A stretch of DNA of 37,266 nt, taken from Burkholderiaceae bacterium. Lineage in GTDB: Bacteria; Pseudomonadota; Gammaproteobacteria; Burkholderiales; Burkholderiaceae. Location of the stretch: assembly GCA_947450225.1 (NCBI GenBank), contig CANFUO010000011.1, positions 1-37,266 of the forward strand, read 5' to 3'. The position numbers and the translations under genes are program-made. Shown here in pieces: positions 1 through 37,266 of this stretch. The notes under the pieces are model-generated. The model was not told the origin of the DNA. It saw only the letters and a program-made list of their open reading frames with translations, and did not search any database. Every line of letters begins with the position of its first letter. Position 1 is the stretch's first letter.

Positions 1-49
1 ACTGCAAATTGGACGGCGCAAGCTGCTGCGCGGTAGCCAGATTAGTCAT
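1..49 (-). CDS. 5' end of a divergent gene, cut by the window edge; possibly a Rieske ring-hydroxylating oxygenase
   Basis: On the minus strand an ATG at 49-47 opens a frame that runs without stop to the window edge. It encodes MTNLATAQQLAPSNLQ. A GGGTGGGGAG purine run lies just upstream, a good ribosome binding site. Sixteen residues are too few to identify a family. Burkholderiales often carry a Rieske ring-hydroxylating oxygenase gene divergent from xseB-ispA-dxs, so that is the guess from context only. Confidence 0.5.
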   Translation of the reverse strand, partial: MTNLATAQQLAPSNLQ

Positions 50-99
50 TCTCCCCACCCCCGAAAAAAAGTCAGCCGAAGCTAAGCGGAATAACCAAT

Positions 100-124
100 C
101 CAACCATCGACATGTCGATATTGG
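100..124. promoter_or_regulatory. Palindrome between divergent genes, candidate operator
   Basis: A perfect 14-base palindrome, ATCGACATGTCGAT, lies at 106-119. It is flanked by CCAA at 100-103 and TTGG at 121-124, an almost symmetrical outer arm. It sits midway between the partial minus-strand gene and xseB and overlaps the likely promoter zone of both. This fits a dimeric regulator site, but no known box is matched. Confidence 0.4.
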
Positions 125-139
125 AAAGGAATCTAGCAT

Positions 140-172
140 TATACTAAAACTGAAATTTGAAGTCCATATAAT
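140..172 (+). promoter_or_regulatory. Candidate -10 elements of the xseB-ispA operon
   Basis: Two good -10 hexamers face xseB: TATACT at 140-145 and a perfect TATAAT at 167-172. Neither has a clear -35 box at the proper distance. Choice between them cannot be made by eye. Confidence 0.35.
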
Positions 173-218
173 TTACTTATCCACTTAATGTTACTTATTT
201 ATTAAAGGTCTTATTTGC

Positions 219-455
219 ATGTCAACTACTCCATCAAAAGCATCAAAAAAAAATGAGTCAAGCGATTTAAGTAATGAGCTAAATTATGAACAGGCTGTTG
301 CTGAATTAGAAAAATTAATACAAGAGATGGAATCTGGAAAGATGCCGCTAGAAGAAAACTTAGCCTCTTATAAACGCGGGATTGAACTGATTAAGCTTTG
401 TCAAAAGTTATTAGATCAAGTAGAGCAACAGGTAAAAATATTTGAGGAAGAATAA
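219..455 (+). CDS. xseB: Exodeoxyribonuclease VII small subunit
   Basis: This 78-residue protein is the small, helical XseB subunit, which binds the XseA nuclease chain to form exonuclease VII, a cytoplasmic enzyme that degrades single-stranded DNA. The core (about residues 22-75) has the family pattern: NYEQAVAELEKLIQEME, then GKMPLEENLASYKRG, then a heptad-like helix with CQKLLDQVEQQV. The first 20 residues are a polar Ser/Lys-rich tail. AAAGG lies about 10 bases before the ATG. The stop overlaps the next start by one base (TAATG), so it is probably translationally coupled to ispA. No xseA lies in the window. Length and sequence are normal for the family. Confidence 0.95.
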   Translation: MSTTPSKASKKNESSDLSNELNYEQAVAELEKLIQEMESGKMPLEENLASYKRGIELIKLCQKLLDQVEQQVKIFEEE

Positions 456-1351
456 TGTTTGATTGGCAAGCTTGGCATGGACAATATTATCAGCGGGTAG
501 AAGCCGCTTTAGAGCGCTCCATACCAGCGCAAGAGGATGGAGATCAACTGCAATCGGCAATGGCATATGCAGTTCGTGCCGGCGGAAAAAGAATAAGACC
601 ACTGCTCATCTATGCAACCTGGCAATTGGGCCTCGCTCAAGCTAAAGAGATGCAAGCAATTGAACAAGTAGACGCTGCTGCGATTGCAATTGAGTTCGTC
701 CATACCTATTCATTAGTTCACGATGACTTACCGGCAATGGACAATGATGATTTACGTCGAGGCAAGCCCACGACACATAAGATGTATAACGAAGCTACAG
801 CGATATTGGTAGGTGATGCACTTCAAAGTGAAGCCTATAGTGTTATTGCGCAAATGCAGATTCCTGCAAAATTAAAAGTGCAGTTGATTGATGAGTTAGC
901 ACGAAATTCTGGACGGCTAGGAATGTGCAAAGGTCAGAGCATTGATTTAGCTAGCGTAGGAAAAGTTTTAAATTTAGAAACACTTGAGAAGATGCATCGC
1001 TTAAAAACTGGTGCATTACTGCATTGCGCAATTCGTATGGGAGCAATTCTGGGAGGCTTAGATCTTGAGCAGACAAAGGTTCTGGATCAGGTTGCGCAAG
1101 ATGTTGGACTAGGATTTCAGGTAACTGATGATATTTTAGATGTGACCCAGAACTCTGCTGCCCTAGGTAAAACGGCAGGTAAGGACCAGGAGGCGGAAAA
1201 ACCAACATTTGTCAGTTTCATGGGCTTAGAGGCATCCAAGGCCTATGCAAAAGAGCTTTTAGACAAATCAACCCAAGCTTTAAGTATTTGGGGGAGCGAG
1301 GCGGATCCGATGCGGGCTATTGTGCAATGGGCTTTTTCAAGAAAATCATGA
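455..1351 (+). CDS. ispA: Farnesyl diphosphate synthase (short-chain polyprenyl synthase)
   Basis: The 298-residue protein joins IPP with DMAPP and GPP to give farnesyl diphosphate for quinones, undecaprenyl carriers and hopanoids. The first Asp-rich motif, DDLPAMD, is at residues 90-96 and is the bacterial DDxxxxD type. The second, DDILD, is at 225-229, followed by GKDQEAEKPTF, which binds diphosphate. GGKRIRP at 43-49 is the IPP-binding region. The start overlaps the xseB stop by one base. The next gene, dxs, makes the precursor for the same pathway, so the order xseB-ispA-dxs groups isoprenoid genes. Chain-length preference is inferred from family and context. Confidence 0.95.
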   Translation: MFDWQAWHGQYYQRVEAALERSIPAQEDGDQLQSAMAYAVRAGGKRIRPLLIYATWQLGLAQAKEMQAIEQVDAAAIAIEFVHTYSLVHDDLPAMDNDDLRRGKPTTHKMYNEATAILVGDALQSEAYSVIAQMQIPAKLKVQLIDELARNSGRLGMCKGQSIDLASVGKVLNLETLEKMHRLKTGALLHCAIRMGAILGGLDLEQTKVLDQVAQDVGLGFQVTDDILDVTQNSAALGKTAGKDQEAEKPTFVSFMGLEASKAYAKELLDKSTQALSIWGSEADPMRAIVQWAFSRKS

Positions 1352-1438
1352 CTACCTAGATAGTAGGGTAGCGGTAACTCGGATAAAAATGGCGACCTGA
1401 GAGATAATAGATGTTTAGTCGTTACGTTCCTCATTGAA

Positions 1439-3352
1439 ATGAGTGACTTAAATGAAATCAATATGAAGCATGAGAATGTGTTGCACCAAATTCAATCCCC
1501 GGATGATTTACGAAAATTATCTCGCGAAGATTTACCTCAGCTAGCACAAGAGTTAAGGGCATTTATTCTAGACTCCGTTTCTAGTACGGGAGGCCATTTG
1601 TCCTCTAACTTAGGAACAGTAGAACTCACAATCGCTTTGCATTACGTTTTTACAACCCCAGATGATCGACTGATATGGGATGTTGGTCATCAAAGTTATG
1701 CACATAAAATTTTGACGGGTAGACGTGAATTGATGCATACCTTAAGAAAATTAGGTGGTATTTCAGGATTTCCGCGTCGCTCAGAAAGTATTTACGATAC
1801 GTTTGGAACGGCACACTCATCCACGAGTATTTCTGCGGCGATGGGTATGGCAAGAGCCTTTCAAACAAAAAATGAAAAACAGGTTGCAATTGCTGTCATC
1901 GGTGACGGTGCAATGAGTGCGGGCATGGCATTTGAAGCATTAAACAATGCAGGCGTATATACAGATTTGCCACTGATTGTGATACTCAATGATAACGATA
2001 TGTCTATTTCTCCGGCGGTTGGAGCCCTCAATCGCTATTTGGCGAGATTAATGAGCGGTAGTTTTTATGCCAACACAAAAAAGGGCATCGATTCAGTATT
2101 GTCTATGGCGCCACCATTACGAGAGTTTGCTAAAAGACTTGAAGAACATGCCAAAGGCATGGTTGTTCCAGGAACTATTTTTGAGGAGTTTGGATTTAAT
2201 TACATTGGGCCCATCGATGGGCATGACTTAGATTCTTTAGTACCGACTTTGCAAAATGTAAAAAGGTTAGCTTTAGCGGGAGAGGGGCCACAGTTTTTAC
2301 ATATAGTGACGAAGAAGGGTCAGGGATATAAGCTTGCAGAAGCAGACCCTGTGCTGTATCACGGACCAGGAAAATTTGACCCAAGCACAGGAATTTTAGC
2401 TTCAACCACGCCAGCAAAAAAAACTTTTACGCAGATATTTGGCGAATGGATGTGTGATCAGGCTGCAGTTGATGAGCGGCTGATTGGCATCACCCCGGCC
2501 ATGCGTGAAGGGTCAGGCTTAGTTGCATTTGAAAAACGCTTCCCTAAGCGTTATTACGATGTTGGGATTGCTGAACAACATGCAGTAACATTTGCTGCGG
2601 GCCTTGCTTGTGAAGGATTAAAGCCGGTGGTGGCCATTTACTCTACGTTTTTACAAAGAGGCTATGACCAGTTAATTCATGATGTTGCTTTACAAGATTT
2701 GCCCGTTGTATTTGCCCTAGACCGAGCTGGAATTGTTGGTGCAGATGGTGCCACCCATGCTGGTGCATTTGACATACCTTTCTTGCGTTGCATCCCGAAC
2801 ATGGTCATTATGACGCCTGCAGATGAGCGAGAATGCCGTCAATTGTTATCAACCGCCTACAGCTTAAAGCATCCTTCTGCCGTACGATATCCGCGTGGGA
2901 CTGGCGTTGGCATTACTCCCTTATCCAACTTAGAAGTATTACCTGTGGGTATTGCAAAAATGGAGAGATTATCTCAACAAGGGGCAGGAAAAAGATTGGC
3001 AATTTTGTGTTTTGGAACTTTGCTTTACCCTGCCATAGAGGTGGGTAAGAACATTGATGCCACTGTGGTCAATATGCGATTTGTTAAGCCCCTAGACGAG
3101 CAACTATTACTCCAAATGGGGCGCGAATATGATGGATTTATATCCTTGGAGGATGGCGTTATTGCTGGCGGTGCTGGTAGCGCTTGTGCAGAATTTTTAA
3201 TGAAATCAAATATTTGTAAGCCATTCTTGCAACTTGGATTACCGGATCAATTTATCGATCATGGAGATCCAGGCTTATTGATGGCGCAATGCGGGTTAGA
3301 TGCAATAGGTATCGAAAAATCGATTCGCAACTTCTTTTTCAAACCCGAATAA
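1439..3352 (+). CDS. dxs: 1-deoxy-D-xylulose-5-phosphate synthase
   Basis: The 637-residue thiamine diphosphate enzyme condenses pyruvate and glyceraldehyde 3-phosphate in the first step of the MEP isoprenoid pathway. Visible features are GGHLSSNLG (51-59), [11 protein letters not shown] (80-90), the ThDP/Mg motif [18 protein letters not shown] starting at 155, then the pyrimidine-domain [13 protein letters not shown] and ADGATHAG. Length is typical (about 620-640). No clear ribosome binding site precedes the ATG at 1439; a second in-frame ATG at 1463 (residue 9) is possible. An 87-base gap separates it from ispA. Folate gene folE2 follows after 33 bases. Confidence 0.97.
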
Positions 3353-3385
3353 GTAGAATCACTGGATTTCTAGGACAATAGCGAT

Positions 3386-4204
3386 ATGAACGTAATAAAA
3401 AATGATAATTTAAGTACAACTGCCATGGCAGATGTTCAATCCAGTGCTGACGACCGCAATTTGTCCATTGAGCAAGTTGGTGTGCGCAACATTCGCTTTC
3501 CGATCATGGTGCAAGGTGAATCGGGCGTGATGCCTTCAATTGCGCAGTTTAATTTAAATGTAGCCCTACCAGCGCATCAAAAGGGTACGCATATGTCGCG
3601 GTTTATGGCGCTCTTGCAAGAGGCTAAAGAGCCAATCAGTGCGACAAGTTTAGGAGCTTTGATTAAAAAAATGCTCCCCTTACTTGAAGCCAAAAAAGGC
3701 ATGATTGAATTAAGCTACGCACATTTTGTGAATAAGAAAGCACCGATTTCAGGCATACAAAGCATGATGGATTACCAAGTCACTTGGACATGTTTTGCAG
3801 AAGAGCATAGTAATGAGATGCATGTGGTTAACTTCTTAAAAGTACAAGTGCCAGTGATGAGTTTATGCCCTTGCTCTAAAGAGATCTCTGATTATGGGGC
3901 ACACAATCAGCGCTCACATGTAGTGATTGAAGTTCAATTAAAAAAAGATGCTTCTATGTTCGTTGAAGAGTTAATCGATATAGCCGAAGCACAAGCTTCT
4001 TGTGAGTTATGGGGTCTGCTCAAGCGGACCGATGAAAAGTATGTAACTGAAAAATCTTATGAAAATCCAAAGTTTGTAGAGGATTTAGTGCGAGACGTTG
4101 CTAGTCAAGTGGCGCAGTTAAAGAACATCGTTTCATATGACGTAGAAGCTGAGAATTTTGAATCAATCCATAATCACAGCGCTTTTGCCAGAATTAGTTC
4201 TTAG
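3386..4204 (+). CDS. folE2: GTP cyclohydrolase FolE2 (type IB)
   Basis: The 272-residue enzyme converts GTP to dihydroneopterin triphosphate, the first step of folate synthesis. It is the metal-flexible IB type, unrelated in sequence to FolE. The signature is [20 protein letters not shown] around residues 159-178, with the metal-binding cysteine and histidine, and KGTHMSRF at 66-73. AGGA about nine bases upstream supports the ATG at 3386. It follows dxs closely and converges with tsaD, their 3' ends overlapping by four bases. Confidence 0.96.
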
Positions 4205-5280
4205 TTGGTAATCTGATCTAACGGCCAGCGAGGATTGACATCAAAGGCTAGCGTGGACTCAGCAAGACTAGGTGTTTTTAAAAGTTTTAAGGCTCCAGCA
4301 AAGGCGATCATTGCCCCATTGTCAGTACACAAGTCCAGTGGTGGGTAAAGAACCTGCGTTTGGGTTTCTTGACCTAGCGCCAATAACCTAGCCCTTAATT
4401 GTGTATTAGCACCCACACCTCCTGCCACAACCAGTGTTTTACAACCCGAGATTGAGATAGCATCGCGCACCTTTTTACTAAGAACCTCCACAACTGCTTC
4501 AACAAATGCGAGTGATAAGTCAGCCTTGAATTGATCATCCATGGCTGAGCCATCTTTTGTTTTTATTTTAGTTTGGGTTAAAACGGCAGTTTTAAGACCC
4601 GCAAAAGAAAAATCCAAGTTCTTTGAGTGTAGTAGAGGCCTTGGTAATACAAATTTGCCCTGAATTCCGAGACAAGCTAATTGCGAAACTGCTGGCCCAC
4701 CCGGGTAAGAAAGTCCCAGTAATTTGGCGGTTTTATCAAAAGCTTCCCCAGCGGCATCGTCAAGTGTTTCCCCAAGGATTGTGTAGTCACCAATATCCTT
4801 AACGAGCATTAACTGAGTATGCCCACCGGACACTAAAAGCGCTAAAAACGGGAAGAGATCTTTCGTTGAAGAAGTTTTGAGGTCGGGGCTGAGCAAAGGA
4901 GATAGAAGATGCCCCTCCAAATGGTGGATTCCGATGATTTTTTTTGACAACGCAAATGCCATCGACTTTGCAATTGAAGTGCCCACTAACAAAGCACCTG
5001 CAAGACCCGGACCTTTTGTGTAAGCAATTGCGTCGATTTGCGAGATAGTTAGGCCTGACTTACTTAAACAATCATCAATGAGGGGTAGACTCAGTCGAAT
5101 ATGGTCTCGAGAGGCAAGTTCAGGCACCACCCCACCGTAGATTTCATGCATTTTGACTTGAGAAAAAAGACTTTGACCCAAAAGACCAAGATGGGCAGGT
5201 TGATTTGCCTCCCAAAAGCGTGAATCATAGACAGCAATGCCCGTCTCATCACAAGAAGTTTCTATACCTAATATGTACAT
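4201..5280 (-). CDS. tsaD: tRNA N6-adenosine threonylcarbamoyltransferase TsaD
   Basis: The 359-residue ASKHA-fold enzyme transfers threonylcarbamoyl to A37 of ANN-decoding tRNAs, working with TsaB, TsaE and TsaC. The N-terminus has [15 protein letters not shown] (5-19). The metal-binding HxEGH motif, HLEGH, is at 120-124. The ATP-fold motif SGGHTQL follows at 151-157, and VAGGVGAN and [11 protein letters not shown] lie near the C-terminus. It is divergent from rpsU, a common bacterial pairing, with only 57 bases between. No sign of damage. Confidence 0.97.
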
Positions 5281-5295
5281 ATTTTGATTTTCTCA

Positions 5296-5304
5296 TGATA
5301 TACT
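5296..5304 (+). promoter_or_regulatory. Extended -10 promoter of rpsU
   Basis: TGATATACT at 5296-5304 matches an extended -10 (TGnTATACT) and lies 34 bases before the rpsU ATG in the tight tsaD/rpsU gap. No convincing -35 box is seen, as is common for extended -10 promoters. Confidence 0.45.
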
Positions 5305-5337
5305 TATAGTCTTTAGTTTATTTAGAAAATTTATCGC

Positions 5338-5550
5338 ATGACCACTATTCGCCTTCGTGAAAATGAGCCATTTGAAGTTGCTCTCCGCCGTTTTAAGCGC
5401 ACCATTGAAAAAAATGGTTTGTTAACGGACTTACGTGCCCGTGAGTTTTATGAAAAACCAACGGCAGAACGTAAGCGTAAAAAAGCAGCAGCTGCTAAGC
5501 GCCACTATAAGCGCATTCGTAGCCAAATGTTGCCTAAGAAGCTTTACTAA
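5338..5550 (+). CDS. rpsU: 30S ribosomal protein S21
   Basis: The 70-residue, very basic protein belongs to the small ribosomal subunit near the anti-Shine-Dalgarno end of 16S rRNA. The family pattern is plain: [20 protein letters not shown] at the start, an [15 protein letters not shown] segment in the middle and a basic tail ending LPKKLY. Length is standard. A strong terminator follows, so the gene is probably a single transcription unit, though read-through to yqeY-dnaG is possible as in the classical macromolecular-synthesis operon. Confidence 0.98.
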
Positions 5551-5614
5551 TTCAATAGCATTAATATGCTTAGGGACATGTTTTAGAGCATGTTCTGATA
5601 TTAATTAAAATATG

Positions 5615-5645
5615 AACCACCATTGTAAGAATGGTGGTTTTTTTG
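5615..5645 (+). terminator. Intrinsic terminator after rpsU
   Basis: Perfect 10-base stem AACCACCATT (5615-5624) and AATGGTGGTT (5630-5639), loop GTAAG, then a run of T to 5645. Confidence 0.9.
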
Positions 5646-5698
5646 TTTCTCAAAAATATTGCCATAATGAATAAACCAACTTGTTAAAAGAGGAAAAA

Positions 5699-6145
5699 AT
5701 GAGCTTAAAAGAACAAATTACTAATGACATGAAAAACGCAATGCGCAGCAAGGAAACAGAACGCCTGAATGCGATTCGTTTGTTATTGGCTGCAATGAAA
5801 CAAAAAGAAGTCGATGAGCGCATCGAGCTCACTGACACTCATATCATAGCCATTATTGAAAAGATGATTAAGCAACGTAAGGATTCTATTACCCAATATC
5901 AAGCGGCAAAAAGGGAAGATTTAGTTGCTGGCGAAACCTTTGAGCTAGAGTTGTTGCAGACGTATATGCCGGCTCAACTATCTGATGACGAAATCTCGGC
6001 AGCTGTTCAAAAAGCCGTTCAAACCAGTGGGGCAAGCGGACCACAAGACATGGGTAAAGTGATTGCTTTATTGAAGCCTGAATTAGCAGGCAAAGCAGAT
6101 ATGGGAAAAGTTTCTGGGTTGGTTAAAAGCGCCTTACAAAAGTAA
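5699..6145 (+). CDS. GatB/YqeY domain protein
   Basis: The 148-residue protein consists of a YqeY domain, the helical region also found at the C-terminus of the amidotransferase subunit GatB, where it binds tRNA. The stand-alone protein has no firmly proven role. Recognisable stretches are MRSKETERLNAIRLLLAAMKQ at the N-terminus, LPAQLSDDEI-like YMPAQLSDDEI in the middle, and MGKVIALLKPELAGKADMGKV near the end. The ATG at 5699 is chosen because AGAGGA stands just before it; an upstream TTG at 5681 is in frame but has no such site. It lies directly before dnaG, the usual rpsU-yqeY-dnaG-rpoD order. Confidence 0.92.
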   Translation: MSLKEQITNDMKNAMRSKETERLNAIRLLLAAMKQKEVDERIELTDTHIIAIIEKMIKQRKDSITQYQAAKREDLVAGETFELELLQTYMPAQLSDDEISAAVQKAVQTSGASGPQDMGKVIALLKPELAGKADMGKVSGLVKSALQK

Positions 6146-6157
6146 TGAGGAGATGGT

Positions 6158-8050
6158 TTGATACCGCGCGCATTCATTGATGAAGTTTTAAATCGAGTTG
6201 ATATCGTCACTGTCATTAGTCAGTCTGTGACTTTAAAAAAAGCGGGCGCTAATCTGCAAGGGTTATGCCCATTTCATCAAGAAAAGTCACCCTCATTTAC
6301 CGTGTCAGAAACCAAGCAGTTTTATCACTGTTTTGGTTGTGGTGCCCATGGCACAGCAATTAGTTTTTTAATGGAGTACGGTGGTCTCACATTCATCGAT
6401 GCTATTGAAGAGTTAGCGAAGACCGTTGGCTTGACAGTACCTCAACAAGTGAATGATGCTGTCAAAGTAGTAGATCAGCAACAAACGATTATCCTGACAC
6501 AAAGCATGGAAAAAATAATGGGTTGGTATCAAGAGCAACTCAAAAAAAATCAACGTGCCGTTAACTACCTTAAAGGGCGCGGGCTATCAGGAGAAATCGC
6601 TAAAAGATTTTGTTTGGGGTATGCGCCCGACGCTTGGCAAAATTTAGATGCATTATTCGGCACCTATGAAAATGAAGCTACAGCAAAGCTATTAGCAGAG
6701 TCTGGAATGATGATTCAAGGCGAAGCTGATGGAGCGATGAAAGTTAAAAGATATGATCGTTTTCGAGATAGGATCATGTTCCCGATACGAAATTTAAAAG
6801 GCCAGATTATTGGTTTTGGGGGCCGTATTCTTGATAAAGGCGAACCCAAATACTTGAATTCGCCAGAGACTACTTTATTCAAAAAAGGTCAAACCTTATA
6901 TGGCCTATTTGAAGCCAGAAAATATATTCGTGAAAAGGATTATGTTTTGGTTTGTGAAGGATATATGGATGTTGTGGCACTTGCGCAAACAGGCTTTCCA
7001 AATGCAGTAGCAACACTTGGCACTGCATGCACCGATCATCATGTGCAACTTTTACTCAGGCATACAGACCGAGTAGTTTTTTCATTTGACGGGGATTCTG
7101 CAGGTAAAAAAGCTGCGAAAAGAGCATTTGAAGCATCTATCCCTTTATTAGCCGATGATAAAGAGATTCGATTCTTATTTTTGCCAGAAGAACATGATCC
7201 GGATAGTTTTATTAGGACATATGGTCAAGAGAAGTTTGAGTTAGAGGTAAAAAAAGCGCAGCCACTTTCCCGTTTTTTTATCGATGTTGTAGGAGAACAC
7301 ATCGACTGGAGTAGTGCAGAAGGTAGGGCGCAAGCACAAAACTTGGCCAAAGAATACTTTAAAAAAATGCCACCGATTGCATTAAGAGTTCAGATATTAA
7401 GAGATCTTGCAAAGCGCTTAGGATTGACTCAGGTGGAATTGGAGAAATTTTATGGCCTACCTACGACACAAGAAGTAGATGTAGTCAAAAAAGAAAAAGC
7501 TTTAGACCCCACTATTAAAAAGATAGGGTCTAAAGAAGACTGGAAGAAAAAGACCGAATTACGTGCTTTAGAGAATTTGGCGAAACAAAAGCCTGTTGCC
7601 CCTACAACTCTAGTTATACAAATGATGTGGGTATTGATTCAATTTCCTCAATTAGGAAAAAAGTTAAATCAAGAACAGCAAGTGCTTTTAGCCAACATAG
7701 CCGAGCAGCGATCAGCGCGGGCTAAGGTCGTTATGCAACATTTATTAAGTCTTTGCCAAGGCGTCAATGACGACACTAATTTTGCGGTATTTCAGAACAC
7801 GCTGATGAGTTCTGATTTAGCGAGTGATTTTGAGGCCTTAATAAAAAAGGTGTTTGAGTCAGAATTTAGTCTAGAAGAGGCAAAAACACATTTAGGTGGA
7901 GCGCTAAAGAAGCTCGAGATTGAGGCCGCAAAAAAAGAAATGCTTGAAATTACTGAAAAAATTAATCAAAAAAGAGATCTACCAGAGGATTTGGTTCGGT
8001 ATCGAGAGTTGGGGATAAAGCTTTTAGGTAAACAGACAAAAAATACTTAA
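6158..8050 (+). CDS. dnaG: DNA primase (TTG start)
   Basis: The 630-residue primase makes RNA primers at the replication fork and binds DnaB through its C-terminal domain. The zinc finger has C37, H40, C58 and C61 (CPFH and CFGC). The TOPRIM catalytic motif EGYMD is at 267-271 and DGD at 311-313. The RNA polymerase domain before it has RIMFPIRN and GFGGRIL. The C-terminal third, from about 450, is the more variable helicase-binding part. The start is TTG at 6158: GAGGAG at 6147-6152 is well placed, the protein then begins MIPRAFIDEV as in relatives, and the nearby ATG at 6153 is out of frame and stops at once. Confidence 0.97.
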   Translation: MIPRAFIDEVLNRVDIVTVISQSVTLKKAGANLQGLCPFHQEKSPSFTVSETKQFYHCFGCGAHGTAISFLMEYGGLTFIDAIEELAKTVGLTVPQQVNDAVKVVDQQQTIILTQSMEKIMGWYQEQLKKNQRAVNYLKGRGLSGEIAKRFCLGYAPDAWQNLDALFGTYENEATAKLLAESGMMIQGEADGAMKVKRYDRFRDRIMFPIRNLKGQIIGFGGRILDKGEPKYLNSPETTLFKKGQTLYGLFEARKYIREKDYVLVCEGYMDVVALAQTGFPNAVATLGTACTDHHVQLLLRHTDRVVFSFDGDSAGKKAAKRAFEASIPLLADDKEIRFLFLPEEHDPDSFIRTYGQEKFELEVKKAQPLSRFFIDVVGEHIDWSSAEGRAQAQNLAKEYFKKMPPIALRVQILRDLAKRLGLTQVELEKFYGLPTTQEVDVVKKEKALDPTIKKIGSKEDWKKKTELRALENLAKQKPVAPTTLVIQMMWVLIQFPQLGKKLNQEQQVLLANIAEQRSARAKVVMQHLLSLCQGVNDDTNFAVFQNTLMSSDLASDFEALIKKVFESEFSLEEAKTHLGGALKKLEIEAAKKEMLEITEKINQKRDLPEDLVRYRELGIKLLGKQTKNT

Positions 8051-8087
8051 ATTTTTTGTCTGCGTATAGATAAAAAGTTCCTCAATA

Positions 8088-8117
8088 TTGAAAAAAGGGT
8101 TATTTTCGCAGTATAAT
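8088..8117 (+). promoter_or_regulatory. Sigma70 promoter of rpoD
   Basis: TTGAAA at 8088-8093 and TATAAT at 8112-8117 are 18 bases apart. Transcription would start near 8124, giving a leader of about 130 bases before the rpoD ATG. Confidence 0.75.
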
Positions 8118-8154
8118 AGAGGGCTATCAAATATATATTGAATTCAAAGACTTG

Positions 8155-8187
8155 CCTGAGATAGGGGTTCTTTTATAAGCCCTCAGG
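8155..8187 (+). promoter_or_regulatory. Hairpin in the rpoD leader
   Basis: CCTGA (8155-8159) pairs with TCAGG (8183-8187), and after a bulge GGG (8164-8166) pairs with CCC (8180-8182). No T-run follows, so it is not a terminator. It could influence translation or stability of the rpoD message; this is inference. Confidence 0.35.
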
Positions 8188-8254
8188 GATTTCGTTATTG
8201 CAAGAAATGTTGTGATTTAAGTAAAACTCTTTTAATTTTTAACATCTAGCGAAT

Positions 8255-10822
8255 ATGCCAAAGACCATCCCAGTTAAAAAAACAACTTCAAAAGCTGCTG
8301 TAGCTAAAAAGTCTACACCAGCAAAAACAGTAAAAAAGCCTGTCGTCATCTCCAAGAAGACTGTAGCCACGAAAAAAAGCGCGCCTGTAGCTAAAGGTGC
8401 TAAAAAGCCTGTTGCTAAGGTAGTCAAAGCGATGCCAAAAAAACCAGCAGTGACCGCAAAAAAAAGTGCCAAGGTCGTTAGCGGTAAAAAAGTCATCAAA
8501 AAAGTTGTTACGAAAACACCAACAGGAAAGATTGTTGCCAAAAAAGTGGTGATGAGTAAACCTGCAGTAAAAAAAGTAACAAAGCCAGCAGTGAGTGCAC
8601 CTGCAAAAAAATCAATCAATAAGCCAGCATCTAAGGCACCTATTAAAAAAGGGATCTCAACAAAGGCTGATGTAAAGCAAGCGGTGCCAGTCAAAGGAGT
8701 AGTACCGAAAGAGAAAAAACAGCCTAAGGAAGTTATTGATACAGAAGTGAAAGTAACTGCTGCGGTTGAAGACCCAGCATTAGCATTAGAGGCGCCTGTT
8801 AAAAAAACGCGCGGAAGAAAGCCAAAGCCAAAGCCAGAAGTTGATCCAAATGCGGATATTAGAACTGATCGTCAAAAGGCGCGTGATCGCAAGGCGAAAG
8901 AAAAAGCATTATTACTCGAATTTAATGCTACCAAATTAGGAAGTGAAGAACAACAAGAGCTCCGTCGTGCACGATTAAAGCATTTGATTAAGATGGGTAA
9001 ATCCCGTGGGTATCTAACCCATGGTGAGATTAATGATGTGATGTCAGATGAGCTTTCTGACACTGATTCATTAGAGACCTTAATCGCTTTATTAAGCGAT
9101 ATTGGCATCATGGTTTATGAGCAGGCTCCAGATGCAGAAACATTAATCCTTAATGAAAACGCAATTACTGCATCTTCAGATGAAGAGGCAGAAGAAGAAG
9201 CCGAAGCTGCTTTGGGCGCCGTAGACTCTGAGTTTGGTAGAACAACTGATCCCGTGCGTATGTATATGCGTGAGATGGGGACAGTCGATTTATTGACTCG
9301 CGAAGATGAGATAGTTATTGCGAAGAAAATTGAAGCAGGTTTAAAAGACATGTTGATGGCACTCTCCGCATGTCCTGTGACTATTGCAGAGATTATTGAT
9401 TTAGCTGATCAAATTACCACTGGCACGATTCAAGTAGATGATTTTGTAGATGGCTTAGTTGATCCAAATGCTGTGGATATTCCGATGGCATCTGCTGCCG
9501 TTGAGGAAATTGATCTTGACCTAGAATCTGATGAAGAGTCTGTGGATGATGATGAAGATGGTGGTGCTGCAGGTGCAGCTGCTTCCGCGGCTTCTGCGAA
9601 ACAATTAGAAGAGCTCAAGCAATTATCTTTAGAAAAATTCGCTATTATTCGAACTCAATTTGACAAGATGCGACGTGCCTATGACCGTGACGGATATAAC
9701 TCAGATAGTTATATCAAAGCACAAACAGTTATTCGTAATGAATTACTTGGATTTAGATTTACTGCAAAAAGTGTGGAGCGTTTATGTGACACCATTCGCG
9801 GTCAGGTAAATCAGGTATGGTCTACAGAGCGGGCTATTGTGAGTATCTTAGTTGATAAGATTGGTGTACCTCGTGCAGAGGTATTGGCGCAGTTTCCCAA
9901 AAATACCATGAATATTCTATGGACAAATGCACTTCTGAAAGACACTAAGTCATACTCGGCGCTATTAGAAAGAAACGTACCAGCGATTCAAGAACTGCAG
10001 CAAAAGTTAATTGATTTGCAAAATAAAGTGGTTATCCCTTTACCGGAGCTCAAAGAAGTTCACAAGCAAATGACTGCTGGTGAAAAGCGTACGCGTGAAG
10101 CGAAACGTGAAATGACAGTAGCAAACTTGCGATTAGTTATTTCGATCGCGAAGAAATATACCAACCGCGGACTACAGTTCCTTGATTTAATTCAAGAAGG
10201 TAATATTGGCTTAATGAAAGCGGTTGATAAGTTTGAATATCGTCGCGGATATAAGTTCTCTACCTATGCAACTTGGTGGATTCGACAGGCGATTACAAGA
10301 TCAATTGCCGATCAAGCCAGAACGATTCGTATTCCAGTGCACATGATTGAGACAATCAATAAAATGAATCGTATTAGCCGTCAAATTTTGCAAGAAACTG
10401 GTATTGAGCCAGATGCTGCGACATTAGCGGCGAAGATGGAGATTCCTGAGGACAAGATTCGTAAGATTATGAAGATCGCTAAAGAGCCTATCTCGATGGA
10501 AACGCCGATTGGTGATGATGAGGACTCACATCTGGGAGACTTTATTGAAGATGGAAATACTTTAGCTCCAGCAGAAGCTGCGTTGCATGAATCTATGCGC
10601 GATGTGGTGAAAGATATTTTGGACTCATTAACACCTCGTGAAGCAAAAGTACTCAGAATGCGTTTCGGTATAGAAATGAGTACTGACCATACTTTGGAAG
10701 AGGTCGGTAAGCAATTTGATGTTACGCGAGAACGTATTCGTCAAATTGAAGCTAAAGCTTTACGTAAGATGCGTCACCCAAGTAGAAGTGATAAATTAAA
10801 GAGCTTTTTAGAAGAAGATTAA
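8255..10822 (+). CDS. rpoD: RNA polymerase primary sigma factor RpoD with long basic N-terminal extension
   Basis: The 855-residue protein is the housekeeping sigma factor. Residues 1 to about 195 are a low-complexity Lys/Ala/Pro/Val-rich tail resembling histone H1 or AlgP repeats, ending in [10 protein letters not shown], which looks like an AT-hook. Region 1.1 follows (about 235-290), region 1.2 begins at [11 protein letters not shown] (332), then a long non-conserved region with an acidic stretch. Region 2 has [20 protein letters not shown] and [14 protein letters not shown]; region 4 ends with [19 protein letters not shown], the -35-reading helix. Other Burkholderiales also have basic extensions on RpoD. 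No strong ribosome site precedes the ATG. Its own promoter lies at 8088-8117. Confidence 0.97.
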
Positions 10823-10832
10823 CTTTCAACAC

Positions 10833-10909
10833 GGGCCGTTAGCTCAGTTGGTTAGAGCAGAGGACTCATAATCCTTTGGTCCGGGGTTCAAGTCCCTGAC
10901 GGCCCACCA
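10833..10909 (+). tRNA. tRNA with CAT anticodon, most likely tRNA-Ile2 (lysidine-modified)
   Basis: A full 77-base cloverleaf: acceptor GGGCCGT (10833-10839) with ACGGCCC (10899-10905), D arm GCTC/GAGC, anticodon stem GAGGA/TCCTT with loop CTCATAA (anticodon 10867-10869), T arm CGGGG-TTCAAGT-CCCTG, and encoded ACCA end. It is not an initiator: the first pair is G-C. Of the two remaining CAT tRNAs, the C4-G69 and C5-G68 pairs match the known TilS recognition pairs of E. coli tRNA-Ile2, whereas elongator tRNA-Met of E. coli has T4 and A5. It lies 10 bases after rpoD. Confidence 0.9.
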
Positions 10910-10916
10910 TAAAAGA

Positions 10917-10950
10917 ACCCTCACTAGAGATAGTGGGGGTTTTGTGTTTT
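10917..10950 (+). terminator. Intrinsic terminator after rpoD-tRNA
   Basis: Stem ACCCTCACTA (10917-10926) and TAGTGGGGGT (10931-10940) with one G-T pair, loop GAGA, then a T-rich tract. It closes the housekeeping block. Confidence 0.88.
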
Positions 10951-11021
10951 ATATAATATGAATGCATTACAAATGGTGTTTTAAATTTATGAATAAATCT
11001 ACCAATTGCACAGCTCAATTA

Positions 11022-11870
11022 TCAAGGTAAGCGTCGACCTATCACTTGCTTGTTTGATTCATTATTGAGTATGCCAACAATTTCGGTACCTGAGACTTGG
11101 CCTTTAAATACATATTTGACAGATTGATCATTAAATTCAAACTCAATTAAATCTCCGTAAATTTTCCCATTTTCTAAACTAATCTTGTGACGATTTTTTT
11201 CATATATTGCCCCTTCAAAATACTGTTTTTTTTGAAGGATTTTCAGTGATGCATTGTCAATATTAGGTATACCTGAAAATTGCCAATTACCATCAATCTG
11301 AGCTGGAACAATCCACAGATATGCCATCTCTCCAGATGAAATTTTAATTTGATCATCCGGTATCCAAGTTTCCATTTGGAACGTATTTGATAAAACGCGT
11401 GTACCTGGTTTCATTTTTAAAATTTGAGGCTTTAGTTTCATATTTAAACTATCGCCAAGATAAAGAGTTAATACTGTTGCATTAGAAAAATCTTCTTTAA
11501 AGATATCTCCTTGCATAAATGTTACTAAATTTTTAACATTTGCTCGCTCTGCATTCCTGTTAGCAAGAGCGACAAGATCTGGGTTATATTCTATGCCTAC
11601 TGCACGAACACCATATTTTTTCGCAGCCTCAATCGGTATAACCCCATCTCCTGAACCAAGATCGTAGAGCAAATCTTCAGGACGAATTTTTGCCATAACA
11701 AACATTTCATGAGTCATCTCAATTTTCGTTGGAACCCACATAACATCTTTACCATGACTTGCTATTTGGAGCTTGAACGTTTCATCACCATAGTTTTTAA
11801 ACGCGCAACCTGACATCAAGAAGATGATCAACCCAATAGAAAAATTTATACCCTTCACTGTTAGATACAA
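11022..11870 (-). CDS. SAM-dependent methyltransferase-fold protein with a lipoprotein signal
   Basis: The 282-residue protein has a class I methyltransferase core: YDLGSGDG at about 69-76 is motif I and GIEYNPDLVALANRNA follows as motif II. The N-terminus reads GLIIFLMSGC, a lipobox with the lipidated cysteine at residue 22, so the protein is predicted to be anchored outside the cytoplasm. The last 80 residues are not typical methyltransferase and look beta-rich. The frame opens with TTG at 11870; GTG at 11858 is an alternative that gives a shorter signal peptide. Neither has a good ribosome site. It is the last gene of a three-gene minus-strand unit, six bases after the hydrolase. Substrate unknown; SAM supply outside the cytoplasm is a puzzle. 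Confidence 0.75.
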   Translation of the reverse strand: MYLTVKGINFSIGLIIFLMSGCAFKNYGDETFKLQIASHGKDVMWVPTKIEMTHEMFVMAKIRPEDLLYDLGSGDGVIPIEAAKKYGVRAVGIEYNPDLVALANRNAERANVKNLVTFMQGDIFKEDFSNATVLTLYLGDSLNMKLKPQILKMKPGTRVLSNTFQMETWIPDDQIKISSGEMAYLWIVPAQIDGNWQFSGIPNIDNASLKILQKKQYFEGAIYEKNRHKISLENGKIYGDLIEFEFNDQSVKYVFKGQVSGTEIVGILNNESNKQVIGRRLP

Positions 11871-11876
11871 ATAATG

Positions 11877-12965
11877 CTAGATAGCATACAACTGTCGTGA
11901 CATCCAATCTGCTGTTTGATCCCGATAGCGATACCAAAGGTTGTTTACTACATGGTTGCCGCCAGCAATAATCGAAAGTTCGCATGGCCCCGATACTTCA
12001 GCCGCGAGTAATTTTGCTTGTTCCACAGGCGTTAATCGATCCCTATCACCCGCCACAATATAGATTGGACAGGTAATATTTTTAGCGATGCCTTTTAAAG
12101 ACATGCGTAAGGCTACTTTTCCAGCCTCTTCTAAATTTGCACTTTTACTTCTAATTCGAAATGCTTCTACATTGATTACTGGTCTACCGTCGAAGTTTGA
12201 CGAACGTTGATATGCTCCTGAGAGCGCGACACAGGCTTTAATTCGTTTTTCAAAACAAGCGGCTCTTGGTGCTAAATGACCGCCTAAAGAAACTCCCCAA
12301 ATTCCGATTCTATTTTGATCAATATCTGACCTGGTTTCTAAATAGTCACATACGGCTTTAACTGGCACCTCAAATTCGGGGCACAAAGGAAAATCATATT
12401 CTCCTTCCCCTTGTCCTGGCCCATCAAAAGCCAAGGTCGCTAAACCGCGCACTAAAAACCTATTTTCATAATCGTCCATTTCCTCTTTTGCAGAGTCAAG
12501 CCCCATACACATAACCACTATTGGTGGATTTTCTATTCCAAGAGGCTTTCTTAAATTACCATATAAAAATTTACCCTGATATGGGATGGCTACTCTTTCA
12601 CCAGGTGGTTTTAAATGTGGTAATGCTAAATTTCGACACTCTACAGCTTTCATATTTGCTTGACGCATTTGCACCAAATCATTAACAAATAAAAACTTAC
12701 CAAAGTGATAACAGACGGCTGCACGTGTCCAGTGTTGACTCGCAGAATATGTATAGCCTTCGTTAAAGGCCTCGTGCCCCAATTCCTCATGGATTGCCGC
12801 TCTTTGCGACCAGGCACTGCACCAATCATCCCAATGTTGCAGGCTTGCCGTAACCTCTAAAAAATCGGTCATTGGAACACCATTGGCTACAAAGCGCGGC
12901 GCCCAATGCGAAATAGCTGATTCTATACGTGGGTCTTTATTCTGTTCGTTTGTGGTTTGAGTCAT
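11877..12965 (-). CDS. Alpha/beta hydrolase, 2,6-dihydroxypseudooxynicotine-hydrolase-like
   Basis: The 362-residue hydrolase has an N-terminal helical cap (about 1-125) and a C-terminal alpha/beta hydrolase core. The nucleophile elbow GVSLGG is at 224-229 with Ser226; the acid is Asp307 or Asp309 in AGDRDRLTP; the base is His338 in GGNHVV. LAFDGPGQGEGEYD at 178-191 is typical of the group that includes the C-C bond hydrolase of Arthrobacter nicotine breakdown. It has no signal peptide. Its start is one base after the stop of the Bug-type binding protein gene, so the two are cotranscribed, which suggests the hydrolase acts on what that protein captures. A paralogue lies at 25055-26230. Exact substrate unknown. 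Confidence 0.85.
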   Translation of the reverse strand: MTQTTNEQNKDPRIESAISHWAPRFVANGVPMTDFLEVTASLQHWDDWCSAWSQRAAIHEELGHEAFNEGYTYSASQHWTRAAVCYHFGKFLFVNDLVQMRQANMKAVECRNLALPHLKPPGERVAIPYQGKFLYGNLRKPLGIENPPIVVMCMGLDSAKEEMDDYENRFLVRGLATLAFDGPGQGEGEYDFPLCPEFEVPVKAVCDYLETRSDIDQNRIGIWGVSLGGHLAPRAACFEKRIKACVALSGAYQRSSNFDGRPVINVEAFRIRSKSANLEEAGKVALRMSLKGIAKNITCPIYIVAGDRDRLTPVEQAKLLAAEVSGPCELSIIAGGNHVVNNLWYRYRDQTADWMSRQLYAI

Positions 12966-12966
12966 A

Positions 12967-13968
12967 TTAGTCAGCCTGTATATTTGCGTTTTTGATAATC
13001 GGAGTCCATCGCTTAATCTCTGTTTTCACAAAATTATCTAAAGACTCCGGTGATGAAGATACTGCTTGAATGCCCTGTTTTAAAAATAGCTCTTTCATTT
13101 CGGGGCGGTTTAGAATTTCGCTCACATCTTGATTCAATTTTTGGATTACTGCTTTTGAAGTTTTTGCAGATGTAAATAATCCAAACCATAATCTGGCATC
13201 TAATCCAGCTAAACCTGCCTCTGACGAGCTTGGGACTTCCGGCAAGCCTGGAAATCGATCTGTTGTTGAGACCATTAAAGCTTTGAGTTTCCCAGTTTTT
13301 AATTGTGCAGCTGCCGTGACCGGAGATAAGAATGAAACTTGAGTTTCATTTGCCAGTAGGGCAGTCAATCCCGCACCAGCACTTTTATAAGGAATATGCA
13401 TCATATTTACTCCCGTGACTTGCTTAAATAACTCTCCCGTTAAATGGCTAATAGTTCCATTGCCTGCAGACGAAAAATTAAGATCATTTCTTTTTTTAGC
13501 ATATTGTAAAAACTCAGAAACTGTATTTGCAGGAATACTTGGATGCACCATCATTACTGTAACTCCAGATGCAATCATCGAAATACCAACTAAATCTTTT
13601 ACTGGGTCATAAGGTAAGTTAGGATATAAAACTAGTGCGCTGACCATGGGGCCCGCATGCCCTATAAAGAGTGTGTAACCATCCCCAGGCGCTTTTGCAA
13701 CAATATCTGCTGGCACAGTACCACCCGCTCCTGCACGATTATCAACAATCACAGGTTGACCCCATTTTTCTGATAACTTTTGCCCCACTAGTCGAGATAA
13801 ATAATCAGCCGTACTACCAGGTCCATGACCAAAAATTCGTATTGGCTTATTTGGATATTCTTGAGCACAAATATGTCCACATAACATCAGTAAAAAAAAC
13901 AGAAAAATCTTTTTCCATTTTTTTAAGTGTCCTAGTAACAGCATTATTTTAGTAACGCTTTTGCTCAT
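12967..13968 (-). CDS. Bug/TTT-family periplasmic substrate-binding protein
   Basis: The 333-residue protein is a tripartite tricarboxylate transporter receptor of the Bug type, which binds carboxylates in the periplasm. The signal peptide is long (KKWKKIFLFFLLMLCGHICA) with cleavage expected after Ala35. The mature start EYPNKPIRI, VDNRAGAGGTVPADIVAKAPGDGYTL and MMHIPYKSAGAGL are family hallmarks. TGGAGA precedes the ATG. No TctA or TctB membrane gene is in the window. It heads a unit with the alpha/beta hydrolase and the lipoprotein methyltransferase. Confidence 0.93.
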   Translation of the reverse strand: MSKSVTKIMLLLGHLKKWKKIFLFFLLMLCGHICAQEYPNKPIRIFGHGPGSTADYLSRLVGQKLSEKWGQPVIVDNRAGAGGTVPADIVAKAPGDGYTLFIGHAGPMVSALVLYPNLPYDPVKDLVGISMIASGVTVMMVHPSIPANTVSEFLQYAKKRNDLNFSSAGNGTISHLTGELFKQVTGVNMMHIPYKSAGAGLTALLANETQVSFLSPVTAAAQLKTGKLKALMVSTTDRFPGLPEVPSSSEAGLAGLDARLWFGLFTSAKTSKAVIQKLNQDVSEILNRPEMKELFLKQGIQAVSSSPESLDNFVKTEIKRWTPIIKNANIQAD

Positions 13969-14035
13969 GGTGTCTCCATCAATTCTAATTATTGGAATAC
14001 TTTAACATTAATCTAATCATTTAATTGAACTGATG

Positions 14036-14893
14036 TCAGTACAGTGATTTTGTATCAAAATCACTTGCATCGTGACGTTCACGTAGTTGCTCGGATGGTT
14101 CCCCCGAAGTGCGATTAACCATACGACCTCGTTTGACTGCGGGCCTTTCAAAAATAGTATCTACCCATCGTTGGACATTCAAATACTCATGAGTGCCAAG
14201 AAATTCTGCCGCACCATATATCCATCCTTTAACAAGGGCTCCATACCAAGGAAAAGCCGCCATATCTGCGATTGTGTATTCTGATCCGGCAAGATATTCA
14301 TTTGCTGCTAGACGTTGGTCAAGAACATCAAGTTGACGTTTTACTTCCATCGTAAAACGGTCGATTGGATATTCCATTTTGTAAGGGGCGTAAGCATAAA
14401 AATGACCGAATCCGCCTCCTACGTAAGGCGCGCTCCCCATCTGCCAAAAAAGCCAATTCATCATTTCTGTTCGAGTAGATAAGTCTTTCGGTAGGAAAGC
14501 ATCAAATTTCTCTGCTAGATAAAGTAAAATTGATCCTGATTCGAAAACACGAATAGGTGTTGGCATACTGCGATCAAGCAGTGCAGGAATTTTTGAATTT
14601 GGATTTATTTTTACGAAATCTGACCCAAATTGATCACCGTCGACAATTGTAATTAACCAAGCATCATACTCAGCCCCAGAGCGACCTAAAGCGAGTAGCT
14701 CTTCAAGCATTATTGTGACTTTTACGCCGTTTGGCGTGCCCAAGGAATATAACTGTAGTGGATGGCGGCCAATTGGCAATTCTTTTTCTTGTCTCGCTCC
14801 AGCTGTTGGTTGATTAATGCCTGCAAATTTTCCGCCATTAGGCTTTTCCCATGTCCAAATTTTTGGTGGAGTGTATTCATTAGCATTTGTCAT
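14036..14893 (-). CDS. yghU: YghU-type glutathione transferase / disulfide-bond oxidoreductase
   Basis: The 285-residue protein matches the Nu-class glutathione transferases (YghU/YfcG), which reduce disulfides with glutathione. The long N-terminal tail with PPKIWTWEKPNGGKFAGINQ and PTAGAR is characteristic of YghU, as is the thioredoxin-like domain with LGTPNGVKVTIMLEELLALG. The helical C-terminal domain has GGFGHFYAYAPYKMEYPIDRF and EYTIADMAAFPW. Length equals the E. coli protein closely. It lies upstream of the Bug gene on the same strand with 67 bases between, so co-transcription is possible but not shown. Confidence 0.93.
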   Translation of the reverse strand: MTNANEYTPPKIWTWEKPNGGKFAGINQPTAGARQEKELPIGRHPLQLYSLGTPNGVKVTIMLEELLALGRSGAEYDAWLITIVDGDQFGSDFVKINPNSKIPALLDRSMPTPIRVFESGSILLYLAEKFDAFLPKDLSTRTEMMNWLFWQMGSAPYVGGGFGHFYAYAPYKMEYPIDRFTMEVKRQLDVLDQRLAANEYLAGSEYTIADMAAFPWYGALVKGWIYGAAEFLGTHEYLNVQRWVDTIFERPAVKRGRMVNRTSGEPSEQLRERHDASDFDTKSLY

Positions 14894-15041
14894 TTTTTCG
14901 TACCTTTTTTATGTCAGTATATTCAATATTCACATATTAACTGGATTATGAATATAACGTTTCTTTAAATCAGATAACAAAAGTGCTTTGAATGAAGTGC
15001 TATTTCGATTTTAGAATATATGAAGGGTCTGTACCGGACAC

Positions 15042-15893
15042 ATGGTTTACAATTTGCTCCAAATACATACCGATTACTTTGGAACCTACATGCTACAAAC
15101 ATTGCAAATTATAGAAGTGAAATATGGGCTTGCCCCCGTATTTTTTTTCATCGCAATAGTCACATTTATGTGGATTGGTTCTTGGTTTGGTAAATGGAGA
15201 TTAAAAAAAATATCCAAAGATAATGCCCCCGCTATTCATGATGACTTTTTAACTGCAATTTTTGGCATATCTGCTTTATTAATAGCATTTAGTTTTTCAA
15301 TAGCGACAGAACATTTTAGTCAACGACAAAATGCAGTATTAAAAGAGGTTAGAGCTATTTCGTCAGCATATCAAGTCACACAATTGCTCAATGCAACTGA
15401 CCAATTGAAACTCCAAAACTCTATTCTCGATTATTTAGATAATGAAATTACGCTGTATGACGATTGGCAAAATGTAGAAACTTTAAATGCTCGCATTAAT
15501 GATCAACAAAAGCGCCTTAACAAAATTAAATCTCAGGCTATTGATGCAAGCATCGATGCGCCATTGAGGACGATTGATCTTGCGAAGAGCAATGTCTTTG
15601 CAAGTATTGAAAAGATGAATGAATCATTTGGGGAGCAGGTGTCATTAATGAAGGTACATCCCCCCGCTTTAATCTTGAGATCGCTTGTTATTCTAATAGC
15701 AATAGTATCTTTTTTAAGTGGCTATAGTATGGTGATTAAGAAAGAGCATGATTGGATGCTGGCATTTCTGTTCGCCTTTATCATGATGGGCGCAATTTTT
15801 GTTATTCTGAATTTGGAATACCCAAATGTTGGTTCACTGCATTTGAATAATACTAAAACTCAACTGATGGAATTGCGTAATTTATTACAATGA
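15042..15893 (+). CDS. Membrane protein, bestrophin-like domain (DUF4239-like)
   Basis: The 283-residue protein has two hydrophobic segments near the N-terminus (about 33-50 and 69-90) and two near the C-terminus (about 208-226 and 235-257), with a soluble helical part between. The stretch LLIAFSFSIATEHFSQRQNAVLKEVRAISSAY is the pattern of DUF4239 proteins, called bestrophin-like; a channel role is only presumed. The start is uncertain: ATG at 15042 gives 283 residues, ATG at 15090 gives 267 and neither has a strong ribosome site. It is divergent from yghU and stands alone. Confidence 0.7.
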   Translation: MVYNLLQIHTDYFGTYMLQTLQIIEVKYGLAPVFFFIAIVTFMWIGSWFGKWRLKKISKDNAPAIHDDFLTAIFGISALLIAFSFSIATEHFSQRQNAVLKEVRAISSAYQVTQLLNATDQLKLQNSILDYLDNEITLYDDWQNVETLNARINDQQKRLNKIKSQAIDASIDAPLRTIDLAKSNVFASIEKMNESFGEQVSLMKVHPPALILRSLVILIAIVSFLSGYSMVIKKEHDWMLAFLFAFIMMGAIFVILNLEYPNVGSLHLNNTKTQLMELRNLLQ

Positions 15894-16030
15894 ATAGGTG
15901 GAATTTAATCAAAAAAGTAAGTGACTGAAATTAAACCTACTTAATCAGACCTGATTTTGATTACCGCCCATAAATATAGGGTTTTGTCATTTGGCCCATT
16001 ATTCAACTGTTTGAAGGACCCTCAATATCA

Positions 16031-16062
16031 AACCCTCATCAGCCATGGTGGGGGTTTTCTTT
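16031..16062 (+). terminator. Intrinsic terminator in the 300-base gap after the bestrophin-like gene
   Basis: AACCCTCATC (16031-16040) pairs with GGTGGGGGTT (16047-16056), with two G-T pairs, followed by a T-rich tract to 16062. The rest of the gap 15894-16193 is AT-rich and holds no gene I can recognise; only a GGAGAT site before the next ATG stands out. Confidence 0.75.
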
Positions 16063-16193
16063 TGGGCTTTATTTTATGTAACAATGAACTTATGATTTAT
16101 ATTAGGTTCAAGCCTTTTTTAAAGTTTGCAATACTCAGCAATTCAAATAACAGTCTTGGGCGAATAGTAAAAAATATATAAATATGGAGATAT

Positions 16194-17069
16194 ATGACTA
16201 CTCAAAGAGATTTATTTAACCAGCGACTCAGTAGTTCTGGGTTGATCGTTGCACCTGGGGTATATGAGATGGTTTCATTGCGCTTGGCTGACCGTATGAA
16301 TTTCGACGCACTTTATATGACAGGCTATGGCACTGTCGCTTCATTGCTTGGCCTGCCAGATGCAGGTTTAGCCACCTATACTGAGATGGTTGGTAGAGTT
16401 AAGACAATGGCAGAAATGGCTAAGACGCCGTTAATAGCAGATGGAGATACTGGTTATGGTGGTTTATTAAATGTACGTCACACAATACGAGGTTATGAAG
16501 CTGCTGGAGCTGTTGCGATTCAGCTGGAAGATCAAGAGTTTCCGAAAAAATGTGGTCATACTCCTGGGCGTAGGGTAATTCCCATGGAGGATATGATTAA
16601 AAAGATTCAAGTTGCTGTTGCATCGCGCACAGATCCTAACTTCAAAATCATTGCCAGAACAGATGCCAGAACTACATTGGGTTTAGATGAAGCTCTTAGA
16701 CGTGGTGAAGCTTATGCTAGAGCCGGCGCAGATATTTTATTTATTGAATCTCCAGAAACCGAAGAAGAAATGAGGCGAATTGGCACGACATTTCCAAATC
16801 ATCCTTTAATTGCTAATATGGTAGAAAAGGGTAGGACACCTGTTCTCTCTAAGATGGAGTTAGAGCAATTAGGTTACAAGATTGCTATTTTTCCAGTAAC
16901 CGCATTGCTTGCCTCTGTTCAGGCTATGACTAAGGTATATGAACACTTTAAAAATTCTGGATCATCAATCAATAATCAAGTAGATTTATATGATTTTGGA
17001 GAGTTATCAAAGCTGATGGGCTTTGAAGATGTTTGGGAATTTGAAAAGCGTTATGTTGAGACGAAGTAA
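16194..17069 (+). CDS. Isocitrate lyase/PEP mutase family lyase (methylisocitrate- or dimethylmalate-lyase-like)
   Basis: The 291-residue TIM-barrel protein keeps the metal- and substrate-binding ADGDTGYGG (82-90), QLEDQ (110-114) and the catalytic flexible loop KKCGHTPGRRV (118-128) with Cys120, which marks the C-C lyases rather than PEP mutase. The loop differs from the KRCGH of methylisocitrate lyase PrpB and resembles 2,3-dimethylmalate lyase and related enzymes, so the substrate is probably a substituted malate or similar acid. No prp genes are nearby. GGAGAT precedes the ATG. A Bug-type binding protein gene follows after 19 bases, suggesting uptake and cleavage of the same acid. Confidence 0.87.
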   Translation: MTTQRDLFNQRLSSSGLIVAPGVYEMVSLRLADRMNFDALYMTGYGTVASLLGLPDAGLATYTEMVGRVKTMAEMAKTPLIADGDTGYGGLLNVRHTIRGYEAAGAVAIQLEDQEFPKKCGHTPGRRVIPMEDMIKKIQVAVASRTDPNFKIIARTDARTTLGLDEALRRGEAYARAGADILFIESPETEEEMRRIGTTFPNHPLIANMVEKGRTPVLSKMELEQLGYKIAIFPVTALLASVQAMTKVYEHFKNSGSSINNQVDLYDFGELSKLMGFEDVWEFEKRYVETK

Positions 17070-17088
17070 AACTAACTAAAGGCTTGCT

Positions 17089-18066
17089 ATGAAACTCTTC
17101 CGTTATCTCTCCCTCGCCATTTTTTTATTTTCGGCAATCCTTCCGTTGACTAGTTTTAGTCAATCTAACTATCCCAATCGACCTATCCGTTTAATCATCC
17201 CATTTACACCTGGTGGTGTGACGGATACCTCAGGCCGTTATATTGCAGAACAGCTTTCCTTGAAACTCGGGCAGCAAGTCATCGCGGATAACAAACCAGG
17301 TGCCTCAGGAAACATCGGTTCGAATATGGTTGCGACAGCTGAGCCAGATGGCTACACCTTATTATTAGGATATGCAGGAACTTTATCGATTAACCCTTCA
17401 CTTTTTGAAAAGGTGCCATTTGATAGCGTGAAAGATTTTTCCCCAATTGGAAAAATTGGCGATGCTATTTTGATACTCGTAGCAAATAATGATTTTCAGG
17501 GTAAGAGTTTGGCAGATGTGATTGCGATATCTAAAAAAGATCCCAATGGACTCTCTTACGGAACATCAGGCGCTGGCGGAACGCCACATATTGCTGGAGA
17601 ACTGCTTAAGCAAAAGACGGGCGCAAATTTAGTTCACATTCCTTATAAAGGCGGTGGTCAGGCTTTGCTCGATCTATTAGGTGGCAATATCCCATTGGTT
17701 TACACAGCAGTTGCTGGAGCAAGTCAGTATGTTGCTGCAGGAAGAATTAAAGCTATTGCCGTATCGAGTGCCAAGCGTAGTCCAAGCATGCCAGATGTGC
17801 CGACCTTTATAGAGAGTGGTGTTAGAGATTTTGTGATTGATGATTGGGTTGGATTATTGGCGCCAGCAAAAACACCAAAACCGATTATTACCAAACTGAA
17901 TGAGGCTTTAAATGAGATCCTAAATTCCCCAGAAGGAAAAGCAAAGCTCTTATCTATGGGTATCTTTGCATCAGTTGGAACACCTGAAAAATTTAGTGAA
18001 CAAATAAAAGGCGACCTAATTCGTTTTGCGCCAATTGTAAAGGGTGTTCAAATTAAAGCTGAATAA
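17089..18066 (+). CDS. Bug/TTT-family periplasmic substrate-binding protein
   Basis: The 325-residue protein starts with a signal peptide (FRYLSLAIFLFSAILPLTSFS, cleavage near residue 24) and continues NYPNRPIRLIIPFTPGG, then DNKPGASGNIGSNMVATAEPDGYTL and LVHIPYKGGGQAL, all family hallmarks. AAAGG precedes the ATG. It is cotranscribed with the upstream lyase. No membrane partners of the transporter are in the window. Confidence 0.94.
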   Translation: MKLFRYLSLAIFLFSAILPLTSFSQSNYPNRPIRLIIPFTPGGVTDTSGRYIAEQLSLKLGQQVIADNKPGASGNIGSNMVATAEPDGYTLLLGYAGTLSINPSLFEKVPFDSVKDFSPIGKIGDAILILVANNDFQGKSLADVIAISKKDPNGLSYGTSGAGGTPHIAGELLKQKTGANLVHIPYKGGGQALLDLLGGNIPLVYTAVAGASQYVAAGRIKAIAVSSAKRSPSMPDVPTFIESGVRDFVIDDWVGLLAPAKTPKPIITKLNEALNEILNSPEGKAKLLSMGIFASVGTPEKFSEQIKGDLIRFAPIVKGVQIKAE

Positions 18067-18095
18067 ACGTAGGATGGATTGACTCACCAATCAAT

Positions 18096-18125
18096 AAAAA
18101 GACCAAGCTTCAGGTTGGTCTTTTT
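18096..18125. terminator. Bidirectional terminator between convergent genes
   Basis: AAAAAGACCAA (18096-18106) and TTGGTCTTTTT (18115-18125) form a perfect 11-base stem with loop GCTTCAGG. A-run and T-run make it usable on both strands, for the Bug gene (+) and the acyl-CoA ligase (-). Confidence 0.88.
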
Positions 18126-18166
18126 ATGATTATTACAAGCTGTCACATGCATTTTTTAATATTAAG

Positions 18167-19690
18167 CTATAGCCCTAGCTTACTTGCAAGACCAATTCGC
18201 TGTAATTTACCAGTTGCTCCTTTAGGAATCTCATCCATAAAGATAATCTTTTTAGGAACTTTGAAATCAGCTAATTTCTGAGCCGCAAAACTACGAATAT
18301 CTTTTTCATCAGCGGATTTACCTTCACGCAGAACAACTACAACGCCTACTTCTTCGCCGAGTTTTTCATGAGGAATAGCAAAAGTAACCACCTGCAAAAT
18401 CGCAGGGTGTTCCATCAAAATTTCATCCACTTCCCTTGGTGAAATTTTCTCACCACCGCGATTAATAATTTCTTTCAATCTGCCAGTAATCGTCACGTAA
18501 CCATCGGCATCAATTGTTCCTTGGTCACCAGTTCTGAACCATCCTTTTGTGAAATTTTCAGCATTTGCTTTTGGATTATTTTCATAGCCTTTAGTTACGT
18601 TTGCACCTTGAATCACGATTTCACCAGTCTGACCCACATCTAAAAGCTTCCCTTGCTCATCCATAATAGCAACGCGAGGACCTGCAGCAACCCCAACAGT
18701 TCCTGGCTTACGCAGTGCTGGAGGGAGTAAGTTACTACACATTTGGTGTGAAGCTTCAGTCATGCCGTAAGACTCAATCAGTGGAGCCTTAAAACAAGCT
18801 TCTAGCTCTTCAATTACCTTCACTGGCATAGAAGAACTAGAAGATCTGATAAAGCGCAGTGGATTATTTTGAATAATCATTTGATTATTATTAGCTCTTG
18901 TCAAAATAGTTTGATGCATGGTTGGTACGGCGGTATACCAGGTTGGTTTAACTTGATCCATCCATGAGAAAAACTTGAGTGCATTAAAGCCAGGGGTGCA
19001 AGACACATATGCACCAGCTGAGAGGGGAGCTAAAACGCCAGCAATGAGTCCATGGATATGGAATAAAGGCATGATATTTAGGCCACGATCTTTAGTTGTA
19101 AATGCAAGCGTGTTCGCTATATTACCTGCAGATGCACAGACATTACTTTGTGATAAAGGCACAATTTTTGGTCTTGAAGTTGTTCCTGAGGTATGTAAAA
19201 TCAAGGCAATATCATCAGCTTTAGCCCAACCACCTAGTTTGAGAGTCATCTTTTTCTTACTACGTAAGCTTAGCGTAAATGTGCCTGCGCCACATTCTGG
19301 GGTAGGGAGTAAATCAATAATCGCAACACCTAATTTTTCAGCAACAGCAATGGCAGAAGACTCCGAGCCTGATTTAACGACGATAGCTTTGGCTTTGAGA
19401 TCTTCAAGATAAAATTTAAATTCGTCAGCACGATAACCTGAGTTAAGTGGTGCAGAGGTTGCGCCACTAGCAATAGACATAAAGGCTAAAGCCATCTCAG
19501 GACCATTGTCTAGAACGATTGCTACGCGATCATTTCTGCCGATACCAAAGCTATTCAAGTGAGCAACAGTTTGTGTGATGAACAGACGTAAACTTTTAAA
19601 AGTTACATCTAATTGATCTGGAGCGCCAATTGCAGATTGGTTGTCATTACCTAAAGATAACAATTCTGGCAGGGTCGTACAGTGGTTCAT
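18167..19690 (-). CDS. Acyl-CoA ligase, AMP-forming (oxalate-CoA-ligase-like)
   Basis: The 507-residue ANL-family enzyme activates a carboxylic acid through an acyl-AMP to its CoA ester. The P-loop-like motif TSGTTSRPK is at 167-175, then PLFHIHGL, ESYGMTEASHQM, GWFRTGDQG, and RGGEKISPREVDE, with the catalytic lysine Lys495 in PKGATGKLQR. Size and several motifs recall oxalyl-CoA synthetases (AAE3/Pcs60), but substrate assignment is a guess. GAGGAAG lies before the ATG. It is the last gene of a minus-strand unit with the reductase-like gene (17 bases upstream) and the FAH-family gene. Confidence 0.87.
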   Translation of the reverse strand: MNHCTTLPELLSLGNDNQSAIGAPDQLDVTFKSLRLFITQTVAHLNSFGIGRNDRVAIVLDNGPEMALAFMSIASGATSAPLNSGYRADEFKFYLEDLKAKAIVVKSGSESSAIAVAEKLGVAIIDLLPTPECGAGTFTLSLRSKKKMTLKLGGWAKADDIALILHTSGTTSRPKIVPLSQSNVCASAGNIANTLAFTTKDRGLNIMPLFHIHGLIAGVLAPLSAGAYVSCTPGFNALKFFSWMDQVKPTWYTAVPTMHQTILTRANNNQMIIQNNPLRFIRSSSSSMPVKVIEELEACFKAPLIESYGMTEASHQMCSNLLPPALRKPGTVGVAAGPRVAIMDEQGKLLDVGQTGEIVIQGANVTKGYENNPKANAENFTKGWFRTGDQGTIDADGYVTITGRLKEIINRGGEKISPREVDEILMEHPAILQVVTFAIPHEKLGEEVGVVVVLREGKSADEKDIRSFAAQKLADFKVPKKIIFMDEIPKGATGKLQRIGLASKLGL

Positions 19691-19707
19691 ATAAGGCTTC
19701 CTCTTGA

Positions 19708-20712
19708 TTAATATGGGGTAATTTTTAATTGACCTTTTTGATCGGCCAAAGTCTTAGATAGCAGACTGATACATGCAAAGACAGCATCGATGTGTGGTGT
19801 GGGTAAATTGACCATTCGGCCAAGTTCAATCACAGAGCCAATCAAAGCATCTTTTTCAATAGCACGACCAGCTTCAATATCTTGTAACATCGAAGTTTTA
19901 TGGGCGCCAACAGCTTGTGCACCGGCGATTCTTTTTTCCAAAGAGACACGAAATTCAATTCCAAGTTTTTCACCGACGTCTTGCGCTTCCTTCATCATTT
20001 TTGCGACCAAATCTCTTGATAAAGGAAATTCACAGATATCCACAAGAGTTGCATGTGTGAGCGCACTGAGCGGATTGAGACTTAAATTACCCCATAGCTT
20101 AGTCCATAGTTCAGAGCGGATATTAGAAATAACAGGTGCTTTAAAGCCTGCTTCTTTGAGAGTTTTCGAGAGGAGTTCTATTCTAGGGGTAGCCGAGTTG
20201 TCGATTTCTGCCACTGAGAAGCGATTCCCTTCAATATGTTTAAGAACTCCTGGTTGGATCATTTCCGCAGCAGGGTAAACAACTGTGCCAACGACGCGTT
20301 CGATAGGAAGATTTTTCGCAATGAGACCACCTGGATCAACGCTTTCTAGGGTGCGACCGTCATACATGCCACCATGTTTGAAGAAGTACCACCATGGAAT
20401 ACCGTTTTGGGCTGTTAACACCATGGTTTCATCGTGATACATAGCAGGCAATTCTTGGACAATTGCGCCCACTTGATGAGCCTTCATTCCCAGAATCACT
20501 AAGTCTTGTGGTCCAGCCTCACTCATAGAGCCTAGGGCACGCAGCTGAGTGATAGACTCGCTACCATTTTCAGCGATCAACTTAAAGCCATGCTCCTGAA
20601 TCGCTTTGAGGTTTGGACCTCTAGCGATAACAGTGACATCGTTTCCTGATTGGGCAAGTTTAATTGCCAAAAGACCGCCAATTGCCCCAGCCCCTACAAC
20701 ACATATTTTCAT
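19708..20712 (-). CDS. Ketopantoate reductase-family dehydrogenase
   Basis: With ATG at 20712 the protein has 334 residues; GGGTG stands just upstream, while a TTG at 20724 is the alternative. The N-terminal Rossmann motif GAGAIGG is at about 7-13. KLWGNLSLNPLSALTHA is the conserved catalytic-lysine/Asn region of 2-dehydropantoate 2-reductases. The protein is longer than typical PanE (about 300). Its place between a CoA ligase and an FAH-family hydrolase suggests a catabolic 2-keto or 2-hydroxy acid dehydrogenase rather than pantothenate synthesis. Its first codons and leader are duplicated at 23193-23267. Confidence 0.85.
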   Translation of the reverse strand: MKICVVGAGAIGGLLAIKLAQSGNDVTVIARGPNLKAIQEHGFKLIAENGSESITQLRALGSMSEAGPQDLVILGMKAHQVGAIVQELPAMYHDETMVLTAQNGIPWWYFFKHGGMYDGRTLESVDPGGLIAKNLPIERVVGTVVYPAAEMIQPGVLKHIEGNRFSVAEIDNSATPRIELLSKTLKEAGFKAPVISNIRSELWTKLWGNLSLNPLSALTHATLVDICEFPLSRDLVAKMMKEAQDVGEKLGIEFRVSLEKRIAGAQAVGAHKTSMLQDIEAGRAIEKDALIGSVIELGRMVNLPTPHIDAVFACISLLSKTLADQKGQLKITPY

Positions 20713-20752
20713 AATTACACCCAAAAAAATGAGATCTAGTTACAAATCAATT
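20678..20752. repeat. Direct repeat copy A: 5' end of the ketopantoate-reductase-like gene
   Basis: This stretch covers the first codons and the leader of the minus-strand reductase-like gene. It matches 23193-23267 in the same orientation, with identical runs of 26 bases (20678-20703 and 23193-23218) and 17 bases (20736-20752 and 23251-23267) and a few changes between. The two copies bracket the FAH-family and MFS genes. Confidence 0.9.
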
Positions 20753-20783
20753 TTGTTTGCAACTTCACCCAAAACAACTTTTA

Positions 20784-21578
20784 TTAAATATCCTGCACTG
20801 TGTTCACCAATTTACCAATACCTTCAATCTCTACTTCGACAAGTTGACCACCCTTGATTGGAAGAACCCCTAAAGAAGTTCCACAAGCGATAACATCACC
20901 TGGATATAAGGTCATATCAAAAGATAAAAAACTTAAGATTTGATAAGGATTAAAAATCATATCAGAACATGGATAGCTTTGACGTTCTCGACCATTGATT
21001 AAAGTCTTAACAGTTAAATTTTCATATGACACATCAGTCTCAATCCAAGGACCAAATGGCCCAAAGCTATCGTAGCTTTTGGCCCTTGTCCATTGTTTAA
21101 AAGACGCATCTTTCGTGAGAATTTCAAGGGCCGTCACATCATTTACACAGGTGTAACCGAAAATATAATCTTTCGCATCAGCCGCAGAAATTTCTTTTGC
21201 GGTCTTACCGATGACAATACCCAATTCGCCCTCATAAATGACTCTTCCGACTGGGCCGGTAGAAGTATTTGGAAGCTTGATAGCGCCTCCTGGCGCCAAA
21301 AAAGAATTGCTAGATTTTATAAAATATAGAGGTTCGGGTGGAATCGAATTATTTTGTTGAGCAGCTGCCGCGTGATAGTTATTCCATAAACAGATCATCT
21401 TTGATGGCTGGCAAGGATAATTAAGTTCTATTTCATCTAAAGGCAATTGGTTGCCCGTCATTTTGTAATCAGCAAACAAATCGCCCGTGATAGTTTCGAT
21501 ATATGTGCCTTCTTTGCTAAGTTTGCCAAAGGTCATTTCTGCAGTGTTTTTATTGATAAAGCGGCACCATTTAGCCAA
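20784..21578 (-). CDS. Fumarylacetoacetate hydrolase-family protein (TTG start)
   Basis: The 264-residue protein has the FAH fold: metal ligands Glu116 and Glu118 in YEGELGIVIG and Asp147 in VNDVTA, then the substrate-side KSYDSFGPFGPWI. Members hydrolyse acylpyruvates or hydrate/decarboxylate ring-cleavage acids such as 2-hydroxymuconate derivatives. The start is TTG at 21578, with AGGAGA six bases upstream. It is the first gene of the minus-strand unit leading to the reductase-like gene and the CoA ligase, and is divergent from the MFS transporter. Substrate not determinable. Confidence 0.9.
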   Translation of the reverse strand: MAKWCRFINKNTAEMTFGKLSKEGTYIETITGDLFADYKMTGNQLPLDEIELNYPCQPSKMICLWNNYHAAAAQQNNSIPPEPLYFIKSSNSFLAPGGAIKLPNTSTGPVGRVIYEGELGIVIGKTAKEISAADAKDYIFGYTCVNDVTALEILTKDASFKQWTRAKSYDSFGPFGPWIETDVSYENLTVKTLINGRERQSYPCSDMIFNPYQILSFLSFDMTLYPGDVIACGTSLGVLPIKGGQLVEVEIEGIGKLVNTVQDI

Positions 21579-21989
21579 AATTGTCTCCTAAGTCTTAAAA
21601 CATCATCTAATTTTATGATTGAAGATGGATGTTAAGTGAGTATTTTCTACAAATTGAAAAAGACCTTAACACGAACTAAATGTAGGTCTTACCTATTATG
21701 GCATGCAGTATGAAATGATTAGACTTAATTTTTAGCACCACACACAAAGATAGGATTGTGTGAAACTCTATCATAAATACATCTATTGAAGCGGTATGAC
21801 ACTGTCAACAGACCTCATTTTTAGGACTGCTTCTAAACTATATATTGAATTAGGCTTCTGATGTGTTTTGTTAGTGGAAGATCTAGAGACTTGAAGGCGC
21901 ACAATTAAATGCGAAGGTACTAATAATGTATCGGGTGAAGGCGAAGTACAAAGAGCTAAAATAGAACTTGGTTTACTTAGATCAATAAA
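21579..21989. other. Divergent intergenic region between FAH-family and MFS genes
   Basis: The 411 bases carry no intact gene I can recognise. An inverted repeat AAGACCT (21660-21666) / AGGTCTT (21684-21690) with a T-run on the minus-strand side could be an attenuator in the leader of the FAH gene. A plus-strand frame near 21888-21965 reads RLEGAQLNAKVL and faintly resembles a GntR regulator, but it is broken by stops. Confidence 0.4.
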
Positions 21990-23228
21990 ATGAAAAATCA
22001 TCCGTGGCTTAAATCCAGCTTGCCAATTCTATTGGGAGTTTCTTTGATGCTTTCCTTGAGTACGGGGATGCGTCAAAGTTTGGGGGTATTTATGCCTGAA
22101 ATTACGCAAAATATTGGTGTTTCAGTTTCCCAATTCACACTTGCAATTGCTATTCAAAATTTAACATGGGGCTTAATGCAACCATTTACTGGAGTGTGGG
22201 TCATACGCGTTGGTTTTAAAAAAGTGATGGTGATTGGTTCCTTTCTTTATCTTTTAGGAATCATTATCTTAGCGATGGCTAACGGAGTAGTTGCAGTAAC
22301 TATTGGAGCAGGTTTTTTAATTGGCTGTGCGCTTGCATGCAATGGCTCTGGTATTGGAATGGCAGTTGCGACTAGGGCGGTACCTGTTGAAAAGCGAAGC
22401 CTCATTCTTGGTATGGTTTCTGCTGCAGGATCGTTGGGCGCCTTAGTGGCGGCCCCGATTGCTCAGGCCTTGATACAAGAATTTGATTGGCGTATAGGAA
22501 TGCTTGGATTTGTTGTGATGGCTGCGCTAGTTATTCCTGGCGCTTGGTATGCAGGAGGCATTGATCAGAAGCCGATTCTTGGCCAGTCTGTAAATGATGA
22601 TATCAAGCCGATGCAAGTGGTCGTTAATGCACTGAAATATCCACCCTTTGCCGTCATGGCGATTGCATATTTTGTTTGTGGCATGCAGTTAGTTTTTTTG
22701 ACTACTCACTTACCATCCTATCTTGCATTGTGTGGTTTAGATCCGATGTTGAGTGCCCAGTCTTTAGGTGTGATTGGTGGCTTCAATGCATTAGGAAGTT
22801 TATTTTTTGGTTGGATGGGTGGACGGTATAACAAATTATTTTTATTGGGTTTAATTTATATATTACGTTCTATTGGAATCGCTTATTATTTTTATGTCAT
22901 TCCAAATTCAACGAATACACTCATTTTTGCTGCATATATAGGATTCCTATGGCTTGGAGTTATACCACTCGTATCAGGCTCCATTGCGGAAATGTTTGGT
23001 GTTAAATGGCAAGCGATGCTGGTTGGAGTTGCCTTTATTGCCCATCAATTTGGCAGCTTTGTAGGGGCTTTTGGTGGTGGACTCATCTTCGATGCTTTAG
23101 GTTCTTATGATTTAGCATTGCAAATTGGAGTATCGATTGGTTTATTTGCCGGGATTGTGCAGGCTTCCTTTGCATTATTTAAAACTAAACCCCCAATTGC
23201 CCCAGCCCCTACAACACAATTTTCATAA
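21990..23228 (+). CDS. MFS transporter with a 3' end borrowed from a duplicated sequence
   Basis: The 412-residue protein has about twelve hydrophobic segments in two halves and loop motifs such as WGLMQPFTGVWVIRVGFKKVM and FFGWMGGRYNKL, typical of major facilitator carriers of the monocarboxylate/oxalate-formate-like type. The last residues PPIAPAPTTQFS and the stop lie in repeat copy B (23193-23267), which is antisense to the 5' end of a ketopantoate-reductase-like gene. The original C-terminus was therefore probably lost, though all membrane segments seem present. It is divergent from the FAH gene and may import the substrate of that operon. Confidence 0.85.
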   Translation: MKNHPWLKSSLPILLGVSLMLSLSTGMRQSLGVFMPEITQNIGVSVSQFTLAIAIQNLTWGLMQPFTGVWVIRVGFKKVMVIGSFLYLLGIIILAMANGVVAVTIGAGFLIGCALACNGSGIGMAVATRAVPVEKRSLILGMVSAAGSLGALVAAPIAQALIQEFDWRIGMLGFVVMAALVIPGAWYAGGIDQKPILGQSVNDDIKPMQVVVNALKYPPFAVMAIAYFVCGMQLVFLTTHLPSYLALCGLDPMLSAQSLGVIGGFNALGSLFFGWMGGRYNKLFLLGLIYILRSIGIAYYFYVIPNSTNTLIFAAYIGFLWLGVIPLVSGSIAEMFGVKWQAMLVGVAFIAHQFGSFVGAFGGGLIFDALGSYDLALQIGVSIGLFAGIVQASFALFKTKPPIAPAPTTQFS

Positions 23229-23267
23229 TTTCATCAAATAAAAATGAGGTCTAGTTACAAATCAATT
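23193..23267. repeat. Direct repeat copy B: remnant of a second ketopantoate-reductase-like gene start
   Basis: Read on the minus strand it contains a leader and ATG AAA ATT GTG TTG TAG, the start of the reductase-like gene with one base missing, so the frame stops at once. It overlaps the MFS 3' end. From 23268 to 23464 I see no gene or clear signal. Confidence 0.88.
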
Positions 23268-23464
23268 GTTTATAAAGTATGTATCTAAAAATATATCCTG
23301 AAGGTATATCTCGGAGATTTGGGAAACTCACACAAACTGGAAGCTTTTGGTCTGAAACCATGAAATTAGAAAAAAACTGGTTGGAGCAATGATGTATTTT
23401 GGTCATTGCCCCAAGGTATTTTGAATTTAAAAACCAAAGAGTACGATAGTGAATATTAAAAAAC

Positions 23465-24427
23465 TCACTCCATGCGAACGTTTGCAAATGCAATTGCTTC
23501 AGCGAATTTTTTGCTTTCTTGAGCCATGAACTCGGAAAAAGCCTCAGGAGAAGAGGGGGTTGGTTTTAGCCCAAGATCGGTGAGTTTTTTATTAATTTCA
23601 GGTTTTTTGAGTGCACTTGTAATAGAGGCATTCAAGGTGTTACGAATAGAAAGCGGAGTGTCAGACCTGACCAAAATACCAAACCATGACTTAGAAAGGA
23701 ATGGTGTGCCAGTAGCCTCTTCAAAAGTTGGTACATCTGGTAAGCTTGGATCTCTTTTTTCAGAAGCGATAGCTAATGCCTGTATTTTTCCTTCCTTCAC
23801 AAAAGGTACAACGATAGGAAGATCATTGAGCATGCAATCAAGTCGACCAGCAAGAATATCTTGCAAACCCTCATTACCTTTGTAAGGAATATGGGTAGCG
23901 TTAAAGCCAAATTGCTTCTTGATACGCTCAAATCCCAAATGCCCAGAACTTGCATTGCCAAAAGAGCCATAGGAGATCTTATCGCTGTTTAACTTAGCAT
24001 AAGCAATAAAGTCTTTAGCATTTTTATAGGGGGCTCCAGTAGGCGCAATCAGTACATGGGGCATCTCTGTTAAGCCAGTAATTGGCACGAAAGCAGTCTT
24101 AGGGTCATAAGGTAGTTTAGCCATTAGCTGAGCCGAAATAAGAAAGCTTGCTGCATTCACGAAAAGCGTGTGGCCATCCGGTGGCGATGAAGCAGTAAAA
24201 GCAGCACCAATAGTTGTGCTAGCGCCAGGTTTGTATTCAACTAAAACAGGCTGTTTCAAAGTCTGAGTCATTTCTTCTGCAAGAGCGCGCACGATAGGCT
24301 CAAGCGAGTTACCTGCCTGATATGGAACAACGATTTTGATTGGCTTGTTGGGAAACTGCGCTGCAGCCAAGCTGCTAGTGAGCACCAAAAAGATACCAAG
24401 AATTTTCTTGCTGAGGTTTTTCATCAT
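23465..24427 (-). CDS. Bug/TTT-family periplasmic substrate-binding protein
   Basis: The 320-residue protein has a signal peptide (KKILGIFLVLTSSLAAA, cleavage near 23), then FPNKPIKIVVPYQAGN, VEYKPGASTTIGAAFTASSPPDGHTL and ATHIPYKGNEGL. Two adjacent ATG codons are possible; AAAGGA is better placed for the second (24424). It follows the RidA-family gene by 21 bases on the same strand, so the two form one unit. No transporter membrane genes are near. Confidence 0.93.
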   Translation of the reverse strand: MMKNLSKKILGIFLVLTSSLAAAQFPNKPIKIVVPYQAGNSLEPIVRALAEEMTQTLKQPVLVEYKPGASTTIGAAFTASSPPDGHTLFVNAASFLISAQLMAKLPYDPKTAFVPITGLTEMPHVLIAPTGAPYKNAKDFIAYAKLNSDKISYGSFGNASSGHLGFERIKKQFGFNATHIPYKGNEGLQDILAGRLDCMLNDLPIVVPFVKEGKIQALAIASEKRDPSLPDVPTFEEATGTPFLSKSWFGILVRSDTPLSIRNTLNASITSALKKPEINKKLTDLGLKPTPSSPEAFSEFMAQESKKFAEAIAFANVRME

Positions 24428-24448
24428 TTTCCTTTTAAAAAATATAGT

Positions 24449-24853
24449 TTAGTTAGTGCCACTGCCGCCCAAATATCCACAGCAATTAATTTCAACACGC
24501 GTTGGCGGCTGGGCCTTAGGGCTACCTACTCTTGATACCTGTATGAGTGTAGAACAGGGAAAGTCACCAGAAAAAAACTCTTGCCGTGCACGCCAAATAT
24601 CCTGATTCTCATTTAAGTCGATGAGGAAGATTTGCATCGACATGATATCGTTCATTACTCCACCAGCAGCCTTAATCAAATCTTGAATATCAGTAAAAAT
24701 TTGCTTAGCTTGTTCGTAAGTATTTGCGCCATCTGCAACCATGCCAGCGACATAAAAGTGGCCATTTGTATGAATCTTCATATTTGACCAAGTTTGCGGC
24801 GGAGGTGCGGGAACTTTAGAACCTGTAGGGACGTTTATCGTTTTGTAGCTCAT
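24449..24853 (-). CDS. RidA/YjgF-family protein lacking the usual arginine
   Basis: From ATG at 24853 the protein has 134 residues, the normal RidA size; a frame extension upstream to 24898 adds 15 residues that do not fit the family. Family features are GHFYVAGMVADG, YEQAKQIFTDIQDLIKAAGG and the C-terminal RVEINCCGYL. Where the imine-hydrolysing RidA has Pro-x-Arg before the Val-Glu-Val strand, this protein has PCSTLIQV, so the key arginine is replaced. It is likely a Rid subfamily with another role. It heads a unit with a Bug-type binding protein and is divergent from an alpha/beta hydrolase. Confidence 0.85.
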   Translation of the reverse strand: MSYKTINVPTGSKVPAPPPQTWSNMKIHTNGHFYVAGMVADGANTYEQAKQIFTDIQDLIKAAGGVMNDIMSMQIFLIDLNENQDIWRARQEFFSGDFPCSTLIQVSRVGSPKAQPPTRVEINCCGYLGGSGTN

Positions 24854-25054
24854 TTGGGCTTTCACTTTAAGAGTTAATCTAAAATTCACTCTAAACAATT
24901 AGATCACCCAATGTCAAGAGGAAAACCCTTGCCCACAAAAAATGACTGATTAGGTACCACAGTTTGCCGATGACTGCATTCAGAAAAATTATGCAAAGTT
25001 TGGTAAATTAGGAGGCTATAAACATTTCAAACAACAATTAAAAGGTACAAATTT

Positions 25055-26230
25055 ATGAATAATGGCACTCCAGGTCGATATGAACCCTTTGGCTGGCATC
25101 ACTGGCCGGATCATTTTTTTATGTCATATCAATTTAGGCGGACATTAGGGGAAACACAGGAGGGTGGCGGTGCTGTTAGTGAGTGTTTTCAAGCAGCAGA
25201 TCGCATGATTCCTGGAGACCTGGAAAGTTGGCATAAGGAGTGGATGGTTGTTGCTGACCGCAATGATGCTAAAGGCGATCTTGCAGAAAAAAATGGGCAT
25301 ATTCAGACCGCGATGAATTGTTGGTTAAGGGCAACTGAGTATTACAGGTCCGCAGAATTTTGGTTAGATGCGGATGATCCAAGAAGACTTCCTACTTTTA
25401 CCAAGTGCGAGAATGCATCGCATAAGTGGCTGAAGTATCTTCCAGGCGAAGTAGTTGAAATTCCGTATGAAGATGGAAAAACCTTACCAGCCTATTTTAT
25501 TAAGTCACCTGTTGGTGGAGAGCGTCAACCCGTCTTGATTTCCTTTGGTGGTTTAGATTCTTTTAAAGATGAGTTGTGGTTTATGACAGGAAGAGGCGCA
25601 GTACAGCGCGGCATTTCTGTTTTATTAGTGGATGGACCAGGGCAAGGAGGGGCTTTGCGACGTCAGGGAATCGTCTCCCGCTATGATTATGAAGTTCCCG
25701 TAGGTCGTTGTATTGATTGGCTAGAGCAACGTTCGGATATTGATCCAAAAAGAATTGCGGTGAGTGGATCGAGTATGGGAGGATATTACGCAGCAAGAGC
25801 CGGGTCAATGGAGCATCGTTTAGCGGCATGTATCTCTCATGGAGCAATCTGGGACATTGAAAAACGTTTTGCCGATCGCGGAGAGGATCACGCTCTTGCA
25901 GGACATATGAAGTGGGTTATTGGTGCTAATAGCATGGCTGAAGCGGTCAAGAAGGCTAGTAAATTTAAGCTTGAAGGTGTTTTAGATCATATGCAATGTC
26001 CTTATTTGGTATTACATGGTGGGCATGATGTTTTAGGTGTAGAGACCGTTCAATTAGTACATGATTATGCAAAGTCAAAAGGTATTAATGTGACACTTCG
26101 TCTGACTTCTGCAGAAGAGACTGGAGCTGAGCATTGTCAGCATGACAACCCAACCCTAGGTCAGGAAATCATGATTGATTGGTTAGCAGATATTTTTGGT
26201 ATAGATCAGAAGAAATTCTTTAATCAATAA
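25055..26230 (+). CDS. Alpha/beta hydrolase, 2,6-dihydroxypseudooxynicotine-hydrolase-like (second copy)
   Basis: The protein of about 391 residues has the same layout as the hydrolase at 11877-12965: a helical N-terminal cap and a core with nucleophile elbow GSSMGG at 238-243 (Ser240), LLVDGPGQGGALRRQG, acid Asp324 in GGHDVLG and a histidine in AEHCQHDN near 359-362. The two share only moderate similarity, so they are paralogues with different substrates rather than a recent duplication. AAAGG precedes the ATG. It is divergent from the single-domain RidA gene and convergent with the triple RidA gene. Confidence 0.86.
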   Translation: MNNGTPGRYEPFGWHHWPDHFFMSYQFRRTLGETQEGGGAVSECFQAADRMIPGDLESWHKEWMVVADRNDAKGDLAEKNGHIQTAMNCWLRATEYYRSAEFWLDADDPRRLPTFTKCENASHKWLKYLPGEVVEIPYEDGKTLPAYFIKSPVGGERQPVLISFGGLDSFKDELWFMTGRGAVQRGISVLLVDGPGQGGALRRQGIVSRYDYEVPVGRCIDWLEQRSDIDPKRIAVSGSSMGGYYAARAGSMEHRLAACISHGAIWDIEKRFADRGEDHALAGHMKWVIGANSMAEAVKKASKFKLEGVLDHMQCPYLVLHGGHDVLGVETVQLVHDYAKSKGINVTLRLTSAEETGAEHCQHDNPTLGQEIMIDWLADIFGIDQKKFFNQ

Positions 26231-26290
26231 TGCGATTGCAAATCAAATCGTAGAGTCGATTCTAGTTTTAAGTTATAAAGGCCTTAAAAG

Positions 26291-26321
26291 AAAAACCCTC
26301 ACCATTATGATGAGGGTTTTT
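26291..26321. terminator. Bidirectional terminator between hydrolase and triple-RidA gene
   Basis: AAAAACCCTCA (26291-26301) and TGAGGGTTTTT (26311-26321) form a perfect stem with a nine-base loop; A and T runs on both sides serve both convergent genes. Confidence 0.9.
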
Positions 26322-26362
26322 CTTTTTGGCGTTACAAGTTGTAACGCTAGCCTTAAGATTTT

Positions 26363-27610
26363 TTATTTTTTTGCAGCTGTTACATCTACCTGAACTTTGC
26401 AACCAGGAACCAAGAATTTCCCGACTTCTAGTGTAGTTCTTGGAGGTGGAGACGGAAAATACTCTTTCCAAATTTGGTCAAAGTAATAAAAGTCATTAAG
26501 ATCCGCTAAAAACACTTGAGCTTTTACTGTATCTGCAAGATCAAAGCCACCTTGTTGGTATAGTTTTTGTAAATTGGTCAGCACATAGTGTGTTTGTTTT
26601 TGAATTTCTGAACCGTAATAAGGGAAAGCACGATCCTGGTGTGCTACCTGGATTAAAGGTGTTTGATGATCAGATGCAATTTGTCCGCTGGCGTAGAGAG
26701 TGTCATTCACAATGACCCCATTACAAAAGGATTGTTGTTCTGCATTAGTTTGAAGAGTAATTTCTTTTTTTGGCGTGTTGGGTAAAACGCCCCACAAATC
26801 TATTTCGATACGACATCCTGGCACTAATAATTTTTGAACTTCAACCACAGTCCTCGGTAAAAGATGTTGAAAGTACTCTTTCCAAACTTGGTCAAAATAA
26901 AAGAAATCATTGAGGTCAGTTAAGAAGACTTGGGCTTTAACAACATCTTTAAAGTCGCAACCTGCAGCGTCAAAAACACTTTTAATATTATTTAAAATAT
27001 ATCTCGTTTGTTTTTGGATATCAGATCCATAGTAGGGAAAAGCAGGGTCTTGCTTGGCTTCAGGAGCAACGCCAGTTTGATAGTCTGAGGCGATTTGTCC
27101 TGCTGCATATAGAACATTTTCTATCAGAATACCTTGTGAGTAATGAGCCATTGGAGTAGGCGTTTTTTTACCGACAATGACTTGACGAGGCACTTTCGCT
27201 TGCACGCCCCACAGATCAATTTCTACTTTACAGCCAGGTACTAATAAGCCACCCACTTCAACAGTAGTTCTGGGGGGTGGTGATGGAAAAAACTCTTTCC
27301 AAATTTGATCAAAGTAATAGAAGTCATTTAAATCCGTTAAAAATACCTGCGCCTTCACTACATCGTTAAAGCTACTACCCGCACTTGTAAAAACGGATTG
27401 GATATTTTGCAAGACATACCTAGCTTGCTTTTGAATGTCAGATCCATAATAGGGGAAAGCTGGGGATTGTTTAGCCTCAGGTGGAACACCAGTTTGATAA
27501 TCAGACGCTATTTGTCCTGCAGCATAAATGGTGTTGCGATGGAGAACGCCTTGGCAGTAATGGGCCATTGGAGCGGGGGTTTTTTCGCCTTTAAGGATTT
27601 GGTTATTCAT
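26363..27610 (-). CDS. Three RidA domains fused in one chain (415 residues)
   Basis: RidA proteins are about 130 residues and act as homotrimers with active sites at the subunit interfaces, hydrolysing reactive enamines and imines. Here three domains lie in tandem: about 1-138, 139-278 and 279-415. Each has the set QIASDxQT, AFPYYGS(D/E)IQKQ, KAQVFLxDLNDFxYFDQxWKE and PRTxxEVxxxLVPGC, with the key arginine at 114, 253 and 391, a period of 138-139. Domains 1 and 2 keep TP(A/T)PMAHY(C/S)QG at their start; domain 3 has a changed NAEQQSFCNG instead. This suggests a single-chain trimer with altered third site. No signal peptide. It is divergent from the FGE-fold gene. Function unknown, perhaps deamination of a catabolic intermediate. 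Confidence 0.92.
   Translation of the reverse strand: MNNQILKGEKTPAPMAHYCQGVLHRNTIYAAGQIASDYQTGVPPEAKQSPAFPYYGSDIQKQARYVLQNIQSVFTSAGSSFNDVVKAQVFLTDLNDFYYFDQIWKEFFPSPPPRTTVEVGGLLVPGCKVEIDLWGVQAKVPRQVIVGKKTPTPMAHYSQGILIENVLYAAGQIASDYQTGVAPEAKQDPAFPYYGSDIQKQTRYILNNIKSVFDAAGCDFKDVVKAQVFLTDLNDFFYFDQVWKEYFQHLLPRTVVEVQKLLVPGCRIEIDLWGVLPNTPKKEITLQTNAEQQSFCNGVIVNDTLYASGQIASDHQTPLIQVAHQDRAFPYYGSEIQKQTHYVLTNLQKLYQQGGFDLADTVKAQVFLADLNDFYYFDQIWKEYFPSPPPRTTLEVGKFLVPGCKVQVDVTAAKK
26363..27610 (-). repeat. Threefold tandem coding repeat, unit about 415 bases
   Basis: Units at about 27610-27197, 27196-26777 and 26776-26363 encode the three RidA domains. Similarity is visible in DNA too, for example around 26461, 26878 and 27295, where CTTTCCAAA-TTGGTCAAA-like stretches recur. 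Differences between units show the duplications are old. Confidence 0.85.
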
Positions 27611-27790
27611 ACAATATTTCCTGGTTTTTTAAGTAAAGAATCAATGAGATTTTTAAAGCATTAGCGTCAAAGGCATTTGAAATACCTACAATTCAGTATA
27701 TCAATTTACTGAGATATTTTCTGTTGGAGGTTTTTCTGTAATCTTCATAGACTTTTTCTCATTGAGATAAGATGGTTAGTACTGACACAT

Positions 27791-28663
27791 ATGTTGGGCT
27801 TAAAATACTTTTTTATATGGGGAAAAGAATTGTCTAATAGCGCTTTAGCAGAATATTTTGTTAGGAGAGGATGCTCAGTCATTCTAGCAATAGTTGTTTT
27901 CTTCGTATATGCACCAATAAACGCTAAAGAAAGTAAACCGTCAAAAATGATGGCGTTTATTTCAGAAGGAACTTTCACCATGGGATCCAATGTTGGGCCT
28001 GATGATGAAAAACCCCAACATACTGTTTATGTAAAATCATTTCATCTCGATATCCTACCTGTGAGTAATGCTGATTTTGCACAATTTCTCAATGAGAAAG
28101 GTCTACGGAATCAACAAGGTGAGACATTTTATGATGATGATGACGGTGATGCCAGAATTCATCGGCAAAACTCGACTTGGCGTGCTGATCTTGGTTATGA
28201 ATCACACCCAGTGAATGAAGTGAGTTGGGTGGGAGCGCGAGATTACTGTACATGGTTAAATAAAAGACTGCCTACAGAGGCTGAATGGGAAAAAGCCGCG
28301 CGTGGCACAGATGGTCGGAAATATCCCTGGGGTAATGCAGCACCGAATACAAAGCTAGCCCATTTTGGAGCTCCCTTTAACTCATCGGCGCCACGAGATG
28401 CATTCCCAGAAGGCGCAAGCCCATATGGGATTTTAGATATGGCCGGAAATCAATGGGAGTGGGTATCTAGTGCCTATCAACCCTATCCATACAAATCTGA
28501 TGATGGCAGAGAAAACCAAAATACGGGGCCAATACGATCTACTAGAGGTGGGGGACATGATTCACCACCTCAGGAAATTACGACTACTCAGCGAGGTAAA
28601 TATTTATCCCGAAGTCCTAAAGCTGGTCATCACAATATTGGCTTTCGCTGTGCAGGCTCCTGA
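27791..28663 (+). CDS. SUMF1/FGE-fold protein with N-terminal membrane anchor, NirV-like
   Basis: The 290-residue protein has a hydrophobic signal or anchor at about 28-44 and then an FGE-sulfatase fold: GTFTMGSNVGPDDEKPQHTVYV, VSNADFAQFL, HPVNEVSW, YCTWLNKRLPTEAEWEKAARG, YPWGN, GILDMAGNQWEWVSS, TRGGG and a final NIGFRCAG. The cysteine pair that makes formylglycine is absent from the TRGGG-GFR interval, so it is not a standard sulfatase activator. Proteins of this fold named NirV stand beside nirK in denitrifiers; a decayed copy of this gene lies beside nirK at 35081-35290. The ATG at 27791 lacks a ribosome site; a TTG near 27831 after GGGGAAAAGA is an alternative start. Confidence 0.82.
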   Translation: MLGLKYFFIWGKELSNSALAEYFVRRGCSVILAIVVFFVYAPINAKESKPSKMMAFISEGTFTMGSNVGPDDEKPQHTVYVKSFHLDILPVSNADFAQFLNEKGLRNQQGETFYDDDDGDARIHRQNSTWRADLGYESHPVNEVSWVGARDYCTWLNKRLPTEAEWEKAARGTDGRKYPWGNAAPNTKLAHFGAPFNSSAPRDAFPEGASPYGILDMAGNQWEWVSSAYQPYPYKSDDGRENQNTGPIRSTRGGGHDSPPQEITTTQRGKYLSRSPKAGHHNIGFRCAGS

Positions 28664-28732
28664 TGGACTATCTAAAAATAAAGAGCTCATCAAGGCGGAG
28701 GCTTGATCTTGTAAAGTGATAACTTGTAAAGC

Positions 28733-29080
28733 TTAATTTTCTTTCAAACGAGAACTTTTACGTGATTTTTCATAAAAGTGATTTGGTTTAGTTTTAATCC
28801 ACTTTATAAATCGTTGCATCTCAGGCGTCTCTTGAAGGGCTGTAGCATTATTCAATTGCATAGCAAGTTCTGTTTCAGTAAAAAGAGCGTGAATCTGACG
28901 ATGACAGATTCGATGTAAAAATTCAGTCGCTTTTCCGCCCTTAGATTTTGGTATTAAGTGATGAGCGTCTTTTTGGGATTCAGGAATAGGGCGATCGCAA
29001 ATAGGGCAAATCACCACCAATTTTTTGGGTTGTATGACAGGCTCAACTGCAATGAGCTTTTTGCGGATTTTCCCAATCAT
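28733..29080 (-). CDS. HNH endonuclease-like protein
   Basis: The 115-residue protein has CPIC (25-28), DAHHLIPKSKGGK (38-50) and RICHRQIH (57-64), an HNH nuclease motif with a likely zinc site. The C-terminus is basic and helical. Such small stand-alone HNH proteins occur widely; target unknown. It is convergent with the FGE-fold gene and divergent from the TIGR03643 gene. Confidence 0.83.
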   Translation of the reverse strand: MIGKIRKKLIAVEPVIQPKKLVVICPICDRPIPESQKDAHHLIPKSKGGKATEFLHRICHRQIHALFTETELAMQLNNATALQETPEMQRFIKWIKTKPNHFYEKSRKSSRLKEN

Positions 29081-29110
29081 AGATGGCTTGAAGGTTATAA
29101 ATAGTTTTTA

Positions 29111-29138
29111 TTGAATTTGAATACTGAATGAGTATGCT
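29111..29138 (+). promoter_or_regulatory. Candidate promoter of the photolyase unit
   Basis: TTGAAT (29111-29116) and TATGCT (29133-29138) are 16 bases apart, 36 bases before the GTG start of the first gene of the unit. Confidence 0.45.
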
Positions 29139-29173
29139 AAGCGAATTTATTAAAAAAGTCTTAAACTCGTATT

Positions 29174-29443
29174 GTGCAAAAATTCTCTCCAAAAACACTC
29201 TCTGAGTCCGATATTTCTCGCCTGATTGAAATGGCTTGGGAAGATCGTACACCATTTGAGGCCATTGAGAAATCATTTGGCTTATCCGAGTCTCAAGTGA
29301 TTCAACTCATGCGTCATGAACTTAAACGCGGTTCTTTTGAACTGTGGCGCAAGCGTGTCACTGGAAGAGCAACAAAGCATGTTGCCCTTCGAAGTAAGTT
29401 AGTGGATCGCGCATATTGCCCAACCCAGTATAAAAATAAATGA
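29174..29443 (+). CDS. TIGR03643-family small protein (GTG start)
   Basis: The 89-residue protein has a helix-turn-helix-like N-terminal half (SDISRLIEMAWEDRTPFEAIE, FGLSESQVIQLMRHELKRGSF) and a basic tail with WRKRVTGRATKH. This is the TIGR03643 pattern, a family known mainly as a neighbour of cryptochrome/photolyase genes; its job is unknown, possibly DNA-binding. The start is GTG at 29174, without a clear ribosome site. Its TGA overlaps the photolyase ATG (ATGA), so the two are translationally coupled. Confidence 0.88.
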   Translation: MQKFSPKTLSESDISRLIEMAWEDRTPFEAIEKSFGLSESQVIQLMRHELKRGSFELWRKRVTGRATKHVALRSKLVDRAYCPTQYKNK

Positions 29444-30966
29444 AAAGACTCATCCTTATTTTAGGGGACCAATTAGATTTGAAGGGTACTGCTCTTAGAA
29501 ATTTTGATTTAAATAATGATGAAGTGATCATGATTGAATCAATGCAAGAAGCACAGTATGTGTGGACTCATAAGGCTAAGATTGCCTTATTTTTATCAGC
29601 CATGCGACACTTTGCTAAAAGTCTGAAAGATTTAAATTACCCTCTAACATATATTCAAAGCTCACCTCTTCCGATAGTGGCAGCTTTAAAGGAAAAAATA
29701 GTCAAAGAACAGATTAAACATTTAATCTGTATTGAGCCTGGCGAATGGCGTCTAAAGCAGCAAATAGAAGAGCTATCAAGAGAATTGTCGATTACGCTTG
29801 AGATGCGTGAAGACGATCATTTCTATTGCACCCATCAAGAATTTGTGAAGTGGGTGGACGGTAAAAAAGAGTTAAGGTTAGAGTACTTTTGCCGGCTCAT
29901 GCGCAAAACCCACCATATTTTGATTGATGCTGAGGGCAACCCTGAGGGTGGTCAGTGGAATTTTGATCAAGATAATCGTAAGCCATACTCCAAAAAGGGT
30001 CCAGGGATTATTGATGAGCCAGTATTATTTGAACCAGATTCGATTACGCAAGAGGTAATTACATTCGTTAATGCCACTTATTCAGAACATCCAGGATTGC
30101 TGGATGATTTTCGGTGGCCGGTAACTCGCACCCAAGCTCTAGAAGCGCTAGATTATTTTGTGGAATACCGTTTAAGGAATTTTGGTGTGTTTCAAGATGC
30201 GATGTGGACAGATACACCCTTTGGTTGGCATTCTATTTTATCGAGTTCGCTAAATCTCAAGTTACTCAATCCACGAGAAGTGATTGGTGCTGTTTTACTT
30301 GCTTGGAAAAAATATGACCTAGATCTTTCTACTGTTGAAGGATTTATTCGTCAAATATTAGGTTGGCGAGAATTTGTCAGGGGAATGTATTACCTTGATA
30401 TGCCGCAAATGGCGCAAGATAATTATTACGATCATCAAAGGCCTCTACCTAAGTGGTATTGGACCGGTCAAACGAATATGGCCTGTATGCAAGATGCAAT
30501 CGGACAGACACTCAAGTATGGCTATGCTCATCATATTCAGCGTCTGATGGTTACTGGCAACTTTGCACTATTGGCGGAGATCTTGCCATCAGCAGTATGT
30601 GATTGGTATTTAGCAATCTATGTTGATGCGATCGAGTGGGTAGAGTTACCGAACACAGCAGGTATGGCTTTGTTCGCAAATGGCGGACGCTTTACAAGTA
30701 AGCCCTATATTGCCAGTGGGGCCTATATCAAGCGCATGAGTAATTATTGTGGCTCGTGTAAGTACAAGCCCGAAGTTCGCTTTGGAGAATCTGCCTGTCC
30801 TGTTACTACTTTGTATTGGAATTTTTTAATTAAGCATCGCGAACAGTTTGAAGCCAGTCCACGCACAAGGTTAATGACAGCCAACCTTAAAAGAATTAGT
30901 GATGAAGACCAGAATTCGATTCAAAAGCATTCGCAGTATGTATTGAGTCACCTAGACGAACTCTAA
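29440..30966 (+). CDS. Cryptochrome/photolyase, FeS-type (bacterial (6-4) photolyase group)
   Basis: The 508-residue flavoprotein repairs UV-damaged DNA with light. The N-terminal domain begins LILILGDQLD, typical of the FeS-BCP group. Four cysteines, 349, 437, 440 and 453 (ACMQ, YCGSC, ACP), sit where Agrobacterium PhrB binds its [4Fe-4S] cluster. YAHHIQRLM at 362-370 contains the histidine pair used in (6-4) repair, and NTAGMALFANGG and FTSKPYIASGAYI line the FAD site. The start overlaps the stop of the TIGR03643 gene. A DUF2256 gene follows after ten bases, the usual company of these enzymes. Confidence 0.95.
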   Translation: MKRLILILGDQLDLKGTALRNFDLNNDEVIMIESMQEAQYVWTHKAKIALFLSAMRHFAKSLKDLNYPLTYIQSSPLPIVAALKEKIVKEQIKHLICIEPGEWRLKQQIEELSRELSITLEMREDDHFYCTHQEFVKWVDGKKELRLEYFCRLMRKTHHILIDAEGNPEGGQWNFDQDNRKPYSKKGPGIIDEPVLFEPDSITQEVITFVNATYSEHPGLLDDFRWPVTRTQALEALDYFVEYRLRNFGVFQDAMWTDTPFGWHSILSSSLNLKLLNPREVIGAVLLAWKKYDLDLSTVEGFIRQILGWREFVRGMYYLDMPQMAQDNYYDHQRPLPKWYWTGQTNMACMQDAIGQTLKYGYAHHIQRLMVTGNFALLAEILPSAVCDWYLAIYVDAIEWVELPNTAGMALFANGGRFTSKPYIASGAYIKRMSNYCGSCKYKPEVRFGESACPVTTLYWNFLIKHREQFEASPRTRLMTANLKRISDEDQNSIQKHSQYVLSHLDEL

Positions 30967-30976
30967 TATTTCGCAT

Positions 30977-31138
30977 ATGAGTACTACATTTAAAGGGAAT
31001 AAAAGTTTTCTACCCTGCAAAATCTGTGTCGTGTGTAAAAAAGAAATGACGTGGAGAAAATCTTGGGCCAAAAATTGGGATGAGATTAAATACTGCTCAG
31101 ATGCTTGTAGGAAAAAAGCCCCAAAAGAGAAGATTTAG
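30977..31138 (+). CDS. DUF2256 zinc-ribbon-like small protein
   Basis: This 53-residue protein has Cys14, Cys17 and Cys20 in CKICVVCKKEMTWRKSWAKNW and Cys40/Cys44 in YCSDAC, ending in a lysine-rich tail. That is the DUF2256 pattern, probably a small zinc-binding protein of unknown role. It lies ten bases after the photolyase and is convergent with the SDR gene. It was found by reading the sequence after the photolyase stop. Confidence 0.88.
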   Translation: MSTTFKGNKSFLPCKICVVCKKEMTWRKSWAKNWDEIKYCSDACRKKAPKEKI

Positions 31139-31154
31139 ATCAATTACTCAATTC

Positions 31155-31850
31155 TTACCAGGGTAATTTTTCACCGGAGTAGGAAACAAAACTTCCTGAA
31201 TCTTCTTTAGTTAGATTTTCAATCACGGCAAACATATCCCTTACGGCATCATTTGGAGGTCTGCCAATTTGCTCACCACGAAATGGCTTTGAGAGTCTCG
31301 AGTTCACTGTACCAGGATGCATTGCGATTAAAACAGCATTTGGTTTTGTTCGAGCCCATTCAATGGCAGCAGTTTTGATCAACATATTAAGAGCAGCCTT
31401 AGAGGCGCGGTAGCTATACCATCCACCAAGTCGGTTGTCCTCAATGCTTCCCACCTTGGCAGAAAGTGTAACCATGACGCTATTATGAGGGTCCATTAAT
31501 TGAGAGAAGTGACGTATCGTTAGGGCAGGACCAATAGCATTAATTTTCATGAGCGCCATTAACTGTTCAGCATTGATATCATCCAACTTCTTTTCAGGCA
31601 TCCAGTCGTTGCTATGCAATACCCCAGTCGTATTAACAATGAGTTGAAAGGATCCATTGGCAGAAAGTGAATTGGCGCAGTTTTCAATCGAGTCAGGATT
31701 TTGGTAATCCAATGGATATTCTGAATGGCGGTGAACCCCAACAACTTCTGTGCAGGAGGGATGACTTTGGAGAAGTTGTATAAAAGCAGATCCAATAGTG
31801 CCGGATGAGCCGATGATTAAAGCACGAAATGGATTTGGAAGTGTTTTCAA
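31155..31850 (-). CDS. Short-chain dehydrogenase, C-factor/CsgA-like
   Basis: The 231-residue protein has the Rossmann motif GSSGTIG (14-20), NTTGVLH, Ser130 and the YxxxK pair Tyr147/Lys151, with HPGTVNSRLSKPF downstream, as in the C-factor or sniffer-like SDRs. NADPH-dependent reduction of a carbonyl compound is expected; substrate unknown. The only start in frame is TTG at 31850, with no ribosome site. It is often found near photolyase genes in aquatic bacteria (general recollection). Confidence 0.88.
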   Translation of the reverse strand: MKTLPNPFRALIIGSSGTIGSAFIQLLQSHPSCTEVVGVHRHSEYPLDYQNPDSIENCANSLSANGSFQLIVNTTGVLHSNDWMPEKKLDDINAEQLMALMKINAIGPALTIRHFSQLMDPHNSVMVTLSAKVGSIEDNRLGGWYSYRASKAALNMLIKTAAIEWARTKPNAVLIAMHPGTVNSRLSKPFRGEQIGRPPNDAVRDMFAVIENLTKEDSGSFVSYSGEKLPW

Positions 31851-31910
31851 GAGGGCTAAATTAATGGTTGTACTTCAGCAAGTTTATTGAATAAGTCTTA
31901 AACTTGCTTG

Positions 31911-32318
31911 ATGACCAATGATTTACAAAAACTGACCCTGTACTACGATGGTGCTTGCCCCTTGTGTCAGGCTGAAATTCTATTTCTGTCTGGTCGCAAC
32001 CACGATGGACTCCTCGATTTCATTGATATCAATTCAGAACGCTATGACCCCATCCTGATTGGCGTGTCCTGCGAGCAAGCTTTGGCTGCCATGTACGCTC
32101 AATATGCGGATGGTGAATTGATACATGGTGCAAAGGTGTTTCCAGAGGCTTATCGCCGCGCAAATCTTCCTTTTTTAGCTTGGTTATTTTCTCGCCCATA
32201 TTTAGAACCAATCTTGAACCTAGCTTATCGCTTCTTTGCCAAGTTTCGCCATCAAATATCTTGGCTTTTTGGCCCCAGTGCTTTGTGGCTAGTTAAGAGA
32301 AATACTAAAGTACATTGA
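31911..32318 (+). CDS. DCC-family thiol-disulfide oxidoreductase-like protein (DUF393)
   Basis: From ATG at 31911 the protein has 135 residues (a TTG three bases upstream is also possible). TLYYDGACPLCQAEI with Cys16 and Cys19 is the DCC signature (DxxCPxC). Two hydrophobic stretches (about 88-115) lie in the C-terminal half. The family is thought to act in thiol redox chemistry without a proven substrate. The stop lies two bases before the next ATG, so it is cotranscribed with the FAD protein. Confidence 0.87.
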   Translation: MTNDLQKLTLYYDGACPLCQAEILFLSGRNHDGLLDFIDINSERYDPILIGVSCEQALAAMYAQYADGELIHGAKVFPEAYRRANLPFLAWLFSRPYLEPILNLAYRFFAKFRHQISWLFGPSALWLVKRNTKVH

Positions 32319-32320
32319 AT

Positions 32321-33292
32321 ATGAAGATTGATCATATTGCAATTATTGGTACTGGTATAGCCGGTATTTCTTGCGCAAAAACTCTTCTTGCCGCTGGTAA
32401 AAGAGTGACATTGTTTGATAAAAGTGCTCGACCAGGCGGCAGAATGAGTACCCGAACATTTGAGCATTGGAGCGCTGATCATGGCGCGCAATACTTTACT
32501 GCAAAAGGGGACTCTTTTAAAAACCTGACGAACTCATGGCTCACACACGGTTTTATACAGCCGTGGCTGGGAAAAATTGTTGCATATAAGAACGGCCAAA
32601 TTACAGATGTTGATAATACTTTACAGCGTTATGTTGGTGTACCCGCTATGAACTCTTTAGCTAAATATCTGGTGGCAGATTTGAAAGTACATTTTTCACA
32701 GACGATTTGTAAAATAGAGCAAGTAGAAGATTCCTGGATCCTATTTTCAAAAGAGCAGGGCCAAATTCAAGATTCATTTGATCTAGTTATTCTGGCGATC
32801 CCGCCCAAGCAGGCAGCAGACCTAATACCAGATAGAATGAAAAACCTTCAGGAGGTTTGTTCTCATGTAAAGATGTTACCTTGCTGGACGCTTATTGCCT
32901 ATCAAGAAAGTAACATGACGCTCCCATTTGATGGTGCCTTTGTAGAAGAAAGTCCTTTTTCGTGGATTGCTCGTAATAACTCTAAACCTTTGAGATCTAA
33001 TAATGAATCTTGGACAGCTCAGGCAAACCCTGAGTGGTCTAGTCAATACATAAATCACAGTAAGTCCGAGGTAGAACCTTTATTGGTGAGTGCCTTTGAA
33101 GAAATTGTAGGGCAGCCTTGCAAGAGGTATCAAAGTCATTTATGGAGATACGCCAGAGTAGATAGTCCTAGAAATGAATCGTTCATTCTAGATAATAACA
33201 ATCGGATTGGTATTTGCGGGGATTGGTTAGTTAATTCCACAATTGAAAGCGCCTGGACTAGCGGGCAAATGCTAGGTGAGCAGATTGAGTAA
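32321..33292 (+). CDS. FAD-dependent amine-oxidase/renalase-like protein
   Basis: The 323-residue protein starts at ATG 32321 (a TTG at 32315 overlaps the previous stop). It has IIGTGIAGISCAKTLLAAGKRV and ARPGGRMSTR, the dinucleotide-binding and GGR motifs of flavin amine oxidases, DHGAQYFTA, LVILAIPPKQA in the middle and GICGDWLVNSTIESAWTSGQ at the end, the C-terminal FAD-binding segment. It resembles renalase-like oxidoreductases, which often sit beside photolyase and DCC genes. Substrate unknown. Confidence 0.9.
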   Translation: MKIDHIAIIGTGIAGISCAKTLLAAGKRVTLFDKSARPGGRMSTRTFEHWSADHGAQYFTAKGDSFKNLTNSWLTHGFIQPWLGKIVAYKNGQITDVDNTLQRYVGVPAMNSLAKYLVADLKVHFSQTICKIEQVEDSWILFSKEQGQIQDSFDLVILAIPPKQAADLIPDRMKNLQEVCSHVKMLPCWTLIAYQESNMTLPFDGAFVEESPFSWIARNNSKPLRSNNESWTAQANPEWSSQYINHSKSEVEPLLVSAFEEIVGQPCKRYQSHLWRYARVDSPRNESFILDNNNRIGICGDWLVNSTIESAWTSGQMLGEQIE

Positions 33293-33665
33293 ATAGTAGA
33301 AATTGAAAGATATTAAAATTAAGATAAGATAAACAAAGTGTATTTATTTCAGTTACCAAATAATCTGCGTAACATCATTTAATTTTTCCATGAGTATTAT
33401 TAATAAATAATATCTTCTGGAGTTGTACTAAAGTTCAGGTTAGATCAAGAGTTAGCAAGCAGACATGCCACATAACATAGAATTTTTAAGTATTTAACAC
33501 AAGCTTTTCTGGATCAGTATGGCCCTTGCTAGCAAATGAATTTTCATAATATGTTGGATTTGCAAAAAGAAATACACATTAGTTGCCTAAGGTTTAAGAG
33601 CGTAAAATGGAGAATTATTTCTTTGTGAGTGTCTATGGCCCTGTACTTATTTAGTTTTATCTTCT
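33293..33665. other. AT-rich gap before the exonuclease/GIY-YIG gene
   Basis: The 373 bases hold no convincing gene. TAGCAAG near 33453 and CTTGCTA near 33525 form a distant inverted repeat of unclear meaning. Promoter elements cannot be fixed because the whole stretch is AT-rich. Confidence 0.4.
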
Positions 33666-35060
33666 ATGAATAAGCAAATAGTTAATTATCCCGCGCTTGC
33701 TTTTGTTGATATAGAAACTACTGGCTCGCATTATGAGCGAGATCGCATTACAGAAATTGCTATCAAAACAATTTCTACTCATGAGGTGACCATTTGGGAA
33801 AGTTTAATTAACCCTCAGGTCTATATTCCACAAAACATTCAACGCTTAACCGGCATATCTCCAGAAATGGTATCTAGTCAACCAAGTTTTGAAGAGCTTG
33901 CAAAAGAAATTAAAGAGGAGCTTGAAGGAAAAATCTTCATTGCGCATAATGCGCGCTTTGATTATGGCTTTATCAAAGCCTCTTTTAAGCGGATTGGAAT
34001 TGATTTCAAGCCTAAGGTCTTGTGTACAGTCAAACTTTCAAGATTGCTATTTCCCAATCAAGAGCGTCATAATTTAGACACCATCATTCAGGCTCATGAT
34101 TTGGAGGTGAGCGCTAGACACAGGGCGCTTGGTGATGCTGATCTATTATTTCAGTTTTGGCAAGTATGTGAAAAAGAGGTTGGTAAAGAGCGATTACTTG
34201 AGGTCATCAACCAACTTACAGGTAATGCAAGCTTACCGCCAAATATTGATCAAGAATTAATTGACTCTATTCCTGATACTCCAGGCTGCTATATTTTTTA
34301 CGGAGAAAATAAGGTTCCTTTATATATTGGGAAAAGTATTTCCTTGCGGAGTAGAGTGATGGGGCACTTTCAAGGTGCGTTAACACAACGCAAGGAAATG
34401 AAGCTTTCCCTACAGATCAGAGACATCGACTGGATAGAGACTGGCGGTGAGTTGGGAGCCTTAATTTTGGAATCTCAGCTGATTAAGGAGCGGATGCCAA
34501 TGATGAATATTAAGCTGCGTCGTTCTAAAGATCTCTGTGCTTGGAGCCTAGAAAAAGATTCCAATGGAATACTTAAGCCGACACTGGTAAATCAAAAGGA
34601 TTTACTGCCAGGTCTTCAAGACAATCTTTATGGATTGTTCTACAGTAAAAGAGAGGCTCATTCTTATTTAAAAGCAGTTGCCAAAAAATATCGCTTATGC
34701 GAGGTATTGCTAGGGTTAGAAAAGGGTATAGAAGGAAAATCTTGTTTTGGATATCAAGTGAAACAATGCGGCGGAGCTTGTACTGGAATCGTTCCCGCCG
34801 AAATGCACAACCTGCAATTAAAAACCGCAATGAATTTATATAAAGTACAGGTCTGGCCCTATAGGGGTCCAATTGCTATCAAAGATGGTGGCGATATGAT
34901 CGTCCTAGATAAGTGGTGTTATTTGGGAACGGCTATTAATGAAGATGAGTTAGATGAGCTAAAAAGTTCAGGAGATGTTGAATTTGATCTAGATATTTAT
35001 AAGATTGTAAAAAAGGCTTTATCTGGCGGCCATAAAAATCAAGTTATCCCTCTGACTTAA
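33666..35060 (+). CDS. DnaQ-type exonuclease fused to a GIY-YIG (UvrC/Cho-like) domain
   Basis: The 464-residue protein joins two nucleases. Residues 1-180 are a DEDDh 3'-5' exonuclease: Asp15/Glu17 in FVDIETTG, Asp99 in AHNARFDYGF, His152 and Asp157 in RHRALGDADL. Residues about 200-290 are a GIY-YIG domain: PGCYIF (206-211, Cys in place of the usual Ile/Val), PLYIGKSISLRSRV with Arg228, and LGALILESQLIK. The rest has no clear motif. Such fusions exist in actinobacteria and Burkholderiales, presumably for DNA repair; a photolyase unit lies upstream. The ATG has no strong ribosome site. Confidence 0.9.
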   Translation: MNKQIVNYPALAFVDIETTGSHYERDRITEIAIKTISTHEVTIWESLINPQVYIPQNIQRLTGISPEMVSSQPSFEELAKEIKEELEGKIFIAHNARFDYGFIKASFKRIGIDFKPKVLCTVKLSRLLFPNQERHNLDTIIQAHDLEVSARHRALGDADLLFQFWQVCEKEVGKERLLEVINQLTGNASLPPNIDQELIDSIPDTPGCYIFYGENKVPLYIGKSISLRSRVMGHFQGALTQRKEMKLSLQIRDIDWIETGGELGALILESQLIKERMPMMNIKLRRSKDLCAWSLEKDSNGILKPTLVNQKDLLPGLQDNLYGLFYSKREAHSYLKAVAKKYRLCEVLLGLEKGIEGKSCFGYQVKQCGGACTGIVPAEMHNLQLKTAMNLYKVQVWPYRGPIAIKDGGDMIVLDKWCYLGTAINEDELDELKSSGDVEFDLDIYKIVKKALSGGHKNQVIPLT

Positions 35061-35080
35061 AAATCTGCACCAATCATCAG

Positions 35081-35290
35081 TAGTCGTTATCAAGCATCTA
35101 CCGAACATATCCTTATAAAGCAGATGATGGCAGAGAAAACCAAAATACAGGGCTGATCCGCGCTACTTGCGGTGGTGGGCATGATTCAAATGAACAGGAA
35201 ATTACTACGACCCATCACGGTAAGAATTTATGCCGTAACCAAAAAGTTATTCGCCACAATATTTGCTTTCGTTTCGAAAGCAGTGCTTAA
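35081..35290 (+). pseudogene. 3' remnant of a SUMF1/FGE-fold (NirV-like) gene
   Basis: Read in one frame from 35084, this encodes SLSSIYRTYPYKADDGRENQ, then NTGLIRATCGGGHDS, QEITTTHHGKNL and RHNICFRF before TAA at 35288-35290. It parallels the C-terminal 65 residues of the intact protein at 27791-28663, with a 26-base identical run (35123-35148 and 28499-28524). A TAG at 35081-35083 stands where the intact copy has GAG. Similarity fades into the 20 bases after the preceding stop at 35060. The 5' three quarters of the gene are missing. Confidence 0.88.
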
Positions 35291-35315
35291 CCTTAAATTA
35301 AGTATAAAAAATAAG

Positions 35316-35741
35316 TTAACGGGTTGCTACAGTAGGTTTTGGCATTTGCGAGATGACATCGATGGGGAAGATGGATAATTTTTTTTGTTGAAGTTTGATT
35401 TCAAGAGATTTGAACAGCATTGGATATGAGATAAAGTTGGGGTTAAAGGCCAGAGAAATCGATCCTGCCTCAAGAGAAACACGAGATGTATTAGGATCTA
35501 CCCCATTAATACTGCTGATTATTTTTTGCATTTCTTGCTTTGATGCAGTATTGATAACGAATGGACCTTCAATACCAAAAAATGCAACTAAGTGTTTCTC
35601 ACTAACAGCTTTTGTAATAATAATATGATCATATACAGCAGCTACTTTATCTTCAAGGCAGTGACCGCAAGCCATTACAGATGACGGAAAAATAAGTAAT
35701 AAGCTTACGAGCAGATAAGTTAGTTTCAGATTAATGAACAC
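35316..35741 (-). CDS. Small secreted protein with N-terminal CGHC motif
   Basis: From GTG at 35741, six bases after AAAGG, the protein has 141 residues; an ATG at 35774 is the alternative and would deepen the overlap with nirK. A signal peptide (LKLTYLLVSLLLIFPSSVMA) is followed directly by CGHCLEDKVAAVYDH. The mature part, about 115 residues, has no thioredoxin fold that I can see; its alternation of strands and helices could be HMA-like, which would suit metal binding. Start and nirK stop overlap, so it is cotranscribed with nirK and may help copper or heme handling. Family not recognised. Confidence 0.75.
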   Translation of the reverse strand: MFINLKLTYLLVSLLLIFPSSVMACGHCLEDKVAAVYDHIIITKAVSEKHLVAFFGIEGPFVINTASKQEMQKIISSINGVDPNTSRVSLEAGSISLAFNPNFISYPMLFKSLEIKLQQKKLSIFPIDVISQMPKPTVATR

Positions 35742-37167
35742 CGCTAGCCTTTGAAGCTCCAGCGGGTTGAGCATCTACCCAATGGAAATATTTTAAGTAT
35801 TGCTTTACTTCAGCACTAGTAAGGTTTTGATTAGGCATAGGAATATTGTTGTATTCCTTTAGCATTGCTTTAGCGTCGGCATCGTTAGCCAACATCTTTT
35901 CTGGGTTCAAAAGCCAGCTAGTAATCCAAGTATCATTCCGGCGTTTTGTGAGATTAGCTAAGTCAGGACCTAATTTTTTACCTTGGCCAATAGAGTGACA
36001 AGCCAAACATTTACTCTCAAAATCTTGCTTTCCTTTTACCGCTAATGGCTCGGTAGGAGTTGCGGAGGCTCCCATATTGTGATGTTCTAAATCCTCACCA
36101 GGTTTTTTGACGGATGCTTCTGTACTAATTAAACCGATAGCACCAGATGAGGCATTAGAAAAATGGTGGTCAACCATGATGTATTTACCAGCTTCAGGAA
36201 TGATCATTTCCACGATTGCAGAGTTTGAAGATCCAAGTAAGACCGTCTGCATGCCTCGGAACTGGTTATCAGGGTTACCCTCCATCCAAACACGATCGAA
36301 AATCGTACCCACTACGTGAAAACTTGAAGTTTTGCTTGGACCGACGTTCAGTACAAAGAGCCGAACTTTTTCTCCAGGTTTTGCGGCTAAAGGATTTTTA
36401 ACCATACCATTATGCTGACCATTAAATACGGTATAGTTTGGCATTGCTTTTTTTAAATTATCGGTATCTAGAACATACAGTGGTTGACCTTCGATTTTTT
36501 TACCTGTTGGATCTGGTTTTAAGTAGAACTCACTTTGAATTACCATATATTCGCGATCAGCTTTAGTCGGGTAACCTTCTTTTGGTTCAACAATCACAGC
36601 ACCATACATACCAGATGCAATATGTTCCAAAATCATAGGTGTTCCACAGTGATACATAAAAACACCAGGGTAGTTAACTGTATATTCGAACTCAATTGTT
36701 TGACCTGGGGCAACAGAGCGATACTTATCTTGGGGTGAAACCATTGCAGAGTGAAAGTCCATGGAATGCATCATTGGAGCGCTTGTTAATTGAACTCCGG
36801 GCATTACTTCATCACTTCGATTAGTCATGCTAAAGCGAATTTTGTCACCAACACGCGCCCGAATCGTGGGGCCTGGAACTGAATCACCAAATGTCCACGC
36901 ACCAAAGCGAACTCCAGGAGCAATTTCAATGATCTTATGGGTGGTATCTAAGCGAACGATTTTAATTGGTGAAGGATCTAGAGGTTTGAGTGCACTAGTC
37001 ATATTTAAGGAGACACCTTCAGCAAATGCGCCGGTATGTCGTTCAGAGCTTATTTTCGCTGGAGTAGGTTTGAGATCCATTTTGCTGGGATCGTAAGGAT
37101 CAGACTTTCCACAACCCAACAATAATGAAGACAGGAGACAACTGTAGGCCACATTTCTTATTTTCAT
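35731..37167 (-). CDS. nirK: Copper nitrite reductase with fused C-terminal cytochrome c domain, lipoprotein
   Basis: The 478-residue protein reduces nitrite to nitric oxide. LLLGC gives a lipobox with Cys19. Two cupredoxin domains follow. Type 1 copper ligands are His134, Cys174, His182 and Met187; type 2 ligands His139, His173 and His334 or His335; catalytic Asp137 (HSMDFH) and His284 (FHVVGTIFDRVW). Residues about 380-465 are a cytochrome c domain with CLACH (387-391) and probable distal Met444. Ralstonia pickettii has such a three-domain enzyme, in which the heme domain feeds electrons to copper. AAGGT precedes the ATG. The 99 bases upstream show one TTGAT half-site (minus-strand ATCAA near 37180) but no full FNR-type box. 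The second gene of the unit overlaps its 3' end. Confidence 0.95.
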   Translation of the reverse strand: MKIRNVAYSCLLSSLLLGCGKSDPYDPSKMDLKPTPAKISSERHTGAFAEGVSLNMTSALKPLDPSPIKIVRLDTTHKIIEIAPGVRFGAWTFGDSVPGPTIRARVGDKIRFSMTNRSDEVMPGVQLTSAPMMHSMDFHSAMVSPQDKYRSVAPGQTIEFEYTVNYPGVFMYHCGTPMILEHIASGMYGAVIVEPKEGYPTKADREYMVIQSEFYLKPDPTGKKIEGQPLYVLDTDNLKKAMPNYTVFNGQHNGMVKNPLAAKPGEKVRLFVLNVGPSKTSSFHVVGTIFDRVWMEGNPDNQFRGMQTVLLGSSNSAIVEMIIPEAGKYIMVDHHFSNASSGAIGLISTEASVKKPGEDLEHHNMGASATPTEPLAVKGKQDFESKCLACHSIGQGKKLGPDLANLTKRRNDTWITSWLLNPEKMLANDADAKAMLKEYNNIPMPNQNLTSAEVKQYLKYFHWVDAQPAGASKASGVH

Positions 37168-37266
37168 TTATACCTTAATTGATTATTTCCACCAGCATTA
37201 AACAACTTGAGACCGATGATATATAAGAAAGGGATAAAAGTAGCTTGCAGATCTCATAAAGGCTAC

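Follow-up and report, generated by a model that had tools for sequence, protein, structure and literature searches.

The window analysed here, a stretch of 37,266 nucleotides from a freshwater bacterium, carries at positions 26363–27610 of the minus strand a gene for a triple-RidA (3x-RidA) protein of 415 amino acids, with the ATG at 27610 and the stop at 26363. These coordinates are as given in the initial annotation, from which the strand was absent. The chain consists of domain 1 (D1; 27197–27610, residues 1–138), domain 2 (D2; 26780–27196, residues 139–277) and domain 3 (D3; 26366–26779, residues 278–415), all encoded on the minus strand. The start-codon column is common to all 13 proteins of alignment A2, which was composed of the window protein and 12 loci from named genomes, loci L101 and L103 being left out. 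The initial annotation recognised three complete RidA domains in this one open reading frame, and both family libraries agree with it: Pfam returns three Ribonuc_L-PSP stretches (whole-protein E 9.6e-75), and NCBIfam returns TIGR00004 (Rid family) in three stretches, its 234 bits exceeding the cut-off of 106. When the domains were scored singly in a search of the window’s own genome, D1, D2 and D3 reached 93.1, 91.7 and 69.2 bits (family cut-off 27.3 bits).

Within the window gene, protein identity between the domains is 72% for D1–D2, 56% for D1–D3 and 50% for D2–D3. The corresponding DNA identities are 69, 59 and 55%, and the synonymous sites are saturated; therefore, the triplication is not a recent duplication. 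An assembly artefact or a chance repeat was ruled out because the triple is intact in many genomes, including 12 of the 14 loci of the named-genome scan.

In the window’s genus, which we infer to be Polynucleobacter, 12 of 186 genomes match the window protein at E <= 1e-20, ten of them with an intact triple and two with a piece at a contig end. The matching genomes are large (2.5–3.2 Mb) among the genomes with a listed size, to which 154 of those lacking a match do not belong, and at least one genome without the gene, G019, also has 2.6 Mb. Among the 14 loci of the named-genome scan are contigs whose titles read P. rarus and P. kasalickyi; four loci, at 64–73% identity, bear the titles Betaproteobacteria, Burkholderiales or Bordetella. 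The two loci without an intact triple are L103, which is cut by a contig end, and L101, in which the reading frame of the triple-RidA relative (2335–3762) is broken near position 3405; this contig belongs to a MAG, and the break may be a sequencing error. Some titles look doubtful for the genes carried, such as Thermoflexus hugenholtzii for L097 (88% identical) and Bordetella parapertussis for L099.

Beyond the genus, a mixed-alignment search of the order detected triples of any kind in 15 of 399 genomes and 5 of 158 genera, the window’s own genome counted; at most four candidates were scored per genome, so that copy numbers are lower bounds. A search for a single-domain ancestor in 369 genomes of the class (E <= 1e-20) gave, beyond the window’s own genome, only G668, where the contig end truncates the open reading frame, which bears the tail of a preceding domain. 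In the phylum sample of 398 genomes, the window’s own genome alone was found at E <= 1e-40, and two scans of viral contigs for RidA revealed no relative. In the plasmid tblastn search (793 records), 29 of the 30 matches listed are stretches the size of a single domain, onto which as many as three parts of the query align, and the remaining one, H30, spans two annotated RidA genes.

As for the general Rid background, PF01042 matched just once in 33 of 41 genomes sampled from the genus (the sample had a completeness floor of 98, with G000 included at 91). The window genome encodes four other Rid proteins besides the triple-RidA. Three of them lack the catalytic Arg (having Ser, or Gly/Ser depending on the alignment), and the fourth, presumably a Rid1-like sequence, appears to keep it in a weak alignment.

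The gene stands in a varied neighbourhood. At 132 bases from it, and convergent with it, lies a gene for an FrsA-like alpha/beta hydrolase of 391 amino acids (25055–26230, plus strand), for which the nearest PDB entries are 2,6-dihydroxy-pseudo-oxynicotine hydrolase (2jbw), an enzyme of nicotine breakdown, and, equally, SMU_737 (3fnb), both with E 2e-26. A 391-residue FrsA-like hydrolase likewise adjoins the gene in L090, L091 and L092, the three named relatives closest to it (93–94%), the orientation of the hydrolase being convergent in L090 and L092 and divergent in L091. A second FrsA-like alpha/beta hydrolase is encoded in the window at 11877–12965 on the minus strand. Between a TctC protein and the 391-residue hydrolase sits a single-domain Rid-like protein (24449–24898, minus strand) with Ser at the position of the RidA catalytic Arg, and a look-alike of it occurs at L092:7227–7631. 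On the other side, the triple-RidA gene is adjoined by a gene for an FGE-sulfatase (formylglycine-generating-enzyme-like) protein (27791–28663, plus strand).

In L096–L098, the upstream gene encodes a protein of about 350 residues, for which Pfam gave no family in L096, and the downstream genes encode a 2-hydroxyacid dehydrogenase and TctC proteins (assigned by Pfam in L096 and by sequence in the others). L093, L094 and L095 have neither the FrsA-like hydrolase nor neighbours of the L096–L098 type.

A different arrangement was found in L099, L100 and L102, the three relatives outside Polynucleobacter that have an intact triple, where the triple gene is directly preceded, on the same strand and at distances of 43, 37 and 25 bases, respectively, by an ABC ATPase gene that is the last gene of a branched-chain-type importer. 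Since simple gene calling often took the wrong strand in the GC-rich loci, the importer genes were checked using lists of open reading frames and Pfam. Upstream of the gene in L099, a GntR/FCD regulator comes first, followed by a Peripla_BP_6 binding protein, a pair of BPD_transp_2 permeases and ABC ATPase sequence that closes with the ATPase gene just named; in L102, Pfam revealed two ABC ATPases together with one permease, one binding protein and a regulator, and the L100 importer was checked for its two ATPases. For a divergently placed amidohydrolase of L102, the closest match is 8-oxoguanine deaminase, the score of 409 bits falling short of the cut-off of 532. In the partial G668 locus (L108), genes for a binding protein, two permeases and an ABC ATPase come after the gene on the same strand.

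No importer genes were found beside the triple gene in L101, the fifth relative outside Polynucleobacter, nor was such an importer seen in the examined flanks of the Polynucleobacter-type loci, as judged from the start of the called proteins. Because L101 lacks the importer and the examined flanks of the Polynucleobacter-type loci are importer-free and varied, there is no stable operon that would name the substrate. The neighbourhoods suggest the catabolism of an imported nitrogen compound in which an imine may be cleared by the triple-RidA.

The architecture itself is not new. The initial annotation regarded it as undescribed, and this claim has to be rejected, since Niehaus et al. (2015, PMC4433059) named 3x-RidA as a subset of RidA proteins with three tandem-fused RidA domains, exemplified by EF_0115 of Enterococcus faecalis, and presumed that the fused domains represent covalently linked units of a trimer; according to the same authors, Rid fusions of two or four domains exist and are rare. 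The window protein agrees with this subset, as described, in its three tandem-fused domains, and the accessible text of that account differs from ours in giving no domain asymmetry, activity or structure.

A solved analogue is AtzD, which belongs with TrzD and barbiturase to the Toblerone fold: Peat et al. (2013, PMC3758960) showed it to be a single chain of three YjgF-like units with threefold symmetry and traced it to a concatenation of trimeric YjgF-superfamily subunits. AtzD differs from the window protein in having its active site in the central barrel, with Ser–Lys dyads, and its units are only 9–18% identical (PMC3758960), while the window repeats are 50–72% identical and keep the cleft Arg. 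The related statement of the initial annotation, that no characterised case is known, is consistent with our literature searches, to which most subscription journals were out of reach and which found no enzymology or structure of any 3x-RidA; every chain among the PDB sequence matches listed has 194 residues or fewer. Thus, the architecture and the covalent-trimer idea are already known, and the new detail is the altered active site of the third copy.

The active-site residues of TdcF are Tyr17, Ser30, Asn88, Arg105 and Glu120 (PMC5979572). In AtRidA, the R165A variant retains 2.2% of activity, E180 is supplied by the neighbouring subunit, the E180A variant keeps at least a quarter of activity, and the trimer is held by the K136–E182 salt bridge (PMC4960622). 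The residues equivalent to those of TdcF are Y18, A31, N95, R114 and E130 in D1 of the window protein, Y157, A170, N234, R253 and E269 in D2, and F295, S308, N372, R391 and Q407 in D3, i.e., the Ser30 position is occupied by Ala in D1 and D2, and the equivalents of Tyr17 and Glu120 are present in these two domains and absent in D3. The key arginine had been noted earlier at residues 114, 253 and 391, and it is indeed kept there, with spacings of 139 and 138 residues; that description of the repeats was incomplete, however, as D3 lacks Glu and Tyr.

Among the 13 intact window-type proteins, the equivalent of TdcF Arg105 occurs in 39 of 39 domains. So does a Lys/Asp pair that corresponds, as residues, to K136–E182 of AtRidA and is represented in the window by K86/D132, K225/D271 and K363/D409, with Asp in place of the AtRidA Glu. 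The window protein thus shares with the RidA, TdcF and UK114 homotrimers the fold family, the Lys/acid residues of the trimer contact and, in D1 and D2, the Tyr, Asn, Arg and Glu of the site. It differs from them in having one chain instead of three; the stretch linking the third strand to the first helix is longer by 11–12 residues and the one separating Arg from Glu by one residue, Ala stands at the Ser30 position of both D1 and D2, and D3 is devoid of Tyr and Glu.

The asymmetry is constant within the Polynucleobacter type. In its ten intact proteins, Tyr and Glu are present in 20 of 20 D1 and D2 domains; in D3, the Tyr position is occupied by Phe in nine proteins and by Leu in one, Ser replaces Ala and Gln replaces Glu in all ten, and Arg and Asn are kept in all ten. 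This difference of D3 at three site positions (those of Tyr, Ser and Glu) is evidence that the site residues of one domain diverged independently of the other two, in keeping with the earlier suggestion that covalent fusion would free the individual sites. In L099, L100 and L102, Tyr and Glu are found in 9 of 9 domains, and the equivalent of Asn88 is lost in D3 of L099 (Gly) and in L102 (Ala, Asp and Asp). The L100 protein is symmetric: its three domains are 81–88% identical, and each has Tyr, Arg and Glu.

We consider it probable that the window gene encodes a single-chain 3x-RidA that most likely folds on itself as a RidA-type trimer and hydrolyses imines or enamines at three clefts. The RidA subunit would have been triplicated in one reading frame, reactive imines and enamines would be hydrolysed at the three domain–domain clefts, and the role of the protein would lie downstream of the uptake and breakdown of nitrogen compounds. 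Because Arg and Glu of a RidA site come from neighbouring subunits, the Glu-to-Gln change in D3 is expected to affect a single site out of three, and each chain would therefore possess two ordinary sites and one altered site.

The history of D3 can be read from its branch length and its present constraint. In the domain tree, the stem branch of D3 (three proteins) has 0.59 changes per column versus 0.18 for D1 and 0.20 for D2. The dN/dS ratios, computed for 8 of the 45 possible Polynucleobacter-type pairs, are 0.022–0.118 in D1, 0.014–0.048 in D2 and 0.028–0.078 in D3; these ratios are rough because many dS values exceed 1 (saturated), and two further pairs, with L099 and L100, gave infinite dS. 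All three domains are under purifying selection, D3 being about as constrained as the others, which means that D3 went through one episode of rapid change and has stayed constrained from then on. A fast stem branch followed by low dN/dS fits specialisation better than decay, although substitution by Ala at the Tyr17 and Glu120 equivalents had little effect in Salmonella enterica RidA (PMC4433059), where these residues are dispensable.

As a tentative extension, covalent fusion might have let one site be rebuilt in the Polynucleobacter lineage as Phe, Ser and Gln took the places of Tyr, Ala and Glu in D3; these replacements would then have become nearly fixed and given that one site a different specificity. 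One may alternatively suppose that D3 is mainly structural, completing the ring while turnover occurs only at the sites that do not use its Glu and Tyr. The loss of both residues in all ten Polynucleobacter-type proteins, together with the long D3 stem branch, is in line with this second possibility, which we nevertheless regard as somewhat doubtful, since Arg and Asn are retained in D3 of all ten proteins under a constraint similar to that of the other domains, and since changes of Tyr17 and Glu120 to Ala are mild in S. enterica RidA (PMC4433059).

The way in which the domains assemble was addressed by structure prediction. AlphaFold2 with the 13-row alignment gave a model of the window protein with pLDDT 68.4 and pTM 0.59, and a run led by the symmetric L100 protein gave pLDDT 69.9 and pTM 0.60. 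In both models, a broadly similar succession of strands and helices is repeated three times, with middling confidence and with the placement of the domains not fixed; neither model shows the trimer. The rows listed by Foldseek and VIA-align are Rid-family chains covering one domain only, the best fold match listed being RutC (3v4d; Z 9.6, 105 residues, rmsd 3.2). AtzD chains are absent among the best 50 of 432, 348 and 317 fold matches, which is no evidence either way.

This looseness of the models leaves room for chains that assemble with each other, for example, in a domain-swapped or hexamer-like manner, instead of forming a closed single-chain trimer, and the Rid relative AmnE is reported to be a homo-hexamer (PMC6742747). 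We consider such an assembly unlikely: the period of 138–139 residues with almost no linker fits a compact ring, without proving it, and the analogy with AtzD would point in the same direction. It is very improbable that the central barrel forms one new active site, as in AtzD, with the clefts unused and imine hydrolysis not being the role of the protein, for although AtzD demonstrates that concatenated YjgF-type units can be so repurposed (PMC3758960) and the neighbouring hydrolase resembles an enzyme acting on a ring compound, the cleft Arg is kept in 39 of 39 window-type domains, and neither Pfam (E <= 0.001) nor the names of 60 PDB sequences (E <= 1) included a member of the AtzD family.

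If the single-chain trimer reading is true, the family directly tests what the fusion of a homotrimer permits, and one rebuilt site among three would be something that a homotrimer cannot evolve. The symmetric L100 protein and the asymmetric Polynucleobacter-type proteins, with their changed D3, are comparable in one assay. We see the interest of the system as moderate, and it stems from the asymmetric third domain and from the symmetric relatives located beside an importer.

On the same condition, the Arg-less triple-Rid proteins found elsewhere in the order would add another example, perhaps from along the evolutionary route supposed for AtzD. These divergent triples (from G048, G239, G504 and other genomes) have about 424–446 amino acids and three Rid domains by alignment, in which they resemble the window protein. 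At least four of them are encoded in one genome, G048 (L038:4429–5754, L039:4647–5966, L040:4865–6139 and L041:4496–5767); these four are 22–24% identical to the window protein, and divergent triples are present as well at L070, L073 and L084. All of these loci belong to other families of the order. Pfam detects three stretches in L038 and L084, two in L039 and L040, and one in L041.

Unlike the window type, the divergent triples have lost the catalytic Arg, which is missing by alignment from 21 of 21 domains in seven proteins, although the alignment of three D2 domains is loose at this column, with another Arg within four columns. The two types also differ in the domain tree, which was built from 61 of 67 rows, the six L090 and L095 domains being omitted as near-copies and L091, L092, L094, L097 and L098 never having been part of the set. 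All 19 window-type domains fall in a single clade (97/85), while D1, D2 and D3 of the seven divergent triples form three separate clades (100/100, 99/95 and 100/99). By this grouping, a single triplication common to both types is the less likely reading, but a joint clade of the window-type D3 and the divergent D3, a group named post hoc, was rejected only at p 0.039, and the tree contains long branches.

A third kind of triple-Rid is encoded at L059:1411–2685 in G103, a genome that belongs to the window’s genus and has the window type too. It keeps Arg in D1 and D2 only, and its domains, all on long branches, scatter in the tree, D2 being placed beside the window type (93/79) and D1 and D3 among the divergent sets. 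Two of the divergent triples (L011/L038 and L037/L039) adjoin TctC proteins, as identified by Pfam.
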